DNA of 64,000 nucleotides from Bacteriovoracia bacterium (GTDB lineage: Bacteria > Bdellovibrionota > Bacteriovoracia > Bacteriovoracales > Bacteriovoracaceae): the NCBI GenBank assembly GCA_030431635.1, contig JAUIIL010000008.1:62001-126000 (forward strand), given 5' to 3'. A program made the position numbers and the translations under genes. The notes under the pieces are model-generated. The model ran no database searches. It worked only from the letters and a program-made list of their open reading frames with translations, and had not been told where the DNA came from. How positions within the stretch are numbered: position 1 is the first letter of the stretch; every line of letters begins with the position of its first letter. Positions 1-64,000 of the stretch are shown here, piece after piece.

Positions 1-347
1 TTGAAAAAACATTTATTTCGGAAGCGAATGTAAGTGTTTCTTACGGTTTTGCTGATGAAAGTAAGGTTTTTTACGATTACTTCCAAGACAAAGAGAGCTA
101 TCAGAAGTTAAAATCTTTAATGGCTTATTTTTTTGATAAAGAAGTTGAAAATGTAGACTTAAAAATTCAATTTCTTTCTAGAGATCAAAAACAAGAGCAA
201 AACTTTGTCTCTCGAGTAGAGAAAGAAGAACAAGAAAGGGCAAAAAGTGAAGAAGAAGCAAAGAAATCTCTACTTGATAATGAGAATATTAAAACATTAG
301 AAAAAGAATTTAATACCAAAGCTGATAAAATCGTTTTAAACAAATGA
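1..347 (+). CDS. dnaX: DNA polymerase III subunit gamma/tau, C-terminal end (partial)
   Basis: This reading frame is open from the window edge (first full codon at position 3) to a TGA at 345-347, so only about the last 114 residues are visible. The visible part is a tau-like tail: a mixed alpha/beta stretch followed by a very charged Lys/Glu-rich helix around residues 60-95. The tail alone is not diagnostic. The assignment rests on order, because dnaX-ybaB-recR is one of the most conserved three-gene runs in bacteria, and ybaB and recR follow at 8-bp spacing and 1-bp overlap. The product would load the sliding clamp and couple the replicative polymerase to the helicase. The N-terminal AAA+ domain lies outside the window. 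Confidence 0.75.
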
Positions 348-354
348 GGTCGAA

Positions 355-657
355 GTGAAAAATTTAATGAAACAAGCTCAGCAAATGCAAACCAAGCTTG
401 CCACTCTTCAAAATGAACTAGCGACAAGAGAAGTTGAGGCCAGTTCTGGTGGAGGAATGGTAACGGTTAAAGTAAATGGTAAACAAGAGTTACTAGAGGT
501 TTCTATTAATAAAGAATGCGTTGATCCAGATGATGTTGAAATGTTGGAAGAACTTGTTAAAACTGCTGTTAATCAAGCTCTTAAAGAATCTCAAGATATG
601 GTTTCTAATGCTATGTCAAAAGTAACAGGTGGGCTTAGTATTCCCGGACTTTTTTAA
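355..657 (+). CDS. ybaB: YbaB/EbfC family nucleoid-associated protein
   Basis: A 100-residue protein of the usual YbaB/EbfC length, a small DNA-binding dimer that coats the nucleoid. Family features are visible: an N-terminal Met/Gln-rich helix ([17 protein letters not shown]), the Gly-rich turn [16 protein letters not shown], and a C-terminal helix with [15 protein letters not shown] followed by GLSIPGLF. I chose the GTG at 355, which has GAGG just upstream; the Met at codon 5 is an alternative. It sits between dnaX and recR, and its TAA shares a base with the recR ATG, so the two are probably translationally coupled. Confidence 0.93.
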
Positions 658-1253
658 TGGATTTACCAGAGCAACTTAAATCTGTTCAATTTTTTTTCTC
701 AAAACTTCCAGGTGTCGGTGAAAAAACGGCAATGCGCCAAACACTTCAAATAACGAATTGGAATGAGAAAGAAAGAGTTCAATTTGCTGAAGCATTAGTT
801 GCTCTTAACTCTCTTAATAATTGTGAGAATTGTGGTTTTTTTAGCTCAAACTCTGTTTGCAATTATTGCCAAGATGAACACCGCATAGAGACACGAACTC
901 TATGTGTCGTTGAATCAATAACAGATTTTATGGCAATAGATAGAAGTGAACAGTATAAAGGGCTCTATCATATTTTAGGAGGAGTCTTAAATCCTCTCAT
1001 GGGCATCGGGCCTGAGGAGCTTAAAATACCTCAGCTTTTAAAAAGAATAGAGATAGATAAAATATCTAATATTATTTTGGCCATAAATCCTTCAGTTGAA
1101 GGAGACGCCACTTGTTCATATTTAAGACAAAAAATATCTGAAAACATTAATGTAGAAAGAATTGGATTTGGAATTCCCATGGGTGGAAGTCTTGAATATC
1201 TTGATTCACTTACTATTATGAAAGCTTTAGAAAATAGGAAGTCTTTTACATGA
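657..1253 (+). CDS. recR: Recombination mediator protein RecR
   Basis: RecR works with RecO (and RecF) to load RecA onto gapped single-stranded DNA. The 198-residue length is normal. The N-terminal helix-hairpin-helix region contains KLPGVGEKTAMR, the zinc finger uses Cys56, Cys59, Cys68 and Cys71, and the Toprim domain begins at LCVVES and continues through HILGGVLNPLMGIGPEEL, the family signature. The ATG overlaps the ybaB stop by one base, and the TGA overlaps the next gene's ATG (ATGA), which implies one transcript from dnaX through at least mglA. Confidence 0.97.
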   Translation: MDLPEQLKSVQFFFSKLPGVGEKTAMRQTLQITNWNEKERVQFAEALVALNSLNNCENCGFFSSNSVCNYCQDEHRIETRTLCVVESITDFMAIDRSEQYKGLYHILGGVLNPLMGIGPEELKIPQLLKRIEIDKISNIILAINPSVEGDATCSYLRQKISENINVERIGFGIPMGGSLEYLDSLTIMKALENRKSFT

Positions 1254-1738
1254 GCAATATACCAAGCCTTTTAAAAAACTTTTTTTCCTCAGAGATGAGT
1301 TTGCAAGATCAAAGTATTTTTGTGACCAGAAAAGATGGAATTTTATTGTATTCAAATATAAAGGATGGTTCGGAGCAAGCCGTTAGTGCTTTGGTCAGTG
1401 GTCTATGGCAAGCAGCAAAATCAATAACGGATTTTTTACCAAGAGAAAATGGTGCAGGGCCGTATAGATTGAGTTTTGACACGTCATCTAAGGGGCTTTA
1501 TATTTTCCCGCTTTTATTGCACCAAGAGGAGTATTTTTTGGCCGTGACTTACGCTGAGCAATTAAACCCAGGACAATTAAAACAAAAAATTAAACATACG
1601 GCCTTGCAATTGAGTGAATTTATCATTAAAAAGGGTCAGCATTTAACGAAAGAAAAAACTGCTAAGAGAGAAGGTTATTTATTTTCTCAAATATCTGATG
1701 AAGAAATGGATCACCTTTTTTCGTTTGCAGGAGAGTAA
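1250..1738 (+). CDS. Roadblock/LC7-domain protein, candidate MglB-type partner of MglA
   Basis: A 162-residue soluble protein with the roadblock/LC7 layout: an N-terminal helix, a beta hairpin (SIFVTRKDGILLYSNI), a long helix (AVSALVSGLWQAAKSITDFL), two further strands (GLYIFPLLLHQEEYFLAV) and a C-terminal helix (QLKQKIKHTALQLSEFI), plus a charged tail of about 35 residues. In myxobacteria MglB, a roadblock dimer, is the GTPase-activating protein of MglA and is encoded directly upstream of it. This gene is also directly upstream of mglA (5-bp gap). The fold call is by pattern and order rather than strong identity. GAP activity is inferred. Confidence 0.7.
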   Translation: MSNIPSLLKNFFSSEMSLQDQSIFVTRKDGILLYSNIKDGSEQAVSALVSGLWQAAKSITDFLPRENGAGPYRLSFDTSSKGLYIFPLLLHQEEYFLAVTYAEQLNPGQLKQKIKHTALQLSEFIIKKGQHLTKEKTAKREGYLFSQISDEEMDHLFSFAGE

Positions 1739-1743
1739 CATAG

Positions 1744-2334
1744 ATGTCATTTGTAAATTATCATACAAAAGAAATTAACTGCAAGATAGTTTATTACGGC
1801 CCAGGATTGGGGGGAAAGACAACGAATATTCAGTATGTATATCAAAAGACAGCTTCTGGTAATAAAGGAAGAATGGTTACTCTTAATACTGAAAATGAAA
1901 GAACGCTCTTTTTCGATTTCTTACCTCTTGATCTTGGCGAAATAAGAGGCTTTAAAACAAGATTCCATCTTTATACAGTTCCTGGGCAAGTTTTTTATGA
2001 ATCAAGTCGAAAACTTATCTTAAGGGGCGTTGATGGGGTTGTATTTGTTGCCGATTCACAGGTTGAAAAGCTTGAATCAAATTTGGAAAGTTTAGAGGGA
2101 TTAAAAGAGAACCTTGCTTCTCAAGGGTATGATTTTCAAAAACTGCCGATTGTTATGCAGTGGAACAAAAGAGATTTACCAAACGTTACTTCTGTTTCCG
2201 AACTAAGTAAGAAGCTTAACGAATTTAACTTTCCAGAATTTGAATCTGTTGCAGTTAAAGGTGATGGAGTGTTTGAAACACTAAAAATGATTAGCAAATT
2301 AGTTTTAATGAATATTAAAGGTGGACTCAATTAA
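1744..2334 (+). CDS. mglA: MglA-type Ras-like polarity GTPase
   Basis: A 196-residue small GTPase of the MglA family, which sets the leading pole for gliding and pilus switching in Myxococcus and affects pili and prey invasion in Bdellovibrio. Motifs are intact: P-loop GPGLGGKTT at residues 19-27, switch II VPGQ ending at Gln82 (the position whose mutation locks myxococcal MglA in the GTP form), and NKRD at 141-144 for guanine specificity. There is no membrane segment. The start has AGGAGAG about 10 bases upstream. It lies between a roadblock protein and a DksA-type factor, in the same operon as recR. Confidence 0.95.
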   Translation: MSFVNYHTKEINCKIVYYGPGLGGKTTNIQYVYQKTASGNKGRMVTLNTENERTLFFDFLPLDLGEIRGFKTRFHLYTVPGQVFYESSRKLILRGVDGVVFVADSQVEKLESNLESLEGLKENLASQGYDFQKLPIVMQWNKRDLPNVTSVSELSKKLNEFNFPEFESVAVKGDGVFETLKMISKLVLMNIKGGLN

Positions 2335-2352
2335 AGAGTATAGGGAGAGAAT

Positions 2353-2781
2353 ATGCCTAAGTCACATTTAAAGAAAAAACAAATTGAACAATTAAAGGCC
2401 AAGCTAATAGATGAAAAAAATGGTCTTATTTTTAAAACAATGAATCATACAGAATTTAATAATTCTCAAGAACAATCCAGTGATGAAGTTGATAAAGCAA
2501 ATGCTGACGTCAATAATGCTCAACAGTTACGTTTTAGAAATAGAGAAGTCTTCTATGCCAAAAAAATTGATCAAGCCTTGGCCCGTTTTGCTTCTGATGA
2601 ATATGGTGAGTGTCTAGATTGTGGGGCCACAATTCCTTTTGAAAGACTTTTGGCCAGACCAACGGCTGAGCTTTGTATTTCTTGCAAAGAAGAAGCAGAA
2701 AGAGATGAATCATCAAATTTTATTGCCAGACAATCAAAATCTTTAGGAACTAAAATTAACCTCGTGTCTTCTCTGGCCTAA
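2353..2781 (+). CDS. dksA: DksA/TraR family RNA polymerase-binding transcription factor
   Basis: A 142-residue protein with two predicted N-terminal helices that form the coiled coil reaching into the RNA polymerase secondary channel. The tip carries the DxxDxA motif (Asp44, Asp47, Ala49) that marks functional DksA. The C-terminal zinc finger is the four-Cys form, with Cys87, Cys90, Cys108 and Cys111. DksA works with ppGpp to adjust rRNA and amino-acid promoters. Here it occupies the place just upstream of rsmH where mraZ usually lies; no mraZ is present. Only 4 bp separate its TAA from the rsmH ATG. It could be a DksA paralogue; others may exist elsewhere in the genome. Confidence 0.9.
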   Translation: MPKSHLKKKQIEQLKAKLIDEKNGLIFKTMNHTEFNNSQEQSSDEVDKANADVNNAQQLRFRNREVFYAKKIDQALARFASDEYGECLDCGATIPFERLLARPTAELCISCKEEAERDESSNFIARQSKSLGTKINLVSSLA

Positions 2782-2785
2782 ATCA

Positions 2786-3748
2786 ATGAACTCCTACAAG
2801 GAACATTATTCTGTTCTTAATAAGGAGGTTATTGATTTTTTAACAGAAAATGCCCCTGATGAAGCTGTTTATGCAGATATGACTTTTGGGGCGGGTGGGC
2901 ATTGTTTTGCTTTTAAAAAAGCTAAGCCCAATTCACGTGTTTATGCAGTTGATCAAGATAGTGAAGCCTTTCGTAATGGTTTAGAACTAATTAATTCACA
3001 AGGATATACTGACTCAATAGAGCTTTTTAATATCAACTTTCAAAATTTCCCCCAGATTGCTCAAGAGAAGGATCTTCTTTTTGATGGAATCGTTATGGAT
3101 TTAGGAGTTTCATCTCATCATTTTGATTCTTTTGAAAGAGGTTTTTCGTTTCGAGAATCAGCTCCACTAGATATGAGAATGGACATTTCAAACAACGAAT
3201 TAACAGCGAAAAAAATTGTTAACGATTATTCTTCTGAAGAGCTAGAAAGAATTTTCTTTGAATATGGAGAAGAAAAATTTAGTAAAACGATTGTTAAAAA
3301 CATTCTTGAATCGAGAGAAAGAAAAGAGATAGAAACAACAAAAGAGTTGGAAGATATTATCTTTCACAGCTACCCCAAAAAAATGAGACATGGAAAAACC
3401 CACCCTGCAACTAAAGCATTTCAAGCGTTAAGAATTGAAGTAAATAAAGAATTAGAAGTTTTAGAAAAAACCTTACAAAAATTGTTTGGTTTATTAAAAG
3501 ATGGAGGACGTCTCGCGGTCATCAGTTTTCATTCACTAGAAGACAGAATCGTTAAGCATGAGTTTAAAAAAATCTACCAAAATAATAGAGAATTCGTTAA
3601 AATATTAACTAAAAGACCTTTACAGCCTGGAGATATGGAAATTTCAGAAAATAAAAGGTCAAGAAGTGCAAAGCTTAGAGTCATAGAAAAAAACCATGGA
3701 GGGTTTGGTGACCAGAAGAAATACAAGAAGTATAAAAAAGAAACCTGA
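2786..3748 (+). CDS. rsmH: 16S rRNA m4C1402 methyltransferase RsmH (MraW)
   Basis: An S-adenosylmethionine-dependent enzyme that methylates N4 of C1402 in 16S rRNA, and the usual first gene of the dcw cluster. The 320-residue length is typical. Signatures include HYSVLNKEVIDFL at the start, the SAM motif DMTFGAGGHC, VMDLGVSSHHFD, RGFSFRESAPLDMRMD, TKAFQALRIEVNKELE and ISFHSLEDRIVK. The basic C-terminus runs into the next gene, and the two frames overlap by about 40 bp. Confidence 0.97.
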   Translation: MNSYKEHYSVLNKEVIDFLTENAPDEAVYADMTFGAGGHCFAFKKAKPNSRVYAVDQDSEAFRNGLELINSQGYTDSIELFNINFQNFPQIAQEKDLLFDGIVMDLGVSSHHFDSFERGFSFRESAPLDMRMDISNNELTAKKIVNDYSSEELERIFFEYGEEKFSKTIVKNILESRERKEIETTKELEDIIFHSYPKKMRHGKTHPATKAFQALRIEVNKELEVLEKTLQKLFGLLKDGGRLAVISFHSLEDRIVKHEFKKIYQNNREFVKILTKRPLQPGDMEISENKRSRSAKLRVIEKNHGGFGDQKKYKKYKKET

Positions 3749-4028
3749 AAAAAACTTCTATTTTCAAAAACTTATTAAGTCTCGTTATTTCCCACTTATT
3801 TGTTGTTATATTGTCATTGGTCTTAGTTTTGTATTGGTCAGAATGAAGAGAATTGAGCAAGATTACGCTTATAATGAAATCTCTCATAAACTGATTAATG
3901 TAAATAATAAAATTAAAGAGCTTAAGGCCAATAAGGCCCAGCTTCTTTCTATAAAAAATCTCAGAAAAATTTCAAAAAGATATAAATTAAAAGAACCCGA
4001 TCATAAACATATAATTATAATACCTTAA
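3708..4028 (+). CDS. ftsL: Cell division protein FtsL (divergent)
   Basis: A small bitopic protein: basic cytoplasmic N-terminus, one membrane segment (FPLICCYIVIGLSFVLVRM), then a periplasmic helix (NEISHKLINVNNKIKELKANKAQLLSI) with heptad-like spacing, and a basic tail. This is the FtsL architecture, and the position between rsmH and ftsI is where ftsL always lies. FtsL joins FtsB and FtsQ to activate FtsWI. I prefer the GTG at 3708 (106 residues) because GGAGGG at 3698-3703 lies four bases upstream; the in-frame ATG at 3696 has no ribosome-binding site and would contain that signal. Sequence identity is low, as is normal for FtsL. Confidence 0.8.
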   Translation: MTRRNTRSIKKKPEKNFYFQKLIKSRYFPLICCYIVIGLSFVLVRMKRIEQDYAYNEISHKLINVNNKIKELKANKAQLLSIKNLRKISKRYKLKEPDHKHIIIIP

Positions 4029-4032
4029 AAAC

Positions 4033-5925
4033 ATGAAACTAAAAATAGCGATTACATTTACTTGTTTTTGTACCCTTTTCCTACTTGTTATTGCAAAGGC
4101 ATTTTATGTTCAGATCGTTAATCGAGATAATCTCATAGCTTATTCAGAATCTCAGTTTATTAGAAAGGTAAAAAAATATCCGAAACGTGGACATATTTTA
4201 GATAGAAATGGGAATCCCTTGGCCATTAATATCAAAACATATGGAATTTTTGCGATTCCCAAAAATATTAATGATTTAAAATCTACTTTAAGAAGACTTA
4301 ATAAAATTATTTCAAGTATTGATGTTGAGAAGTTGTATAAAACAATTAAAAAAAGAGACAAATATACCTGGGTAAAAAGAAAGATTAAACTAACAAACAA
4401 ACAAGTTGAAGAGATAAAAGAAATCGATGGAATTTATATGGAAGAACAATCTAGTCGATTTTACCCAAATAACGAACTAGCATCACAGTTAATAGGTTTT
4501 GTTGGGATCGACAATATTGGTTTGTCTGGTGTTGAGTATAGTTTTAATAAACAGTTAAAAGGTGAAGCTCAAATTATTAAATATTATAAAGATGCAAAGG
4601 GACGACCCATAAAGTTTGAATCAAAGGAAGTAGAGGAAGACTCGAAAGACTTAGTGTTATCAATAGATAAAGACATTCAGGCTGCGTTAGAGAAGTATCT
4701 TAAAGAAGGTGTTGAATCCTCTCAAGCTAAAATGGGAGGGGCTGCGATTATGGATACTCAGACAGGTGAAATTTGGGCGATGGCCAATTATCCTAGTTAT
4801 GACTTAAATAATATAAAAAAATCAAAAGTAAGTAATAGAAAACTCTCATACGTTACGGATCCATTTGAGCCTGGTTCAGTTTTTAAAATTACAACGATAG
4901 CCTCTGCTTTAGAAAATAAAATCGTTAATCCTGAGACAAATTATTACTGCGAAAAAGGCCAATTACTTGTTAATAATCACATCATAAGTGAAGCAGAAGG
5001 TGGAAAAGGATTTGATTGGCTTTCTGTTTCAGATATTTTGGCCAAAAGCTCGAATGTTGGAACAACCAAAATAGCTTTTGATTTAACTTTTTCAAAATTT
5101 AAAGAAACTCTGGATAAATTTCCTGTTGGAAAAAAAACTGGAATTGAGCTACCTGGTGAATCCAGAGGGATTTTTCACTTTAATGATACGGTGACGCCAT
5201 TAACTTTGAGTAATATAAGTTTTGGGCAAGGAATTGCAACGACAGGAGTTCAAATTCTTGCGACATATGCAGTAATTGCCAATAATGGAACTTACGTAAA
5301 ACCGACACTACTAAAAGTAAAAGAAAAACCTATTGGGCATAAAATTTTAAAAAAATCAGTGGCCAAAGATCTTCAGAAGATGCTTGTTAAAGCGGTTTAT
5401 AAAGGAACAGGACATAGAGCCCATGTTCCTCATTATCTGATCGCTGGAAAAACAAGCACGGCTCAAAGAGTTTCTGAAACAGGTGGGTATGATGGTTATA
5501 TTCCAGGTTTTGTTGGTTTTCCAATAGGGATCAAGAAAAGGTTTGTTGTTTTTGTTTATGTTGATGATCCTCATGGGAAATATTATGGAAATGAAGTAGC
5601 AGCGCCGATATTTAAAAAAATAACAGAATATGTTCTCTATAAGAATAAAGAGTTTGATCATATGGCCAAAAATAAAAATGAAACGTATAAAAATGTTATT
5701 GATGATGTAAAGGTTTCTCATTCTTCTGTTAGAAAAATGATGAAAGGCTCTCCCAATTTTTTAGGTCTTGATAAGGTTAGTGCAAGAAACTTAGCTTATA
5801 AACTGAATCTTGATGTTGAGTTTGAAGGCTACGGAATAGTGAGAAAGCAGGAGCCACTTCCTGGAGTTGATTTAAAGCAGGGAGAAAAAATAAAACTTTA
5901 TTTTCAAGCACCTGTTTATGAATAG
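4033..5925 (+). CDS. ftsI: Septal peptidoglycan transpeptidase FtsI (PBP3) with C-terminal PASTA domain
   Basis: A class B penicillin-binding protein that cross-links septal peptidoglycan with FtsW. It has an N-terminal membrane anchor (residues 6-25), a pedestal domain beginning at KRGHILDRNG, and a transpeptidase domain with SVFK (Ser282, Lys285), SSN (339-341) and KTS in place of KTG (473-475). A single PASTA-like repeat occupies the last 60 or so residues (SARNLAYKLNLDVEF...QEPLPG), giving 630 residues. A C-terminal PASTA domain is seen in Spo/FtsI proteins of several phyla, though not in E. coli FtsI. The gene overlaps murE by 8 bp. Confidence 0.95.
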   Translation: MKLKIAITFTCFCTLFLLVIAKAFYVQIVNRDNLIAYSESQFIRKVKKYPKRGHILDRNGNPLAINIKTYGIFAIPKNINDLKSTLRRLNKIISSIDVEKLYKTIKKRDKYTWVKRKIKLTNKQVEEIKEIDGIYMEEQSSRFYPNNELASQLIGFVGIDNIGLSGVEYSFNKQLKGEAQIIKYYKDAKGRPIKFESKEVEEDSKDLVLSIDKDIQAALEKYLKEGVESSQAKMGGAAIMDTQTGEIWAMANYPSYDLNNIKKSKVSNRKLSYVTDPFEPGSVFKITTIASALENKIVNPETNYYCEKGQLLVNNHIISEAEGGKGFDWLSVSDILAKSSNVGTTKIAFDLTFSKFKETLDKFPVGKKTGIELPGESRGIFHFNDTVTPLTLSNISFGQGIATTGVQILATYAVIANNGTYVKPTLLKVKEKPIGHKILKKSVAKDLQKMLVKAVYKGTGHRAHVPHYLIAGKTSTAQRVSETGGYDGYIPGFVGFPIGIKKRFVVFVYVDDPHGKYYGNEVAAPIFKKITEYVLYKNKEFDHMAKNKNETYKNVIDDVKVSHSSVRKMMKGSPNFLGLDKVSARNLAYKLNLDVEFEGYGIVRKQEPLPGVDLKQGEKIKLYFQAPVYE

Positions 5926-7297
5926 TAATGAAATTTTAAAAAAACTCTCTTCATTTATTCTCACTCATAATCTAGAAAAAAATCTTGAGCTTAAAGACAC
6001 ACAATGGAAAACAGAAGAGTCAACCACTGAAAGTATTTTATTTTATTCTATCTCTGATACTCTTTTGGCCAAAGATGCCTTTTATCAGAGAATGAAGAAC
6101 ACAGATTATGGAGTTTTAATAACAGATAGAATCAACGCTACTGTGGAAAAGCAAAAAAATTATATCGTCGTTCAGAAAGAGAGTTGGCTTGAGTGTCAAA
6201 AAATTATTTGTGATTTATTTTATCCATATTCACTAGAAACAAAATTAATAGGCATAACAGGAACAAATGGGAAAACAACAACTGCCGATTTGGTTCTTCA
6301 ACTAGGAACTCAGAATCATTTAAATGTTCTTACCGTGGGAACTCTTGGTCTTAGAGATAAAAATGGAGTTATTGTTGATTTAGGTTTAACAACACCTCCT
6401 TATATTGAAATAAGAAAAATTATTCATCAATATGAAAAAAAATATAACACTATTGTTTTCGAAGTCAGTAGTCATGCTTTAGAGCAAGGAAGAGTTTATG
6501 AAATAAATTTTCACGCAGCAGCTTGGACAAATTTAACTCAAGATCACCTGGATTATCACCAAACATTTGAAAATTATTTCAAAGCAAAGGAAAAAATACT
6601 AAATCATCTCCATGTTGGAAGTCATTTACTTATTCCGGAGCAGTCAAAAAACTTGTTAACAAAATTAAAAAAAGAAAAAATTATAATAATTAAAAAAATA
6701 AACTTTCAAGAAAAAATACCTCCCTTTTTGGAAAGCTCTTTTAATCAAGTGAATTATTCTCTTGCTTGTGCATTGTTGTGTGAAATAACGAAGTTAAATA
6801 AAAAAGATCCTATGTTAATAAAGCCAACTCCTGGTAGGTTTCATTTGATTGATTGGAATGAGAGAAAAATAATTATTGATTTTGCTCATACTCCTGATGC
6901 TCTTTTGAATATTGGCCAGGCCATAAAAGAAGCTTATCCAAAAAGAAGAGTTGTTACGGTTTTTGGATGTGGTGGAAACAGAGATAAAAAAAAGCGACCT
7001 TTAATGGGGGAAGCAGTAAGTAGTTTTTCTGATCTGATCTATTTAACCAATGATAATCCTAGAGATGAAGAACCGTTAGATATTATAAATGATATTTTGC
7101 CAGCAATATCGAAAGAGCATTATATTGAAGTAGAAAGAAAAAAAGCTATAAAAAAAGCAATGGAAAACTCAACAAAAAGAGACGTTATTTTAATTGCAGG
7201 GAAAGGACATGAGGATTACATGATAATTAAGGGAAAAAAAATTAGTTATTCAGATGAAGCATCAGTCCAAGACGTCATGAGGTATTGTCGTGATTAA
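5918..7297 (+). CDS. murE: UDP-MurNAc-L-Ala-D-Glu:meso-DAP ligase MurE
   Basis: A Mur ligase that adds the third residue of the peptidoglycan stem peptide. The ATP P-loop GTNGKT is at residues 115-120. The middle domain has FEVSSHALEQGR and TNLTQDHLDYH, followed by FENYFKAKEKIL, which contains the Lys that is carbamoylated in the family. The C-terminal domain has FGCGGNRDKKKRPLMG and the DNPR motif that selects meso-diaminopimelate over lysine. All expected catalytic residues are therefore present. At 459 residues it is slightly short at the N-terminus. It overlaps ftsI and murF by 8 bp each, so translation is probably coupled. Confidence 0.97.
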   Translation: MNSNEILKKLSSFILTHNLEKNLELKDTQWKTEESTTESILFYSISDTLLAKDAFYQRMKNTDYGVLITDRINATVEKQKNYIVVQKESWLECQKIICDLFYPYSLETKLIGITGTNGKTTTADLVLQLGTQNHLNVLTVGTLGLRDKNGVIVDLGLTTPPYIEIRKIIHQYEKKYNTIVFEVSSHALEQGRVYEINFHAAAWTNLTQDHLDYHQTFENYFKAKEKILNHLHVGSHLLIPEQSKNLLTKLKKEKIIIIKKINFQEKIPPFLESSFNQVNYSLACALLCEITKLNKKDPMLIKPTPGRFHLIDWNERKIIIDFAHTPDALLNIGQAIKEAYPKRRVVTVFGCGGNRDKKKRPLMGEAVSSFSDLIYLTNDNPRDEEPLDIINDILPAISKEHYIEVERKKAIKKAMENSTKRDVILIAGKGHEDYMIIKGKKISYSDEASVQDVMRYCRD

Positions 7298-8684
7298 GAG
7301 TGAGTTGATTAAAAAAGTTAATAGTGTTGTTGATATTGTAGGTGAACTTCCAAAAAACTGGATTCATTTCTCAACAGATTCAAGGTCCTTTTATGATGGA
7401 ATATTTGTGGCCATTACAGGTGAAAAGTTTAATGCAGTTAATTTTCTGGAAGAGGTTCTAAAGAAAAACTGCAAGGTGATTGTTTATTCATCAACTGCAG
7501 AGAATAGGCAAAGAGTTCACTCTTTTGCCCAAGAGTATCAAGATGTTACTTGGGTATGTGTGGAAGATAGTATCGTTTTTTTACAAGAGCTTGCTGGGTT
7601 ACAAGCTGAAGAGTTTAAAAAAAATGGTGGAAAGATAATTGGAATAACTGGATCAAATGGAAAAACCACAAATAAGGAGATGATATATCATATTCTTGAT
7701 AAGGTTTTCCCAAATAAAGTATATAAAACAAAACATAATAACAACAACCATATTGGTGTTCCTTTAACCATTTTAGAAATTAATCCCCAAATAGAGCTTC
7801 TTATTTTGGAACTTGGGAGTAATCATCCTGGTGAAATGAAGGTTGTTTGTGATATTGCCAAACCTCAAATTGGAATAACAACTAATATTGGTCAAACTCA
7901 TCTTGAGTTTTTTGAAAACGAAGAAGCCGTTTTTCATGAAGAGAGCTATCTGTATCAAGTGGTGAAAGAAAATTCTAATTCTATATTTTTTATTAATAAT
8001 GATGATAGCTATCTTGCTCAGCTAGAAAAAACACCATGTACTAGAACTTATGGTGTTGAGAAATTTTCAGATTTTGTTTTTTATTTCCATGGAAATGAAA
8101 TTGAAATTAAAACAAAGAATAAGCAATTTTTGATTAAAAATGAAAGTATTACTGGAGAGCATAACCGGCATAACTTGGCCGCGAGTTTTTCTCTTTGTTA
8201 TGATCTTTTTCCTCAACATGAAGATAAGTTGATTCAAGCGGCATCGTCATTTAAACCAACGGCCAATCGCTCTCAATGGCTGAAGATGGATGAGAGCCTT
8301 ATTTTTCTAGATGCTTATAACGCTAATCCTTCTTCCATGAAACTATCTTTGAAAGGTTTTTTTGACGAATGTAGAAAACAACAAATTTTAGCGCGTGAGA
8401 TATTAATAATAATGGGCGATATGAATGAGCTTGGTAAGAAATCAATTGAGTATCATGAGGAGCTAGGTTCTTATCTCAATGGGTTCGAATTAGGCCAAGC
8501 CCTCTTTATCGGGAAATACTCTTTGAGTTATAAAAAAAATTTTGCTGGGAAAGGAAAAACTTATCCCAGCCGTTCTGATTTAACTAAAGAAGAGATCAGG
8601 GGGTATTTGTCACAATTTAGAGCTGTGTTTATTAAAGGAAGTCGTTCTTTACAACTTGAGTCATTACTAGATATAACTAAATAA
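7290..8684 (+). CDS. murF: UDP-MurNAc-tripeptide:D-Ala-D-Ala ligase MurF
   Basis: Adds D-Ala-D-Ala to finish the UDP-MurNAc-pentapeptide. The start is a GTG that overlaps the murE stop. Motifs include GSNGKTTNKE (121-130), ELGSNHPGEM, TNIGQTHLEFF, LDAYNANPSSM and IIMGDMNELG. The position that is normally the carbamoylated lysine (AKGE or TKSE in homologues) aligns here with Glu218 in HEESYLYQ. That is unusual and is reported as a finding. The rest of the active site is conventional, so I expect activity. Length is 464 residues. Confidence 0.95.
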   Translation: MIKSELIKKVNSVVDIVGELPKNWIHFSTDSRSFYDGIFVAITGEKFNAVNFLEEVLKKNCKVIVYSSTAENRQRVHSFAQEYQDVTWVCVEDSIVFLQELAGLQAEEFKKNGGKIIGITGSNGKTTNKEMIYHILDKVFPNKVYKTKHNNNNHIGVPLTILEINPQIELLILELGSNHPGEMKVVCDIAKPQIGITTNIGQTHLEFFENEEAVFHEESYLYQVVKENSNSIFFINNDDSYLAQLEKTPCTRTYGVEKFSDFVFYFHGNEIEIKTKNKQFLIKNESITGEHNRHNLAASFSLCYDLFPQHEDKLIQAASSFKPTANRSQWLKMDESLIFLDAYNANPSSMKLSLKGFFDECRKQQILAREILIIMGDMNELGKKSIEYHEELGSYLNGFELGQALFIGKYSLSYKKNFAGKGKTYPSRSDLTKEEIRGYLSQFRAVFIKGSRSLQLESLLDITK

Positions 8685-8699
8685 TCCAAAGGTTTAGTT

Positions 8700-9776
8700 A
8701 TGTTTTATCATTTATTGTATCCCTTAAGTGAGAGCTTTAATGTACTGAATGTTTTTCGCTACATTACAGTTCGCTCTTTCCTTGCATTTATTATTGCTTC
8801 AGTTGTCTCCATTGTATGGGGACGTTTCTTTATTAGATACATGAAGAAAAAACAATTTGGTCAAACCATAAGAGATGACGGTCCTCAATCCCACTTAAAA
8901 AAGAGAGGAACTCCAACAATGGGGGGAGTTTTCATCATAGGGACAGTTTTTTTGACCTGTTTAATAGCAGGAAATTTTAATTCTTGGGTTTTTCTTGGGA
9001 CTTTAGGAATATTTCTTTCGTACTTTCTGCTGGGATGGTTAGACGATTATTTAAAAATTTTAAAAAAAAATACAGATGGTGTTGCTGGTAAAATGAAGCT
9101 TTTATGGCAATTTGCCACTTCTTTGGCCGTTACTTATTTTCTCTTTAGTCGTGGAATTATTGACGGTCAGCTTTTTATTCCCTTTATGAAAGAGCCTCTT
9201 GTAGATTTGGGAGTGGGGTACATTTTTTTCGCTTCAATTGTCATTGTGGGTTCAAGTAACGCAGTGAACCTAACAGATGGCCTAGATGGTTTGGCCATTG
9301 GCCCAATTATTACAAGTGCAGCAACACTGGGTTTACTTTCTTATGTTGCTGGGCACTATGAAATTTCTAATTATCTCTATATTCCCTATGTCGATTCAGC
9401 TGGAGAGCTGGTTGTTCTTTCTGCGGCAATTGTTGGAGCCGGAGTTGGTTTTTTGTGGTATAACTCTTACCCTGCACAGGTTTTTATGGGAGACTGCGGT
9501 TCCTTATCTCTAGGTGGTGCTTTGGGGATGATGGCCGTCTTTACCAAAAATGAACTGCTTTTTGTTGTCATTGGTGGGATTTTTGTTATAGAAGCTTTAT
9601 CAGTGATTATACAGGTGGTTTCTTACAAGACTCGAAAGAAAAGGGTGTTTAAAATGGCACCAATTCATCATCATTTCGAGTTGCTTGGATGGTCAGAACC
9701 AAAGGTTATTGTGCGTTTTTGGTTAGTGAGTATCATCCTAGCGATACTTTCGATAGCAACATTAAAGTTAAGATAA
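8700..9776 (+). CDS. mraY: Phospho-MurNAc-pentapeptide translocase MraY
   Basis: An integral membrane enzyme that transfers phospho-MurNAc-pentapeptide from UDP to undecaprenyl phosphate, giving lipid I on the inner face of the cytoplasmic membrane. The 358-residue length is typical and about ten membrane segments are visible. Catalytic and family motifs are GTPTMGG, the Asp pair in GWLDDYLK, NLTDGLDGLA, QVFMGDCGSLSLGG and the His cluster APIHHHFELLGW. It lies between murF and murD, as in most dcw clusters, with AAGG upstream of the ATG. Confidence 0.97.
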   Translation: MFYHLLYPLSESFNVLNVFRYITVRSFLAFIIASVVSIVWGRFFIRYMKKKQFGQTIRDDGPQSHLKKRGTPTMGGVFIIGTVFLTCLIAGNFNSWVFLGTLGIFLSYFLLGWLDDYLKILKKNTDGVAGKMKLLWQFATSLAVTYFLFSRGIIDGQLFIPFMKEPLVDLGVGYIFFASIVIVGSSNAVNLTDGLDGLAIGPIITSAATLGLLSYVAGHYEISNYLYIPYVDSAGELVVLSAAIVGAGVGFLWYNSYPAQVFMGDCGSLSLGGALGMMAVFTKNELLFVVIGGIFVIEALSVIIQVVSYKTRKKRVFKMAPIHHHFELLGWSEPKVIVRFWLVSIILAILSIATLKLR

Positions 9777-9785
9777 GAGGTTTAT

Positions 9786-11174
9786 ATGTCGTCATTAGAA
9801 AAATATAAAGGGAAGAAAGTTTTAATAGTAGGACTTGGTAAAACAGGTTTTTCTCTTATTCATTTTTTCAATGATCTTGGCAGTCAAATTAAAGTTACTG
9901 ATATAAAGCCTATTTTTGATTTAAATAAACAAGTAAAAAGGCTGAAGAAAATTCAACCAAATCCTTTGATGACTTTTGGAGAGCATAGAAACGAAGACTT
10001 TATTGATGCTGATTTAATTGTTTATAGCTCTTCGGTCGATCCCAACCTTCCTCAATTACAATTAGCAAGACAACATGGTAGGGAAGTTTTTAGTGAGTTT
10101 GCTTTTGCTTATAACCACTGCAATAAGCCTGTTATTGCCGTTTGTGGTTCTATGGGAAGATCATCAGTGGCCCATATGATTGGATACACTCTTAAAGTTG
10201 CGAAGAAAAATGTTTTCGTTGGTGGAACAAGTGAGCAACCTTTTATTAATTTTTTAGCAATGCCAGATAGAGATGATGTTGATTATGTTATTGTAGAAGT
10301 TTCTCCGTTTCAGTTACAAACGTTAGAGAACTTCCATCCTATAATGGCCATTTATCCAAATCTTGATGAGCGTTTTACTCCAGGTCGATTTAAATCAGCC
10401 GGTGAGTACTTTGAAACAGCTTTAAGTGTTATTAAAAACTTAACGAGCAATGATTATTTAATTGTTAACTTTGATAAACTTTCTGGAAACTCAATCTTAA
10501 GGGGTTGTGATGCTCAGACTTTTTGGTATTCAAGAAAATCATTTGTTAGCATCGGTGTGATTAATGAAATCCAAGGGACTCATTTCCACGATAAAAGAAT
10601 TCATTCAAACATTCACTACTATTCAGAGTTTAGAGTGAATAAAATGAGAATAGTTGGAGTTAACAATAGAGAGAACTTATTAGCGGCCATCACAGCTTGT
10701 AAAGCACTGAAGGTGCCTGATGAGGCTATCCAAAACTGTATTCAAAAATTTCCAGGAATACCAAACAGATTAGAGTTTGTGACTGAAAAAAATGGTGTGA
10801 AGTTCTATAATGATGCAAAGTCAGAAACAATGGATGACGTGAAAAAGACTCTTGAGGCCTTCAAATCAGATGTTATTTTAATTTCGGGTGGAAAAGATTC
10901 AGAGCAAGAGTATGAGAAATATAACGGAATAATCAACGAAAAAGTTCGTTTGATGGTTCTTGTTGGAGAATCTAAGGAAAATATGAACCGGGCCATTGGC
11001 GACTCAACTCAGACATTTCTTGTGGGATCTTTTGATGAGTCAATTTTACTGGCTTATCAAAAATCAAGAACTGGCGATACTATCGTTTTGTGCCCAGGAA
11101 ATGAAGCCACTGATATTTTCAGAGATTTTGAAGAAAAAGGTAATTACTTCAAAAAACTTATCTTTCAACTCTAG
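9786..11174 (+). CDS. murD: MurD-family protein with degenerate active site
   Basis: Position (mraY-murD-ftsW), 462-residue length and three-domain layout identify this as the MurD homologue. It has an N-terminal Rossmann motif GLGKTG, a middle domain with VIVEVSPFQLQTL, and a C-terminal domain with GIPNRLEFV, YNDAKSET and a GGKD loop. Many catalytic positions are changed. The P-loop reads GSMGRSS (121-127) with Arg125 for the ATP-binding Lys. The Mg-binding Asn of GGN is Thr148. The metal His of EDHMD is Phe197. The carbamoylated Lys is Ala212. The His of LPHR is Asn327. Glu171 and Lys345 remain. MurE, MurF and MurC next door keep their P-loops. Either it is inactive or structural, with a second enzyme elsewhere, or it works with an altered mechanism. 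The frame is open and undisturbed. Confidence 0.85.
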   Translation: MSSLEKYKGKKVLIVGLGKTGFSLIHFFNDLGSQIKVTDIKPIFDLNKQVKRLKKIQPNPLMTFGEHRNEDFIDADLIVYSSSVDPNLPQLQLARQHGREVFSEFAFAYNHCNKPVIAVCGSMGRSSVAHMIGYTLKVAKKNVFVGGTSEQPFINFLAMPDRDDVDYVIVEVSPFQLQTLENFHPIMAIYPNLDERFTPGRFKSAGEYFETALSVIKNLTSNDYLIVNFDKLSGNSILRGCDAQTFWYSRKSFVSIGVINEIQGTHFHDKRIHSNIHYYSEFRVNKMRIVGVNNRENLLAAITACKALKVPDEAIQNCIQKFPGIPNRLEFVTEKNGVKFYNDAKSETMDDVKKTLEAFKSDVILISGGKDSEQEYEKYNGIINEKVRLMVLVGESKENMNRAIGDSTQTFLVGSFDESILLAYQKSRTGDTIVLCPGNEATDIFRDFEEKGNYFKKLIFQL

Positions 11175-11207
11175 TATAAAAAGTTTTTAACCAGCTCAAA
11201 CTAGTAC

Positions 11208-11213
11208 TATAAT
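11208..11213 (+). promoter_or_regulatory. Candidate -10 box (TATAAT) immediately before ftsW
   Basis: A perfect TATAAT lies 6 bases before the ftsW ATG at 11220. A start site at the usual 6-8 bases after the box would fall on or beside the A of the ATG. There is no Shine-Dalgarno sequence in the 45-bp gap after murD. A -35 element is poor (TTTAAC at 11186-11191, spacer 16). The site suggests a leaderless ftsW transcript in addition to read-through from upstream. Confidence 0.4.
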
Positions 11214-11219
11214 AATCCT

Positions 11220-12389
11220 ATGGAAGCTTATTCAAATAACAGGGTACAGTACTATTTTGTTGGTCACCTAGCGCTCCTTCTTATTATCGGAGTTATCATG
11301 GTGTACTCTTCAAGTTATATCTATGCTAAAGAGACATTTGGTTCTTCGACTCACTTTTTTTTAAAACAATTAATCTTTGTTGTGATTTCTTTGTTTTTTG
11401 CTCTTGTTGTTGGGAAAACGAAGCCTACTTTTTGGTATAAGTACGCTTACTCAATTAACTATTTTTTTACTTTTCTCGTCCTTTTAACTCTTGCTGATTT
11501 TTCAGGAGAGTCTGTGAACGGCTCTTCACGATGGTTGGGAACATCAAGTATTCGTTTTCAGCCAGGGGAATTCGTCAAGGTTAGTTTGCTGATGGCTTCA
11601 GTGAAATATTTTTATGATTTTTCATCCATGGATAATAGAGTGAGGTTGAGAAACCTAGCTTGTTTATTATCACCATTAGTTATTTTAATCTTACAACCTG
11701 ATTTTGGAACATTCTCCATCTGTATGGCCATTATAGCGTTTGCCTGTTTTTTAAGCGAGTTTCCAAGAAAGTACTTTTATTCATTACTGGCCCTAAGTTT
11801 GGGGGGAGGATGGTTAATTTTAATTTCTGAATCCTACAGAGTGAAACGCTTGCTAAGTTTTATGGACCCATGGAGTGATCCTCAAAGAAGTGGATTTCAG
11901 ATAATTCAATCTTACCTGGGGTTTGCTAACGGACATTTTTTTGGGCAAGGTTTAGGAAACTCTCATGAAAAGCTTTTCTATCTTCCAGAAGCTTACAACG
12001 ACTTTATTTTTAGTGTTATTGGTGAAGAATTAGGTTTTGTGGGAGTGTTATCTATCGTTCTTCTGTTTGTTTCTTTTGTGTATATGGGACTTAAAATGGC
12101 AATGCAATTGTCTCAAAAACTCAATCAAACAGTTATTATAACGATAGTGTTTGTTATTGGTCTGCAGGCTTTTTTGAACATGGGAGTTGTTCTTGGCCTT
12201 CTTCCAACCAAAGGGCTTAATCTTCCCTTTATAAGTTATGGAGGATCTTCCATGCTTGCAAATTTTTGGTTGATTGGTCTCGTTTTTGCTTTTCTAAATC
12301 CTTCAGATGAAAAACCAGATTTTTCTTCAAAAAGAACATCTTCTCAATCTCATAAATATTCCTCATCAAGTTTTCAATCAGAAATATGA
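11220..12389 (+). CDS. ftsW: SEDS-family septal peptidoglycan glycosyltransferase FtsW
   Basis: Polymerises lipid II glycan strands at the septum in a complex with FtsI. About ten membrane segments fill the 389 residues. Family motifs are YSSSYIYA near the N-terminus, RFQPGEFVK, PEAYNDFIFSVIGEELGF (with the catalytic Asp region) and LPFISYGGSSM. A Ser-rich cytoplasmic tail of about 30 residues follows. No ribosome-binding site precedes the ATG, which is unusual among its neighbours; a -10-like box ends 6 bases upstream. The end overlaps murG by 4 bp (ATGA). Confidence 0.95.
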   Translation: MEAYSNNRVQYYFVGHLALLLIIGVIMVYSSSYIYAKETFGSSTHFFLKQLIFVVISLFFALVVGKTKPTFWYKYAYSINYFFTFLVLLTLADFSGESVNGSSRWLGTSSIRFQPGEFVKVSLLMASVKYFYDFSSMDNRVRLRNLACLLSPLVILILQPDFGTFSICMAIIAFACFLSEFPRKYFYSLLALSLGGGWLILISESYRVKRLLSFMDPWSDPQRSGFQIIQSYLGFANGHFFGQGLGNSHEKLFYLPEAYNDFIFSVIGEELGFVGVLSIVLLFVSFVYMGLKMAMQLSQKLNQTVIITIVFVIGLQAFLNMGVVLGLLPTKGLNLPFISYGGSSMLANFWLIGLVFAFLNPSDEKPDFSSKRTSSQSHKYSSSSFQSEI

Positions 12390-13444
12390 AAAAAAACTAC
12401 GGTATTATCGCTGCAGGTGGAACCGGTGGTCATATTAATGGAGCGATTTCTCTTGGAGATTACCTAGAGCAAAAAGGAAATGAAGTTCTTTACTTAACGG
12501 GAGAAAGAGAGCTTGATTTTAAACTATTTAATGGAAAGAGGGCTGTTCACCTAAAAACAAGCGCACTAAGATACAAAAATCCTTTTAAAGTTTTCAAAAG
12601 TTTAACTTTAAATTTATGGAGCTTTTTTTCATTGATGATAAAGTTTATTCAAAAAAGGCCTCTGTTTGTTATTGGTTGTGGTGGCTATGTTTGTGGCCCA
12701 AGTTTAGCGGCAGCTTATATTTTAAGGATACCGACTTACATTGTTGAACAAAATGCTGTCATGGGAATGACAAATAAAATTTTGGGGCATATTTCAAAAA
12801 AAATTTTTCTTCATTTTCAAAAAACGAAAGGATTAAGCCCATCAATGGAGAGGAAGGTTGTTGTTTCAGGAAACCCAACAAGAAGTCAGATTAAACAAAG
12901 TCCCAGGCAAAAAAGTGAGGAAATTAATATTTTAGTTTTTGGAGGGAGTCTAGGGGCTACTCAAATTAATAGAATCATAAAAATAGTTTTTGAGAAAGAT
13001 TGGTCTTTAAAAATTAGAATTACTCATCAAATAGGTCTAAAAAATGAACTCAGCGTTCGTCCTGGAGAAAATGTGAGTTATCATCAAGTTAAGTATATTG
13101 ATGATATGCAAACGCAGTACGATAAGGCTGATCTCATTATTTGCCGAGCTGGAGCTTCTTCTATATCAGAGCTGCGAATTGTTCAAAAACCAGTAATTCT
13201 CATTCCCTATCCAGCAGCTACAGATAATCACCAATTTTATAACGCAATTGAGTTGAAAAATGAGGCAGATTTTTTTGTTGGTCTTCTTGAACAAAAAGAT
13301 AGTGATGAGATAAATGCTCAGAAAGTTGAAGATATTATTAACGATCTTGCCAATATAGAAAATAAAGGTTCAAATGCCCCTGTTTTAATCCAAAATAGTG
13401 CAGAAGTAATTATTAATGAAGTTCTCAGGGATATTACAAAATAA
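12386..13444 (+). CDS. murG: Lipid II synthase MurG (GlcNAc transferase)
   Basis: A peripheral GT28-family glycosyltransferase that converts lipid I to lipid II on the cytoplasmic face. The N-terminal lipid-I motif is AAGGTGGHINGA, in which the usual Pro after GGTGGHxx is Gly. The middle has FVIGCGGYVCGP and YIVEQNAVMG, and the UDP-GlcNAc site has VFGGSLGATQIN and RAGASSISEL followed by LIPYPAATDNHQFYNA. Length is 352 residues. It overlaps ftsW by 4 bp and murC by about 29 bp. Confidence 0.96.
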   Translation: MKKNYGIIAAGGTGGHINGAISLGDYLEQKGNEVLYLTGERELDFKLFNGKRAVHLKTSALRYKNPFKVFKSLTLNLWSFFSLMIKFIQKRPLFVIGCGGYVCGPSLAAAYILRIPTYIVEQNAVMGMTNKILGHISKKIFLHFQKTKGLSPSMERKVVVSGNPTRSQIKQSPRQKSEEINILVFGGSLGATQINRIIKIVFEKDWSLKIRITHQIGLKNELSVRPGENVSYHQVKYIDDMQTQYDKADLIICRAGASSISELRIVQKPVILIPYPAATDNHQFYNAIELKNEADFFVGLLEQKDSDEINAQKVEDIINDLANIENKGSNAPVLIQNSAEVIINEVLRDITK

Positions 13445-14798
13445 ATTTAAATTTCACTTCATAGGTATTGGAGGAATAGGAATGAGTGCACTTGCTAAAG
13501 TTCTTGTGCAATCAGGTTTTCTCGTGACTGGAAGTGATAGAAAAAAATCCTCTTTAACTGAGGATTTAGAAAAACTTGGAATCACAATTCAAGAAGGAGA
13601 TTTTTCTTCTGACATTGAAGAGAGTGATGTTGTTATTATTTCATCAGCGATAAGTGTCAAGCACCCTGAATATGACTGGGCCCTGGAAAAGAAAAAAATA
13701 ATTTTAAAAAGATCTCAACTATTAAAAGAAATCGAACAACAATATCAATCAATCTCTGTCGTTGGGAGCCATGGAAAAACAACAACAAGTTCTCTGCTCT
13801 CTTGGATAATGAATCAAGGAGAAGAAAAGACTTCTTTTATAGTGGGAGGAATTGTCAAAGGACTTGAGACACAATCCTTTATTTGTAATAGTAAATACTT
13901 AGTATTTGAAGCGGATGAATCAGATGGAAGTTTTACTCTTTATCATCCAAGCGTTCTTGTTTTAACAAACTTAGATAATGATCATATGGATTTTTATCGA
14001 AACTTAGATGGATTGATAGAGTCATTTCAAAAGTACTTAGATGGCCTTGCCTCTGAGACAACCATCATTTATAACAAAAGTGATAAAAACTTAAATCGGT
14101 TAAATTTTTCTAAATTCTTCAATGTTTTAACATTTGGTTTAGAGAAAACAAATGATTTGCATTTAGTAGACTACTCAAATAGTTCTCAAGTAATGAACAT
14201 AAAAATGGGGTTTAATAAAGAAGAACTAGAGTTATCTACTTTTCTTTATGGGAAATATAATATTGAAAACATAATGGCGGCTTTCCTCGTTTGCCATTAT
14301 TTAAAATTACCAGTTGATTTAATTAAAGAAGGGATAAAAAGTTTTATAGGAGCAGGCAGAAGGATTGAAAAACTTTACCAAGATAAAAATGTAACAATTA
14401 TAGATGACTACGCCCACCATCCAACAGAAATAAAAGCAACACTAAAAGGCATTCGAGAGAGTTTTGAGGGTAAATATATAAAGGTTTATTTTCAACCTCA
14501 TCGTTATACAAGGACAAAAGAATGTTGGCAGGATTATTTAAATAGCTTCTATGATTGTGATGAAATACACCTGTTAGAAATATATAGCGCAGGAGAAAAT
14601 GAAATTGAAGGCATAAATTCAACAAAATTAAGCCAAGAAATAAATCAACGAGAGAAAAAGGAAAAAGCTTTTTTTTGTAAGGATATTAGTTCCCATGTTA
14701 TTTTTGAAAGTGAAAGAGGCTTAGTTTTAGTTTTTATGGGAGCTGGTTCTATAAGCGCTCAAATTAGAGGCATTGTTAGTGAACAAAGAAACTCTTAA
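13416..14798 (+). CDS. murC: UDP-MurNAc:L-alanine ligase MurC
   Basis: Catalyses the first amino-acid addition to UDP-MurNAc. The N-terminal motif FHFIGIGGIGMSALAKVL is characteristic. The P-loop is VGSHGKTTT, the middle domain has FEADESDGSF and TNLDNDHMDFY, and the C-terminal domain has GAGRRIEKL, IDDYAHHPTEIKATL and FQPHRYTR. Length is 460 residues. The ATG at 13416 lies 29 bp inside murG. No later Met precedes the conserved start motif, so I keep this start. All catalytic motifs are intact, in contrast with the neighbouring murD. Confidence 0.96.
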   Translation: MKFSGILQNKFKFHFIGIGGIGMSALAKVLVQSGFLVTGSDRKKSSLTEDLEKLGITIQEGDFSSDIEESDVVIISSAISVKHPEYDWALEKKKIILKRSQLLKEIEQQYQSISVVGSHGKTTTSSLLSWIMNQGEEKTSFIVGGIVKGLETQSFICNSKYLVFEADESDGSFTLYHPSVLVLTNLDNDHMDFYRNLDGLIESFQKYLDGLASETTIIYNKSDKNLNRLNFSKFFNVLTFGLEKTNDLHLVDYSNSSQVMNIKMGFNKEELELSTFLYGKYNIENIMAAFLVCHYLKLPVDLIKEGIKSFIGAGRRIEKLYQDKNVTIIDDYAHHPTEIKATLKGIRESFEGKYIKVYFQPHRYTRTKECWQDYLNSFYDCDEIHLLEIYSAGENEIEGINSTKLSQEINQREKKEKAFFCKDISSHVIFESERGLVLVFMGAGSISAQIRGIVSEQRNS

Positions 14799-15672
14799 AA
14801 AAATAAACCATAAAGATATTGCTTTAAACTTAGAGGCGGACCTAAGTTTTCAAAGCACGATGAGACTAAAGGCAGTTGGTGTTCTTATAACCTGTCATTC
14901 AATTTCTGCTTGCTCATATTTAATTCATTTTTTTCAAGAAAATAAAATACAGTACCGCATTTTAGGTTGGGGAGCTAATCAAATTATTCATAATGATGCT
15001 AGTTGGGTTTATGTAAAGATAGAGTTTCCTCTTAAAAAGGAATATCTAGAAGTGTACAGAAACTCTTATACTTTACCTGCAAACACTCCTCTATCTCTTT
15101 TAAGTGTGATTGCGAAGAAGCATGGATTGAGGGGATGGGAAATTTTTACAGGAATTCCTGCAACCTTAGGAGGGGCCATAGCGATGAACGCGGGAACTCG
15201 ATTGGGCGAATTTGGGCAACTAGTAGAAGAAGTTAAAATTCTCACCAAAGAAGGAACTTTAAAGGATATTATTATTGATAAAAATTCTTTCAAATATAGA
15301 GGGAATTGCTTCTTAAGAGATGGTGATTTTATTATATCTGCTAAAATAACCCACTTTGGCCAGGATCCAAGTGTAGAGAAAGAAATAACAGATTATTTAA
15401 AATTGAGGAATAAAACACAGCCTATTTCACAAAAAACTTGTGGGTGTGTTTTTAAAAATTTCTCACCTTCTTTTTCAGCAGGCCAAGCAATAGATTCTTT
15501 AGCACTGAGAGGGTTTTTGCACAAAGATTTAGAAATCAGTCCTAAACACTGCAATTTTTTTGAAAATAGAGGAAATGCAACAACTCAATCATTTTTGGAA
15601 CTTAGTGGCTTCACGGCTGAAATGCTAGAGCGCTTTTGTGGAATAAAGTTTGAATTAGAAGTAAAAGTCTAA
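14779..15672 (+). CDS. murB: UDP-N-acetylenolpyruvoylglucosamine reductase MurB
   Basis: A FAD-dependent reductase that makes UDP-MurNAc. Visible motifs are LGWGANQIIHND (FAD/substrate loop), GIPATLGGAIAMNAG (the classic PP-loop), FKYRGNC (the catalytic Tyr-Arg region) and the short type-II C-terminal half with CGCVFKNF, SAGQAID and HCNFFENRGNATTQ. I place the start at GTG 14779 because AGAGG at 14766-14770 lies 8 bases upstream; a TTG at 14773 is also in frame. The gene starts inside the end of murC, so the two are probably coupled. Confidence 0.94.
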   Translation: MNKETLKKINHKDIALNLEADLSFQSTMRLKAVGVLITCHSISACSYLIHFFQENKIQYRILGWGANQIIHNDASWVYVKIEFPLKKEYLEVYRNSYTLPANTPLSLLSVIAKKHGLRGWEIFTGIPATLGGAIAMNAGTRLGEFGQLVEEVKILTKEGTLKDIIIDKNSFKYRGNCFLRDGDFIISAKITHFGQDPSVEKEITDYLKLRNKTQPISQKTCGCVFKNFSPSFSAGQAIDSLALRGFLHKDLEISPKHCNFFENRGNATTQSFLELSGFTAEMLERFCGIKFELEVKV

Positions 15673-15684
15673 TAAGATCATTCT

Positions 15685-16419
15685 ATGAAGTATTTTGTTC
15701 TAAGTTTAGCGCTTATCAATATCGTCTGGTCTTATTCATCGGCTTATAAGAAAGTGAGATACAAAACTTATTTTGGATCTTGTCCAACAAAAGTTGTCGG
15801 CACCTTAACTTTAAAGCTCGTTAAACTGTTTGAAAAAAAATCTTCACTTAAGGATCTTAAGGAATATATTATCAAGAACAATTCTGAGGATAAACATTAT
15901 CTATCTAGCTATGATATTAATTACGACCCTCTAACAAAGTTTTTAAAGTTTTCTTATAAATGTCCTGAGCCATTATTAAAGGTTCAAATTTTTAAAAATA
16001 ATGAGAACAAATCTTATTCTGCTGTTTTAGTGGATGGAGGAAAGTTGTTTGACGCTGTTTATGAAGTCTTACTAAGGGCCGATAATAAATTAAATTACGA
16101 GCTTCCTACCTTGGTACTTCCAATTGAAGAAATGAACAAATCCCTGCTCGGTGATATAAGTTATTTAGTTAAAAATCTTCCTTTAGGATTTAGAAAGAAA
16201 ATTTCTGAGATTATAACTGATGAAAAAAATAATATCACACTAATTATGTCGGTTACTGATAAGCCAGTGAGTGTTTTTGTCGGAAATGATAGTTGGGAAT
16301 TAAAGTTGACCAAATTACAAAAGCTTATTTCCTTTATGGAAGAAAAGAAAAAGATCCCAATAGTAATAAATATTACGAATATCAAAAAAGTTGTTGTCAA
16401 GTTCTCTGACACCCTTTAG
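15685..16419 (+). CDS. ftsQ: Probable divergent FtsQ/DivIB division protein
   Basis: A 244-residue protein with one N-terminal hydrophobic segment (YFVLSLALINIVWSYSS) and an otherwise periplasmic body. It has no strong family motif. Its place between murB and ftsA is the standard ftsQ position. The end, VFVGNDSWELKLTKLQKLI...PIVINITNIKKVVVKFS, has the shape of the FtsQ C-terminal strand region (a Gly then Trp/Lys-Leu helix, then a basic beta strand that binds FtsB). The POTRA domain is not clearly recognisable. I see no other FtsQ candidate in the cluster. No Shine-Dalgarno sequence precedes the ATG. Confidence 0.6.
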   Translation: MKYFVLSLALINIVWSYSSAYKKVRYKTYFGSCPTKVVGTLTLKLVKLFEKKSSLKDLKEYIIKNNSEDKHYLSSYDINYDPLTKFLKFSYKCPEPLLKVQIFKNNENKSYSAVLVDGGKLFDAVYEVLLRADNKLNYELPTLVLPIEEMNKSLLGDISYLVKNLPLGFRKKISEIITDEKNNITLIMSVTDKPVSVFVGNDSWELKLTKLQKLISFMEEKKKIPIVINITNIKKVVVKFSDTL

Positions 16420-16480
16420 CATTTAATTAAGGGAAATTTTTTCCCACCAGGATGGATGCAACAAAAGAGAAAGGAATCTC

Positions 16481-17713
16481 ATGAGTGATAAGCAAGTTGT
16501 AGTCGCACTAGATATAGGAACAACTAAAGTCTGCACCATAATAGCTCGTCATTATGAAGGTGAGTTAGAAATCGTTGGTGTCGGTTCTCATCCAAGTTAT
16601 GGTTTAAAAAAAGGTTCGGTCATCAATATCGATAAAACAGTTCGTTCGATAAGATGTTCTTTGGAAGAAGCAAAGATGATGGCGGGAATTTCCAACTTAA
16701 ATTCAGCTACGATTGGAATTGCTGGAAATCATATTTACTGCTTTAACAGTACTGGTGTAGTTCCTGTTAGAGGAAGTGAAATTACATACGAGGATGTTGA
16801 AAGAGTTATTGAAGCAGCGAAAGCTGTCGTAATGCCTTCAGATAGAGAAATTCTTCATGTAATACCACAAGAATATAAAGTTGATAATACTTCAGATATT
16901 AAAGAACCGATTGGTATGCATGGAGTAAGACTTGAAGCCAATGTTCATATAGTAACAGGACTTACACCACTCATTCAAAACCTTGTTAAATGTGTTGAGC
17001 AAGCAGGTATTGGTGTTGAAGGAGTTGTTCTTCAACCAATCGCTTCTTCACGTTCAGTTTTGAGCGAAGAAGAAAAAGAAGCTGGGATCGTTCTCATTGA
17101 TATAGGTGGGGGAACAACAGATCTTGCTGTTTGGAAAGAAGGAAGTCTTATTCATTCTGAAATTATTCCTGTAGGCGGGAATCATTTCACAAATGATTTG
17201 GCCGTAGCATTGAAAATTCCACATAACGAAAGTGAAAGAGTAAAAATTCATCATGGATGTGTTCTACCAGAAGGACTCAACCAATCTGCTCATATAACAG
17301 TACAAGGTTTAGCGGGCTCAAGTGCTAGGGAAGTTCAGTTAAGTTCAATTGCCAGTGTCCTGGGAGCAAGAGCAGAAGAATTATTTCAAGTCGTTCATGA
17401 CATTATTAAAGAAAAGAATTTAGAAAGTGATATTAATGGTGGTTATGTTTTAACAGGTGGGGGAGCCTTAATTAAAGGTTTACCAGAACTTGGAGAATAC
17501 GTCCTCGAAAGACCTGTTAAGCTAGGTTTTCCTAAGCCTTTTGGTGGAATGACGACTATCATGCAAAATCCAAAATTCTCAACAGTCCTAGGGCTTTTAC
17601 TAGAATCAGATTCATCAGAAATAACAAAAGACAGCTCAATGCATTTTCATGCCAGCGATATTATTGCGAGGTTTGGAAAGTCATTAAAGAGTGTTTTTAA
17701 GGAAATCTTTTAA
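16481..17713 (+). CDS. ftsA: Cell division protein FtsA
   Basis: An actin-like ATPase that anchors FtsZ to the membrane and recruits later division proteins. It has the phosphate-1 motif [11 protein letters not shown], the 1C subdomain with [10 protein letters not shown], phosphate-2 [14 protein letters not shown], the adenosine motif [15 protein letters not shown], and a C-terminal amphipathic helix ([17 protein letters not shown]) that acts as the membrane target sequence. Length is 410 residues. AAGGA precedes the ATG. The 61-bp gap after ftsQ contains a 6-bp hairpin at 16431-16445 (GGGAAA/TTTCCC) without a T tract; its role is unknown. Confidence 0.97.
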
Positions 17714-17727
17714 AATTGGAGGATTAT

Positions 17728-19080
17728 ATGTTTGACATCGCCGACAAGGAAAATTTAGAAACTGGGGCCAAGATTAAAGTCATCGGTGTTGGTGGAGGCG
17801 GATGCAACGCTGTTAATACAATGATTAGAGCTGGACTCAGTGGAGTCGAGTATATTGTTGCTAATACTGACGCTCAAGCTTTAAATGCAAATTTAGCACC
17901 GACCAAGATTCAGCTTGGTACTGACGTGACAAAAGGACTTGGGGCCGGAGCAAATCCAGATGTGGGTAGAAAGGCAGCTCTTGATGATTATGAACGCTTA
18001 AGTGAAGTCATTGAAGGTGCAGATATGGTTTTTGTTACCGCTGGTATGGGTGGAGGAACAGGAACTGGTGCTGGTCCTGTTATTGCAAAGCTTGCAAAAG
18101 AACTTGGTGCTCTTACTGTTGGTGTTGTCACTAAGCCATTTATGTTTGAAGGTAAAAAGAGAATGAAGCAGGCCAATCAAGGAATTCAAATTCTTGAAGA
18201 ATGTGTTGATTCTTTAATTACAATTCCCAACCAACGTTTATTAAGTATTGCTGGACAAAACTTATCTCTGGTTGAAACCTTTCAAAAAGCTGACCAAGTA
18301 TTATTAAATGCTGTTCAAGGAATTTCAGACTTGATTAATAATACTGGTCTTATTAATGCCGACTTTGCAGACGTTTCAACTGTTATGGCCAACAAAGGAA
18401 TGGCATTAATGGGAACTGGTGTTTGCTCAGGAGAAGATAGGGCTATTAAAGCTGCCACAGAAGCGATTAGTTCACCACTTCTTGAAGATATTAGTATTGA
18501 CGGCGCAACTGGTATTATTATCAATATTACTGGTGGTGCTTCTTTAACAACTCATGAAACAAATGAAGCGGTGACTCTTATCATGGAAGCAGCTGATGAA
18601 GATGCGGAAATTATTTTTGGAACTGTAATCGATGAAGATCTAGAAGATGAAGTAAAAATAACTGTTATTGCAACAGGGTTGGGTGAAAACAGAGAAAGAA
18701 TTTCTGCAGCTCCTGTAGCAAGTAGAAAGCCATCAATAGAGGCAGCACCATCTATCGAAGAAGCTCCTATTCAAAATAGAGAAAGAGAAATTGAGAGAGT
18801 TATGGAAACTCCTTCTTTTAGAGAAGAAAGACCAACTCCAAATAGACCGAGCCTAGCAAGCGCTATCAAAGAAGCGGCTTCTGCGTATGAAACTCAAAAA
18901 GAAGCTCCGATTGAAGAAATCTCTCAAGAAACTTCAAAAGAAGAGAAAAGAAAAGATTTCGAACTTCCTAGTCGTGCAAAATCTATTGCTGAAAAACTTG
19001 GCTTTATGAATTTTGAAGAAGATGAGTTTGATACTCCTTCTTACCTAAGACGAGATGGTAACCAAGAAAACAGACTTTAA
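17728..19080 (+). CDS. ftsZ: Cell division GTPase FtsZ
   Basis: A tubulin-like GTPase that forms the Z ring. The GTP signature GGGTGTG is at residues 108-114, with the N-terminal [10 protein letters not shown] and NTDAQAL motifs. The core ends near residue 320 and is followed by a charged, Glu/Arg-rich linker of about 100 residues and the conserved tail DTPSYLRRD that binds FtsA. I use the ATG at 17728 because GGAGG at 17718-17722 is correctly spaced for it; a longer frame from TTG 17716 would contain that signal. The gene follows ftsA after 14 bp and ends the cluster at a strong terminator. Confidence 0.98.
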
Positions 19081-19082
19081 TA

Positions 19083-19109
19083 AAAAGCCCCTCAATGAGG
19101 GGCTTTTTT
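19083..19109 (+). terminator. Bidirectional intrinsic terminator after ftsZ
   Basis: A perfect stem AAGCCCCTC/GAGGGGCTT with loop AAT, flanked by A and T runs on either side, lies just after the ftsZ stop. It works in both directions: the minus-strand RNase J gene ends at 19108-19110, within the T run, so the structure serves both convergent genes. Confidence 0.92.
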
Positions 19110-20694
19110 AATTCTCCATAACAAAACAAATAGGTTTGTAACCTAAAAGAGAATAAAGATAACGCCTGAGAGCTACTCTGACCTTTTCAGCATTACCTTT
19201 TTTTCCTCGATAATTGTCATATGCGAGTTTTCTTAAGTGAGGAATTTCTTTATCAATTATTTGAGGAAGTCCACTTATTTGTAATTGAACTTCCTTAGGG
19301 GACAAGCTTACAAAAACCATCCCGTTGCAAGCCATTTTTCTCCTCTCTGATATTTTTTCTCTTTCTATTTCAAGTTTATCCCCATGAATTAAAACGGGAG
19401 GTCGTTGTTCAAGGCTTTTAAGCTCGACACCCTTGGGTGAAAAATGAATTTGAGTATAATTTGAAATAAAATAGTTTTTAATTTGTGGAAAATGAGTATC
19501 AATAAACTCACAGTGCCTTTTAAGAAAAAGAGTTTCTCCATGTATTGGAATATAATGAGAAGGTTTAATTTCTTGAATCAGTTCCTTTAAATCTTCTTGT
19601 GAAGGGTGACCAGAAGCATGAATAAGAAGATCTTTTTCTGTAATGAGTTCGGCACCAACTTCAGTTATCTTGTTATAGAGACGATAAACCTTATCTTCAT
19701 TTCCTGGGATAACTTTTGAACTAAAAATAACGGTATCTCCTTTTTTCAATTTTGTGAGATGATGTTCTCCGTATCCAAGTTTTTTCATAGCGCTAAAGTG
19801 ATCGGCCTGACATCCAGAGGTAAAAATAATGGCATTATCATTTTCGATCATATCTTCAGGGTTTTTAAGTTCATTTTCATGATATTGCACAAGACCATTG
19901 GCCCTGGCTTCAGTTAGATAAAAGTTTACGGAACGGCCAAGGGTTGTGAAAACTCTGTTATATTTCCTGGCAAGATTAATAAAGGTTTGCATTCTAAATA
20001 TGTTTGAAGAAAAAAGAGTAACAAACATTCTCCCTTTGTTTTTTTTAAAACAAGTTTCAATACCTTCAAGAAGTTCACTTTCTGAAACTGTTTTTCCTGG
20101 ATTAAGAATATTCGTGCTATCAATCATGGCCATTGTGTAAGCATCTGCAGGGAAAAGTTCTTTAAGTCTTTTAATATCAAATCCTCTTTCATACAAAGGT
20201 GATTTGTCATATTTAAAGTCCGATAAATAGAGGACACGATAGTTTTTTAATTTATCTGAAATAACAAGTCCCATTGTTTCTGGAATAGAGTGAGTTGCAT
20301 GAAAAGTTTCAATAACAAGACTTCCAATTTGAATTTGAGAAGTAGCTTTTATAATATTAAGTCTTCGTACTAAATTCATTTCAACTAAACGTCGTCTAAT
20401 TAAGCTTGCAGCAAAATTAGAACAATGAACTTTAATATCTGGAAATTTTTCTAAGAGATGAGCAATAGCTCCAATATGGTCTTCGTGCCCATGTGTAATA
20501 ATGATATCAGTGACATTCTTATCATTTAAAAAATTTAAATCAGGGATAAGATAATCAATATCAAAGAAGTCATCGTATGGAAAAAGAATCCCACAATCAA
20601 CCAAAAAAGATGAGTCATCATTTTTGAACAAAGTCATGTTGGAGCCAATTTCTCCAACGCCTCCGATAGGAATAATTTGTATTGAATCCTTCAA
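19108..20694 (-). CDS. rnj: Ribonuclease J
   Basis: A metallo-beta-lactamase/beta-CASP ribonuclease for mRNA decay and rRNA 5' processing. The metal motif HGHEDHIGA lies near residue 75, with FHATHSIPETMG, FTSGCQADHFSAM (beta-CASP motif region), VIFSSKVIPGNE and HASGHPSQEDLKELI further along. The 528-residue length fits RNase J without the full C-terminal extension. The N-terminus begins directly with IIPIGGVGEIGSNM, as usual. It forms a minus-strand pair with the upstream uridine kinase (13-bp gap). Confidence 0.94.
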   Translation of the reverse strand: MKDSIQIIPIGGVGEIGSNMTLFKNDDSSFLVDCGILFPYDDFFDIDYLIPDLNFLNDKNVTDIIITHGHEDHIGAIAHLLEKFPDIKVHCSNFAASLIRRRLVEMNLVRRLNIIKATSQIQIGSLVIETFHATHSIPETMGLVISDKLKNYRVLYLSDFKYDKSPLYERGFDIKRLKELFPADAYTMAMIDSTNILNPGKTVSESELLEGIETCFKKNKGRMFVTLFSSNIFRMQTFINLARKYNRVFTTLGRSVNFYLTEARANGLVQYHENELKNPEDMIENDNAIIFTSGCQADHFSAMKKLGYGEHHLTKLKKGDTVIFSSKVIPGNEDKVYRLYNKITEVGAELITEKDLLIHASGHPSQEDLKELIQEIKPSHYIPIHGETLFLKRHCEFIDTHFPQIKNYFISNYTQIHFSPKGVELKSLEQRPPVLIHGDKLEIEREKISERRKMACNGMVFVSLSPKEVQLQISGLPQIIDKEIPHLRKLAYDNYRGKKGNAEKVRVALRRYLYSLLGYKPICFVMEN

Positions 20695-20707
20695 TTAACC
20701 TCTTTTA

Positions 20708-21361
20708 TTAGTGAAATAATTCTGGTTGTGATTTTTGTTGGGAAAAATCAACATTCTTGGTGATAAGTTCGTTGATTCTCGCTGAAAGAATTTCAGCAGC
20801 TACTTGGGTTTCTTCTCCAACACTAAAATCAGCATACTCATTTTGTGGGGCCAGATATTTTTGGTACATAGGTCTGACTGTATCGTAGTATTGCTCTATT
20901 ACTGATTCCAAAGTTCTTCCTCTTTCTTGGACATCTCTGTGAAGTCTTCTTGTAAAGCGGATATCAGCATCAACATGGAGAAAGGTTTTTATATCTAACA
21001 TTTTTCTAATTTGTTCATCATAAAGAGAGAAGATTCCTTCAAAAAGAATAACTTGGCAGGGGCCAATATCTAAAGTTTTCGTTGTTCTTTTATTTTGTTT
21101 AAAATCATAAATAGGCATATTAATTTTCTGCCCGTTTTTTAAAAATTCTAAATGCTCCCTTAATAAGTGCCAATCAAACGCTTCTGGGTGGTCAAAGTTG
21201 GGTCTGCCTTTTTTAGATTTTACAATGGAATCTCCTGAAGGAAGATAGTAAGAATCCATGTGAAGAATAGAGCAAGATGAGCAATCAACTCTATCGAGAA
21301 CTCTTTTAGCAAAAGTTGTTTTTCCAGAACCGGAACCTCCGGCAATTCCAATAAGAAGCAT
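20708..21361 (-). CDS. udk: Uridine kinase
   Basis: Phosphorylates uridine and cytidine to the monophosphates in pyrimidine salvage. The P-loop IGIAGGSGSGKTTFA comes right after the chosen Met. DSYY, the FDHPEAFDW substrate motif, YDFKQNKRT and RLHRDVQERGRT are all present. I place the start at the internal Met (217 residues) because homologues begin there; an in-frame ATG at 21445 would add 28 residues without family resemblance, although it has a weak GAGAAG upstream. Neither start has a strong ribosome-binding site. It is divergent from prmA. Confidence 0.88.
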   Translation of the reverse strand: MLLIGIAGGSGSGKTTFAKRVLDRVDCSSCSILHMDSYYLPSGDSIVKSKKGRPNFDHPEAFDWHLLREHLEFLKNGQKINMPIYDFKQNKRTTKTLDIGPCQVILFEGIFSLYDEQIRKMLDIKTFLHVDADIRFTRRLHRDVQERGRTLESVIEQYYDTVRPMYQKYLAPQNEYADFSVGEETQVAAEILSARINELITKNVDFSQQKSQPELFH

Positions 21362-21478
21362 ACAAAAGTTATAGGCCAAAGTAGGTGATATTAATAGTCC
21401 AGAGTTGTGCAATGTGTAATTTTTTCTAACATCTTGAATTTTCATTGAATTAGCTTCTCTGCTACGTCATAAAGAGCT

Positions 21479-22414
21479 ATGCACTACCATGAACTTATTG
21501 TTGATTATTCTAAAGACCCCACTCTTCAGCTAGCGATTGATGAATTAAGTGAGAGCTATGAACTTTTGGGTTCTAAATTTTTTGAAATTGATGAAGAGCA
21601 GGTAGATAAAATTCTAGGGCAAAGAGCGTACTCAGGTGGTGATATCCCACTAGAGGTGATTGAGGAAGTTGAGAAGCTCTCATCGACTGATAAAAAGAGT
21701 TATTATTTTAAACAAATAAATCCTGAACTTTTAAAAGAACTTTCAAAATTAGAAGGTCTTTCTTATGAAGTTCAAGAACATGCAGATGAGGATTGGAACG
21801 CAAAGTGGAAAGAGTCTTATAAACCAATAAAGATTTCAAACAAAATTCTTGTGTCTCCTTCATGGCAAGAAGTTGATGATGTTTATGAAACAATTATTAA
21901 AATTTATCCAGGTATGGGGTTTGGTACAGGAACTCATGAGACAACCTTTCTCTGCTTAAAGCTCTTCTCTGAAATTACGCAAAGAGGGAAGCTTCTTAGA
22001 AGTTGTCTTGATTTTGGGTGTGGCTCTGGAATTTTGGGAATTGCTCATCTGTTAACAGGTGGAAAGAGTTGTGATCTTATTGATATTGATGAAGGTGCAT
22101 TAATAAACACTCATCAAAACCTAGAACTTAATTTAATAGAAGAAAGCGATAATGTAAGAGTTTTAACTTCACATCAAAAACAACTTGCAAGAGACAGCTA
22201 CGATCTTATTTTCGCTAACATCTTGCAAGATGTTCTCTTCTTAGAAAAAGGATTTTTGTCCAACTCCCTTGCAGAAGGAGGACTTCTTATTTTATCAGGG
22301 ATCTTAAAAGAGCAGGTAGAAGAGACAATAGCCTATTACCAAAAAGCTTCAAACCTTGATTTTGTGAAGGCCTTAACCCTTGGCGATTGGGCCGCTATTT
22401 TAATGAGAAGATAA
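21479..22414 (+). CDS. prmA: Ribosomal protein L11 methyltransferase PrmA
   Basis: A SAM-dependent enzyme that trimethylates ribosomal protein L11. The C-terminal half has the family signature GMGFGTGTHETT, the SAM motif LDFGCGSGILGIA, and ANILQDVLFLE (equivalent to the NILA motif). The N-terminal substrate domain contains the conserved ADEDWNAKWKESYKPI. Length is 311 residues. The TAA shares a base with the ATG of rsmE. Confidence 0.95.
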   Translation: MHYHELIVDYSKDPTLQLAIDELSESYELLGSKFFEIDEEQVDKILGQRAYSGGDIPLEVIEEVEKLSSTDKKSYYFKQINPELLKELSKLEGLSYEVQEHADEDWNAKWKESYKPIKISNKILVSPSWQEVDDVYETIIKIYPGMGFGTGTHETTFLCLKLFSEITQRGKLLRSCLDFGCGSGILGIAHLLTGGKSCDLIDIDEGALINTHQNLELNLIEESDNVRVLTSHQKQLARDSYDLIFANILQDVLFLEKGFLSNSLAEGGLLILSGILKEQVEETIAYYQKASNLDFVKALTLGDWAAILMRR

Positions 22415-23106
22415 TGAGGGCTGTCTATATAGACCAGGATTTGAATCCTGATAGAGAGTTAATCCTCAACAAAGAAAAAACACACCATCTTTTCAATGTT
22501 CTTCGAATGAAGGAATCAGAGAAAGTACTTGTTCTTAATGGAAGAGGGGTTATTGCTAATGCTCAAATAGAAAAACTTTCGAAAAAAGAAGCATTATTAA
22601 AAATTGAAAGTATAGTTGAATATACACCTCCACACTATCTTAGTTTAGCATTAGCATTTATTAAAAAAGAAGCATTAGAAATTTGCCTAAGAGAAGCCGT
22701 CGAATTGGGGATTCATGAAGTTTACTTATTTCCATCTCAGTTTTCTGATAAAGTTATTATTAATATTGAAAGGCTAGAAAAAATCATAGAACTCTCTTTA
22801 GAGCAATCAAACAATCCTTTTAAAACGAAGCTAATCGTAAAGAAAAATATAAATGAAATAGCATTTGAAAAATTTGATTTTATTCGTAGCTATCATCCCT
22901 ATCCTTTTAAATCTTTGGCCCACAAAGAAAGATCATTGAATAAATCAGGATTAATTATTATAGGCCCCGAGGGGGGATTTTCCCCTACTGAATTAGAATT
23001 CATGCAGCAAAAAGAATGCGAGTTTGTTAGGCTTAATAGCTTTATTCTGCGCTCTCAAACAGCAGTCGCGGCTGCTGTTGGTCATACTTTGGGTGAATTC
23101 AGTTGA
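22414..23106 (+). CDS. rsmE: 16S rRNA m3U1498 methyltransferase RsmE
   Basis: A SPOUT-family methyltransferase acting on 16S rRNA. The N-terminal PUA-like domain has HHLFNVLRMKESEKVLVLNG, and the knotted C-terminal domain has LGIHEVYLFPSQFSDK, LEQSNNPFKT, IIGPEGGFSPTELEFM and LRSQTAVAAAVG, all close to the family consensus. I start at ATG 22414 (230 residues), which overlaps the prmA stop and has GAGAAG just upstream. The adjacent prmA-rsmE pair is common in bacteria. Confidence 0.95.
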   Translation: MRAVYIDQDLNPDRELILNKEKTHHLFNVLRMKESEKVLVLNGRGVIANAQIEKLSKKEALLKIESIVEYTPPHYLSLALAFIKKEALEICLREAVELGIHEVYLFPSQFSDKVIINIERLEKIIELSLEQSNNPFKTKLIVKKNINEIAFEKFDFIRSYHPYPFKSLAHKERSLNKSGLIIIGPEGGFSPTELEFMQQKECEFVRLNSFILRSQTAVAAAVGHTLGEFS

Positions 23107-23173
23107 ATCTCTGCGTAAAGTATGAGAAATTTTAAAGGATTAAGTAAATAAAATTTATAACATAGAGGATCTG

Positions 23174-23884
23174 ATGCAAGAAAATGATAATGATTTTGAG
23201 TTTTCATTTAAACCCATTACAGATGGATTGGGGTTTCATCAAGATAATAAAAACAAGAAGGCCATCCCTTCAACAAATGAGTTAAAGCATAGAGCTGCTG
23301 CTTTAGCTGAAAGTTTGGAAAGAGCCCAAAGAAAACTAGAGAGCAAAAGTGCTCAAACAACGGCAATAGATAGAGGGGATTTAACTCCTTTCTATCAGAA
23401 GCAAGAAACACAAGAAGAGAAAAGTTTAGAGAAACAACTTTCAATAAAAACAGATGTATTAGTTGAAACAACAAAAAAGGAAACGCTTTTTGGAATTCGT
23501 TTAACAGCTTGGCTTTTAGATTTTTTTCTCGTTTGTTTTTTGTTTTTAGCAACAGTTTCGCTTATTTTCATTAGTGCCTTTAATAATGTGGCTTCAATGA
23601 TTGAGTTTGTTATTAGTGAGCAAATATATTTCAATCTTGCACCAGTCTTTATTTTTTACTATTTCTTTTATTTTAGTTTTTTAGAGAAAACTCAGTTTTC
23701 AACAATTGGAAAATCTATTTTCAATCTTCAAGTGGTTAGCGAGAATGAGAAAGGATTGAGATTATATCAAACATTTTTTCGCTCGTTTATTTCTTTTGTC
23801 AGTTTGTTTACTTTTGGTCTTGGAGCTTTATTAGACTTCCAAGGGAAGCTGACAAATACAAAAGTTATTAAAAATGCTATCTAG
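23174..23884 (+). CDS. RDD-domain membrane protein
   Basis: A 236-residue protein with a charged cytoplasmic N-terminal half (about 100 residues, with a helix ALAESLERAQRKLESK) and a C-terminal RDD domain. The domain shows the Arg-Asp-type start RLTAWLLDFFLV, three hydrophobic segments, and the GKSIFNLQVV/RSFISF pattern of the family. RDD proteins are widespread membrane proteins, some linked to ion transport; I cannot assign a substrate. AGAGGAT precedes the ATG. It overlaps the following nucleotidyltransferase by 11 bp. Confidence 0.8.
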   Translation: MQENDNDFEFSFKPITDGLGFHQDNKNKKAIPSTNELKHRAAALAESLERAQRKLESKSAQTTAIDRGDLTPFYQKQETQEEKSLEKQLSIKTDVLVETTKKETLFGIRLTAWLLDFFLVCFLFLATVSLIFISAFNNVASMIEFVISEQIYFNLAPVFIFYYFFYFSFLEKTQFSTIGKSIFNLQVVSENEKGLRLYQTFFRSFISFVSLFTFGLGALLDFQGKLTNTKVIKNAI

Positions 23885-24323
23885 TCAGGCTCAAGAGTTT
23901 TTAAAAAAAAATCAGGGGAAAAAAATTGTTTTTACCAATGGGTGTTTTGATATTTTGCATAGAGGACATGTTACTTATCTTAATGAAGCCAAGAAGCAAG
24001 GTGAGCTTCTTTTTTTAGGGCTTAACTCCGACTTAAGTGTAAAAAGATTAAAAGGTGAAACTCGCCCCATTAATAGTGAAAAAGATCGGAAATTTGTTTT
24101 AGAAAATCTGAAATGTATTGATTTTGTTGAGATTTTTACTGAAGATACTCCACTCAATCTCATAAAAGAAGTAAGGCCACAGGTGCTTGTAAAAGGCGGG
24201 GATTGGAGTGTAGAGCAAATTGTGGGGGGGAAAGAAGTCTTATCTTGGGGAGGAGAAGTTAAATCTCTTCATTTTGTAGATGGATTTTCTACAACAAATA
24301 CCATTGAAAAAATAAAAAAATAA
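23874..24323 (+). CDS. rfaE2: D-glycero-beta-D-manno-heptose 1-phosphate adenylyltransferase
   Basis: Equivalent to the C-terminal half of HldE: it makes ADP-heptose for the lipopolysaccharide core. The cytidylyltransferase-like fold shows TNGCFDILHRGHVTYL (the HxGH motif), LNSDLSVKRLKGETRPI, RKFVLENL and the C-terminal VDGFSTTNTIEKI. The length of 149 residues is that of the stand-alone enzyme, so the heptose kinase must be a separate gene elsewhere. It overlaps the RDD gene and precedes the flagellin promoter. Confidence 0.93.
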   Translation: MLSSQAQEFLKKNQGKKIVFTNGCFDILHRGHVTYLNEAKKQGELLFLGLNSDLSVKRLKGETRPINSEKDRKFVLENLKCIDFVEIFTEDTPLNLIKEVRPQVLVKGGDWSVEQIVGGKEVLSWGGEVKSLHFVDGFSTTNTIEKIKK

Positions 24324-24396
24324 TATTTTGCCATATTGTAAACCATTGAAATTGCTTAAAAACCAACTTTTTTTGTCTACCTTAGAACAAAAACAC

Positions 24397-24423
24397 TCAA
24401 GTATTTGCCGACTCTGTCGATAG
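24397..24423 (+). promoter_or_regulatory. FliA (sigma-28) type flagellin promoter
   Basis: TCAAGTAT, 11 bases, then GTCGATAG. The sigma-28 consensus is TAAAGTTT-N11-GCCGATAA, so each half matches at 6 of 8 positions with exact spacing. It lies about 63 bases before the flagellin ATG. A start site near 24430 would give a leader of about 55 bases containing AAGGAG. Confidence 0.75.
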
Positions 24424-24486
24424 GTTATTTAACCAAGCAAATCTGTCGGGGATTTGTGATTGGTGTAACTTAACAAGGAGTTAGAA

Positions 24487-25323
24487 ATGGGCTTAAGAAT
24501 TGCAACAAACGTAGCTTCCCAGGCTGCAATTAAAGACATCAGGCAAAACAGTTCTGAAGAAGGGGACACATTTGCCAAACTCTCTTCTGGTAAGAGAATT
24601 AACAAATCTTCTGATGATGCTGCTGGTTTAGCGATTGCTAAGAAACTAGAAGCAGAAACAAGAGGATTAAGACAAGCAAACAGAAACGCGAATGATGGTA
24701 TTTCCATGATTCAAGTTGCTGAAGGAGCTTTAGGTGAAACTCAAAACATCTTAACAAGGTTAAGAGAGTTATCTATCCAAGCAGCTTCAGACACAGTTGG
24801 TGAAAAGGAAAGAGGATTCTTAGACCTTGAATACCAACAGCTTGTCCAAGAAGCGGATCGTATCGCAGAATCCACAACGTATGCAGGGATTTCACTTATT
24901 AAAGGTGACTCTGGTACGAGTGAGATGGATTTTCATGTAGGTGCGTATGCTGGAGATGACAATAAAATTTCATTCAACGCAGATCTTGTTGATGTAACCA
25001 TTGGAAATTTGAATATCGATGGAACTGGAATTAGTGATAAGAGTGATGCTAACGGTGCTATGCCTAATATTGATGAAGCCTTAGAAAAAGTTTCAGGATT
25101 TAGAGCAGAGCTCGGTTCAATACAGTCAAGACTTCAAGCTTCGGTAAGAAACTTAGAAGTTGCAGCTGTTAACCAAGATGCAGCTCGCTCACGAATTGAA
25201 GATGTTGATTACGCAGAAGCGACATCAAAAATGGCTTCTCTATCAGTTGTTAAAAATGCTGGTATGTCGACTTTGGCCCAGGCCAATAACATACCAAGAT
25301 CAGCATTAGGTTTAATTGGATAA
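24487..25323 (+). CDS. fliC: Flagellin
   Basis: The filament subunit. The N-terminal D0/D1 region (MGLRIATNVAS, RINKSSDDAAGLAIAKKLEA, ANRNANDGISMIQVAEGAL) and C-terminal D1/D0 region (DYAEATSKMASLSVV, AQANNIPRSALGLIG) are both conserved. The variable central domain is very small, giving 278 residues, similar to other short Bdellovibrio-group flagellins. A strong AAGGAG precedes the ATG and a FliA-type promoter lies upstream. A terminator follows. Its export chaperone FliS and candidate modification enzymes are encoded about 10 kb downstream on the other strand. Confidence 0.98.
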   Translation: MGLRIATNVASQAAIKDIRQNSSEEGDTFAKLSSGKRINKSSDDAAGLAIAKKLEAETRGLRQANRNANDGISMIQVAEGALGETQNILTRLRELSIQAASDTVGEKERGFLDLEYQQLVQEADRIAESTTYAGISLIKGDSGTSEMDFHVGAYAGDDNKISFNADLVDVTIGNLNIDGTGISDKSDANGAMPNIDEALEKVSGFRAELGSIQSRLQASVRNLEVAAVNQDAARSRIEDVDYAEATSKMASLSVVKNAGMSTLAQANNIPRSALGLIG

Positions 25324-25331
25324 TACAGGTC

Positions 25332-25363
25332 TTGAGGGGGAGCCTTATAATATTCCCCCTCAA
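25332..25363 (+). terminator. Hairpin terminator after flagellin
   Basis: A perfect 10-bp stem TTGAGGGGGA/TCCCCCTCAA with a 12-base loop lies 8 bases after the flagellin stop. Only TTATACTT follows, so the T tract is weak, but the stem is strong and well placed. Confidence 0.7.
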
Positions 25364-25409
25364 TTATACTTAAAAAATTAGTTTATAAAGAATTTTATAT
25401 ATAGGTTTG

Positions 25410-25485
25410 GAGCAGCTCGATAGCGAGTTGTTCTTCTTAAGCCCGACCCCTCTTGGGTGTCAAAATCCAGGGGGGGGCTTTTAAG
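25410..25485 (+). ncRNA. Two stacked hairpins in the leader of the PilZ gene (possible regulatory RNA)
   Basis: Hairpin 1 is GAGCAGCTCG/CGAGTTGTTC (25410-25419 with 25424-25433), a complete 10-bp stem (two G-U pairs) closed by ATAG. Two bases later comes hairpin 2: CTTAAGCCC (25436-25444) and CCCCT (25447-25451) pair with AGGGG (25469-25473) and GGGC...TTAAG (25475-25485). The start codon follows 12 bases later. No T tract follows, so this is not an ordinary terminator. I do not recognise it as the GEMM c-di-GMP class. It may be a leader switch, an mRNA stabiliser or a short RNA processed from the flagellin region. Confidence 0.5.
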
Positions 25486-25497
25486 TAAGGGTGAAAA

Positions 25498-26211
25498 GTG
25501 AAATTTGAAAAAATAGAGTCCAGTCAAAAAATCACAGAAGTTCTCACCACAATTAAAGAAAGTGGTCTCAAAACTTTCATCTGGAAACTTGGTCCTAACG
25601 GAAAAGAAATAGCTGAAGTAAGATTACAAATAATAAGAAAAAAAAGAAATGAACTTGTTTTTATTCCTGTTGGAAATATCTTCCAAGTAGAAAAGATTCT
25701 CTCAGGAACAGAACAGATTAATATATTTATAGTTGATGATGTCATGCTCTTTCAATCACAACTTATTCGAGTAGAGATGGATTACCGCTTTACGGTGGCC
25801 ATTCCTGAGAAAATTCTTCTGATGGAAAGAAGAAGGTCATTACGTCTTCAAGTGGATGACTCCATTGGAGTAAAATCAAAAATTGTTCTTGAGAGAGGGC
25901 AATTTCAAAAATGTTTTCATAAATCAATTTTTGATATTAGTGAAAAAGGTCTTTCCTTTTTTATTAATAACACAGAAAAAAAAGACTTTCATCAAGGCGA
26001 GGTGATTTGTCATGTAGAACTCATCCTTCCTAATGAGAGTATCGTTATTGCAGGTAAAATAGTTAATATCTCTCCAGTGGACTCCAGTCTTAATCCTCAC
26101 GTGACTTATGATTGTTATAAGGTTGGAATTGAGTTTATTTTTGAAACAAATAAATTAGAGCTCAAAGTGAAAGAAGTTATTTTCAGTTTCCACAAAGAAC
26201 TTTCAATATAA
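25498..26211 (+). CDS. PilZ-domain protein, probable c-di-GMP receptor
   Basis: A 237-residue soluble protein with two halves. Residues 1-105 resemble the N-terminal YcgR-type beta-barrel region. The C-terminal half is a PilZ domain with the arginine motif RRRSLR (Arg112 and Arg116 as RxxxR) and DISEKG (Asp146, Ser148, Gly151), the two c-di-GMP-binding elements. A YcgR-like layout next to flagellin suggests a flagellar brake or motility switch. The start is GTG 25498 with TAAGGG upstream. It follows the two-hairpin leader. Confidence 0.82.
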   Translation: MKFEKIESSQKITEVLTTIKESGLKTFIWKLGPNGKEIAEVRLQIIRKKRNELVFIPVGNIFQVEKILSGTEQINIFIVDDVMLFQSQLIRVEMDYRFTVAIPEKILLMERRRSLRLQVDDSIGVKSKIVLERGQFQKCFHKSIFDISEKGLSFFINNTEKKDFHQGEVICHVELILPNESIVIAGKIVNISPVDSSLNPHVTYDCYKVGIEFIFETNKLELKVKEVIFSFHKELSI

Positions 26212-26247
26212 GTTTCAAATCCATTAAAAATTATTTATAGTATCTTT

Positions 26248-26985
26248 ATGGCCATTGCTATTATTTCAGACGTTCACATTAAGCAAGCTGGAGACAAGCA
26301 AGAAAAAACGCTGATGAATTTCTTCTTGCACCCAAAAACTCAAGATGCGCAAACCATTATCCTTTTGGGAGATATTTTTGATTTCTTAATTGGCCCACAT
26401 TCAGAGTATTTCCAAGACTATCCCCTTTTTTTTGAGAAAGTAGAGGTTTTTCTTAAATCTGGAAAAAAAGTCTATTTTGTGGAAGGTAATCACGACCTTT
26501 ACTTGCAAAAACTCTTTGAGAAAAGATACTCACAATACTTTAATAAAAATCTCTTTCTTGAAACAGGCCCATTTAATCTTGTAGTTAATGAAAAGAAGAT
26601 TCTTTTCACTCATGGAGATGAACTTGATTTTAAAAATCTAAGCTATGAGCTTTATAAAATAATTCTTCGCTCACCACCTCTGAGTTTTCTTGCCAATTAT
26701 GTTCTCAATTACCAAACCCTTGTTAAAATAGGGAGAAAGGCATCTGCAAAGTCTAGGGATTATGGAAGTCGTATTTTTGACCAAGAGAAAGTTAAAAAGG
26801 ACTTTAGGGAAGGTGCTTTAAAGTATTTAAATTCAGGTCACGATATTGTCATTGCTGGTCATTCTCACGTTAAAGATTTTAAGCAGTTAGGTGGAGGGCT
26901 TTACGTTAATAATGGCTACGCCCCTAAAGAGCAAACCTTTGTTTTTATTGATGAAAAAGGTGATGTCAGCTTTAATTCTCTTTAG
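26248..26985 (+). CDS. lpxH: UDP-2,3-diacylglucosamine hydrolase-like metallophosphoesterase (LpxH type)
   Basis: A calcineurin-fold phosphoesterase of 245 residues. The metal motifs are in order: SDVH (Asp8, His10), GDIFD (Asp42), GNHD (80-83), THGDE and GHSHV. The pattern GDIFDFLIG and the Arg/Lys-rich middle match LpxH, which cleaves UDP-diacylglucosamine to lipid X in lipid A synthesis. No ribosome-binding site is visible; TATAGT ends 6 bases before the ATG. It overlaps the convergent NAD kinase by 4 bp with no terminator between them. Confidence 0.85.
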   Translation: MAIAIISDVHIKQAGDKQEKTLMNFFLHPKTQDAQTIILLGDIFDFLIGPHSEYFQDYPLFFEKVEVFLKSGKKVYFVEGNHDLYLQKLFEKRYSQYFNKNLFLETGPFNLVVNEKKILFTHGDELDFKNLSYELYKIILRSPPLSFLANYVLNYQTLVKIGRKASAKSRDYGSRIFDQEKVKKDFREGALKYLNSGHDIVIAGHSHVKDFKQLGGGLYVNNGYAPKEQTFVFIDEKGDVSFNSL

Positions 26986-27890
26986 AGTTTTCTTCTCCCA
27001 TAATCAAACTTTTCTTTAAGTGTATGATAGTAAGTTCTTTCATGGTTTTTAATAAAGGTAACTGACTTTCTTTTTTCTTTTGAAATATGAACGAGATCGT
27101 TCTCTGTGATATTAAAAGCAATTTGACCATCAAGGGTTATGGCAACGTAATCAACATCACTAATAAGCCTTATTTTTATATCGGAGTTATCTGGAATAAC
27201 CATTGGTCGATGAGTTAAACTATGTGGGCAAATAGGAGTTAAGATAATTCCTTTAACGTCGGGATGAACAATTGGGCCACCTGCTGCAAGTGAATAAGCA
27301 GTAGAACCTGTTGTTGAGCTAATAACAAGACCGTCACCAGATAAGTTATAAATATGATCTTCATCAGATTCAATTTTTAGAGTAAACATTCTTGCAATAT
27401 TATTTTTTGAAATTGAGATATCGTTAAAAAATGTGCCGCTAAAAACATTTTTCTCTTCCCTAGTAACCTTAACGTTAAAAAGAGATTTGGTGATGGTTTC
27501 ATACTTATTATCAAGAGCTTCAGCGAGAGCTTCAAAAAATTCAGCTTTACTGAACTCAGTGATAAAACCAAGGTGACCTAAGTTAACACCAAAGATGGGA
27601 ACTTTTCCTTTTGCATGACGACAAATTCCAATAAGGGTTCCATCTCCGCCAAGAGAAATAATAAGATCTGAATGATCGAAGAGTTCATTTTCATCTAAAA
27701 AATGAAAATTTTTAAAGTTTTTAACTTGATATATTTTTTCAAGTCTCTCGATCTCACTACTGAGAAAATAGACTTCTTTTTTTCTGCGCAAAAGCCATCT
27801 TGTTAAATTAGGCAGCAAATTGGCAAAATCAGAAATACTCTCAGGTTTAAGAATAATTGATATTTTTTTTGGCTTTTTGGATTTTGGCAC
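26982..27890 (-). CDS. nadK: NAD kinase
   Basis: Phosphorylates NAD to NADP. The diacylglycerol-kinase-like fold shows SLGGDGTLIG, FGVNLGHLGFITE, NDISISK (in the usual NE/D motif position), SGDGLVISSTTGSTAYSLAAGGPIVHP and LTPICPHSLTHRP, all diagnostic. Length is 302 residues with a basic N-terminus of about ten residues. It is the last gene of the minus-strand fliD operon, 14 bp after the response regulator, so it may be expressed with motility genes or from its own promoter. Confidence 0.96.
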   Translation of the reverse strand: MPKSKKPKKISIILKPESISDFANLLPNLTRWLLRRKKEVYFLSSEIERLEKIYQVKNFKNFHFLDENELFDHSDLIISLGGDGTLIGICRHAKGKVPIFGVNLGHLGFITEFSKAEFFEALAEALDNKYETITKSLFNVKVTREEKNVFSGTFFNDISISKNNIARMFTLKIESDEDHIYNLSGDGLVISSTTGSTAYSLAAGGPIVHPDVKGIILTPICPHSLTHRPMVIPDNSDIKIRLISDVDYVAITLDGQIAFNITENDLVHISKEKRKSVTFIKNHERTYYHTLKEKFDYGRRKL

Positions 27891-27904
27891 AAAAACCTCT
27901 TTTT

Positions 27905-28264
27905 TTAATAATTTAGCATAATTTTAAGTGCTGCATCAAGGTTTTCAAAGGGTTTATTTAAAACAGGACAATTATATTCTGAAGCTTTTTTTAAAACCTG
28001 GGGAGAATTGTAAGCTGTCATGATAACAAAGCGTTGGCTGATTTGTTCGGAAGTATACTTCTTTTTAGATTCTTCAATAATGTCAAAACCAGTTATATCT
28101 TGAAGCATAAGATCGCAAATAATCCTCTCGTAATCATTTTGAAGAATAGCGGTAATTGCTTCTTTTCCGCTGGAATGAGTTGTGACGCTCGCCCCTTTTT
28201 TTTCAAGGAGTTTTTTTAAGGATTGTTGAATAAGAAGTTCATCTTCAATAATGAGTATGCTCAT
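27905..28264 (-). CDS. Single-domain response regulator
   Basis: A 119-residue receiver domain without an output domain. The acidic pocket Glu7, Asp8 and Glu9, phospho-acceptor Asp51 (ICDLML), Thr83 (IMTAY) and Lys104 (LNKPF) are all present. It overlaps the histidine kinase gene by 20 bp and is almost certainly its partner. Single-domain regulators act by protein contact (CheY-like) or pass phosphate on; its place behind flagellar genes suggests a motility target, which is an inference. Confidence 0.93.
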   Translation of the reverse strand: MSILIIEDELLIQQSLKKLLEKKGASVTTHSSGKEAITAILQNDYERIICDLMLQDITGFDIIEESKKKYTSEQISQRFVIMTAYNSPQVLKKASEYNCPVLNKPFENLDAALKIMLNY

Positions 28265-29774
28265 GATTATCCATTGGAATTGTAAAGTTAAAGGTTAGGC
28301 CCGATGAACCAATATTATTAATAACAACTAAATCTCCACCCATTTTTTTGGCAAGGTTTTTTGATATTGGTAGTCCGAGACCTGTTCCGCTTTTTTTTGT
28401 TGTAAAAAAAGGTTTAAAAAGTTGAGATATTTTTTCTTCTTCGATACCGGGTCCATTATCCTTAACTGAAATATGAATGACTTTTGATTTAATACTACAG
28501 TTTAAGGTTATTATTTTATTTTTATTATCAGTATGGCTTCTTAGCGCTTGAGCAGAGTTAATAAGTAGGTTAAAAAGTACTTGGACAAACCAAGTAGGGT
28601 TTAGTTTTATCTGAAGATTGTCAGAAACTTCAGATGAGTATTCAATGCATTTTTCAATCTCTCTCATTTCACTTTTGGCCAAAGTAAATGCTTCTTCAAT
28701 AAGTTTCTTCAAAGAAACCTCTTTGTCTGTATTTGCGTTTTGATAAAGATTTGAAAAGTTTTCGATAATGAGTTGGCATCTTGTAATATTCTTATGAACT
28801 TCTGTAAAAAGTTCTTCATTATCACTATCGGCAAATTCATGACTTAGTAACTGACTAGCAAGACCTAGACCGAATAAAGGATTACTCAATTCATGTCTTA
28901 AGGTATTTAAAAGTTCTCCAAGTAGAGAGATTCTTTCAAAGTGAAAAAGGTCAGAAGTATGAACCTCTTCATCTTTGTTTTTATAAAGAATAAGAGAATA
29001 TTTTTCTTCAAAATTAAATTCTTCAACAACAAGTAAATCTTCAGTAGAGGGAACTTCCTTGTAAATCAAATTCTTGAAAATAATTTCTTTTTTCTTAAGA
29101 ATAGCTAATGGAAAAGGATACTCATAAAGACATTGTATGATGCTAATAAGTTTTAAGTTGGTTGTTTCATTTTGAAGGAGGCCATCTAGTATAGGCCCTA
29201 AATTTTTACTAAAACTAGAGAAATAGTATTGTTCTTCTCTTGAAGGTCCTAAAAAATCATTACGTGATAAAACAAGAATAAGGTTGTGTTTACCTAGACT
29301 AAATTCTTTTGCCAAAAAAGTACCAACAAGCTCAATATTTATATTTTTGATAAGCTCTCTTGAAAAAGATTTATTTTTACTTTTTTTAACAATGTTATAA
29401 AACTTATTAAAATGTCCAATTGTTATATTGGTTTTAGAAAAAGCATTTTTTTGTCTATAATTATAACAAAAACAGTTTGAACTTCCTTTTTCGTGAATAA
29501 GTAAGTGACAAGAAAGAAAGTTGTTAAAAAAATGAAGGGACAAAAACTCCTTCGGAAAATCCTTGATAGAATTACAATCAACTAAAATTTTCTCCAAAGA
29601 TTCTTTTTTTTCTTTCCAGTGAATAATATCATTTTTATTTGAAATATTAGATGGAAGATCACTATATAAACTTAATAGTTTATCATTGCTTTTATTGAGA
29701 CTTTTAATTGTGTTGAAATAATAATCACTTGAAGAGTTTAGATTTTTATTCGAGCTAAGATTTTGATTTTCCAC
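28245..29774 (-). CDS. Soluble sensor histidine kinase
   Basis: A 509-residue kinase without membrane segments. Residues 1-210 contain a GAF-like region and 211-270 a short PAS-like stretch. The HisKA-type H box is TLRHELSNPLFGLGLAS with His294, followed by an HATPase domain with N box NLLINSAQAL (402-411), G1 DNGPGIE (439-445), FKPFFTTK and G2 GTGLGLPIS (463-471). A cytoplasmic signal is therefore likely. It overlaps the response regulator downstream and the unknown 153-residue protein upstream, so it belongs to the fliD operon. Confidence 0.92.
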   Translation of the reverse strand: MENQNLSSNKNLNSSSDYYFNTIKSLNKSNDKLLSLYSDLPSNISNKNDIIHWKEKKESLEKILVDCNSIKDFPKEFLSLHFFNNFLSCHLLIHEKGSSNCFCYNYRQKNAFSKTNITIGHFNKFYNIVKKSKNKSFSRELIKNINIELVGTFLAKEFSLGKHNLILVLSRNDFLGPSREEQYYFSSFSKNLGPILDGLLQNETTNLKLISIIQCLYEYPFPLAILKKKEIIFKNLIYKEVPSTEDLLVVEEFNFEEKYSLILYKNKDEEVHTSDLFHFERISLLGELLNTLRHELSNPLFGLGLASQLLSHEFADSDNEELFTEVHKNITRCQLIIENFSNLYQNANTDKEVSLKKLIEEAFTLAKSEMREIEKCIEYSSEVSDNLQIKLNPTWFVQVLFNLLINSAQALRSHTDNKNKIITLNCSIKSKVIHISVKDNGPGIEEEKISQLFKPFFTTKKSGTGLGLPISKNLAKKMGGDLVVINNIGSSGLTFNFTIPMDNHEHTHY

Positions 29775-30199
29775 TGTGTAAGATTAGCTTCAAGCTCATG
29801 CTCGAGCAAGTCACAAAGCATGAAATAATCTTGCTTTTTATAAGAAGAGTAAATGGCTTTGAGTATACACAAAAGGTTAAATTGCAACTGTTTGAAATCT
29901 TGAGTTAAATCTGTATTGAATGGAGAAATGCGGTAAAGAGCATTCATAAACTGAATAAAAATATTAATTCCATCAACGAGCTGTTCAAAATTTTCAAATG
30001 AATGAGTTGTTTGAGATTTCATTTGTTTAAGAACAATAGACTGTTTTTGAAGAATTTTGGCGAGATATTTTTGGGCCCCGAGGCATCCTTCGGCGATAAA
30101 TTCTTCTTTGTTCTCAAGAATTTGCTCGTATAAAATTTCATCCGCTAATTCTTTGAGAAGCTTGTTTTCTTCAAAGCTAAACTGATATTCAGTACTCAT
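29738..30199 (-). CDS. Unknown helical protein of the flagellar modification operon
   Basis: A 153-residue protein that I do not recognise. It is predicted all-helical and has no signal peptide or membrane segment. Charged and hydrophobic residues alternate, and the end DLLEHELEANLTQW resembles the C-terminal helical parts of proteins seen near flagellin-modification genes. It overlaps the kinase gene by 37 bp and starts one base after the GT9 stop, so it is translated from the same message. It may be a partner of the glycosyltransferases or of the kinase. Confidence 0.7.
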   Translation of the reverse strand: MSTEYQFSFEENKLLKELADEILYEQILENKEEFIAEGCLGAQKYLAKILQKQSIVLKQMKSQTTHSFENFEQLVDGINIFIQFMNALYRISPFNTDLTQDFKQLQFNLLCILKAIYSSYKKQDYFMLCDLLEHELEANLTQWKIKILARIKI

Positions 30200-30200
30200 A

Positions 30201-31853
30201 TTATGACTCTAGCAGTTTTGAATGGTCTTTGTCATTAAAATGGATTTGTGCTTCCAGGGTTTGTCCGCTTAATTCAAATAAGGCAGAAACTGCGTTCTGG
30301 GCACTGTCAAAAATAAGTAATGCACTTTCAGCTACTTGAATAAGTTCTTCTTCTCTTATGTTAGCAATAGCGACAAAATAGAAATCAACCAGGGGAGCAA
30401 GGAGAGGATAATTTTGTTTAACAATTGGTGTTAAGGTATCAATCTCACTTATTTTACTAAACGTTTCCTTAATCTCATGAGCTTTTTTGCCTTGATTAAT
30501 ATCTTCAATAAGTTGCTTGGCGAAAGTGGCGCCAAAACGATAAATTTCAAATAGACTTGTAAGACCTTTTTGGTAATGTTCTAGTTCCTTGGCCGTTTTA
30601 ATAGAAACCCTTGGAGGGTTCGAACTAAGTTCTACATCTGAGAGAATAAGACTCCATAAAATTTTATAATAAATTTTAAAGATACTATTTATTTCAGGTG
30701 TCAAGTGAATCAGCTCTTCTAACTCTTGCTCTCCATGTCCGGGATCGTAAGCTTTAAAGATATTAATATTCTCTAGATGAAAAATAGAAATTTTATCTTG
30801 AATATTTTGATGAGAGATTTCAATATTTTGTAATTTCATTTCAATTAATTTACAGATGGCTTGGTAAGACACTTGTCCATGACAGGGGAGTAAGTCACAT
30901 TTTTTAGTGGGAGTACATGGAAAACAAGAAATCCGTGGCGCAACATTGATGGCCTTGGAATGATAAGGAGTTGTTTCATGCGGTCGGACAGTTCCTAGAG
31001 AGATAGTAAGTGTTGGGGTTTGTGCTTCTGAAGCTAAGTGTCCAACCATTGAATCATGTCCAACGAAAAGCTGGGCTTTACGTAGAGATAAGTAAAGACT
31101 TCTAATTTCTTTATTAGCAATATTGTAGTCGATACGATCTTGATATTTGCCTAAAATAGTACTTTCTAAGAAATATTTTTCATATTCTCTATCTTCTTTC
31201 CCTCCCACAATGGCAACTCTATGTTCAGGGAAGTTTTTTAAGATAAAGTAGGTGACTTCGATCCACTTTGAATGGCCCCACTTTTTTCTTTTTTGTGAAG
31301 CAAATGGATGGATAACCACAAGTTTTTCTCGAGGAGTTGCTTCCATGTTCGTTTTACTTTTAAGAAAAGAGACACCCAAAATTTTCTTGTAAAGATCAAC
31401 TAAGTTATAGGGGTTTTGACTACCTCTTTGTACATTAGAATAAATGAACTGACTCCAGAGGTCGTCAATTTTAATTTTTGAAAAACGATCTCTACTCATT
31501 CCCAGTTTTTGTTTTGCTTTGATTAAATTTGTGAGAAAGGAAGAGGATTTTGAAAAAGAAAGATTGACCAACACATCAATGTTTTTATTGTTTATTTTTT
31601 CAAGAAAACTTTTCAATGAAGAGACACTGCGCTCTGGAGTTTTTTTCTCTTCATATGAAACAAAGTCTTTTGTTTCAAAAGTGATGATAGAATCAAAAAT
31701 TTTATCGCATAGAAAGCGTAATGGTTCTACAAATCGCCTTCTACCAATTAAAGTAAGTTCTATATGGGGATAATACTCTTTAAGAATTCTTGCTGCTTGA
31801 GCTGTTTGAATAACATCACCCAGGCGAGTTGTTTGGATTATTGCCATTTTCAT
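30201..31853 (-). CDS. GT9-family (heptosyltransferase-like) glycosyltransferase with helical C-terminal domain
   Basis: Residues 1-340 show the GT9 two-domain fold: N-terminal AIIQTTRLGDVIQTAQAARIL and C-terminal VVIHPFASQKRKKWGHSKWIEV, IVGGKEDRE and VGHDSMVGHLASEAQTPTLTISLG. A Cys-rich loop (SCFPCTPTKKCDLLPC) follows, then about 190 helical residues unlike lipopolysaccharide heptosyltransferases. I start at 31853 because AGAGAGGA lies 7 bases upstream; a longer frame from 31883 has no such signal. The location behind fliD-fliS-fliT suggests flagellin glycosylation rather than core lipopolysaccharide. The sugar is unknown. Confidence 0.82.
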   Translation of the reverse strand: MKMAIIQTTRLGDVIQTAQAARILKEYYPHIELTLIGRRRFVEPLRFLCDKIFDSIITFETKDFVSYEEKKTPERSVSSLKSFLEKINNKNIDVLVNLSFSKSSSFLTNLIKAKQKLGMSRDRFSKIKIDDLWSQFIYSNVQRGSQNPYNLVDLYKKILGVSFLKSKTNMEATPREKLVVIHPFASQKRKKWGHSKWIEVTYFILKNFPEHRVAIVGGKEDREYEKYFLESTILGKYQDRIDYNIANKEIRSLYLSLRKAQLFVGHDSMVGHLASEAQTPTLTISLGTVRPHETTPYHSKAINVAPRISCFPCTPTKKCDLLPCHGQVSYQAICKLIEMKLQNIEISHQNIQDKISIFHLENINIFKAYDPGHGEQELEELIHLTPEINSIFKIYYKILWSLILSDVELSSNPPRVSIKTAKELEHYQKGLTSLFEIYRFGATFAKQLIEDINQGKKAHEIKETFSKISEIDTLTPIVKQNYPLLAPLVDFYFVAIANIREEELIQVAESALLIFDSAQNAVSALFELSGQTLEAQIHFNDKDHSKLLES

Positions 31854-31866
31854 TTTGAGATCCTCT

Positions 31867-31998
31867 CTAAGATTCTTCTTCAATTAATGAAGATAGCAGT
31901 AGAAGATAGCTTTCATCTTCTGTTATCTCTTTGTTTGTATTTAATTTATCTTGAATTTTAGCTAGTTCAGAAATTATCTGACTTTTGAAATCACTCAT
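31867..31998 (-). CDS. 43-residue small protein between two glycosyltransferases
   Basis: A short frame of 43 residues starting MSDFKSQIISELAKIQDK and ending LLLLSSLIEEES. A perfect AGGAGG precedes its ATG with correct spacing, and its TAG at 31867-31869 overlaps the ribosome-binding site of the downstream GT9 gene, so it is probably translated and coupled. The sequence predicts one or two acidic amphipathic helices, no signal peptide and no Cys. Function unknown; a helper of the adjacent glycosyltransferases is possible. Confidence 0.65.
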   Translation of the reverse strand: MSDFKSQIISELAKIQDKLNTNKEITEDESYLLLLSSLIEEES

Positions 31999-32024
31999 AT
32001 TATCCTCCTGATAATACTTGAAAT

Positions 32025-33605
32025 TTATAGAGAAACGTCCTGTCCTTTACTGTCTCCAATATTTTGTGAAAGACTATTTAATATATTGTTAATGATGTTT
32101 AAGTCATTTTTTAAACCAAATAAACACCGTTCAAGATCTTTAAGGTTTGTATTTGTACTATCACTTGAGATTTGCTCGACCGAAGCTTTAAACTCTAATA
32201 AACAAATCTGAGCGATAGAAACTTCCTCTGAGTGAGAGAGGAGTTTTTCATAGCTTTGTAAAAACTTATGAACATGTTTTTGAGAGCTTTTAGCTTCTTT
32301 TAAACACCGAACAGCATCAAGAAGATCTTTGATTATGTTTGTGAACTTAAGCTTTTCTTGAGAAATATGAATGAGTCCTTCAGGTGTTTTGAAAAGTTGG
32401 TTTTGCTCAAAGGACTTAGTTTTTTTTCCTAGGTAGGTAGCTCTTAAAAATTCTCTATGAACATAATTGTTTAAAATATCGCTGTAACACAATTGACCAG
32501 AGATTTGTTTGTAGTCAATAAAATCATCAGCATCTGTTCTTGTGATAAAGCAGTTATGTTCAACTTTTAAAGGTTGGTCATTTGTTTGAGTGAGAAATTC
32601 AAGAGCTTTTTCTATGCTCTTTGATATTCCAGATTCACTGCTTTTTTTAATAATTGAGATATTGTTTGTATTTATACTTCCTGAAGAACGAAGATCTTTT
32701 TGAGAAGTAATAAAAATACTTGGCGTGTCGGTTGAATCAGCAATATTTAAAGAGAGGTTGTCTCCAGTAATAAGGGCATCTAAGTGAGAAAAAACAGCCG
32801 GTAAAGCAGAATAGTCCGAATCAATAGTTACAACCTTTTTATCAAAAGCAGTATTAAAAAAGTCAATAACTTCATTTTCATAACTTGATTTACTAATAAT
32901 AAGGACTGGAAAAAAGTTTTTGTTTTTCTGCAAAAGATTAACAAGAGAAATAAGTTCATTTTCACTTAGAACATCGATTTTATTTTTATTATAAAACTGA
33001 ATCCCTATAATTTTTTTACTTTCACCTTTTTGGTTTATTTTTTTTCTCAACCTTAGGAAGTTTTGTTGAGCAATTGTTAAAAAATCTTCACGAATGTTTA
33101 GTTTTACAGATTGTTCACGAGATTGATTAAATTCAAGGTTAACTAGTTCGATCTCGTTAATAAATGATGTTTGTAAGTATGGTGCTATGTACTTTCTATA
33201 AATAGACCATTTATTCTGTGAGTGAAAATTCTTATATTGATCTATATAAAAGTTTTCGGGTTTATTGTTTGCAATATAAGCAGCTAAGTAGAGAGAAAGC
33301 TTATCATAAGAGAGAGTATAAACCTTGTCCCATTTCTGCGATTTTAACTTTTCTAAGTATTGATGAAAATAATTTAAAGAGTGTGATTGGTAGAAGATTT
33401 TTTTTTGCGCTAGTTTTTGTATTTTCTTTTTATTTAAAAAATATTTTGCTCTAATACCAGGAATGAGCTCTAAAGTACTAGAGTTCTCATAGCCTAAATA
33501 AGAAATGTCTGTGTTGCTAGAGTTTTTATACAATTGTTTAATTAAACAAGATGTTTGAGTTAAGAAAGAATCAGTTAAATTAATAATTAAAATATTTTGA
33601 GACAT
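32025..33605 (-). CDS. Divergent GT9-like protein with helical C-terminal domain
   Basis: A 526-residue protein with a weak GT9 pattern. The N-terminus ILIINLTDSFLTQTSCLIKQLY fits the first Rossmann domain. The second domain has IIGIQFYNKNK, a strand-helix FPVLIISKSSYENEV, and HLDALITGDNLSLNIADSTDTPSIF, which matches the layout of the GT9 nucleotide-sugar loop but lacks its usual Asp-Ser-Gly-Pro-x-His core. About 150 helical residues follow. It may be an inactive or altered-specificity paralogue of the neighbouring GT9 protein. It is 2 bp after the Maf-like gene stop. Confidence 0.6.
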   Translation of the reverse strand: MSQNILIINLTDSFLTQTSCLIKQLYKNSSNTDISYLGYENSSTLELIPGIRAKYFLNKKKIQKLAQKKIFYQSHSLNYFHQYLEKLKSQKWDKVYTLSYDKLSLYLAAYIANNKPENFYIDQYKNFHSQNKWSIYRKYIAPYLQTSFINEIELVNLEFNQSREQSVKLNIREDFLTIAQQNFLRLRKKINQKGESKKIIGIQFYNKNKIDVLSENELISLVNLLQKNKNFFPVLIISKSSYENEVIDFFNTAFDKKVVTIDSDYSALPAVFSHLDALITGDNLSLNIADSTDTPSIFITSQKDLRSSGSINTNNISIIKKSSESGISKSIEKALEFLTQTNDQPLKVEHNCFITRTDADDFIDYKQISGQLCYSDILNNYVHREFLRATYLGKKTKSFEQNQLFKTPEGLIHISQEKLKFTNIIKDLLDAVRCLKEAKSSQKHVHKFLQSYEKLLSHSEEVSIAQICLLEFKASVEQISSDSTNTNLKDLERCLFGLKNDLNIINNILNSLSQNIGDSKGQDVSL

Positions 33606-33607
33606 TA

Positions 33608-34243
33608 TTAAACTTCTCCTCGGTCCTCAATGAAAATCTCATTTAAGGCCAAGAACAAAAGATCATTTGTATCTTCAATCTTTGTTCTACTATCTGTGAA
33701 CTGTAAATAATCTTCAAGTGTCCAATTTTCTTGAATTTGATCAAACTTATATCTGAGTTCAGGAACAATTAAATCTTTATAATCTTGGATAGCAAGTGAT
33801 GCTCTAAAATTTAAAAACTCCTTAAAGCGAGTTTGATGCATATTAAAGCTAGTAGTATGAGGCAGTATGATAGGCTTTTCTGCTAAAAACTCGGCAAACA
33901 TTGAGTTTTGGTAAAGTTTTTTTATATCCTCGAGCTTTTGAATAAACATGCGGTCATTGTTCAGAGGCTTATTGGCCAAGAAAGCTTCAATAAGTTCTTG
34001 TGATGGTTCAAGTACGTAAATTCGATAATCTCTATCTTTAATTTCATTAACAAGTGCTTCAATATGATAACCAAAACCCAATCCCAGGATAAGAAAATTG
34101 TTTCCTTGATTAATTTGATGTTTGTTATTCTGAATAAAGTTACTGGCTTCTTTTTCTGGATTATACATAGAGTGGAGATAGACCCCATTTAGTATAGGTA
34201 TCAAAGAACCATTTTTAGAAACTTTAATCTGTACTTGACTCAT
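33608..34243 (-). CDS. Maf-like Rossmann-fold protein, probable flagellin modification factor
   Basis: A 211-residue protein. The region NNFLILGLGFGYHIEALV, followed by YRIYVLEPSQELIEAF, matches the Rossmann part found in motility-associated (Maf-type) flagellin glycosyltransferases, and the N-terminal YLHSMYNPEKEASNFI resembles the substrate loop before it in that family. The DUF115 transferase domain of full Maf proteins (usually over 500 residues) is absent. The protein may therefore be a truncated Maf or a nucleotide-binding partner. It lies between fliT and two glycosyltransferases. Confidence 0.6.
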   Translation of the reverse strand: MSQVQIKVSKNGSLIPILNGVYLHSMYNPEKEASNFIQNNKHQINQGNNFLILGLGFGYHIEALVNEIKDRDYRIYVLEPSQELIEAFLANKPLNNDRMFIQKLEDIKKLYQNSMFAEFLAEKPIILPHTTSFNMHQTRFKEFLNFRASLAIQDYKDLIVPELRYKFDQIQENWTLEDYLQFTDSRTKIEDTNDLLFLALNEIFIEDRGEV

Positions 34244-34246
34244 TAA

Positions 34247-34657
34247 CTATCTCTTTACGTTATTTAAGTTATAGCCTTGTATACTCTTCTTTTGTTTGTA
34301 TACTTTGCTTACTTCCTTAATAGTATTTTCTTTAACTTGATTTAATTCTTCAAGCAGTATTTCATCAAGCCTTGCTATCTCTTGTATAAAAATCTGAGTA
34401 TTTGAAATCCACGAGTTAGCTTTTCTTATAAAAGAGCTCTCTCTTGTTCCAATATTTTGTTCGAGCTTTTTTTCAATATCAGCCTGAGCTTGATTGATAA
34501 TATCAAGTAATCGTTGCCGATTATCAGCAAGCTCCGTAACCAATTCAATATTTTCCTTTTGTGCAGCTTTTATCATTTTCTCAGTTAAAGAAACTGATTT
34601 ATTTAGTAGGCTTTGGTGATAATCCATTCTTTGGATGGTTTCATTCATTTGCGGCAT
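34247..34657 (-). CDS. fliT: FliT-like flagellar export chaperone (candidate)
   Basis: A 136-residue, all-helical, charged protein with long amphipathic helices (LLNKSVSLTEKMIKAAQKENIELV and a second of similar length). There is no diagnostic motif. The call rests on order, since fliD-fliS-fliT is the classic arrangement and FliT, the FliD chaperone, is a small helical protein of about 120 residues. The ATG lies 17 bp inside fliS, so translation is coupled. It could instead be a FlgN-like chaperone. Confidence 0.6.
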   Translation of the reverse strand: MPQMNETIQRMDYHQSLLNKSVSLTEKMIKAAQKENIELVTELADNRQRLLDIINQAQADIEKKLEQNIGTRESSFIRKANSWISNTQIFIQEIARLDEILLEELNQVKENTIKEVSKVYKQKKSIQGYNLNNVKR

Positions 34658-35042
34658 CCTTGTTTTGTGTTGTTTTTAAATTTTTAATGGCTGTTTTCCA
34701 TCCTTCATAAAGAGTGTTAAGGACATTTAGAATACTATGAAGAGGTTCTGAATCAATTTTAATATTGGCTTGAGAGCTAGAATGCAAAATAAAGTCATAT
34801 AATGACTCCAACTCTTTAGAAACATCACCTCCAACCTCATGATCGAGAGAATTGGCCAATTCTATGATAATGTCCTGGAGTTTACCTATGTATTCACCTT
34901 TTTTAGCAATCTCGTTCTTTTCAATCGCATCAATGGCCAAACGTGTATTCTTAATGGCCGATTGATACAGCATTAATAAAATCTGCTCTTTACTTGCAGT
35001 TTTAACTGATGTGTTTTTGTAGGCACCTAACCCATAACTCAT
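34641..35042 (-). CDS. fliS: Flagellin export chaperone FliS
   Basis: Binds the C-terminus of flagellin to prevent premature polymerisation. The family motifs are clear in 133 residues: YGLGAYKNTSVKTASKEQILLMLY at the N-terminus, followed by helices with NTRLAIDAIE and IIELANSLDHEVGGDVSKELESLYDF. It lies 18 bp after fliD and overlaps the following chaperone-like gene. Confidence 0.95.
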   Translation of the reverse strand: MSYGLGAYKNTSVKTASKEQILLMLYQSAIKNTRLAIDAIEKNEIAKKGEYIGKLQDIIIELANSLDHEVGGDVSKELESLYDFILHSSSQANIKIDSEPLHSILNVLNTLYEGWKTAIKNLKTTQNKDAANE

Positions 35043-35060
35043 TTTAATCCTCCCAGCTTA

Positions 35061-36440
35061 TCAACCAAGTTGCGGAACTCCTCCACTGAGGCCAGCAAGA
35101 CCCGCACCCTGACTTTTAATTTTATTTATTGTTTCTTCCAAACGAGCGAATTTGGCTTTAAGGTTTTCTTCTTTTCTTTCAATATGTCTTTCTTTACTTG
35201 CTATTTGACGGTCAATATCGTCAATATTTCTTTGTAATCCATTTTTTCTCGTATGAAGAACACCATTAGGACGTGCCAATATTCCATTAACAACATTATA
35301 TAAGTTATCGATCAAACCATTTAGGCGATTACCATCTTCGTCAAAGGAACCCGTAACAATGGCCGCGACGGCTTCAAAGTCACTACTTGTTTTATTTTCA
35401 AATCTCTTGCTATCAAATTGTAAAGAACCATCTCTTTGAAAAGCAATTCCAATGTCACTAGCTCTGTGAACTCCTGTCTGTGTTTTGACAGGATTAAAAA
35501 TAGCTGTTCTCAAACGACTTTCTATAGTTTGAAGGGTAATATCTCCCCCGAGAGTTTTTGAAGTATCAGTTGTTTCGTCTAGATTGTTTTGCTGCTTAAT
35601 GAAAGCAAGGATTCCATTGATGTTTTCAACAAGACCACCGATTTTTTCAGTAATTTTACCAGCATCTTCTTTAATTGTGAGAGAGATTTCCTCACCAGGC
35701 TTGGCTTTTTTTAAGTCAAGAGTAACTCCTGGTATGATATCTGCGATTTTATTTTCTGGTAGTTCGATTTCAAAGCCATCTAATTTAATTTTTGCATCTT
35801 TTGCATCTCTGTGACCCTCAAAAAATAAGTCCTCTTGACCATCTACCATATATAAATAGGGGAAACTTGCTTTATTACCTTCCCCTGTTTTATCAATTGA
35901 TATAATGAGGTGCCATGGGTTATCTCCGTCTTGTCCATCATTAACAACGGTTGCATGCATTCCATTCTTAGAGTCTTTATTAATAAGTTTAGCGATTCCT
36001 GTTAAATTTGAATTTTCAGAATCAATATAAATCTCATGGGATTCTCCATTTGGAAGCTCGTACTCAAGATACCCAACACCTAAGTAAGTTTCATCTTTAT
36101 CTTCTACTCCGTTTGAAATAGCAGAAGTTTTTCCTGCCAGTTCAAGAACTTCAATTTGATAGTTACCAGGTAGGGCGATGTTTTTATCAAGAGTGACTCC
36201 AATGAGCTCATTATTCGTCTCATAGGATAATTCTCTCAGGCTTCTCTCTCCCCTGTTTTGTAAAACAGAGCCTCTCAGGCTTTCGACAAGGTTTGTGAGT
36301 TCGAGAACAAGAGCTTTTTTAGATTCGATTTTTCCTTTTCTGGCTTCCATGTTCTTAATAGGAATGCGTTCAGCAGCGACTATCTGCTGTACAATATCTT
36401 TTGGTAGACCTGAATTTATTGAACCAAAAGAGATTGCCAA
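35061..36440 (-). CDS. fliD: Flagellar filament cap protein FliD (hook-associated protein 2)
   Basis: The cap that folds flagellin at the filament tip. The N-terminus AISFGSINSGLPKDIVQQIVAAE and the FliD_C region (VENINGILAFIKQQN, TLGGDITLQTIESRLRTAIF, ASDIGIAFQRDGSLQFD) are present, with a C-terminal coiled coil (QIASKERHIERKEENLKAKFARLEETINKIKSQ). Length is 459 residues. The start is a TTG with AAGGAGGT only 3-4 bases upstream. No ATG occurs before codon 31, which lies inside the conserved N-terminus, so TTG is required. It heads the minus-strand operon that runs to nadK. Confidence 0.95.
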   Translation of the reverse strand: MAISFGSINSGLPKDIVQQIVAAERIPIKNMEARKGKIESKKALVLELTNLVESLRGSVLQNRGERSLRELSYETNNELIGVTLDKNIALPGNYQIEVLELAGKTSAISNGVEDKDETYLGVGYLEYELPNGESHEIYIDSENSNLTGIAKLINKDSKNGMHATVVNDGQDGDNPWHLIISIDKTGEGNKASFPYLYMVDGQEDLFFEGHRDAKDAKIKLDGFEIELPENKIADIIPGVTLDLKKAKPGEEISLTIKEDAGKITEKIGGLVENINGILAFIKQQNNLDETTDTSKTLGGDITLQTIESRLRTAIFNPVKTQTGVHRASDIGIAFQRDGSLQFDSKRFENKTSSDFEAVAAIVTGSFDEDGNRLNGLIDNLYNVVNGILARPNGVLHTRKNGLQRNIDDIDRQIASKERHIERKEENLKAKFARLEETINKIKSQGAGLAGLSGGVPQLG

Positions 36441-36473
36441 ATGACCTCCTTGTCTAAACTTGGCAGCTATCAG

Positions 36474-36498
36474 AGGGCTTTTAGGTACACTAAGCCCT
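36474..36498 (-). promoter_or_regulatory. Inverted repeat in the fliD leader
   Basis: AGGGCTT/AAGCCCT, 7 bp with an 11-base loop, lies 34-58 bases before the fliD start. CTCTGATAG next to it is a poor FliA-like -10 box without a good -35, so I cannot assign a promoter. It could be an operator or an mRNA stem. Confidence 0.35.
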
Positions 36499-36547
36499 TA
36501 GTTTAGGTTAACATATTAGGGTACTGGGAAATACTAGGCATAAAAAT

Positions 36548-36575
36548 CAAAGGCCTGTGGGGAAACAGGCCTTTG
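36548..36575. other. Strong 11-bp hairpin between fliD and the next plus-strand gene
   Basis: CAAAGGCCTGT/ACAGGCCTTTG with loop GGGGAA, a perfect stem in the 218-bp divergent gap. No T run follows on either side. A second, looser repeat GGTATCA-GTATT-TGATAACC lies at about 36602-36621. They may be leader structures or operators of the two divergent genes. Confidence 0.5.
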
Positions 36576-36658
36576 AAAGAGATGAGGATAGTAACTATTT
36601 GGGTATCAGTATTTGATAACCTGTACTATTTTAATCGGTTATTAGGGGAAAAACTTTA

Positions 36659-38149
36659 GTGGGAAAATCAAGTATTCTAAAATTAAAATCAAAGTTCTTT
36701 ATAAATCGGGCAGTTACATACTTCTCTTTTTTGCTTATTCCTTTGTGGTTACAGCAAGCATCGGGAATGCCCTTATACTCACAATCATTTTTAATGATAC
36801 TTTATGTTCTTTTCATGTGTAGTCAGTGGTACTTATTGGGCAAAGAAGTCGATCATCGATTTAAAATTTACTATAAAGTTAACTCATCCATAGACAGAAT
36901 CCTTTATAGACTTATTTTAGGACATATAACAATTCTTGTTTACTTTAACTTGATAAATTTACTCCCTGAAATATTTCATGTTTATTTTTTTTGGGGGACG
37001 TGGATCTTTCTAGGACTCTTCTATTCTTGGCCAACAAGAGGAAAAATTATTGAAGAGAGCGTAAGTTCTCAGTTAGGTGAGTATAGATTTTTAGACTCAT
37101 TTGAAAGGACAGTTACCATTCTCTCTTTTGTTATGTTCTTAGTTTCTATTCCTGAAATATCAAAATTTCATAATATAGAAGCGCTCAAACTTTTCTTTGA
37201 TCCACAAGAGAGATTTCATGAATCTTTTTGGACTTTTTTAAAATTTAATTATTATCCCTTTATTCAGTTTCCATCTCTGTATTCTCTTTCATGGAATCTA
37301 CATTTTTATTTCATTGGGGTAGGGTTTTATCTACTTTGCTTATATAGCATTTTACGTTTTTTTGTTTCAAGAAGGCTTTCAATTTTGGGTGTTTTCGCCC
37401 TTCTCTCAAGTTGGAGTATTGTTAAAATTTTAGAGCTTCAGTTTAGTGATTCTCTTGCAAGTATCTTTGGGATTATATGGATTTGGTCTTTATTGTTTTG
37501 TACAAAAAGCTCCACTTATAGATCGGGTTTATTTATTGGGCTAGTTAATTACCTAGGGTGTTTGATTAATATAAATTTCATTTTTTTGCTTCCTGCTCAT
37601 TTATTTTTAATTAATTTATTCTTAAGTAAAGACAGAACAAAATGGTATCGAAGGCAAACTCTAAAATACACGGTTTTAGGGTCTGTGCTCTCTATAAGTG
37701 CTTTTGTTCTTCATCATTCCTCTTCATTTACTTTTAATCCTTTATCTATGAACGAACTGATAAAAACATTTTCGACTTATTTTGAACAAAAAGGCTTTTT
37801 TGGAATATCTCTCATTGGTTTTACTTTGGTTCTTGTTTACATTTTTGCAGGTCAAAAATTAAAAATTTTTGATGAACTCAAGTTTGACGAAAAAAAAATG
37901 AACGAACTCTTAATTGGTCTTTGTTGTGTGTTTTTAGTTTCTTTTTTTATCGAGAAAAAGCTTATTGTTTCCTTTGGGGGGCTTTGGATTTTATGTTTAT
38001 TTAGTGTTTTTCCCCTGGAGTGGATTTTTCAATCAATTAGCAGATTAAGATCAAAGAGAAATGTTATTTATGTTGTTTATATCTTATCTTGTGTTTTAGA
38101 CTCTCATTTTGAAGGCAGAGTAAAAATCCTTTTAAAGTTTTTTGAATAG
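36659..38149 (+). CDS. Polytopic membrane protein of unknown function
   Basis: A 496-residue protein with about 11-13 hydrophobic segments, short basic loops and many Trp/Phe residues. I do not recognise a family. One periplasmic-looking loop (FFDPQERFHESFWTFLKFNYYPFIQFPSLYSLSW) recalls the acidic first loop of GT-C-type glycosyltransferases but is not enough for a call. It starts with GTG after AGGGGA. It is divergent from the flagellar operon, so a link to glycan export is possible but unproven. Confidence 0.75.
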   Translation: MGKSSILKLKSKFFINRAVTYFSFLLIPLWLQQASGMPLYSQSFLMILYVLFMCSQWYLLGKEVDHRFKIYYKVNSSIDRILYRLILGHITILVYFNLINLLPEIFHVYFFWGTWIFLGLFYSWPTRGKIIEESVSSQLGEYRFLDSFERTVTILSFVMFLVSIPEISKFHNIEALKLFFDPQERFHESFWTFLKFNYYPFIQFPSLYSLSWNLHFYFIGVGFYLLCLYSILRFFVSRRLSILGVFALLSSWSIVKILELQFSDSLASIFGIIWIWSLLFCTKSSTYRSGLFIGLVNYLGCLININFIFLLPAHLFLINLFLSKDRTKWYRRQTLKYTVLGSVLSISAFVLHHSSSFTFNPLSMNELIKTFSTYFEQKGFFGISLIGFTLVLVYIFAGQKLKIFDELKFDEKKMNELLIGLCCVFLVSFFIEKKLIVSFGGLWILCLFSVFPLEWIFQSISRLRSKRNVIYVVYILSCVLDSHFEGRVKILLKFFE

Positions 38150-38170
38150 TAGAGAGAAAAACTCTATTTT
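38150..38170 (+). terminator. Weak terminator-like hairpin
   Basis: TAGAG/CTCTA with a 7-base loop followed by TTTT, beginning one base after the stop of the membrane protein gene. The stem is only 5 bp, so the call is tentative. Confidence 0.35.
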
Positions 38171-38197
38171 AACATTATGTTAATTTTTTCATTCAAC

Positions 38198-38227
38198 TTG
38201 CATTGCCCCGGATTCATCGTATATCAT
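38198..38227 (+). promoter_or_regulatory. Candidate sigma-70 type promoter of the 74-residue protein gene
   Basis: TTGCAT (38198-38203), then TATATC after 16 bases or TATCAT after 18. A start near 38234 would place a hairpin GAGGGCA/TGCTCTC (38236-38252) at the very 5' end of the message, followed by AAGGAGG at 38267-38273. Confidence 0.5.
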
Positions 38228-38279
38228 TTAAGTATGAGGGCATGATGCTCTCGTATTGACCTTCCTAAGGAGGTTGCTA

Positions 38280-38504
38280 TTGTTTAAGTCAGGTGTGACT
38301 TCGCTTGTTTACAGTAACTTTGTCGATTCCTACCAATCCTTAAACTCTTCAGCTAAGCAACCAAACACTCCCTTTGTTTATGTAGATGAAAACAACGTTA
38401 AGCTAATTACTGATGTTATTCAGGATTTGCGTTGTAATGATGATGGTGTGTTTGCAGTGTCTGTTGCTGAAGATGGTTGGATGGAGTTTTTGGCCATGTA
38501 CTAA
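38280..38504 (+). CDS. Small unknown protein (74 residues) starting at TTG
   Basis: The start is TTG 38280, set by a perfect AAGGAGG with a 6-base spacer; a longer frame from TTG 38256 would contain that signal. The protein has no signal peptide or membrane segment. It is neutral to acidic, with a Ser/Asn-rich first third and a compact second half with TPFVYVDENNVKLITDVI and a C-terminal VSVAEDGWMEFLAMY. I do not recognise it. It has its own leader hairpin and promoter-like sequence, which suggests an independently regulated, well-expressed gene. Confidence 0.7.
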   Translation: MFKSGVTSLVYSNFVDSYQSLNSSAKQPNTPFVYVDENNVKLITDVIQDLRCNDDGVFAVSVAEDGWMEFLAMY

Positions 38505-38755
38505 AGAAGTTTATCCCGAAAGAGAAGTTTTATTGGGGAAAACTTAATTTATTTTATTGGTCTGGAATTATGCGATTCTAACTCCATCTTACAATAAAAT
38601 ATTTTTAGTAGGCTAACGTATTGAAAATTATAAATGGGTAAAACATAATTTTACTCGACGCTTAAAATCTCCTTAAATTTAAATTGTGGAAAACCTAGTA
38701 TTTATTGTGTAAAAAGAACTGAATATTAAATAAATTTTTTAGAATTCTTAACAAA
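38505..38755. other. Intergenic region with a weak hairpin, otherwise empty
   Basis: This AT-rich stretch of 251 bp has no open frame with a plausible ribosome-binding site. AAGTTTT/AAAACTT (38525-38545, loop ATTGGGG) could be a weak terminator for the small gene. A TAGAAT box ends 10 bases before the next ATG, without a good -35. I see nothing else. Confidence 0.5.
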
Positions 38756-39481
38756 ATGAAAGAAACAAAACCAGACTTTAATAGGATTAGAAGCAAGGTT
38801 GCTGAGCGAATAGCCGAGCTATCTAGTCGGAATTTAAAGATAGAAACAAAATCTGATCAAAGCTTAGTCACGGAATTTGATTTATTTATCAATGCGTTAA
38901 TTAAAAGCGAACTTGATCTCGCGGATTCTAAGAATTGCTTCTATAGTGAGGAAGATAACAAGGGGCTTGAATTTCCTGCGTATATTTTGGACCCCCTTGA
39001 CGGAACAAAAGAGTTTGTTGAAGGAAGGAATGAATATAGTATTTCTCTTGCTTTCATGAAAACTCCCGAACTGCAAAATCAAGAAAATTGGGGATGGCTT
39101 TACAATCCAGGGACCCAGGAGAATTTTTTTAATGGAAGAAGTTTAAACAGTAAAAAAGATGGTTTCCTAGGTTTTGTTTCAAGAACAGAATTTGAAATGG
39201 GTCTACATAATTATGAATCAGAGAAATTGAAACTGAAGCCTATCGGGAGCATTGCTTATAAACTGGGTTTGTTATCACAAGGTAAATGTGACTTCGTTTA
39301 TTCTAAAAAACCTAAAAATCTATGGGATATTTGTGCGGGAACTCTGTTATGTTTACAAGCGGAAATTTCTCTTTTTCATAAGAAACAAGAGCTTCAAAAA
39401 CTTGATAAAGAATTTTATGACGGTCCTCTTTTATGGTGTAAGAAAGAGAATTTTGAAAAAATCATTTCGCTGATTTCTTAG
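38756..39481 (+). CDS. Inositol-monophosphatase-family phosphatase (CysQ/SuhB type)
   Basis: A Mg-dependent, Li-sensitive phosphatase fold in 241 residues. Metal motifs are the acidic pair in YSEEDNKG, ILDPLDGTKEFVEGRNEYSI, and WDICAG near the C-terminus. DGTKEF rather than DGTxNF favours 3'(2'),5'-bisphosphate nucleotidase (CysQ) over inositol phosphatase, but the substrate cannot be fixed from sequence. No ribosome-binding site is seen. The end overlaps the convergent endonuclease III gene by 20 bp. Confidence 0.85.
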   Translation: MKETKPDFNRIRSKVAERIAELSSRNLKIETKSDQSLVTEFDLFINALIKSELDLADSKNCFYSEEDNKGLEFPAYILDPLDGTKEFVEGRNEYSISLAFMKTPELQNQENWGWLYNPGTQENFFNGRSLNSKKDGFLGFVSRTEFEMGLHNYESEKLKLKPIGSIAYKLGLLSQGKCDFVYSKKPKNLWDICAGTLLCLQAEISLFHKKQELQKLDKEFYDGPLLWCKKENFEKIISLIS

Positions 39482-40103
39482 CACTTGGGCAAATATCATT
39501 AAGCATACAAAGATCGCACTGTGGTCTTCTTGCTATGCAAATTCTTCTGCCAAGAAATATGAAAAGATGACTTAAAATTGTCCAATCTTCTTGGGGGGTT
39601 ATTTTCATTAAATCCCTTTCAATAATTTCAGGGTTTGAGCTTTTTGTAAGTTTTAGAAGATTACTTATTCTTTTAACATGGGTATCAACAACAATACCTT
39701 CGTTAATTCCGAATGCGTTTCCTAGAATCACATTTGCTGTTTTTCTCCCCACACCGGCCAGGGCTGTAAGTTCTTCTATTGATTGAGGGAGTTCTCCGTT
39801 ATATTTTATGGCCAAATCTAGGGAGCATTTTTTGATATTTTTTGCTTTGTTTTTAAAAAAACCTGTGGAGTGTACAAGTTGTTCTAGGTGCTCGATTGTG
39901 GCCTCAGACATTTTTTGCGCGGTAGGGTAATGTGCGAAAAGCTGTGGTGTTACTTTATTGACTCTTTCATCAGTACATTGAGCTGAAAGAATAGTTGCTA
40001 TAAGTAGTTGAAATGGTGTTTCATGATCGAGTTCACAATGAGCATTTGGCCATTTTTGCTTCAATCTGCTTAATGACTCCTCGATTCTTTGTTTTTTTCT
40101 CAT
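39462..40103 (-). CDS. nth: Endonuclease III
   Basis: A DNA glycosylase/AP lyase for oxidised pyrimidines. The helix-hairpin-helix LTALAGVGRKTANVILG contains the catalytic Lys, followed by VVDTHVKRISN with the catalytic Asp. The iron-sulphur loop is C-x6-C-x2-C-x5-C (CIARRPQCDLCMLNDIC). I place the start at the second Met (213 residues) because AGGGGT lies 4 bases before it; the ATG at 40124 has no such signal. It is convergent with the phosphatase gene without a terminator. Confidence 0.96.
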   Translation of the reverse strand: MRKKQRIEESLSRLKQKWPNAHCELDHETPFQLLIATILSAQCTDERVNKVTPQLFAHYPTAQKMSEATIEHLEQLVHSTGFFKNKAKNIKKCSLDLAIKYNGELPQSIEELTALAGVGRKTANVILGNAFGINEGIVVDTHVKRISNLLKLTKSSNPEIIERDLMKITPQEDWTILSHLFIFLGRRICIARRPQCDLCMLNDICPSAKKSAK

Positions 40104-40166
40104 TACACCCCTGAACTGTTGCATTTTGTATGATAAGAGTAGCTAAAACAGGGAAATTTAAACATT

Positions 40167-40769
40167 ATGAGCTTTAAAGTCAAAGATCACTATTATAAAA
40201 AGGCAAAGGCGCAGAAGTACTTTGCAAGAAGCATTTATAAATTAGAAGAAATTGATAAAAAACATCAAGTGCTTAAAAAACAGGATAGAGTCCTTGATCT
40301 TGGCTATTACCCCGGCTCATGGATGCAGTATACTTCTGAAAAAATAGGTCCTGATGGCGTTGTGGTAGGAATTGATATTCAAGAAGAAAACCAAAAACTT
40401 TCTTATTTAAAGAACGCTAAGTTTTATCAAAAAGATATTTTTTCTATAAAAAGCCTGGATGACTTAGAGATGAGCACTCCTTTTGATGTTGTTTTATCTG
40501 ATATGGCCCCTAGTACGACGGGTATAAAGTCTGTCGATCAAGCGAGATCGGTCGAGCTCATCGAAAGTACTCTTCTGCTTTTACCCGTACTTTTGAAAAA
40601 AGAAGGAAATTATGTTTTTAAGATATTTGATGGACCAGATGTTCAAGGGTTAATATCTAACTTAAGAAAAAATTTTAAAAAGATATTTCAATTTAAACCA
40701 AAATCGACTCGAAGTATTAGTAAAGAGTTTTTTGTTATAGCTAAAGGGTATAAAAATGAATCTGTTTAA
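40167..40769 (+). CDS. rlmE: 23S rRNA 2'-O-ribose U2552 methyltransferase RlmE (FtsJ)
   Basis: A SAM-dependent enzyme acting on the A-loop of 23S rRNA. The catalytic Lys-Asp-Lys-Glu set is visible: Lys in FARSIYKLEEID, Asp in LSDMAPSTTG, Lys in YVFKIFDG and Glu in SKEFFVIAKG. The SAM motif is DLGYYPGSW, where homologues usually have GAAPGSW (Tyr-Tyr replaces Ala-Ala). Length is 200 residues. It overlaps the following gene by 14 bp. Confidence 0.94.
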   Translation: MSFKVKDHYYKKAKAQKYFARSIYKLEEIDKKHQVLKKQDRVLDLGYYPGSWMQYTSEKIGPDGVVVGIDIQEENQKLSYLKNAKFYQKDIFSIKSLDDLEMSTPFDVVLSDMAPSTTGIKSVDQARSVELIESTLLLLPVLLKKEGNYVFKIFDGPDVQGLISNLRKNFKKIFQFKPKSTRSISKEFFVIAKGYKNESV

Positions 40770-41943
40770 AATGTTGTTATTACTCTTTCCTTTATATTCA
40801 TTAGCGGCCATTGCCCCTAAAGTTCTCTATAAAAAAGCACTAAACGAATCAGAGAATAACTTTGAACTTCCTCAAAATTTTAAAGTAGATTCTTCTGTTT
40901 ATAACGTTAAATATACTCTGAATAAAAAGTTAGAAGAAAAGATTCAAGGTATATTCAGAAGGTATAGACCAGATTATGGAGCAGTTGTTGTTATAGATAA
41001 TGATAATGGAGATATACTTTCAGCGGTCGATTATACGAGACAGACAAAAAGTTTTGGCAGACAAATGTGTTTTTCGAGTACTCATCCAGCGGCAAGTATT
41101 TTCAAAGTCATTACGGCTGCTAGCTTGATCCAAAAAGACAATATTGATTCAGAAACAGAGTTCTCTTATAGAGGCAAAGGTGTGACGCTTTATAAATATC
41201 AACTAAAAGATAAGGTGGATCGCTGGAGTCGAAATATAAAACTAGAAAATGCTTTTGCTTACTCCAATAATGTTGTGCTAGCTAAAGCTGCTATTAAAGA
41301 ATCTTCTGCTGAAGAATTGTTTAATATGGCCAACAAGTTTAAATTTAATACTGATTTACTTGATATCTTTCCCGTTGAGCCATCTGTTGTTGAACTTGCT
41401 AAGGATAAATATTCTCTTGCAGAAATAGCCTCTGGGTTTAACCGAAGAACTTTAATGAGTCCACTACATGGAGCGGTTATTGCAAGTATTGTTGCAAATG
41501 ATGGAGTTTATAAAAAAGTCTCTCTTGTATCAGAAATCTCTAATAGGCAAGAAAGTGATTTCTGGATTTCTCAGAGAAAGAATCAACTCGTTTTAGATAA
41601 ACAAAGTATATCTGAACTACAAAAAATGATGGAATTGACAGTTGAAAAAGGAACAGCTCGAAGTATTGGTCGAGCTTCAAATAGGGGTGTTTTAAAGCAT
41701 CTTGTTCTTGGCGGTAAAACTGGGACTATCACTGGTGGTGAACCTTATGGGAAAAGAGATTGGTTTGTCATTTATGCGAAACCAAAATACTCGGAGTTAG
41801 GGAATGGAATTTCCGTCGCTGTCATGCTTGTTAACTTGAAAAAGTGGTATATCAAGTCAACCTGGCTTGCGCAAAACCTGATTGAGTATTATTATCAAAA
41901 TCTCTTTCCATTTAAAAATGAAAGTCAAATGAGGACAAAATGA
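40756..41943 (+). CDS. Secreted penicillin-binding transpeptidase-domain protein
   Basis: A 395-residue protein with a signal peptide or N-terminal anchor (MLLLLFPLYSLAAIA) and a transpeptidase fold: SIFK (Ser114, Lys117), SNN (170-172) and KTGT (321-324). There is no glycosyltransferase domain, no recognised PBP dimerisation domain and no PASTA. It resembles the catalytic part of class B PBPs, but the loop after SNN is short. It may be a D,D-transpeptidase or carboxypeptidase for specialised wall changes. It overlaps rlmE and the following lepB by a few bases each. Confidence 0.85.
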   Translation: MNLFKMLLLLFPLYSLAAIAPKVLYKKALNESENNFELPQNFKVDSSVYNVKYTLNKKLEEKIQGIFRRYRPDYGAVVVIDNDNGDILSAVDYTRQTKSFGRQMCFSSTHPAASIFKVITAASLIQKDNIDSETEFSYRGKGVTLYKYQLKDKVDRWSRNIKLENAFAYSNNVVLAKAAIKESSAEELFNMANKFKFNTDLLDIFPVEPSVVELAKDKYSLAEIASGFNRRTLMSPLHGAVIASIVANDGVYKKVSLVSEISNRQESDFWISQRKNQLVLDKQSISELQKMMELTVEKGTARSIGRASNRGVLKHLVLGGKTGTITGGEPYGKRDWFVIYAKPKYSELGNGISVAVMLVNLKKWYIKSTWLAQNLIEYYYQNLFPFKNESQMRTK

Positions 41944-42731
41944 GCGATGAAGCATCGGTAATAACGGATAAAGAAATAGAAGCATCTGAAGAAGAAAAAG
42001 CCGTTATAAGGAAAAAAAAGGTAAGAAAAGAAGTAACTTCTTTTTCAATTATAATTCTCATTGTTTTAATGTTTCGCTCTTCTTTTTTCGAGCCATTTAA
42101 AATACCCTCTGGCTCCATGATTCCTACTTTATTAATTGGAGATTTTATTTTAGTTAATAAGTTCTCCTATGGCTTTAAGTTGCCCTTTAGTGAATGGTTT
42201 GGAGATCCTGTTTATCTAACTGAACCGCACCATCCTAAAAGAGGAGATGTTATTGTTTTTAAATATCCTAAGGATACCTCATTGAACTATATCAAAAGAG
42301 TTGTGGGGCTCCCTGGTGATACTGTTGAAATTATCGACAAGGTTGTTTATGTCAACGATCAACCAATTCAGATTGTTGAAATAGATGGCAGTAATATTAT
42401 GGCCGATATGGATGATAAATTTAAACATTATAACTTTAAATTTTATAAAGCTTATACGGGTGAGCATGAGCATGTCGTCCAGCTTGAACAAGATAATTAT
42501 TATAATGCGAATTATTATAAAATAACTGTTCCAGAAGATAATTTTTTTGTTTTAGGGGATAACAGAGATTTCTCAGCAGATTCTCGGGTTTGGAATTTTG
42601 TTCCTTTTCGTTATGTAAAAGGGAGAGCACTTTTTGTTTGGCTTTCAATGAGTATTCCTTGGTTTTTTTCCGAGGATAACCAAGATAATTTTAAGTTTAG
42701 GCCCTGGCGAATTGGAACTGTGATTGACTAG
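41940..42731 (+). CDS. lepB: Signal peptidase I
   Basis: Cleaves signal peptides at the outer face of the cytoplasmic membrane. One N-terminal membrane segment (residues 34-50) is followed by box B PSGSMIPTL with catalytic Ser59, box D YIKRVVGLPGD with Lys119, and box E GDNRDFSADSR. The cytoplasmic N-terminus is acidic then basic. Length is 263 residues. It overlaps the PBP gene by 4 bp (ATGA) and the convergent mutS2 by 4 bp. Confidence 0.96.
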   Translation: MSDEASVITDKEIEASEEEKAVIRKKKVRKEVTSFSIIILIVLMFRSSFFEPFKIPSGSMIPTLLIGDFILVNKFSYGFKLPFSEWFGDPVYLTEPHHPKRGDVIVFKYPKDTSLNYIKRVVGLPGDTVEIIDKVVYVNDQPIQIVEIDGSNIMADMDDKFKHYNFKFYKAYTGEHEHVVQLEQDNYYNANYYKITVPEDNFFVLGDNRDFSADSRVWNFVPFRYVKGRALFVWLSMSIPWFFSEDNQDNFKFRPWRIGTVID

Positions 42732-45046
42732 AGTCTGACTTTTATAATACTTGAACCATCGTTACCAGATAAGTTCTTTTCAATAATAAAGTCTTGGGAT
42801 TTGTGGATATATTGAATAAGCCAGTTTTTTAAAATACCATCGCCATGTCCATGAATAATTTCTATGTAAGGCAAATTATCCACTTTTAAATTACTAAGAG
42901 CTGTTTCAACAATTGAAATGAATTCATCTAGTCTTTTCCCTCTACAGTCAAATACTAACTGGGAAGATGTTTCTTTTTGAAAACTTACAGAGACAGTGTT
43001 TTGAGGTTTTTTATAACTAGAAAAATAAAAATCAGAAAGAGGAAGGGTCGCTTTAATCTTTCCTGAACTAACAATAGCTTTGTTATTATTTATTTTCAAA
43101 ATTTGAACATCTTTATTTAATTTTTTTGAAAATAAATACATTCCTTCCTGAATATCATTTATAGGAAAACTCAATAATTTATTTTCTTGTTTTTCCTTAT
43201 CGATAGGGATTTTCAAATTTGTAAAAATTTTATTTTTATTTTTTATTTCTGCTTTTCTTATTTCTTCTAAAATACGCTCAGCTTTGTTTTGATATTTTTG
43301 CTCAAGGCTCAAATATTTGCTTTTTAGCTCTTCTTCTTTCATTCCAAGTAAGGCTTGAGTTTGTTTTTCTTTTTGCTCAATAATGAGTTCTCTTCTTGAA
43401 ATATCATCGAGGGTTTTTTGAATATAGTGCTCCTGTTTTGATAGTTTTAAAGTTAGCTGTTCAAAGTCCTCATATTCTTCAGAGAGAAGTTTTTTGGCAA
43501 AGTTGGCGATACGATCTTTTTTTTCAAATTGAATGAGGTTATTAAAGATATTAAGAGCGTAAGAACTTCCAGGAGTTCCCATTATTAATCTATAAGTAGG
43601 TTTATTTGATGAAAGGTCAAACCCCATATGAGCACTTTCAAATAAATCATCTTTAAAAAAATAATTTTTCAAGTTTTCATGATGTGTCGACAATAAAATA
43701 TAGGTAGTATTTTGGTTGATAAATTCTAAACACCAGGCATAGGCCAAAGCCGATGCTTCAGAAGAGGAGGTTGTATTGAAAATTTCATCACAAATAAGCA
43801 AGTTTCTTTCATTTAATTCTTGAAAAGTAGTCGAAAGGCTTGTTATTTCAGATGAAAACGAACTAAGGCCTTCATTTACATTTTGAAAATCTTGCCCGTG
43901 AAAAAAAAGAGAGTCAAAGCATCCCAAAGTAGCACTAGTTGAGGGAACGTAACATCCCATTTGGAAAAGTAGCTGAGCTATGGCGATAGACTTCAAAGTG
44001 ATTGTCTTCCCACCAGTATTAGGACCAGAGATGATAAACCCTTTTTTATTATTGAAAAAAATATCATTTGCTACACAATTTTCAATTAAAGGATGTCTTA
44101 GGTTGTTGATTTTAAGAGAGAGGGAATTTGAAATATCAGGTTTTTTCAAGTGAAAGTATTTATGAAACTTCAATCTTGAACAATAAAAATCAATCCGAAG
44201 GGTTTCATCATATATTTTTTTCAAATAAGAAATATTATCAAAAAGAAAGCGAGAATATTTTCTCTCAATTTTAATCTTCTCATTTTCAAATTGATTAAGT
44301 AACTCGTTTCTTTTATTGGAGAAATTTTCGATTACATAGGGTTCGACATAAAGAGTGTGTCCAGTTTCAGAGCGAGCAACTATTCGACCTAGTGAGGAGT
44401 TATAGTGATCAGTTTTAATAGGAAGTACATATCTATCATCAATAATGTCATAATTATTGATTTGAATAGAGCTTTGATACTCTTTATTGTTCATTAATTG
44501 AGAAATGTGTTCCGTAATTTTAGATGTGGTAGATTTTATTTCAAGATAGATTGATTTTAACAAAGGGTGTTGTAAGTAATTAATATCTCCATTAATTGAA
44601 ACAAAAGATCTAAACTCTTTCAAATATCCTTTTTGTATCTTTCTTTGTTCATTTTTAACATTTTCAATTTTAATTTGATAAACATTGACTTCAGAGTTGT
44701 AGAGCATGAAAAAAAATTCAACCAAAAGACTGACTTGGTGAATTTCTTTCAAGCCAAGAAGAGCTCCTTTAGAGAGTGCTTCAATTGAGCTTAATAGCTC
44801 CTTATCGGGAGAAATGTTTTGATATAATTCAAAAAATTGTGAGTTTTTGTGATAAACTTCGCTAAAGTCTTCAATGTTCTGATAAATTTGAGCAATATCA
44901 GCATTAGAGGTGTAAAAATGGATATCGTAGTAGATAGTTTTATTTATTTCAAAATGAGTGAAATTATTCAAAAAATCAATAATTCGCCCCCATTCAAATT
45001 GATCAAAAAGTTCGGGAGAGTTTGTTTTTAATAAGTTATTTACCAT
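42728..45046 (-). CDS. mutS2: MutS2-family ATPase with Smr domain
   Basis: A 772-residue protein with a MutS-type clamp and core, Walker A GPNTGGKT (341-348), Walker B LLICDEIFNTTSSSEAS, a long coiled coil (about residues 530-620) and a C-terminal Smr domain (FDCRGKRLDEF, IEIIHGHGDGILKNWL). In Bacillus, MutS2 (RqcU) binds collided ribosomes and feeds the quality-control pathway; older work links it to recombination control. Its ATG shares a CATG with the divergent RqcH-like gene. TATAGT lies 8 bases upstream and no ribosome-binding site is visible. Confidence 0.93.
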   Translation of the reverse strand: MVNNLLKTNSPELFDQFEWGRIIDFLNNFTHFEINKTIYYDIHFYTSNADIAQIYQNIEDFSEVYHKNSQFFELYQNISPDKELLSSIEALSKGALLGLKEIHQVSLLVEFFFMLYNSEVNVYQIKIENVKNEQRKIQKGYLKEFRSFVSINGDINYLQHPLLKSIYLEIKSTTSKITEHISQLMNNKEYQSSIQINNYDIIDDRYVLPIKTDHYNSSLGRIVARSETGHTLYVEPYVIENFSNKRNELLNQFENEKIKIERKYSRFLFDNISYLKKIYDETLRIDFYCSRLKFHKYFHLKKPDISNSLSLKINNLRHPLIENCVANDIFFNNKKGFIISGPNTGGKTITLKSIAIAQLLFQMGCYVPSTSATLGCFDSLFFHGQDFQNVNEGLSSFSSEITSLSTTFQELNERNLLICDEIFNTTSSSEASALAYAWCLEFINQNTTYILLSTHHENLKNYFFKDDLFESAHMGFDLSSNKPTYRLIMGTPGSSYALNIFNNLIQFEKKDRIANFAKKLLSEEYEDFEQLTLKLSKQEHYIQKTLDDISRRELIIEQKEKQTQALLGMKEEELKSKYLSLEQKYQNKAERILEEIRKAEIKNKNKIFTNLKIPIDKEKQENKLLSFPINDIQEGMYLFSKKLNKDVQILKINNNKAIVSSGKIKATLPLSDFYFSSYKKPQNTVSVSFQKETSSQLVFDCRGKRLDEFISIVETALSNLKVDNLPYIEIIHGHGDGILKNWLIQYIHKSQDFIIEKNLSGNDGSSIIKVRL

Positions 45047-46346
45047 GATACAAAACTATAAAACATTATCATCAGCAGTCGAGACAATTAATCACTTATT
45101 GTCAAAACCTTGTCAAATTCAAAAAATATATGCGACAGCATTTTATATCGTTTTTCAACTAAGAACACCAGGTAAAACCGTTTATTTGTATATGGGTAGA
45201 GGGAAGGGTTACGAGGGATTATTTATTGGAGAGTGCGCTCCTCCTTCTTTTTTACGAAAACAAGATCAATTAAGAAATTATTTAAGAAAACATCTGAGCT
45301 CATGTTTTCTGCACGAAGTTTTAATTGATAAAAAAGATCGAGCAATCATACTGCGTTTTCAAAAAATGGGAAAAATAAATAATTTTAGTTATTTTTGGAA
45401 GGGGCGCGACTCTTATTTTTTTCATTTTTTTCATGAAATATCAAAAAACAATACGCGAATATATACTTCTTGGAATGGATACATTGAAAAACTTTCTGAA
45501 ACCTTAGATCTTTTTGATATTTATGATGAGTTAGGAAGAATTGATATTGAAAAGAGAAACGATATAAAAACTATTGGAGTAGAACAACTCTTGCATGATG
45601 AGGAGGAGATTTCTAACTCTCGGTCAAATAAAACGAAAGCAAATAAAAAACTAGAAAAAAAGATTCATTTGATTAAAAAAGATATATCTAGAATTGAAAA
45701 ACTAAAGGCCATAGAGGCCAAGGTTGAAGACTCTTTATTTGAAAAGGAAATTCAAGATAAAGATGTTTTTCACTTTGAAGGTTTTAAGGTTAAGTTTTTT
45801 CATGGAATGAGTTTTTACCAAAAAAGAAACAGAGTTTATGAAAAAATAAAAGGATTCAAGAAAGCTTTAAAAATACAGGAAGAAAGATTAAAAGAAACAC
45901 AAAAAGAAATTGAAGGCAAGAAAGATGTTCAAAAACAAAGTACTCTTTTACCTATAATGCCGATTTGGAAAAGTGAAGCCAAGCCAAATAAAACACAGAA
46001 ATCAAATGAGAGTTTTAATATTGTCACTTTTAAAGATATGAAGATATGTTATGGCCAAAATGCAAAGGAAAATGACTCTATAAGAATAAAATGGGCCAAA
46101 AAAGAAGACTACTGGTTTCACTTAGAATCTGATAAGAGTCCTCACATTTTTGTAAAAGGAGATTCTGAGGTTATTTTAAGTGAAGAGCTTTTTGTTTTTG
46201 TTGCTAATATAATGAAAAAAGAATCTGGGTTAAAAACCTCGGAAGTTAACTTAATGTATACAAAAGTAAAAAATTTAAAGGGGGTTAAGAAATCCCCTGG
46301 AAAGGTTCTTTATAAAAAAGAAAAATATAGAAAGGTTGTGTTATAA
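45045..46346 (+). CDS. rqcH: RqcH-like NFACT protein
   Basis: A 433-residue NFACT protein. The N-terminal domain keeps the Asp-Arg pair (Asp98, Arg99 in KKDRAIILRF), a hallmark of RqcH proteins that recruit Ala-tRNA. A charged coiled coil spans about residues 200-300. The C-terminal NFACT-R domain has YGQNAKENDSIRIKWAKKEDYWFHLE (RqcH consensus: N-N-x-Q-N-D then W-H) and ends VKNLKGVKKSPGKVLYKKEK. It is shorter than typical RqcH (about 570 residues). RqcH adds C-terminal Ala tails to nascent chains on split 50S subunits. It is divergent from mutS2. Confidence 0.82.
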   Translation: MIQNYKTLSSAVETINHLLSKPCQIQKIYATAFYIVFQLRTPGKTVYLYMGRGKGYEGLFIGECAPPSFLRKQDQLRNYLRKHLSSCFLHEVLIDKKDRAIILRFQKMGKINNFSYFWKGRDSYFFHFFHEISKNNTRIYTSWNGYIEKLSETLDLFDIYDELGRIDIEKRNDIKTIGVEQLLHDEEEISNSRSNKTKANKKLEKKIHLIKKDISRIEKLKAIEAKVEDSLFEKEIQDKDVFHFEGFKVKFFHGMSFYQKRNRVYEKIKGFKKALKIQEERLKETQKEIEGKKDVQKQSTLLPIMPIWKSEAKPNKTQKSNESFNIVTFKDMKICYGQNAKENDSIRIKWAKKEDYWFHLESDKSPHIFVKGDSEVILSEELFVFVANIMKKESGLKTSEVNLMYTKVKNLKGVKKSPGKVLYKKEKYRKVVL

Positions 46347-46352
46347 TTAACC

Positions 46353-46976
46353 ATGAAGTTATTTTTAGTGATATTTTCAGTGCTCAATTGCTATGCTCAA
46401 CAAAAAAACAGTTATGAGCTTTTTTTAAAATCTCTATTTAGAACAGAGAAAAAGATAGAATTTGAATATGAATCTAAAAAGAAAAAAGAGGTTATTGCCT
46501 TTGGTCCTGATGATAAAAGAGAGCTTTCTCCTATTTCTGAATTAATGAAATTAGTTTTTTATCAAAAAGGGGTAAAACCAAACGAAAATTATCAAATAGA
46601 AAAAATAGATTCTCAAAATTATAAAGCACGCTCTCTTTCCTCATCAGAAATCATCAATGAGTACGTGTATACTTTGGACAAGAATGTAATCTCTAAAGTG
46701 GTAGAGAAATCTCCAATAGGGACTTCCATCTCTCATCTAGAATACCAAAAATATAAAGGGAAATATTATATACGAAGTATTAAGATGAAAAATTTTTATG
46801 GCAGACAGTTTCAAGAGAGCAAGATTTCTATCAAATATATGGCGAAGCGTAGAACTTTAGTACCTTTATCAATTACTAAGAAAAGTTTTTTAAAAGTGCT
46901 TGAACAACGGAGCGAAAAGAAAACGATACTATCAGAAAAAGAACATATTCAGATCAAGCATATCAAGTTCATATAG
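46353..46976 (+). CDS. Secreted protein of unknown function
   Basis: A 207-residue protein with a signal peptide (MKLFLVIFSVLNCYA) and a basic, beta-rich body (ISHLEYQKYKGKYYIRSIKMKNF). The layout recalls periplasmic LolA/LolB-like or outer-membrane lipoprotein-sorting proteins, but I see no diagnostic motif. It starts 6 bp after rqcH and precedes the MoxR gene, so it may belong to either transcript. Confidence 0.65.
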   Translation: MKLFLVIFSVLNCYAQQKNSYELFLKSLFRTEKKIEFEYESKKKKEVIAFGPDDKRELSPISELMKLVFYQKGVKPNENYQIEKIDSQNYKARSLSSSEIINEYVYTLDKNVISKVVEKSPIGTSISHLEYQKYKGKYYIRSIKMKNFYGRQFQESKISIKYMAKRRTLVPLSITKKSFLKVLEQRSEKKTILSEKEHIQIKHIKFI

Positions 46977-47055
46977 ACACTTACCTCCTAGTTTTTTTGC
47001 TAACTTATGGATAAAATATAATGAATATTTAACGCAAAAACTATTGAGGAAAGCC

Positions 47056-48006
47056 ATGTCAAGTGATCTCAGAAATAAGGTTCAATCCGTTTTAAATGAA
47101 GCAAAAAAACTCGTCTTCGGACAAGACCAAATGCTTGAGGCAATCATGTCAGCTTTAATTTGTGAGGGACATTTGCTTATTGAGGGAATGCCAGGGCTAG
47201 GTAAAACCTTAAGTGTTTCTACCATGAGCAAGTTATGTGATTTAAATTTTCAAAGAGTTCAGTTTACGCCAGATCTTTTACCTTCGGACTTAATCGGGAC
47301 AATGATTTTTAGCCAAAAAACAGAAGAGTTTAAAACGAAAACAGGCCCTATTTTTACTCAAATTCTACTTGCTGATGAAATAAACCGTTCACCGGCAAAG
47401 GTTCAGTCTGCTTTACTTGAAGCAATGGCGGAAAAACAAGTTACTATTGGAGAGAATACTCATAAACTACCATCTCCTTTTGTTGTTCTTGCAACACAAA
47501 ACCCGATTGAGCAAGAAGGTACATATCAACTACCTGAAGCACAACTTGATAGATTTATGATGAAGGTTGGAGTGGATTATCCAAGCTTTGAGGCAGAAAA
47601 AAGTATATTAACCCTAGGAAAAAGTGTTTTTGCTAAATTAGAACCAATATTAGCACAAGATAATTTGATAGAATTACAAAATATTGTTGAAAAAATTTAT
47701 CTTGATGAAAAAATCATTGATCTTATAACAAGAATTGTTCATGCAACAAGACCAACATCTTCTTATTTTCCGAAAGAGTTTAACGGTGCTATTTTAGCGG
47801 GAGCATCTCCTCGTGCCGGAATTTGGCTTTATAAAATTTCTAAATTTAAAGCGTTCATGGAAGGTAGGGATTATGTTAACCCAGAGGACGTTCTCTCTAT
47901 TATTCCAGAGGTTTTAGGACACAGAATAATTTTATCGTATGAAGCTATTGTTGATAAAATGGATGCAAAGAAAATATCGGTTCAAATTGCAAATAGTTTG
48001 ATATGA
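47056..48006 (+). CDS. MoxR-family AAA+ ATPase
   Basis: A 316-residue AAA+ ATPase with Walker A GMPGLGKT (44-51), Walker B LLADEINR, sensor 1 ATQNPIEQEGTY and the MoxR-typical QLPEAQLDRFMM. It acts as a chaperone for von Willebrand factor A partners. I start at ATG 47056 with GAGGA upstream; a longer frame from 46900 overlaps the previous gene and adds residues not seen in MoxR. The TGA overlaps the DUF58 gene by 4 bp. MoxR-DUF58-BatA-BatB-BatD is a standard cluster. Confidence 0.95.
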   Translation: MSSDLRNKVQSVLNEAKKLVFGQDQMLEAIMSALICEGHLLIEGMPGLGKTLSVSTMSKLCDLNFQRVQFTPDLLPSDLIGTMIFSQKTEEFKTKTGPIFTQILLADEINRSPAKVQSALLEAMAEKQVTIGENTHKLPSPFVVLATQNPIEQEGTYQLPEAQLDRFMMKVGVDYPSFEAEKSILTLGKSVFAKLEPILAQDNLIELQNIVEKIYLDEKIIDLITRIVHATRPTSSYFPKEFNGAILAGASPRAGIWLYKISKFKAFMEGRDYVNPEDVLSIIPEVLGHRIILSYEAIVDKMDAKKISVQIANSLI

Positions 48007-48857
48007 ATTTAAAAGAAGTAGAAAAAGTTGTTGCTGGAATTCAGAGTCAGCTTTTTAAAAATTCAAACTCTTACTCCATTGGAATGCTTAAGTCTCATTT
48101 TAAAGGCTCTGGGCTTCAGTTTAAAGATCATCAAGTTTATGTCCACGGTGATGACGTGCGATTTATTGATTGGAAACTTTCAGCGAAAACAAGGAACTCA
48201 TACATTAAAACGTTTGAAGAAGAGCGCAATATTGAAATTGTTGTTTTGATAGATTTAAGTTACTCAATGTTTACTGGCTATAAAAACGTTTCTAAAATTC
48301 AAGCTAGTTTTGAAATAGCCTGCCTTCTCTACTTGTTGGCCAAAGAAACCAATGATCAAGTTAAAGTTATTTTATGGACCGATAGAGAATACTCACTTCC
48401 TTCAAAGTCTGGAAAAGAAGGAATTGTACAACTGATATCTACAATAGAGAAAATCAACATTTTAAAATCAAATGGGAACATTAATTATAGTTTTCCTCTT
48501 TTCGAACCATATAATTCACAAAAAAAGCTATCAACAATAAAGGCCTTTTTGGCCAAAAATAAGGAAGTAATATTATTGAGTGATTTTTCTCTTTATGAGG
48601 ATATGGATGAGCTCAATAAAATCTTAATAAGGAGAAAAATGCACGGATTTAGAATCCTTTCTCCACTTGATGAATATAACGAGAAGCCTTATTCTTGCGT
48701 TGCATTTGACCCTCATTCACGTTTTTCTGAAAAAATATTCATGAATAAATCATCTTTTTTTAAAGAGAAAAGAAAGATCCCAAGAGTTAAAGGAAGAGTT
48801 TTAGATTTAAATGTAAAAGAGAGGTATCTTGAGGTTTTTATCAAGCAAATGCTTTAG
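48003..48857 (+). CDS. DUF58 protein (VWA-like partner of MoxR)
   Basis: A 284-residue cytoplasmic protein. The signature GMLKSHFKGSGLQFKDHQVY followed by DDVRFIDWKLSAKT is the DUF58 hallmark, and the VWA-like part follows with VVLIDLSYSMF (a DxSxS MIDAS) and KEVILLSDFSLYED. It works with MoxR, probably in assembly of envelope or metal-dependent complexes. It overlaps both neighbours. Confidence 0.92.
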   Translation: MNLKEVEKVVAGIQSQLFKNSNSYSIGMLKSHFKGSGLQFKDHQVYVHGDDVRFIDWKLSAKTRNSYIKTFEEERNIEIVVLIDLSYSMFTGYKNVSKIQASFEIACLLYLLAKETNDQVKVILWTDREYSLPSKSGKEGIVQLISTIEKINILKSNGNINYSFPLFEPYNSQKKLSTIKAFLAKNKEVILLSDFSLYEDMDELNKILIRRKMHGFRILSPLDEYNEKPYSCVAFDPHSRFSEKIFMNKSSFFKEKRKIPRVKGRVLDLNVKERYLEVFIKQML

Positions 48858-49620
48858 GATCATTTTACTTTTTTTGTTCGTAGGATGTTCCTTTGCTTCT
48901 GAAATTAAAATTTCTCTGAATAAAGAGGGAAAATTTCTTATAGGTGAGACTAAGAGAATTTTTTGGGAGGTGTTAAAAAATACACCAGATGAATTTACTA
49001 TGGGTAATTTTGAAGGAAATTATCTAATCGAAGATGTTATTTACTTATCAGAAGTTTTAACAAATGAAAGCTCTGATACCTATTCCTCTGGTACAGCTAT
49101 AATGACTTTAGTAGGACCTATTAATGAAAAAAATACTTTTTTAAAATTTAAAGAAAAAAACTATCAAATTCATTTTGAAAAAATAGAATTTGAGCTAAAG
49201 GATATTAAAGATACAAATGCTCTTATTGTTATTGAAGAAAGCTTAACGACGAATAGAAATTATTATTATCTATATGTGATTTTTTTAAATTTACTTTTAT
49301 TCTTCTTTTTGGTTGTTCCAATATGGATAAAAAGAAGAAGAAGAAAACTTCAGTTAAAAGAAGAGTTAGAAAAAACTGAAAATAAAAAAAGAAAATATCA
49401 AAAGATGTTTCTAGATGCTGAATCAAGACAAGATATTGAAAAGCTATATGCTTTAAGAGCTGAATGGAGATTTTTCCTTGAGGGGGAAACCAGTGAGATA
49501 GAAGAGCTTTTTACAAGTATTGAAAAAATTCAGTATAAAAAAGAATGGAGCAATATTGAGGAAAATAACATCAAAAATATTTTTAATAAATTAAAAGAAG
49601 AGTTTTCGAAGTTAATATGA
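48829..49620 (+). CDS. Membrane-anchored protein of the Bat operon (DUF4381-like position)
   Basis: A 263-residue protein with an N-terminal signal (IILLFLFVGCSFA, ending in a Cys that could be lipidated), about 120 periplasmic residues, one membrane segment (YYLYVIFLNLLLFFFLVVPIW, around 145-165) and a basic helical cytoplasmic tail. It occupies the place of the DUF4381 protein between DUF58 and BatA in many bat clusters, but I cannot confirm the family. The start is TTG 48829 inside the DUF58 gene. Confidence 0.7.
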   Translation: MRFLSSKCFRIILLFLFVGCSFASEIKISLNKEGKFLIGETKRIFWEVLKNTPDEFTMGNFEGNYLIEDVIYLSEVLTNESSDTYSSGTAIMTLVGPINEKNTFLKFKEKNYQIHFEKIEFELKDIKDTNALIVIEESLTTNRNYYYLYVIFLNLLLFFFLVVPIWIKRRRRKLQLKEELEKTENKKRKYQKMFLDAESRQDIEKLYALRAEWRFFLEGETSEIEELFTSIEKIQYKKEWSNIEENNIKNIFNKLKEEFSKLI

Positions 49621-50594
49621 TTGAGTACAGAACGCCATACTATCTAGCAATAGGCTTGTTGGGACTATTAATTTGGAGTTTAGATTTCTGGAAGGTTTTT
49701 TATCGACCCCAACTTCATTTTTCTATTCGAATGAGTAGTGTAAAATCTAAAGATTGGTTACGTCTTTTACAATTTGTTTTAGGCGTTACTTCGTGGCTAT
49801 TTCTTTCTTTTGCTTTAATGGGTCCAAGAAAGCCATTAAAGTTTGCCCCTGATTCAGTAGAGGTAAATGATATTTTTTTCGTAGTCGACGTTTCTAGGTC
49901 AATGCTTGCAGATGACTTACCTCCAAATCGTCTAGAAGTAGCAAAAGCTAAAATTAGAGATTTTATTAAACTTCGTCCAACTGATCGAATTGGTATTGTC
50001 ATGTTTTCTGAAAAAGTTTTTACTCTTCTACCGCTAACAACTGATGCTGGGGTTATTGATCAGGTAATAGATGATATAAATGTCGGTAATTTAGGCGGAG
50101 GGACTAATATTGGGGATGCTTTAGGACTAGCTGTTGCAAGAGCTGTTGATACAGAGACCAAGAACAAAGTTATTATCCTTTTAACTGATGGTGTTAATAA
50201 TATTGGAAACATGTCTCCTATTCAAGCAGCTGAGATGGCGCAAAAATACTCAATAAAGGTTTATACCATTGGTATCGGAACAGATGATAGTGCAAGAATT
50301 CCTGTCAACAACGGAGTTTTTGGAACTCGGTATCAGGTTATTCCGGGAGGCTCTATCGATATTAAAACGTTAGAAAAAATATCAGAGCTAACTGGTGGAA
50401 AAACTTATGTGGCAAAAAGTGAAGAATCTCTAAAAGAAATACTAGATGACATTCAGAACTTGGAGAAAACAAAAATTCATTCCAAGGGCCGTATTGTTTA
50501 TGATGAAATTTATTACTCATATTTGTTATATGGAGTTGTTTTATTATTCCTAGTGGAATGCTTTAGAAGGTTTAGGGTGAAAGAATATTTATGA
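49617..50594 (+). CDS. batA: BatA, VWA-domain membrane protein
   Basis: Two N-terminal membrane segments (8-22 and 50-68) precede a periplasmic VWA domain with an intact MIDAS (DVSRS, 91-95; later TDGVNNIGN) and one C-terminal membrane segment (SYLLYGVVLLFLVECF). Length is 325 residues. Bat proteins were named for aerotolerance in Bacteroides and are thought to form a stress-responsive periplasmic complex. The start ATG overlaps the previous stop and the end overlaps batB. Confidence 0.92.
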   Translation: MIEYRTPYYLAIGLLGLLIWSLDFWKVFYRPQLHFSIRMSSVKSKDWLRLLQFVLGVTSWLFLSFALMGPRKPLKFAPDSVEVNDIFFVVDVSRSMLADDLPPNRLEVAKAKIRDFIKLRPTDRIGIVMFSEKVFTLLPLTTDAGVIDQVIDDINVGNLGGGTNIGDALGLAVARAVDTETKNKVIILLTDGVNNIGNMSPIQAAEMAQKYSIKVYTIGIGTDDSARIPVNNGVFGTRYQVIPGGSIDIKTLEKISELTGGKTYVAKSEESLKEILDDIQNLEKTKIHSKGRIVYDEIYYSYLLYGVVLLFLVECFRRFRVKEYL

Positions 50595-52381
50595 TTCTCA
50601 ATGAAATAGTTTACGCTCCCATCGTTATTTTTCTTTCTTTCATGTTTGCTTTTTTTTATTTCAAGCAATCAAGAAATTTTTTTCATTGGGTCAATGAGCA
50701 TTGGTTTTTTCGAGTAAAATCTAAAATAAAGTGGTCAAACGTGTTTTATGTAACAGGTGTTATATTACTACTTTTCTCTCTTTTAGATTTAAGAGGTAAG
50801 CCAGAAAAAATAACGTCAAAAATCCCTGAACAAAAAACAATAATAATGCTTGATACCTCAACAAGCATGCTTGCTGAAGATGTGAGACCAAGCCGATTTG
50901 AAAAAGCTATTTTTATGGCCCGGCATTTTGTAAAAAAAGCAATTGGGCATCAAATTTCTGTGTTAGTTTTTTCTGATACAACAAAACGATTAATTCCTTT
51001 CACTTCAGACTTAGATCTTCTTGATTCTCGTATTGAGGGTTTAAAAAATTTACGTATTAATAGAGGTGGTACAAACCTTTCGGGAGCAATGTCAGAAGCT
51101 CTTCAATATCTTAGAGGTGATAAAGGAGAATTCGTTGGCAATATTCTTTTAATTACAGATGCGGAAGAAACAGAGGGAGGTTTTAAAGCAATCATTCCTC
51201 GATCTGTTTCTGTTGCAGCAGTTGGAGTTGGAACAAATAAAGGGGGCGTTATTCCCTTAAGGGATATATATGGAAATTTTAGAGGAAATAAAAAGTTTAA
51301 TGGAAATGAAGTTGTTTCAAAGTTGGATGAGGTTTTTCTTAGAAAATTAGGAGATAGTATTAAGAATTATCAATATTGGATTGCGACTTCATACACGTTA
51401 CCAACCGAGCAAATATTGAAATTCTTCAGCGGTGTACATAACAAAAAGTTTTCACAGGGAGAGGTTACGATCCAACAAATTTATCTTGAAATTATTCTTG
51501 TCCCTGGAATTCTACTTATGACAGCTTCTTTTTTATTTCGTTTTGGTAAAGCTTTTAGTGTGATGGGGCTTCTGTTTCTTATAAGTTTCAACTCTTTTTC
51601 TCAAGAAGAGGAAAAAACACCTTACGATGATCAAATTCAGGAATATAAAAAGCATTTAAAAAAAGGCGATATTAATCCAGATGAATATTTAAAGTTAGGT
51701 GAACTTCTTCTTCGAGCGGGAAAAGCAGAAGAAGCAAATAAGGTTTATAGTGAAGCCTTAAATGGAGAAAAAAAGGCGAATGTTACAAGTAAAATCAACC
51801 AAGCATCCGCGTTACTTGCCAATAAAAAATACAAAGAGGCCTTGGAGCTTTATTCAGAAATTGATTCTTTTTTAGATAAAAACCCTTCAGAAGAGGCCAA
51901 AAAATTAAAAGAAGTTATTCGGAAAAATACTTTATCTGCTTTGAAAAAGAAAAAGCAAGAACAAAAAAATAAAGACAATAAGGATAATAAAGACAATAAG
52001 GATAATAAACACAATAAGGATAATAAAGACAACAAGGATAATAAAGACAACAAGGATAATAAAGACAACAAGGATAATAAAGACAATAAGGATAATAAAG
52101 ACAATAAGGATAATAAAGACAATAAGGATAATAAAGACAATAAGGATAATAAAGACAATAAGGATAATAAAGACAATAAAGATAATAAAGATAATAAAGA
52201 CAACAAGGACGATCAAAAAGAATTAAAGAATCAACCAGATAAGCCTATTAAAAAGGTACCCAAAAGTAAGTTGCCATCTTTATTGAAGCAACTCATTCAT
52301 GATGATAGAAAATTACAAGAACAACTCATTGATTCTTCAACTCAAGATAAGTTGAAGGGCAGAGAAAAGAAGGATTGGTAA
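50591..52381 (+). CDS. batB: BatB-BatC fusion protein with Asp-Asn-Lys repeat linker
   Basis: A 596-residue protein. Residues 1-330 are BatB: membrane segments at 8-24 and 52-66, then a VWA domain with MIDAS DTSTS (88-92) and a membrane segment near 300-320. Residues 340-445 carry TPR-like helices (DEYLKLGELLLRAGKAEEA, then ASALLANKKYKEALELYSEI), equivalent to BatC. A low-complexity tract of 26 Asp-Asn-Lys units (one with His for Asp) follows, then a basic tail. BatB and BatC are separate genes in Bacteroides and Leptospira. The gene overlaps batA and batD. Confidence 0.9.
   Translation: MILNEIVYAPIVIFLSFMFAFFYFKQSRNFFHWVNEHWFFRVKSKIKWSNVFYVTGVILLLFSLLDLRGKPEKITSKIPEQKTIIMLDTSTSMLAEDVRPSRFEKAIFMARHFVKKAIGHQISVLVFSDTTKRLIPFTSDLDLLDSRIEGLKNLRINRGGTNLSGAMSEALQYLRGDKGEFVGNILLITDAEETEGGFKAIIPRSVSVAAVGVGTNKGGVIPLRDIYGNFRGNKKFNGNEVVSKLDEVFLRKLGDSIKNYQYWIATSYTLPTEQILKFFSGVHNKKFSQGEVTIQQIYLEIILVPGILLMTASFLFRFGKAFSVMGLLFLISFNSFSQEEEKTPYDDQIQEYKKHLKKGDINPDEYLKLGELLLRAGKAEEANKVYSEALNGEKKANVTSKINQASALLANKKYKEALELYSEIDSFLDKNPSEEAKKLKEVIRKNTLSALKKKKQEQKNKDNKDNKDNKDNKHNKDNKDNKDNKDNKDNKDNKDNKDNKDNKDNKDNKDNKDNKDNKDNKDNKDNKDNKDNKDNKDNKDDQKELKNQPDKPIKKVPKSKLPSLLKQLIHDDRKLQEQLIDSSTQDKLKGREKKDW
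51974..52207 (+). repeat. 18-bp tandem repeat (13 copies) inside batB
   Basis: Thirteen near-identical 18-bp units of the type GATAATAAAGACAATAAG, encoding 26 Asp-Asn-Lys tripeptides (the fifth reads His-Asn-Lys). Some units carry AAC for AAT. Unit length is a multiple of three, so copy-number change would lengthen or shorten the linker without a frameshift. Confidence 0.95.
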
Positions 52382-54060
52382 TGAAGTTTTTATTATTATC
52401 TTTAGTTTTACTTTTACCATATGTATATGCTGATAGTATAGAAGTACGCGTTGATGAAGAGAAAGTAGTTGCAGGTGAATCTTTTAATCTATATGTAACA
52501 GTTTCAATTAGTGGAGATGATGAGCCCAATATTAATTTTGATCCTATTGGTGCAGAGGTCATAAGAAAGATAGAATCTGGTGTGACAAGTCGAATGAGCT
52601 ACATTAACGGACGAGTAACGAGAACAAAAGAACTAAACTATACATATGAGTTAATGCCTCAAAAAACAGGTCCAGTAAAAATAAAAAACATAACTGCTGA
52701 AGTGGGAGGTCAAACTCTTAAACACAAAGATATTCGCCTTACTGCATTGAGAACTGCCCCTAAGAGTAAAGATTTTTTCGCATTGGCAATACCTTCAAAA
52801 ACAGAAGTATTTAAGGGTGAAGCCATTGTCTTGCGTTACTATCTTTATAAAAGAGTAAGAGTTGCTAACTTTGATATAAAAAAATATCCTAAATTAAAAG
52901 GTTTTTTAAAACGTTTTGTTCAAGAGTCAAGTCGTGAAGAAAGGGTTAACTACAAAGGTCAGATTTATATTAGATCTATTCTCTATACTCAGCTCTTATT
53001 TCCTGAATCAACAGGTGAACTAAAAATAGATCCGATACGGCTTACCGTTCACTATTCAGTCATATCAAGAAATGATCCTTTTGGAGGATTTGGTTTGGGG
53101 TTAGGCTTAGGAAAAGTTCGATCAAAAAGTGTAAGTAGTGATCCTATTACAATAAAAGTTAATCCTGTTCCAGCAGGGAGCGTTCCTCCTCATTTTTCGG
53201 GGTTAGTTGGTAAACATAGTTTTAAGTTTGAAATTAACAAAAATAAATTTCTTGTAAATGAGCCACTTGAAGCAAAACTTATTGTTGAGGGGCCAGGAGA
53301 ATTAGAAAACTTTGAAGCCCCAAAACTTTTTAGTCATCCTTCATTGGAGGAATTTGAAATAAGTGGTGATTTAAAAATTAATCAAGATTTAACGGCAATT
53401 AAAAGCTTTGACTATACTTATTTAACGAGAGGAGCTTTAAAGCAAGATGCAAGAGAGTTTCCCATTTCATACTTTGATCCTGAGACAATGAGTTTTTCAA
53501 CGGTTATTTTAACAATTCCTCCTATTGAAGTTGAGGGAAGTGTTTCAGCAGCTCCTTTAAAAAATAAAGCAAAGCAAGAAAAAATACTAGAACCGAACCA
53601 ATTAAATGAAAATAAGAAAGAAGAACATAAGATTGAAGATATTGGTGTTGTTTCTCCTCTTTTTGCTTATTCATCCATGGGGTCAAACTGGCTAAGAAAG
53701 CTGAACTTTCTTCTTCTGGGTTTAATATTCTTTCTCGTTTTTATTCCCATTTTATTAAGTTTAAAACAAAGAAAAATAAATTATGAATATGAAGAGTACT
53801 GGCTACAAATTCAAAAACAAGGCCTAAGTTATTCTAATTTATTTCAATTATTATCCAGTTTAAAAAAAGGAACAGAACAGGACATATATCAAGTCATAGA
53901 AAATTCAAAGTTATCTGAAAAAGAAGCTAATTATTTTTCTAGTACACTGAAGAAATTAGAAGAATCTCAATTTAAAACAAAACAAAAGGTTGATTTAAAG
54001 GTAAATAAGACTTATTTTAACTCATTATTCAAATTAATAAGAAATGAAAGTATTAGATAG
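52381..54060 (+). CDS. batD: BatD-like oxygen-tolerance protein
   Basis: A 561-residue protein with a signal peptide (MKFLLLSLVLLLPYVYA), several beta-sandwich repeats typical of BatD (DSIEVRVDEEKVVAGESFNLYVT; FFALAIPSKTEVFKGEAIVLRYYLY), one membrane segment near residues 440-460, and a cytoplasmic helical tail. I start at ATG 52381, which overlaps the batB stop by one base; a longer frame from TTG 52375 is unnecessary. It completes the MoxR-DUF58-BatABD complex. Confidence 0.9.
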   Translation: MKFLLLSLVLLLPYVYADSIEVRVDEEKVVAGESFNLYVTVSISGDDEPNINFDPIGAEVIRKIESGVTSRMSYINGRVTRTKELNYTYELMPQKTGPVKIKNITAEVGGQTLKHKDIRLTALRTAPKSKDFFALAIPSKTEVFKGEAIVLRYYLYKRVRVANFDIKKYPKLKGFLKRFVQESSREERVNYKGQIYIRSILYTQLLFPESTGELKIDPIRLTVHYSVISRNDPFGGFGLGLGLGKVRSKSVSSDPITIKVNPVPAGSVPPHFSGLVGKHSFKFEINKNKFLVNEPLEAKLIVEGPGELENFEAPKLFSHPSLEEFEISGDLKINQDLTAIKSFDYTYLTRGALKQDAREFPISYFDPETMSFSTVILTIPPIEVEGSVSAAPLKNKAKQEKILEPNQLNENKKEEHKIEDIGVVSPLFAYSSMGSNWLRKLNFLLLGLIFFLVFIPILLSLKQRKINYEYEEYWLQIQKQGLSYSNLFQLLSSLKKGTEQDIYQVIENSKLSEKEANYFSSTLKKLEESQFKTKQKVDLKVNKTYFNSLFKLIRNESIR

Positions 54061-54970
54061 TATAGATAAAATTAACGAAGACTTGAAGCTAGCTGTTACC
54101 ATTGGAAACTTTGATGGAGTTCATGTTGGCCATCAATATTTATTAAAAGAATTATCCCAAAAAGTTAAAGAGAAAAAACAAAAACTTGTTGTCATTACTT
54201 TTATACCACATCCCAAAATGATTTTAACTCCTTTATCCTCTGGGTTTTTAATTAATTCATACAAAAGTCGACGAGAACTTCTTGAAAAAAATGGAGTTGA
54301 TTTTTTAATTGAGCTAACTTTTAATAGAGATTTTAGTACTCAAACTCCTAAAGAATTCCTTGATGATAATGTCCTAAAACATCATGGGGTTGAGTCTTTT
54401 TATCTTGGCCATGATTTTGTTTTTGGTTCTAATAAACAAGGGGATTTTACCTTTGCTCAAAAGTACTGTCATGAAAAGAACGTTAAGGCTCACCAATTGC
54501 CTTGTTATCGAGAGAAAGGGAAAGTATCCTCTTCAATTATTAGAGAATGTATCACTAGTGGAGAAGTTGAAACTGCCAATCAGCTCTTAGGTCGTAATTT
54601 TTTTTTAGAAGGAATTATTGTTAAGGGAGAGGGGCGAGGGAAAAAAATAGGTTTTCCGACGGCCAATATGAAAATCACAAAAGAATTAATAATTCCTCAA
54701 AACAGTGTTTATATTACTAAATGTATTCATGAAAAGATGATTTATCAGTCAGTAACTAATATTGGCTACAACCCAACATTTAAAGATGAACAAGAAATTC
54801 ATGTAGAGACACATATTCTTGATTTTGATAGTGATATTTATGGTGAACAACTTAAGGTTGAGTTTATCAAAAGGGTGAGAAATGAGAAAAAGTTTTCAAG
54901 CGTGAATGATCTCATCTCACAAATAGAAAATGATGTTTTAGAAGTAAAGAGATATTATAGAAATGATTAA
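54044..54970 (+). CDS. ribF: Bifunctional riboflavin kinase/FAD synthetase RibF
   Basis: Makes FMN then FAD. The FAD synthetase half has TIGNFDGVHVGHQYLL, TFIPHPKMIL, FYLGHDFVFGSNKQG and SSSIIRECI. The flavokinase half has RNFFLEGIIVKGEGRGKKIGFPTANM and THILDFDSDIYGEQLKVEFIKRVR. Length is 308 residues. It overlaps batD by 17 bp and aroE by 8 bp. Confidence 0.97.
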   Translation: MKVLDSIDKINEDLKLAVTIGNFDGVHVGHQYLLKELSQKVKEKKQKLVVITFIPHPKMILTPLSSGFLINSYKSRRELLEKNGVDFLIELTFNRDFSTQTPKEFLDDNVLKHHGVESFYLGHDFVFGSNKQGDFTFAQKYCHEKNVKAHQLPCYREKGKVSSSIIRECITSGEVETANQLLGRNFFLEGIIVKGEGRGKKIGFPTANMKITKELIIPQNSVYITKCIHEKMIYQSVTNIGYNPTFKDEQEIHVETHILDFDSDIYGEQLKVEFIKRVRNEKKFSSVNDLISQIENDVLEVKRYYRND

Positions 54971-55637
54971 ACTGGCCTTGATTGGAAAAAATATATCCCA
55001 TTCTTTATCTCCTAGTTTTTATAAAAACTTTTTTAATGAAAAGGTAGATTATGACTTAATTGATATTTCAAATGAATCAAAGTTGCCATCGTTAGAAAAT
55101 CTAAAGCAAAAGTACTTAGGCGTAAATATCACAAGTCCTTATAAAAAATCGTATCTAAAAAAGACAGTCATCAGTGATGAGATAAAAAATTTAGGAAGCA
55201 TAAACTGTATTGATTTAAAAACAAATGAATTCAATGCAACGAACACAGATTGGCTTGCTGTTGAGTCTTTATCAACAAAAATTTTAGAAAATGATTTTGA
55301 AAACGTTCTTTTACTTGGTTCAGGCTCTATGGCCGAACTTTTTGTTCAGTTATTCAGAATGAAAAAATTGAATTACCATCATTTCTTTCGTAAAAAAGAT
55401 GGTCCTTTAGAAAAAATAGATCTATTACCTTATAATAAAAGTCTGGTGATTAATTGTTGCAGTCGAGATTTTATCTTTAATGGGTGCTTGAACATAAATT
55501 CAATCTTTTGGGACATGAATTATTCTTTTAAACCTCATCAAGATTTCTTTTCATTTGCGAAGATAACTTATCTTGATGGTCGGGAATTACTAGAAAAACA
55601 AGCCCTTGAAGCAATTAAATTTTGGGGACTTAACTAA
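54963..55637 (+). CDS. aroE: Shikimate dehydrogenase-like protein
   Basis: Reduces 3-dehydroshikimate with NADPH. The shikimate site is intact: SHSLSP (12-17), NITSPYK with Lys61, Asn81 and NTDW with Asp96. The NADP loop is LLLGSGSMAELF. The C-terminal YLDGRELLEKQALEAIKFW keeps the family Gln. At 224 residues it is about 45 shorter than E. coli AroE, with a compact nucleotide domain. A specialised paralogue (quinate/shikimate or YdiB type) is less likely. Confidence 0.87.
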   Translation: MIKLALIGKNISHSLSPSFYKNFFNEKVDYDLIDISNESKLPSLENLKQKYLGVNITSPYKKSYLKKTVISDEIKNLGSINCIDLKTNEFNATNTDWLAVESLSTKILENDFENVLLLGSGSMAELFVQLFRMKKLNYHHFFRKKDGPLEKIDLLPYNKSLVINCCSRDFIFNGCLNINSIFWDMNYSFKPHQDFFSFAKITYLDGRELLEKQALEAIKFWGLN

Positions 55638-55662
55638 ATTTTCCTATCTTAAATACCGATAA
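55635..55662 (+). promoter_or_regulatory. FliA-like promoter candidate before pilB
   Basis: TAAATTTT, 12 bases, then ACCGATAA. Each half differs from the sigma-28 consensus (TAAAGTTT, GCCGATAA) at one position; the spacer is one base longer than the usual 11. It begins at the aroE stop region and ends 25 bases before the pilB ATG, which has GAGGTGG upstream. An alternative sigma-70 -10 box (TAAAAT) overlaps it. Confidence 0.5.
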
Positions 55663-55687
55663 AATACGTAGAGGTGGATAGGAATTT

Positions 55688-57382
55688 ATGTTTCGAAAAG
55701 AGTTCGTCAATATTTTAACAAGTACAGGGGTTGTTACTCTTAAAGAGTTAAGACCGTTGTTAAATAAAAATCAAGCTGGAGAAATTTCAGAATTTGAAAT
55801 TCTAAAATTAGAAAGATTTGATGAAATGAAGTTTGGTCAAATCTGTTCGCAAAAATTTAAAGTACCCTTTATTGACTTAAAGAACGCAAAGGTTACAAAA
55901 GAAACGATTAGTGCTCTTCCTAAATCAGCAATTATAAAATACCGGCTTGTGCCTATTCAAAAAACACAGTCTAAGTTGACCCTCGCAACTTTTGACCCTT
56001 CAGTTCTTACTTTTACGACCTCATTGGCTGAGCAACTGAAAAAACCAGTTGAAGTTATTTTAACAACGATCTCAGCTTTCAAAAAAATATTTGAATCGGC
56101 TGAAGAGTCAGTAGAAGATTTAATTGCTACCGTTCACGAAGTTAAAGAAAATGCAGCGGTAGAAAATGATTTAAAAGAAGATGAAATAGGTGATGATGTC
56201 ATTACTTATGTAAATAGAATATTAGCAGAAGCTTTTGTTAAAAAAGTATCTGATATACATGTGGAACCCTATGAGAAAATTTTTAGAATTCGCTTCCGAG
56301 TGGATGGTTCTCTAGTTGAAGTTGCAAGGCCATCTAAGGCCATGCAAGCTCCAATTATATCTAGGCTTAAAATACTAGCAAAGCTAGATATATCTGAGAA
56401 AAGAAAACCTCAGGATGGAAGGATTAAATTAAGTGTTGGTGGAAAGCCGATCGACTACAGGGTTTCTAGCTTACCAACATTATTTGGAGAAAAAGTTGTT
56501 TTAAGACTTCTTGATCAATCGAATCTTCAGTTAGATATGACTAAGTTAGGTTTTGAAAAAGAGCAAATTGAAAGGTTTCAAGAAGGTATTTATAAACCTT
56601 ACGGAATGTGTCTTGTTACTGGGCCCACGGGTTCTGGTAAGACAACAACCCTTTATTCAGCACTCGCAGATCTCAACAAACCTGATACCAATATTTCGAC
56701 AGCAGAGGATCCAGTTGAATTTAACTTACAGGGAATAAATCAAGTAAACGTAAGAAAAGAAGTTGGCTTGACTTTTGCTGCTGCTTTGAAGTCTTTTTTG
56801 AGACAAGATCCAGATATTATAATGGTTGGGGAGATTAGAGATTATGAAGTTGGTGAGATTGCGATTGAAGCAGCTTTAACAGGACATATGGTTCTTTCAA
56901 CCTTACACACTAATGATGCTCCAAGTACCGTGACAAGGCTTTTAAATATGGGAATAGAACCATTTCTTGTGGTCGCGGCCTTAAATGTTGTCGTCGCGCA
57001 AAGACTTTGTCGTAAAATTTGTATGGATTGCAGAGAGCAAGTAAAAGTCTCTATTACAGAGTTAACAGCAGCTGGGTTTGCAGAGAGTACGGCACAAAGA
57101 ATTAAAGCTTTTAAAGGAAAAGGATGCAATAAGTGTAATCATACGGGCTATAAAGGACGTGTTGCTATTTATGAAGTTTTAACAGTGACACCTGGAGTGA
57201 GGGAAGGAATATTAAAAAATGTTTCTTCAGATGAGTTGAAGATGATTGCCATTAAAGAAGGTATGAAAACTTTAAGAATGTGTGCTTTAACAAAAGTGGC
57301 ACAAGGGTTAACAACATTGGAAGAAGCCGTTAGTAACTCTGCCGCTGATGATATTTTACAACAAAAGAAAAAAGCTAGTTAA
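55688..57382 (+). CDS. pilB: Type IV pilus extension ATPase PilB
   Basis: The secretion ATPase that powers pilus assembly. The N-terminal T2SSE-N domain is followed by the GSPII_E core with Walker A GPTGSGKTT (312-320), the Asp box STAEDPVEF, Walker B DIIMVGEIRD, the His box LSTLHTNDA and the zinc tetracysteine motif CRKICMDC...CNKCNHTGY. Length is 564 residues. It heads pilBTC and may have its own FliA-like promoter. Confidence 0.97.
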   Translation: MFRKEFVNILTSTGVVTLKELRPLLNKNQAGEISEFEILKLERFDEMKFGQICSQKFKVPFIDLKNAKVTKETISALPKSAIIKYRLVPIQKTQSKLTLATFDPSVLTFTTSLAEQLKKPVEVILTTISAFKKIFESAEESVEDLIATVHEVKENAAVENDLKEDEIGDDVITYVNRILAEAFVKKVSDIHVEPYEKIFRIRFRVDGSLVEVARPSKAMQAPIISRLKILAKLDISEKRKPQDGRIKLSVGGKPIDYRVSSLPTLFGEKVVLRLLDQSNLQLDMTKLGFEKEQIERFQEGIYKPYGMCLVTGPTGSGKTTTLYSALADLNKPDTNISTAEDPVEFNLQGINQVNVRKEVGLTFAAALKSFLRQDPDIIMVGEIRDYEVGEIAIEAALTGHMVLSTLHTNDAPSTVTRLLNMGIEPFLVVAALNVVVAQRLCRKICMDCREQVKVSITELTAAGFAESTAQRIKAFKGKGCNKCNHTGYKGRVAIYEVLTVTPGVREGILKNVSSDELKMIAIKEGMKTLRMCALTKVAQGLTTLEEAVSNSAADDILQQKKKAS

Positions 57383-57423
57383 AATATATAGAGAGAAAGA
57401 AAAAGTGAATCAAAGGAATTGTT

Positions 57424-58551
57424 ATGGGTGATGACAATACAAAGACACGTACGCAAACTCAAATGGGCGGTGGCGCGAGTGGTCTTCAAATACAACAACT
57501 TTTTAAAGTGATGGTAGATAATGGAGGTTCTGACTTGCATCTCTCTGTCGGAAGTGCTCCTGGGATGAGAATTAGTGGAGAGATTGTGAGAGTCAAAGTA
57601 GGGGCTTTAACAGCAGAGGACACTAGGCGACTTGTTTATCAAGTTATGTCTGAGGCCCAACAAGCAGAATTTGAAAAAACCCTTGATTTAGATTTCTCTT
57701 TTGGAATAAAAGGACTTGCAAGATTTCGTGCGAACGTTTTTCAAGCAAAAGGTGGTATATCTGCTGTTTTTAGAACAATTCCAAGTCTTATTCCAGATTT
57801 TGATTCACTTGGACTTCCCAATGTTCTTCTTGAAATGACTGATGTTGCAAATGGTCTTATTTTGGTAACAGGTCCAACTGGTTCAGGTAAATCAACGACA
57901 CTTGCTTCTCTACTTGATAGATTAAATCAAAAAGAAGCTGGCCACATTATTACACTAGAAGATCCAATAGAGTTTGTTCATAGTCATAAAGGCTGTATTG
58001 TTAACCAAAGAGAAGTTGGGAAAGATACGATTACTTTTAAGTCAGGTTTAAAAAGTATGCTTAGACAAGACCCTGATATTGTTCTTGTTGGTGAGTTAAG
58101 GGATGCTGAAACAATTGAAGCAGCACTTACGATCGCTGAAACTGGACACCTTGTTTTTGGGACACTTCACACTAACTCTTGTGTGCAAACAATGAATAGA
58201 ATTATCAACGTTTTTCCTTCTGATCAACAGGAACAAATAAGAACCTTGCTCTCATTTGTTTTACAAGGAGTTGTGGCCCAGCAACTTCTTCCGAAATCTT
58301 TTGAAAAAGGAAGAGTGCTATGCCAAGAAATTTTAAGACCAACACCTGCGATTAGAAACTTGATAAGAGAGGATAAGATTCATCAGATTTATTCTCAGAT
58401 GCAAGTTGGGCAAGAAGAGAGTGGAATGTTCACGATGAACCAAAGTATACTTAAAGCAGTCAATGCTGGAGTTATCGATAATGCAACAGCTATGGAATAT
58501 AGTACAATGCCAGAAGAGTTGGGAAAAAAACTAGGGATGAAGAGTAACTAA
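57424..58551 (+). CDS. pilT: Type IV pilus retraction ATPase PilT
   Basis: Drives pilus retraction. It has Walker A GPTGSGKST (150-158), the Asp box ITLEDPIEFVH, Walker B DIVLVGELRD, the His box FGTLHTNSCVQTMNRII and the PilT-type AIRNLIRE near the C-terminus; the zinc motif of PilB is absent. Length is 375 residues. A short polar N-terminal extension precedes LQIQQLF. AAGGAA precedes the ATG. It is 1 bp from pilC. Confidence 0.97.
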   Translation: MGDDNTKTRTQTQMGGGASGLQIQQLFKVMVDNGGSDLHLSVGSAPGMRISGEIVRVKVGALTAEDTRRLVYQVMSEAQQAEFEKTLDLDFSFGIKGLARFRANVFQAKGGISAVFRTIPSLIPDFDSLGLPNVLLEMTDVANGLILVTGPTGSGKSTTLASLLDRLNQKEAGHIITLEDPIEFVHSHKGCIVNQREVGKDTITFKSGLKSMLRQDPDIVLVGELRDAETIEAALTIAETGHLVFGTLHTNSCVQTMNRIINVFPSDQQEQIRTLLSFVLQGVVAQQLLPKSFEKGRVLCQEILRPTPAIRNLIREDKIHQIYSQMQVGQEESGMFTMNQSILKAVNAGVIDNATAMEYSTMPEELGKKLGMKSN

Positions 58552-59766
58552 ATGGGAAAGTTTCGTTGGGAAGGCTTTAATAAAGAAGGCAAAAAAATTA
58601 GTGGAAGCTTAAACGCTACGTCTAAGAGAGAAGTAAAGCTCGCTATGAAACGAGATGGAATTCGAATCATAAAAATTGAAGAACCTAGTATTTTTGAGTC
58701 TGACCTTGATCAAATTATGATTGATATGGGACTCAAGTCCCCTTTTAGCAATAGTGAACTTGCCAAATTTACAAAACAACTTTCAATTTTACTTAATTCA
58801 GGTGTTCCTATATTAGAGGCATTCGAGATTCTTTATAAACAGGAAAAAAATCCTACATTTAAATCAATTATTAAAAAAGTTTCTAATGATGTTGGTGGTG
58901 GGGCCATGCTTAACGAAGCCCTTAATAGACAAAAAGGTTTTGATAAGCTCTATTGCTCACTTGTTAAAGCGGGAGAGTCGGCAGGTATTCTTGATGGTAT
59001 CCTTCAAAAGTTAGCTGAATTCATGGATAAACAGCAAAAAATTAGAGGACAAGTTAAGGGTGCTTTAATGTACCCAACAATAGTAACGGTTGTTGGAATT
59101 GGTGTTGTTTATGGAATGATGATCTTTGTTGTTCCACAATTTGTTTCGATGTTAGAAGACTCAGGACAAGAAATGCCCTGGATAACACAAATGGTGATTG
59201 ATACATCGGATTTTCTTCAAAAATATACACTTTCTGCGATTCCTTTATTCATTCTTGGGCTTTTTATTTTTTCTCGATGGAAAAAAGGTGATGGAAAAGA
59301 AAAATGGGATCTTATCACAATGAAAATCCCAGTTTTTGGTCAAGTGATTATAAAAGGAAACTTAGCTTCATTTACAAGAACGATGGCAACGATGCTTGCT
59401 GCTGGTGTTCCTTTATTAGAATGCTTAGATATCTGTTTAGAAACACTTGATAACACTAAAATTGCTCATGATTTAGAAAATGTGAAAAAGGCCGTTACTG
59501 AAGGAAAAAATATTTCAGATCCACTTAAGAAAATATCATATTTTCCTGAAATGGTAGCTCAAATGGTAAAGGTTGGTGAAGCAACAGGAAGCCTTGATCA
59601 AATGCTCGTTCGCTGTGCTGATGTTTTTGAAGAAGAAGTTGATGAAGCTTTGGGAACTGCCACCAAAATGATAGAACCTCTTATTCTTGTAGGTTTGGGG
59701 GGAATTATTGGTGCGATTCTTATCGCTATGTATTTACCAATGTTTAAATCAGCAGGTGGAGCATAA
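58552..59766 (+). CDS. pilC: Type IV pilus inner-membrane platform protein PilC
   Basis: The polytopic platform that couples the ATPases to pilin insertion. Two GspF domains are visible: FTKQLSILLNSGVPILEAFEIL and the repeat FTRTMATMLAAGVPLLECLDIC. They are separated by membrane segments around residues 175-195 and 220-240, with a third near the C-terminus (LILVGLGGIIGAILIAMYLPMF). Length is 404 residues. It follows pilT directly and precedes pilA. Confidence 0.96.
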   Translation: MGKFRWEGFNKEGKKISGSLNATSKREVKLAMKRDGIRIIKIEEPSIFESDLDQIMIDMGLKSPFSNSELAKFTKQLSILLNSGVPILEAFEILYKQEKNPTFKSIIKKVSNDVGGGAMLNEALNRQKGFDKLYCSLVKAGESAGILDGILQKLAEFMDKQQKIRGQVKGALMYPTIVTVVGIGVVYGMMIFVVPQFVSMLEDSGQEMPWITQMVIDTSDFLQKYTLSAIPLFILGLFIFSRWKKGDGKEKWDLITMKIPVFGQVIIKGNLASFTRTMATMLAAGVPLLECLDICLETLDNTKIAHDLENVKKAVTEGKNISDPLKKISYFPEMVAQMVKVGEATGSLDQMLVRCADVFEEEVDEALGTATKMIEPLILVGLGGIIGAILIAMYLPMFKSAGGA

Positions 59767-60000
59767 CAGTCAAGAATTATGGGCATTTTCAACTTTTCAA
59801 GAAAAACCTGTTAATCCTTTAACTGCTTAAAAACACAAGAATTTACGATCTTTATTTGAAGTTTTTCACACTTTGAATCGAAGAGATGTGAGATAATACA
59901 CTCATTCATAAACTCTTCATAGGCATCTTAACTGTTTGTGTAGATTTTATGAGAATTATTTTTTTGCTTAAGTTCTTAATACTTAAGCGAGGAGGAAGAC
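59767..60000 (+). promoter_or_regulatory. pilA leader region with 5'-UTR hairpin
   Basis: This 234-bp gap holds the pilA promoter. A weak sigma-70-like pair lies near 59873-59898 (TTGAAT...TAATAC). I see no good sigma-54 site. A perfect 8-bp hairpin GCTTAAGT/ACTTAAGC with loop TCTTAAT (59966-59988) ends immediately before GAGGAGG and the ATG. It may protect the message from 5' decay or present the ribosome-binding site. Confidence 0.55.
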
Positions 60001-60537
60001 ATGAGAGATTTAAATCAAAAAGGGTTCACTTTAGTTGAGCTCATGGTGGTCGTTGCCATTATTGGTATTTTGTCAGCGATAGCTATTCCAAACTTTAAAA
60101 AGTATCAGGCAAAGTCAAAGCAATCTGAAGCGAAGCTCCAGCTTGCAGGAATTTACACAACAGAAACAGCTATTTTCGCTGAATATGATTCGTATTTTTC
60201 CTGCTTGGCCGCAATTGGTTTTGATCCAGGAACAACTGGGTATTATTCAATTGGCGTTGCTGATGCACTATTAACGGGAACAAATGGAAACCCTCCAGGA
60301 TGTGCTGATGGTGCAAACAATGCTCAGTTTGCAGCAACGAAGGGAACTGGTGGCGTGACTTCAACTATTGGAGCTGTAACAGCAATGGCAACTCTTGCGA
60401 TCGCTGCAGATACTTTTACGGCTGGAGCAGCAGGACAAATCATGGCCGGAAACAACTGTGATCAATGGACAATTGATGAGCTTAAGGTCGTTACTAATAC
60501 TCAATCAGGTTTAACTGGTACAACTGTTTGTAACTAG
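60001..60537 (+). CDS. pilA: Type IV major pilin PilA
   Basis: A 178-residue type IVa pilin. The short leader MRDLNQKG is cleaved after Gly8, and the mature protein starts with Phe9 (N-methylated) and [28 protein letters not shown], with Glu at +5 (Glu13). The C-terminal region has Cys residues (CDQW and the final VCN) that could form the D-region disulphide. Gly, Ala and Thr are enriched. The preceding hairpin and strong GAGGAGG suggest high expression. PilD, which processes it, is encoded downstream. Confidence 0.97.
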
Positions 60538-60569
60538 TTTTTTAAGAATAATAAGTATCTTATTTCTGG

Positions 60570-61241
60570 TTAGGGAGCTCTTTTGAGCTCCCTTTTTATT
60601 TTTTCAATCCTCTTTGCTAAGTTTTCTCTAATTAGATGATCTTGGGCCATATTAAAAGCTTGTTCCAGAAGAATAAGAGCTCCTGTTTTATCTTCATTTT
60701 TTAATGCCACATTTGACATTAGACTTCTGATATAAAACGGGACGTTAGGGTTTGATTTAATATTCTGAAAAATTTTATAAGAAGTTTGTATGTCATTAAG
60801 TTCAAAGTAATAATGAAGAAGAGCGTGATAAGCGAGTTTAAAATCTTGTGGATACTTTTCTAATCCTCTATCAAAAATATCTTTGGCCCCTATCTCATCG
60901 TCTTTAATAACACTAAGGTAAAGACCTCCGTAAGTATAGGCCCCTAAAAAATAGGGATCGAGCTTCAAAATAGTATTAAAGCGAAGATACAACCAATTAT
61001 TAAGATCCTTTTTCTTATAGTGTTCTAAATCGGATTCAATCATAGCTTGAATCCAGAGAGTAGAGCTAATAAGACGTTTTAACCCAAAATGAAAAGTTAG
61101 AACCATTTCATCCTTAAAGTTTATTGAATATTTTTGCTTATCAATTTTATAATAAGGTTTTTTATTGTCAGTATGAATAGTGCCTGCAACAAGGAGTAGC
61201 AGTAGTGCAAAGAAAAGTGATGAATATTTAGTTATCGCCAT
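60570..61241 (-). CDS. TPR-like protein with N-terminal membrane anchor
   Basis: A 223-residue protein with an N-terminal hydrophobic segment (SSLFFALLLLLVAGTI) and TPR-like helices (LYLRFNTILKLDPYFLGAYTYGGLYLS; DFKLAYHALLHYYFEL). The pattern LKRLISSTLWIQAMI near residues 52-66 resembles a TPR family seen beside pil genes in deltaproteobacteria. It occupies the slot of pilG in Myxococcus (between pilA and pilH) but is on the opposite strand. Its stop codon and last residues lie inside the pilA terminator. Confidence 0.8.
   Translation of the reverse strand: MAITKYSSLFFALLLLLVAGTIHTDNKKPYYKIDKQKYSINFKDEMVLTFHFGLKRLISSTLWIQAMIESDLEHYKKKDLNNWLYLRFNTILKLDPYFLGAYTYGGLYLSVIKDDEIGAKDIFDRGLEKYPQDFKLAYHALLHYYFELNDIQTSYKIFQNIKSNPNVPFYIRSLMSNVALKNEDKTGALILLEQAFNMAQDHLIRENLAKRIEKIKRELKRAP
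60572..60603 (+). terminator. pilA intrinsic terminator, embedded in the convergent gene
   Basis: A perfect 9-bp stem AGGGAGCTC/GAGCTCCCT with loop TTTT, followed by TTTTATTTTTT. It follows pilA by about 34 bases. The same bases encode the last residues and stop of the minus-strand TPR gene. Confidence 0.92.
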
Positions 61242-61272
61242 TAACTTCTAATTGTAATAAAATTTTTTCTAG

Positions 61273-62178
61273 ATGATAAGCTTTGAAAACGTTTCCAAAA
61301 TATTTAAGCCTGATGCTTTCGGTCCACCTTTTGAGGCCCTAACTCAGACTAGTTTTGAAATAAAACCTCAAAAAGTCACAGGATTTTTGGGTGCTAATGG
61401 AGCTGGTAAATCGACCTCAATGAAGATAATGATGGATTTTATTAGACCGACAAAGGGAAAAGTAATTTATCATCAGCAACTTGGAAAAAATAAAAATGAA
61501 ATATTTGAAAATATTGGATTTCTTCCAGAGCGTCCTTTTTTCTATCCAAATTTAACTGGTGAGGATTTTCTTTTTTTTATGGGGAGCTTAGTTAAAGTTT
61601 CGAAACCAGATATAAAGAAAAGTATAGAATATTGGGCCCAGATTTTTAAAATTGACTACGCATTAAAAAGAAAAATTGCAACTTATTCAAAAGGAATGCT
61701 TCAGCGTCTTGGTTTTATGGCGACATTACTTCACAAACCAGAACTCATTATTCTTGATGAACCCTTATCAGGTCTTGATCCTTTAGGAAGAAAAGATTTG
61801 AAAGAGATAATCAACCAAGTCTCTAATGAGGGAAAAACTGTTTTTTTTAGTAGTCATATAGTTAGTGACATTGAAGAAGTTTCTCAAGAGGTTATCTTTA
61901 TTAAACAAGGTAGAGTTATTTTTAATGATTCTTTGAACGAACTTTACGAAAAAAATAAACTTAAGACTTATGAAATTCATGTTGGTTCTGAATCCAAAAT
62001 AGAGTTATCAACCCCATGCCAACAAGAAGTTTTCTCACATGGACATTTGAAATTATTTGTAGAAAAAGAGTTTAAAAATAAATTAATAGAAGAGTTAATT
62101 CAAAAAAACATTGAAATTAGTTCTTTATCGCTTAAAAAAGTTACTCTTGAAGAAATTTTTTATAGGACAGAAAAGTGA
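61273..62178 (+). CDS. pilH: ABC transporter ATPase, PilH type
   Basis: A 301-residue nucleotide-binding protein with Walker A GANGAGKST, signature YSKGMLQRLG (in place of LSGGQ), Walker B LIILDEPLSGLDP and H-loop FFSSHIV, then a C-terminal extension of about 80 residues. It belongs to the ABC-2 export class (CcmA/NatA-like). In Myxococcus pilG-H-I lie between pilA and pilD and are needed for pilus formation. The same order here (pilA, this gene, permease, pilD, pilM) supports PilH. Substrate unknown. Confidence 0.85.
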   Translation: MISFENVSKIFKPDAFGPPFEALTQTSFEIKPQKVTGFLGANGAGKSTSMKIMMDFIRPTKGKVIYHQQLGKNKNEIFENIGFLPERPFFYPNLTGEDFLFFMGSLVKVSKPDIKKSIEYWAQIFKIDYALKRKIATYSKGMLQRLGFMATLLHKPELIILDEPLSGLDPLGRKDLKEIINQVSNEGKTVFFSSHIVSDIEEVSQEVIFIKQGRVIFNDSLNELYEKNKLKTYEIHVGSESKIELSTPCQQEVFSHGHLKLFVEKEFKNKLIEELIQKNIEISSLSLKKVTLEEIFYRTEK

Positions 62179-62942
62179 ATTCTATCAAAGTCGTTGCTTG
62201 GTATACATTTAAAGAACTTTTTAAGAGTCGAATCCTTATTAATACCTTCTTTCTCGGCTGTGCATTAATTACAATTTGCTATATCGCTTCAGAGTTCACT
62301 TATGGCACACCAGGAAGAATTGCTATTGATTTTGGCCTAGGCACACTTACTTTATCTAGTGTTGGCATCTCGCTCTTTTTAGGAGTTAGTTTGATTTCTA
62401 AAGAACTTGAAACCAAAACGGTTTATATGGTTATATCAAGACCTGTTACGAGAACCCAGTTTTTAATTGGAAAAATAATAGGCTTTCTTACAATTTTATT
62501 TTTGAATCTATTCATACTCTCTACGATGGCCCTACTAACATTTAAATCTTATGGAGGAGTGATTTCTCCTTTAATTATATGGAATATTTTTTATACTTTT
62601 TTGGAATCATGTTTAGTTTTACTTATAGTGGTTCTTTTTACTCTAAATACTAATAATACAGTATCTGTTATTTCTGCTCTTGTTCTCTATATTGTAGGGC
62701 ATTCAATAGATCCGAGGACAATTATGTATTTTGTTGAAGGGAGACCTGGGTTTGAAGCTTTGATTAAATTTTATCATTTCGTTCTTCCTGGTTTTTACAA
62801 ATTCAACATAAAGGATTTTGTTATTTATAAACAGGAACTAGAGATAGATTATCTTATTTCTTCTTTAAGCTATGGCTTGATTTATTCATTATTTGTTTTA
62901 TTTCTTATTATTTTTGTTTTTAATAAAAAAGATATTGCATGA
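62175..62942 (+). CDS. pilI: ABC-2 type permease, PilI type
   Basis: A 255-residue membrane protein with about six segments in the ABC-2 layout: an amphipathic N-terminus (VVAWYTFKELFKSRIL), then SKELETKTVYMVISRPVTRTQFLIGK, the cytoplasmic coupling motif of this permease class. Its start overlaps the ATPase stop by 4 bp, so it is the partner subunit. Its end overlaps pilD by 4 bp. The PilI assignment follows from order. Confidence 0.83.
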   Translation: MNSIKVVAWYTFKELFKSRILINTFFLGCALITICYIASEFTYGTPGRIAIDFGLGTLTLSSVGISLFLGVSLISKELETKTVYMVISRPVTRTQFLIGKIIGFLTILFLNLFILSTMALLTFKSYGGVISPLIIWNIFYTFLESCLVLLIVVLFTLNTNNTVSVISALVLYIVGHSIDPRTIMYFVEGRPGFEALIKFYHFVLPGFYKFNIKDFVIYKQELEIDYLISSLSYGLIYSLFVLFLIIFVFNKKDIA

Positions 62943-63712
62943 TTGAAGTTATTTTAAAATTATATGCAACGTTAATTGCATTGATGTTTGGGAGTCTTGC
63001 CAATGTTCTCATTTTACGACTTCCTAAAGGGGAAGATCCGGTATTTGCTTCTTCTCACTGTCCAAGTTGTAAACAAAAACTAAGATGGTTTATGAATATA
63101 CCTCTTATTAGTTTTTTTCTTCTCAAAGGAAAATGTCGTTTTTGTTCAAGTTCAATAAGTTGGCAGTATCCATTAATAGAGCTTTTTGTGGCAGTCGCTG
63201 GTTTTCTACTTGCTCCAAAATCTCTGGCTCAAGATGATATTTTATTATTTTTTATTTATTTTTTTATTTTTTATAGTTTTGTTATTCATTTTGTTATTGA
63301 TGTTAAGCATCAAATTTTGCCAGATTCGATTAATCTTTTTCTTTTATTAGTCGTTGTTATCTATCTTTTCTTTTATGGTGATTGGTCTAAGGCTTTATAC
63401 GGGTTTCTTGTTGGTTTTGGTGGAACATATAGTGTGACTTGGTTGTTTTACAAGTTCAGAGGTGTTGTGGGTCTAGGTGGAGGAGATATTAAGCTTTTTG
63501 GGGTATTAGGACTTTTGTTAGGACCTGTTGGAATTATTCAAAATATCTTTGTCAGTTGCTTTCTAGGTTCTCTTGTTGGAGTTATTTTTATTTTAACAGG
63601 GAAAATGAAAAAAGATTCACCAATGCCCTTTGGACCTTTCATTATTTTAACTGCTTTTTGGCAAATTTTTTTCGAGTCTAGCTTTCACAATATCCTTAAG
63701 TTGTTATTTTAA
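62939..63712 (+). CDS. pilD: Prepilin peptidase/N-methyltransferase PilD
   Basis: Cleaves and N-methylates prepilins. The N-terminal domain has the zinc Cys set CPSC (41-44) and CRFC (66-69). The two catalytic aspartates are Asp121 (FVIDVKHQILPD) and Asp183 in GLGGGDIKLF. About eight membrane segments are visible. Length is 257 residues. It is the last gene of the pilH-pilI-pilD run; pilM follows after a gap with its own promoter. Confidence 0.96.
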   Translation: MIEVILKLYATLIALMFGSLANVLILRLPKGEDPVFASSHCPSCKQKLRWFMNIPLISFFLLKGKCRFCSSSISWQYPLIELFVAVAGFLLAPKSLAQDDILLFFIYFFIFYSFVIHFVIDVKHQILPDSINLFLLLVVVIYLFFYGDWSKALYGFLVGFGGTYSVTWLFYKFRGVVGLGGGDIKLFGVLGLLLGPVGIIQNIFVSCFLGSLVGVIFILTGKMKKDSPMPFGPFIILTAFWQIFFESSFHNILKLLF

Positions 63713-63746
63713 TGCTTGATTAAAATAGTCAGAAAAGACTAAATCC

Positions 63747-63776
63747 TTGAAATGATAAAAGTAATCTAGGTATAAT
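63747..63776 (+). promoter_or_regulatory. Sigma-70 promoter of the pilM operon
   Basis: TTGAAA (63747-63752), an 18-base spacer, then a perfect TATAAT (63771-63776). The start site would be near 63783. A small stem AGTCTA/TAGACT with loop TCGT (63785-63800) would sit at the very 5' end of the message. Confidence 0.75.
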
Positions 63777-63825
63777 AACACATAAGTCTATCGTTAGACT
63801 AAAAGGCAAAATAGGTTCGTATAAA

Positions 63826-64000
63826 GTGAGTGGATTAGATAACATTCTTTCCCAGCTAGTGCCATCTTCAGGTAAGACGATCGGTGTCGATATTGGTTCG
63901 GGATATATTAAGGTGTGTGAACTTAAGGGAAATACGATAAGCCGTTTTGGTTTATCGGCTCTTTCTGAAGCAGCTATTATTGAGGATGAAATTCAAAAAT
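63826..64000 (+). CDS. pilM: Type IV pilus protein PilM, N-terminal end (partial)
   Basis: The frame opens at GTG 63826 and runs off the window; 58 codons are visible. After SGLDNILSQLVPSSGK comes TIGVDIGSGYIKVCELKG, the phosphate-1 loop of the actin-like PilM/FtsA fold, typical of PilM. The ribosome-binding site is weak (AGG about 10 bases upstream). PilM binds PilN and, through it, PilO and PilP to form the alignment complex; those genes probably follow. Order after pilD matches Myxococcus. Confidence 0.88.
   Translation, partial: MSGLDNILSQLVPSSGKTIGVDIGSGYIKVCELKGNTISRFGLSALSEAAIIEDEIQK

Follow-up and report, generated by a model that had tools for sequence, protein, structure and literature searches.

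The D-Glu ligase MurD is an antibiotic target, and its conservation is assumed to be due to its chemistry. In the Escherichia coli enzyme (eco) we take E157 to be a Mg ligand, H183 a Mg/UMA ligand and K198 the carbamoyl-Lys; T321, K348 and S415 are presumably the D-Glu ligands, D35 and R37 the UDP-binding residues, and N268, N271, R302, D317 and K319 the nucleotide contacts. The sequence of this protein was taken from NC_000913.3 and served as the reference for residue positions. In plants a functionally divergent MurE homologue, PAP11, is reported to belong to the plastid RNA polymerase as one of its peripheral subunits (PMC12681378), and in the MurD2/MurL pathway of Xanthomonas an active second MurD, MurD2, works with an epimerase (PMC8788868). 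MurG and MreB have been reported as scaffolds recruiting MurC, MurD, MurE and MurF, with MraY in the assembly (PMC4929429, PMC6420597). No description of a bacterial MurD pseudoenzyme, or of a duplicate MurD in the predatory bacteria considered here, was found in the literature consulted, which lay mostly outside subscription papers.

The window, i.e., the whole stretch of 64,000 nucleotides analyzed here, comes from a Bacteriovoracia bacterium and carries a dcw cluster in the order ftsI-murE-murF-mraY-[murD]-ftsW-murG-murC-murB-ftsQ-ftsA-ftsZ, in which the following genes are relevant:

5918..7297, + strand: murE, P-loop normal (GTNGKTT)
7290..8684, + strand: murF, P-loop normal (GSNGKTT)
8700..9776, + strand: mraY, upstream neighbour of the dcw murD
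9786..11174, + strand: dcw murD, putative pseudoenzyme ("A"), open reading frame of 462 amino acids with an ATG start
11220..12389, + strand: ftsW, downstream neighbour of the dcw murD
13416..14798, + strand: murC, P-loop normal (GSHGKTT)

Among the 30 clusters with all seven core genes, the 14-gene order was identical in 22, the remaining eight being mostly cut by contig ends. The MurD of the window matched the murD model TIGR01087 over its whole length (residues 11-459) with 266.4 bits against a curated cut-off of 211.95, and the three Pfam Mur ligase domains were matched as well. The best structural matches of its AlphaFold model (mean pLDDT 93.3) were all MurD, with a Z of 38.9 to 7sy9_A over 422 residues; by whole-length match and by fold the protein is a MurD. 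From the catalytic set formed by the P-loop Lys, N138, H183, K198 and K319, it keeps K319 only. We consider it probable, with some reserve, that the dcw MurD of this family is a pseudoenzyme, that catalysis has moved to a paralogue and that the operon copy has been retained as a structural or regulatory part of the precursor/division complex. The residue losses, the second intact MurD, the conservation, the retention in the operon and the recurrence in other lineages, on which this reading is built, are all read from sequence.

A first-pass annotation of the window had pointed to five replaced catalytic positions and two retained ones in this MurD, next to normal P-loops in MurE, MurF and MurC of the same operon. 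The P-loops are as it described them, and alignment to the E. coli enzyme placed each of the seven residues where it had put them, the second retained one, Lys345, falling on eco K319. Family counts were obtained from a set of 113 dcw MurDs of the Bacteriovorax/Halobacteriovorax family, some of them from 33 members:

10146..10166, + strand: altered P-loop GSMGRSS, residues 121-127, with Arg125 for eco K115; Arg in 113/113 family members
10221..10229, + strand: GGT, residues 146-148, with Thr148 for eco N138; Thr in 109/113, Ser in 3, Asn in 1
10296..10298, + strand: Glu171, aligned to eco E157 and kept; 112/113
10374..10376, + strand: Phe197 for eco H183; variable site, His outside the six commonest residues in 113 sequences
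10419..10421, + strand: Ala212 for eco K198; Lys in 62, Ala in 29, Ser in 12, Cys in 9 and Gln in 1 of 113
10764..10766, + strand: Asn327 for eco H301; His in 96 and Asn in 17 of 113
10824..10826, + strand: Glu347 for eco T321; Glu in 31/33 family members, Thr in 33/33 second copies
10899..10901, + strand: Ser372 for eco K348; Lys not one of the top five residues at this site in the dcw copies of the family

The losses extend beyond those listed at first, since the D-Glu ligands T321, K348 and S415 are replaced by Glu347, Ser372 and Ala441, respectively. One early claim had to be corrected: the S-P-[AG] loop, described as absent, is altered instead and reads C436-P437-G438; in an alignment of 49 sequences P437 did not vary and G438 hardly did. 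The K319 equivalent is kept in 112/113 family members, the eco K115 position is Lys in E. coli and in 13 intact dcw MurDs of the single-copy type, and the H183 position is occupied by Tyr, Asn, Phe and others in the family.

The dcw MurDs of 32 other family genomes share 60-78% identity with that of the window, and a scan of named genomes (80 loci) placed Halobacteriovorax marinus and Bacteriovorax sp. BSW11_IV and DB6_IX among the family. An alignment of relatives, proposed earlier as a check on the substitutions, upheld some of them as family traits beyond chance, namely the invariant Arg125, Thr148 and the loss of H183, whereas K198A and H301N turned out to be branch-specific and not family-wide. 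Ala212 and Asn327 are combined in one of the 113 proteins, the window's own; judging from the alignment, both losses are specific to branches including the window, and being local they are not usable as a family signature. Around the metal, D-Glu and gamma-phosphate sites the dcw copies vary freely (eco 113, 160-164, 182-186, 198 and 348).

A second D-Glu ligase elsewhere had been envisaged from the start, together with a search of the whole genome for it. The genome of the window (19 contigs, estimated 100% complete) was searched with the Mur ligase middle domain and gave seven loci: MurE, MurF, MurC and MurD of the operon, a Mpl-like locus (L005), a FolC-like locus (L007) and a second MurD (L004:1183-2454, contig C15), by which the anticipated ligase is found at the sequence level. 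This second MurD reached 310 bits to TIGR01087, above the dcw copy, and its catalytic set is complete (GTNGKTT, GGN, ELSS, H183, K198, HR, NDSK-T321 and S415), with Arg at K348. A second MurD was present in 70 of the 73 family genomes at least 90% complete. It was not found in G021, G032 and G069, near-complete drafts of 220-310 contigs in which the altered dcw MurD is present, and it was a fragment at a contig end in G087; these three genomes may have gaps in the assembly or may truly be without it, which would challenge our explanation.

Contamination is an unlikely origin for the second MurD, because it lies on a 246 kb contig with neighbours conserved in 20/20 genera, and a recent duplication of the dcw gene was rejected as its source, the second copies forming a separate clade in the tree. 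In the 20 genera examined a methyltransferase-like gene (F0) is the divergently transcribed neighbour of the second murD, and a Xaa-Pro aminopeptidase-like gene (F2) is usually near; both were named from sequence only, and this neighbourhood gave no clue to function. The second copies keep the catalytic centre and are mostly without the UDP-binding residues (Asn35 in 23/33, Gly37 in 23/33); the small antiparallel sheet of the central domain is missing from them.

The dcw murD was found in 73/73 family genomes at least 90% complete (129 family genomes scanned), and no full-length copy has an internal stop. Twenty-two clusters were complete with respect to nine core genes. Among the proteins compared in them, MurD had the highest mean pairwise identity (80.2%), in loci that had been found with MurD patterns, which may favor MurD slightly; it was followed by MraY (77.1), FtsA (74.8), FtsZ (71.5), MraW (67.7), FtsW (66.9), FtsI (63.5), MurC (59.9), FtsQ (57.1), MurB (57.0), MurG (55.9), MurF (53.0) and MurE (49.7). 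A genome search independent of MurD patterns agrees on the presence and integrity of the dcw copy. Median Nei-Gojobori dN/dS in 57 close pairs, rough values since dS is near saturation, was 0.061 for MurD, 0.095 for MurC, 0.185 for FtsZ, 0.28 for MurF and 0.29 for MurE. Within the same genomes the mean pairwise identity was 36% for the second MurD vs. 67.5% for the dcw copy, and in the tree the dcw copies sit on short branches beyond a long stem (0.84-0.96 changes per site), the second copies having long tips. Such a shape is what one would expect if rapid change had come first and a new, strict constraint afterwards. Two features expected of a repurposed Mur ligase of the PAP11 kind are in place, catalysis available from another protein (L004) and purifying selection acting despite the loss of residues.

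Three regions of the dcw copy are conserved in a way that may reveal what it still does:

9900..9938, + strand: UDP-binding turn and next helix, residues 39-51, DIKPIFDLNKQVK; Asp39 (eco D35) in 33/33, Lys41 (eco R37) in 30/33
10524..10631, + strand: family-specific motif WYSRKSF..GV..E.QGTHFH..RIHSNI..HSEF, residues 247-282, in the small antiparallel sheet of the central domain
10965..11078, + strand: dcw-specific C-terminal patch, residues 394-431 (K397, N401, R402, G414, Q425, S427, R428)

In the N-domain the UDP-binding residues are kept in family dcw copies, G14 in 33/33 and T16 in 32/33 besides D35 and the Lys at R37, and P42, F44, N47, K48 and K51 reach at least 97% in the 113 proteins and are variable in intact relatives. 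The nucleotide contacts N268, N271, R302, D317 and K319 are kept as well. Within the family motif, for which strands 264-268, 271-274 and 280-283 are modelled, the 20-residue block 261-280 has a mean top-residue frequency of 0.89 vs. 0.37 in intact relatives. Across the families sampled, the C-terminal patch is near-invariant in dcw MurDs, degenerate and intact alike, and missing from the second copies and E. coli. Nine dcw-conserved positions (I364, K397, N401, R402, G414, Q425, S427, R428 and G264) are shared by neither type of second copy; E. coli agrees at G264 only, and eight of the nine lie within residues 364-428. The patch is the best candidate at hand for a surface serving the role kept by the dcw copy, and part of its conservation may be plain ancestry shared by the dcw clade.

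We infer loss of activity, ligand binding, docking and the identity of the partner as follows. D-Glu ligation would be carried out by the second MurD, the dcw copy no longer ligating. The latter would be held under unusually strong purifying selection as part of the cytoplasmic peptidoglycan-precursor/division assembly of its own operon. It probably still binds the UDP-MurNAc precursor and/or nucleotide, since its N-domain keeps the residues that bind UDP and its central and C-terminal domains keep the nucleotide contacts, and it may do so without turnover. Docking to a partner would involve the C-terminal patch (394-431) and the family-specific surface of the central domain (247-282). As Mur ligases are scaffolded by MurG and MreB, with MraY in the assembly, a plausible place exists for a non-catalytic MurD. 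A structural or regulatory part in the division complex, one of the options put forward in the first-pass annotation, is supported by the very strong conservation together with the lost Mg, D-Glu and gamma-phosphate residues.

Altered dcw MurDs recur in the phylum. In family f7 (4/4) E157 is lost (Val/Ala) together with K198 and K319, K115 being kept; in f17/f24 (3/3) H183 and K198 are lost, with N138D and K319R. In f6, 26 of 27 dcw MurDs carry Ala or Ser at N138; the K348 position holds Thr, Val or Ala, the rest being almost intact, and one f6 genome (L292) kept N138 despite having a second MurD; as only N138 and K348 are changed, the f6 dcw copy may still work. f6 is a large family with many closed genomes of 3-4 Mb and two MurDs (L238-L296, f6 and relatives), in which pairwise identity is 80.7% for the dcw copy vs. 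59.6% for the intact second copy. The second MurD of f6, f7, f17 and f24 has the full catalytic set and is of another type ("E-type") than the second MurD of the Bacteriovorax family. In twelve genomes, from families f3, f4, f5, f10, f11, f12 and f13, only one MurD passed the cut-off (406-458 bits), and its catalytic core is intact. The dcw MurD was thus altered in 5/5 two-MurD families vs. 0/7 single-MurD families (Fisher p 0.0013, kinship ignored), families being non-independent data points and f6 the mildest case, which could be dropped.

In the tree the Bacteriovorax copy is near f17/f24, with the intact f12 beside them, and f7 is near f6 and the intact f11, so that intact lineages separate the Bacteriovorax family and f17/f24 from f6/f7. 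This placement of degenerate lineages among intact ones makes at least three separate degeneration events likely, a degeneration shared by the Bacteriovorax family and f17/f24 being possible (tree support 94/58). We tentatively propose, as a real possibility, that MurD of the Bdellovibrionota has an ancient second role in the dcw cluster or in division, independent of catalysis and exerted via the C-terminal surface, and that three or more lineages split the two jobs into two genes, a second MurD taking on the chemistry and the operon copy turning into a dedicated non-enzymatic factor for division or precursor supply.

The site of the dcw copy might have been remodelled for another use, with Arg125, Thr148, Glu171, Glu347, Lys370 and Glu373 carrying out a different reaction or sensing a nucleotide or UDP-sugar ligand. 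Replacing the P-loop Lys by Arg can leave some activity in an enzyme. The invariance of Arg125, with E157, K319, R302, D317 and N271 kept, could equally mean a new reaction, and replacements as constant as Arg125 (113/113), Glu347 (31/33) and Glu373 (108/113) are not expected of a site merely abandoned; the nucleotide contacts N271, R302, D317 and K319 and a new histidine-rich motif (H266, H268), invariant in the family, point the same way. However, the metal-ligand and D-Glu region (eco 160-164, 182-186, 198 and 348) varies freely, and the other degenerate lineages lost different residues, which argues against a common new active site. We regard such an enzyme or sensor as unlikely, and changed chemistry, which the first-pass annotation had left as an option, as less likely than a structural or regulatory role.

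The dcw copy could also form a heteromer with the second MurD, activating or positioning it, the pair being the working MurD. The two proteins co-occur almost strictly and are complementary in what they retain, Asp35 (33/33) and Lys37 (30/33) in the dcw copy and the catalytic centre in the second, which is without the small antiparallel sheet. Their rates in the same genomes are nevertheless very different (67.5 vs. 36% identity), unlike those of an obligate pair, the two genes are not co-located, and the second copies of the other families belong to a separate lineage (E-type). An allosteric pair of this kind seems improbable to us.

It is very doubtful that the operon copy still ligates D-Glu, Arg standing in for the Lys of its P-loop, and that the second MurD serves as a backup or acts on another substrate. 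In favor of this, the score of the dcw protein exceeds the curated cut-off for murD (266 vs. 212 bits), and K198 and H301 are kept in most relatives. Nonetheless N138, H183, T321 and K348 were lost together in the family, and K198 also in the window, while the second copy keeps N138, H183, T321 and K198 and has only K348 changed (Arg); moreover, K198 mutants of E. coli MurD reportedly have considerably reduced activity (PMC4816537). A pseudogene in decay since the second murD replaced it would account for the loss of universal catalytic residues and is refuted, as the first-pass annotation had expected, by full-length open copies without internal stop in 73 good genomes, a dN/dS of ~0.06 and a place among the most conserved proteins of the cluster.

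Glutamate racemase MurI (TIGR00067, PF01177) was not found in the genome of the window and is present in most of the family. MurI loss with a Xanthomonas-type MurD2/MurL route was rejected as the general cause of the change in the dcw MurD, because most relatives with the same altered MurD have MurI. The genome of the window encodes a class IV aminotransferase (L186:1399-2310:-) related to BCAT/D-amino-acid transaminase, and D-Glu may come from this enzyme or be scavenged from prey. It also encodes the Mpl-like murein peptide ligase (L005:1120-2556; 269 bits to TIGR01081, below the cut-off), consistent with recycling of murein peptides of the prey or its own.

If the operon MurD is indeed a pseudoenzyme with a structural or regulatory function, the chemistry of MurD has seemingly been separated from another job of the protein, as the apparently dead copy evolves more slowly than FtsZ and the catalytic copy fast. 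The non-enzymatic job suggested here could then be studied on its own, and an old question would become testable, that of the structural roles of Mur ligases in the precursor machine and of why the ligases stay in the dcw cluster. Throughout this family of predatory bacteria, annotating the dcw gene as the D-Glu ligase is probably a mistake, and the same doubt should be considered in f7, f17, f24 and perhaps f6.

With respect to known systems, the dcw copy has in common with the canonical MurD of E. coli the three-domain fold, the operon position, a score above the curated cut-off and the superposition on solved MurD, and differs from it in the replaced P-loop Lys, GGN Asn, Mg-binding His and D-Glu ligands and in the presence of a second intact MurD. 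The second copies resemble Xanthomonas MurD2 in being a diverged additional MurD with K348 changed to Arg; yet MurI is present in most of the genomes here, and the position matching MurD2 Glu197 is mostly Ser, Asn or Thr. The MurD2 signature Glu197/Arg358 (eco 182 and 348) reads Ser/Arg in the second copy of the window's genome and Arg/Ser in the dcw protein of the window. MurG/MreB scaffolding provides a setting of physically assembled Mur ligases where a non-catalytic MurD could act, whereas the scaffolds described there are MurG and MreB themselves and the ligases are active. PAP11 is the precedent for a Mur ligase turned into a structural component of another complex; it concerns a eukaryotic organelle, another ligase and a transcription complex, whereas here it would be a bacterial MurD inside its own dcw operon.
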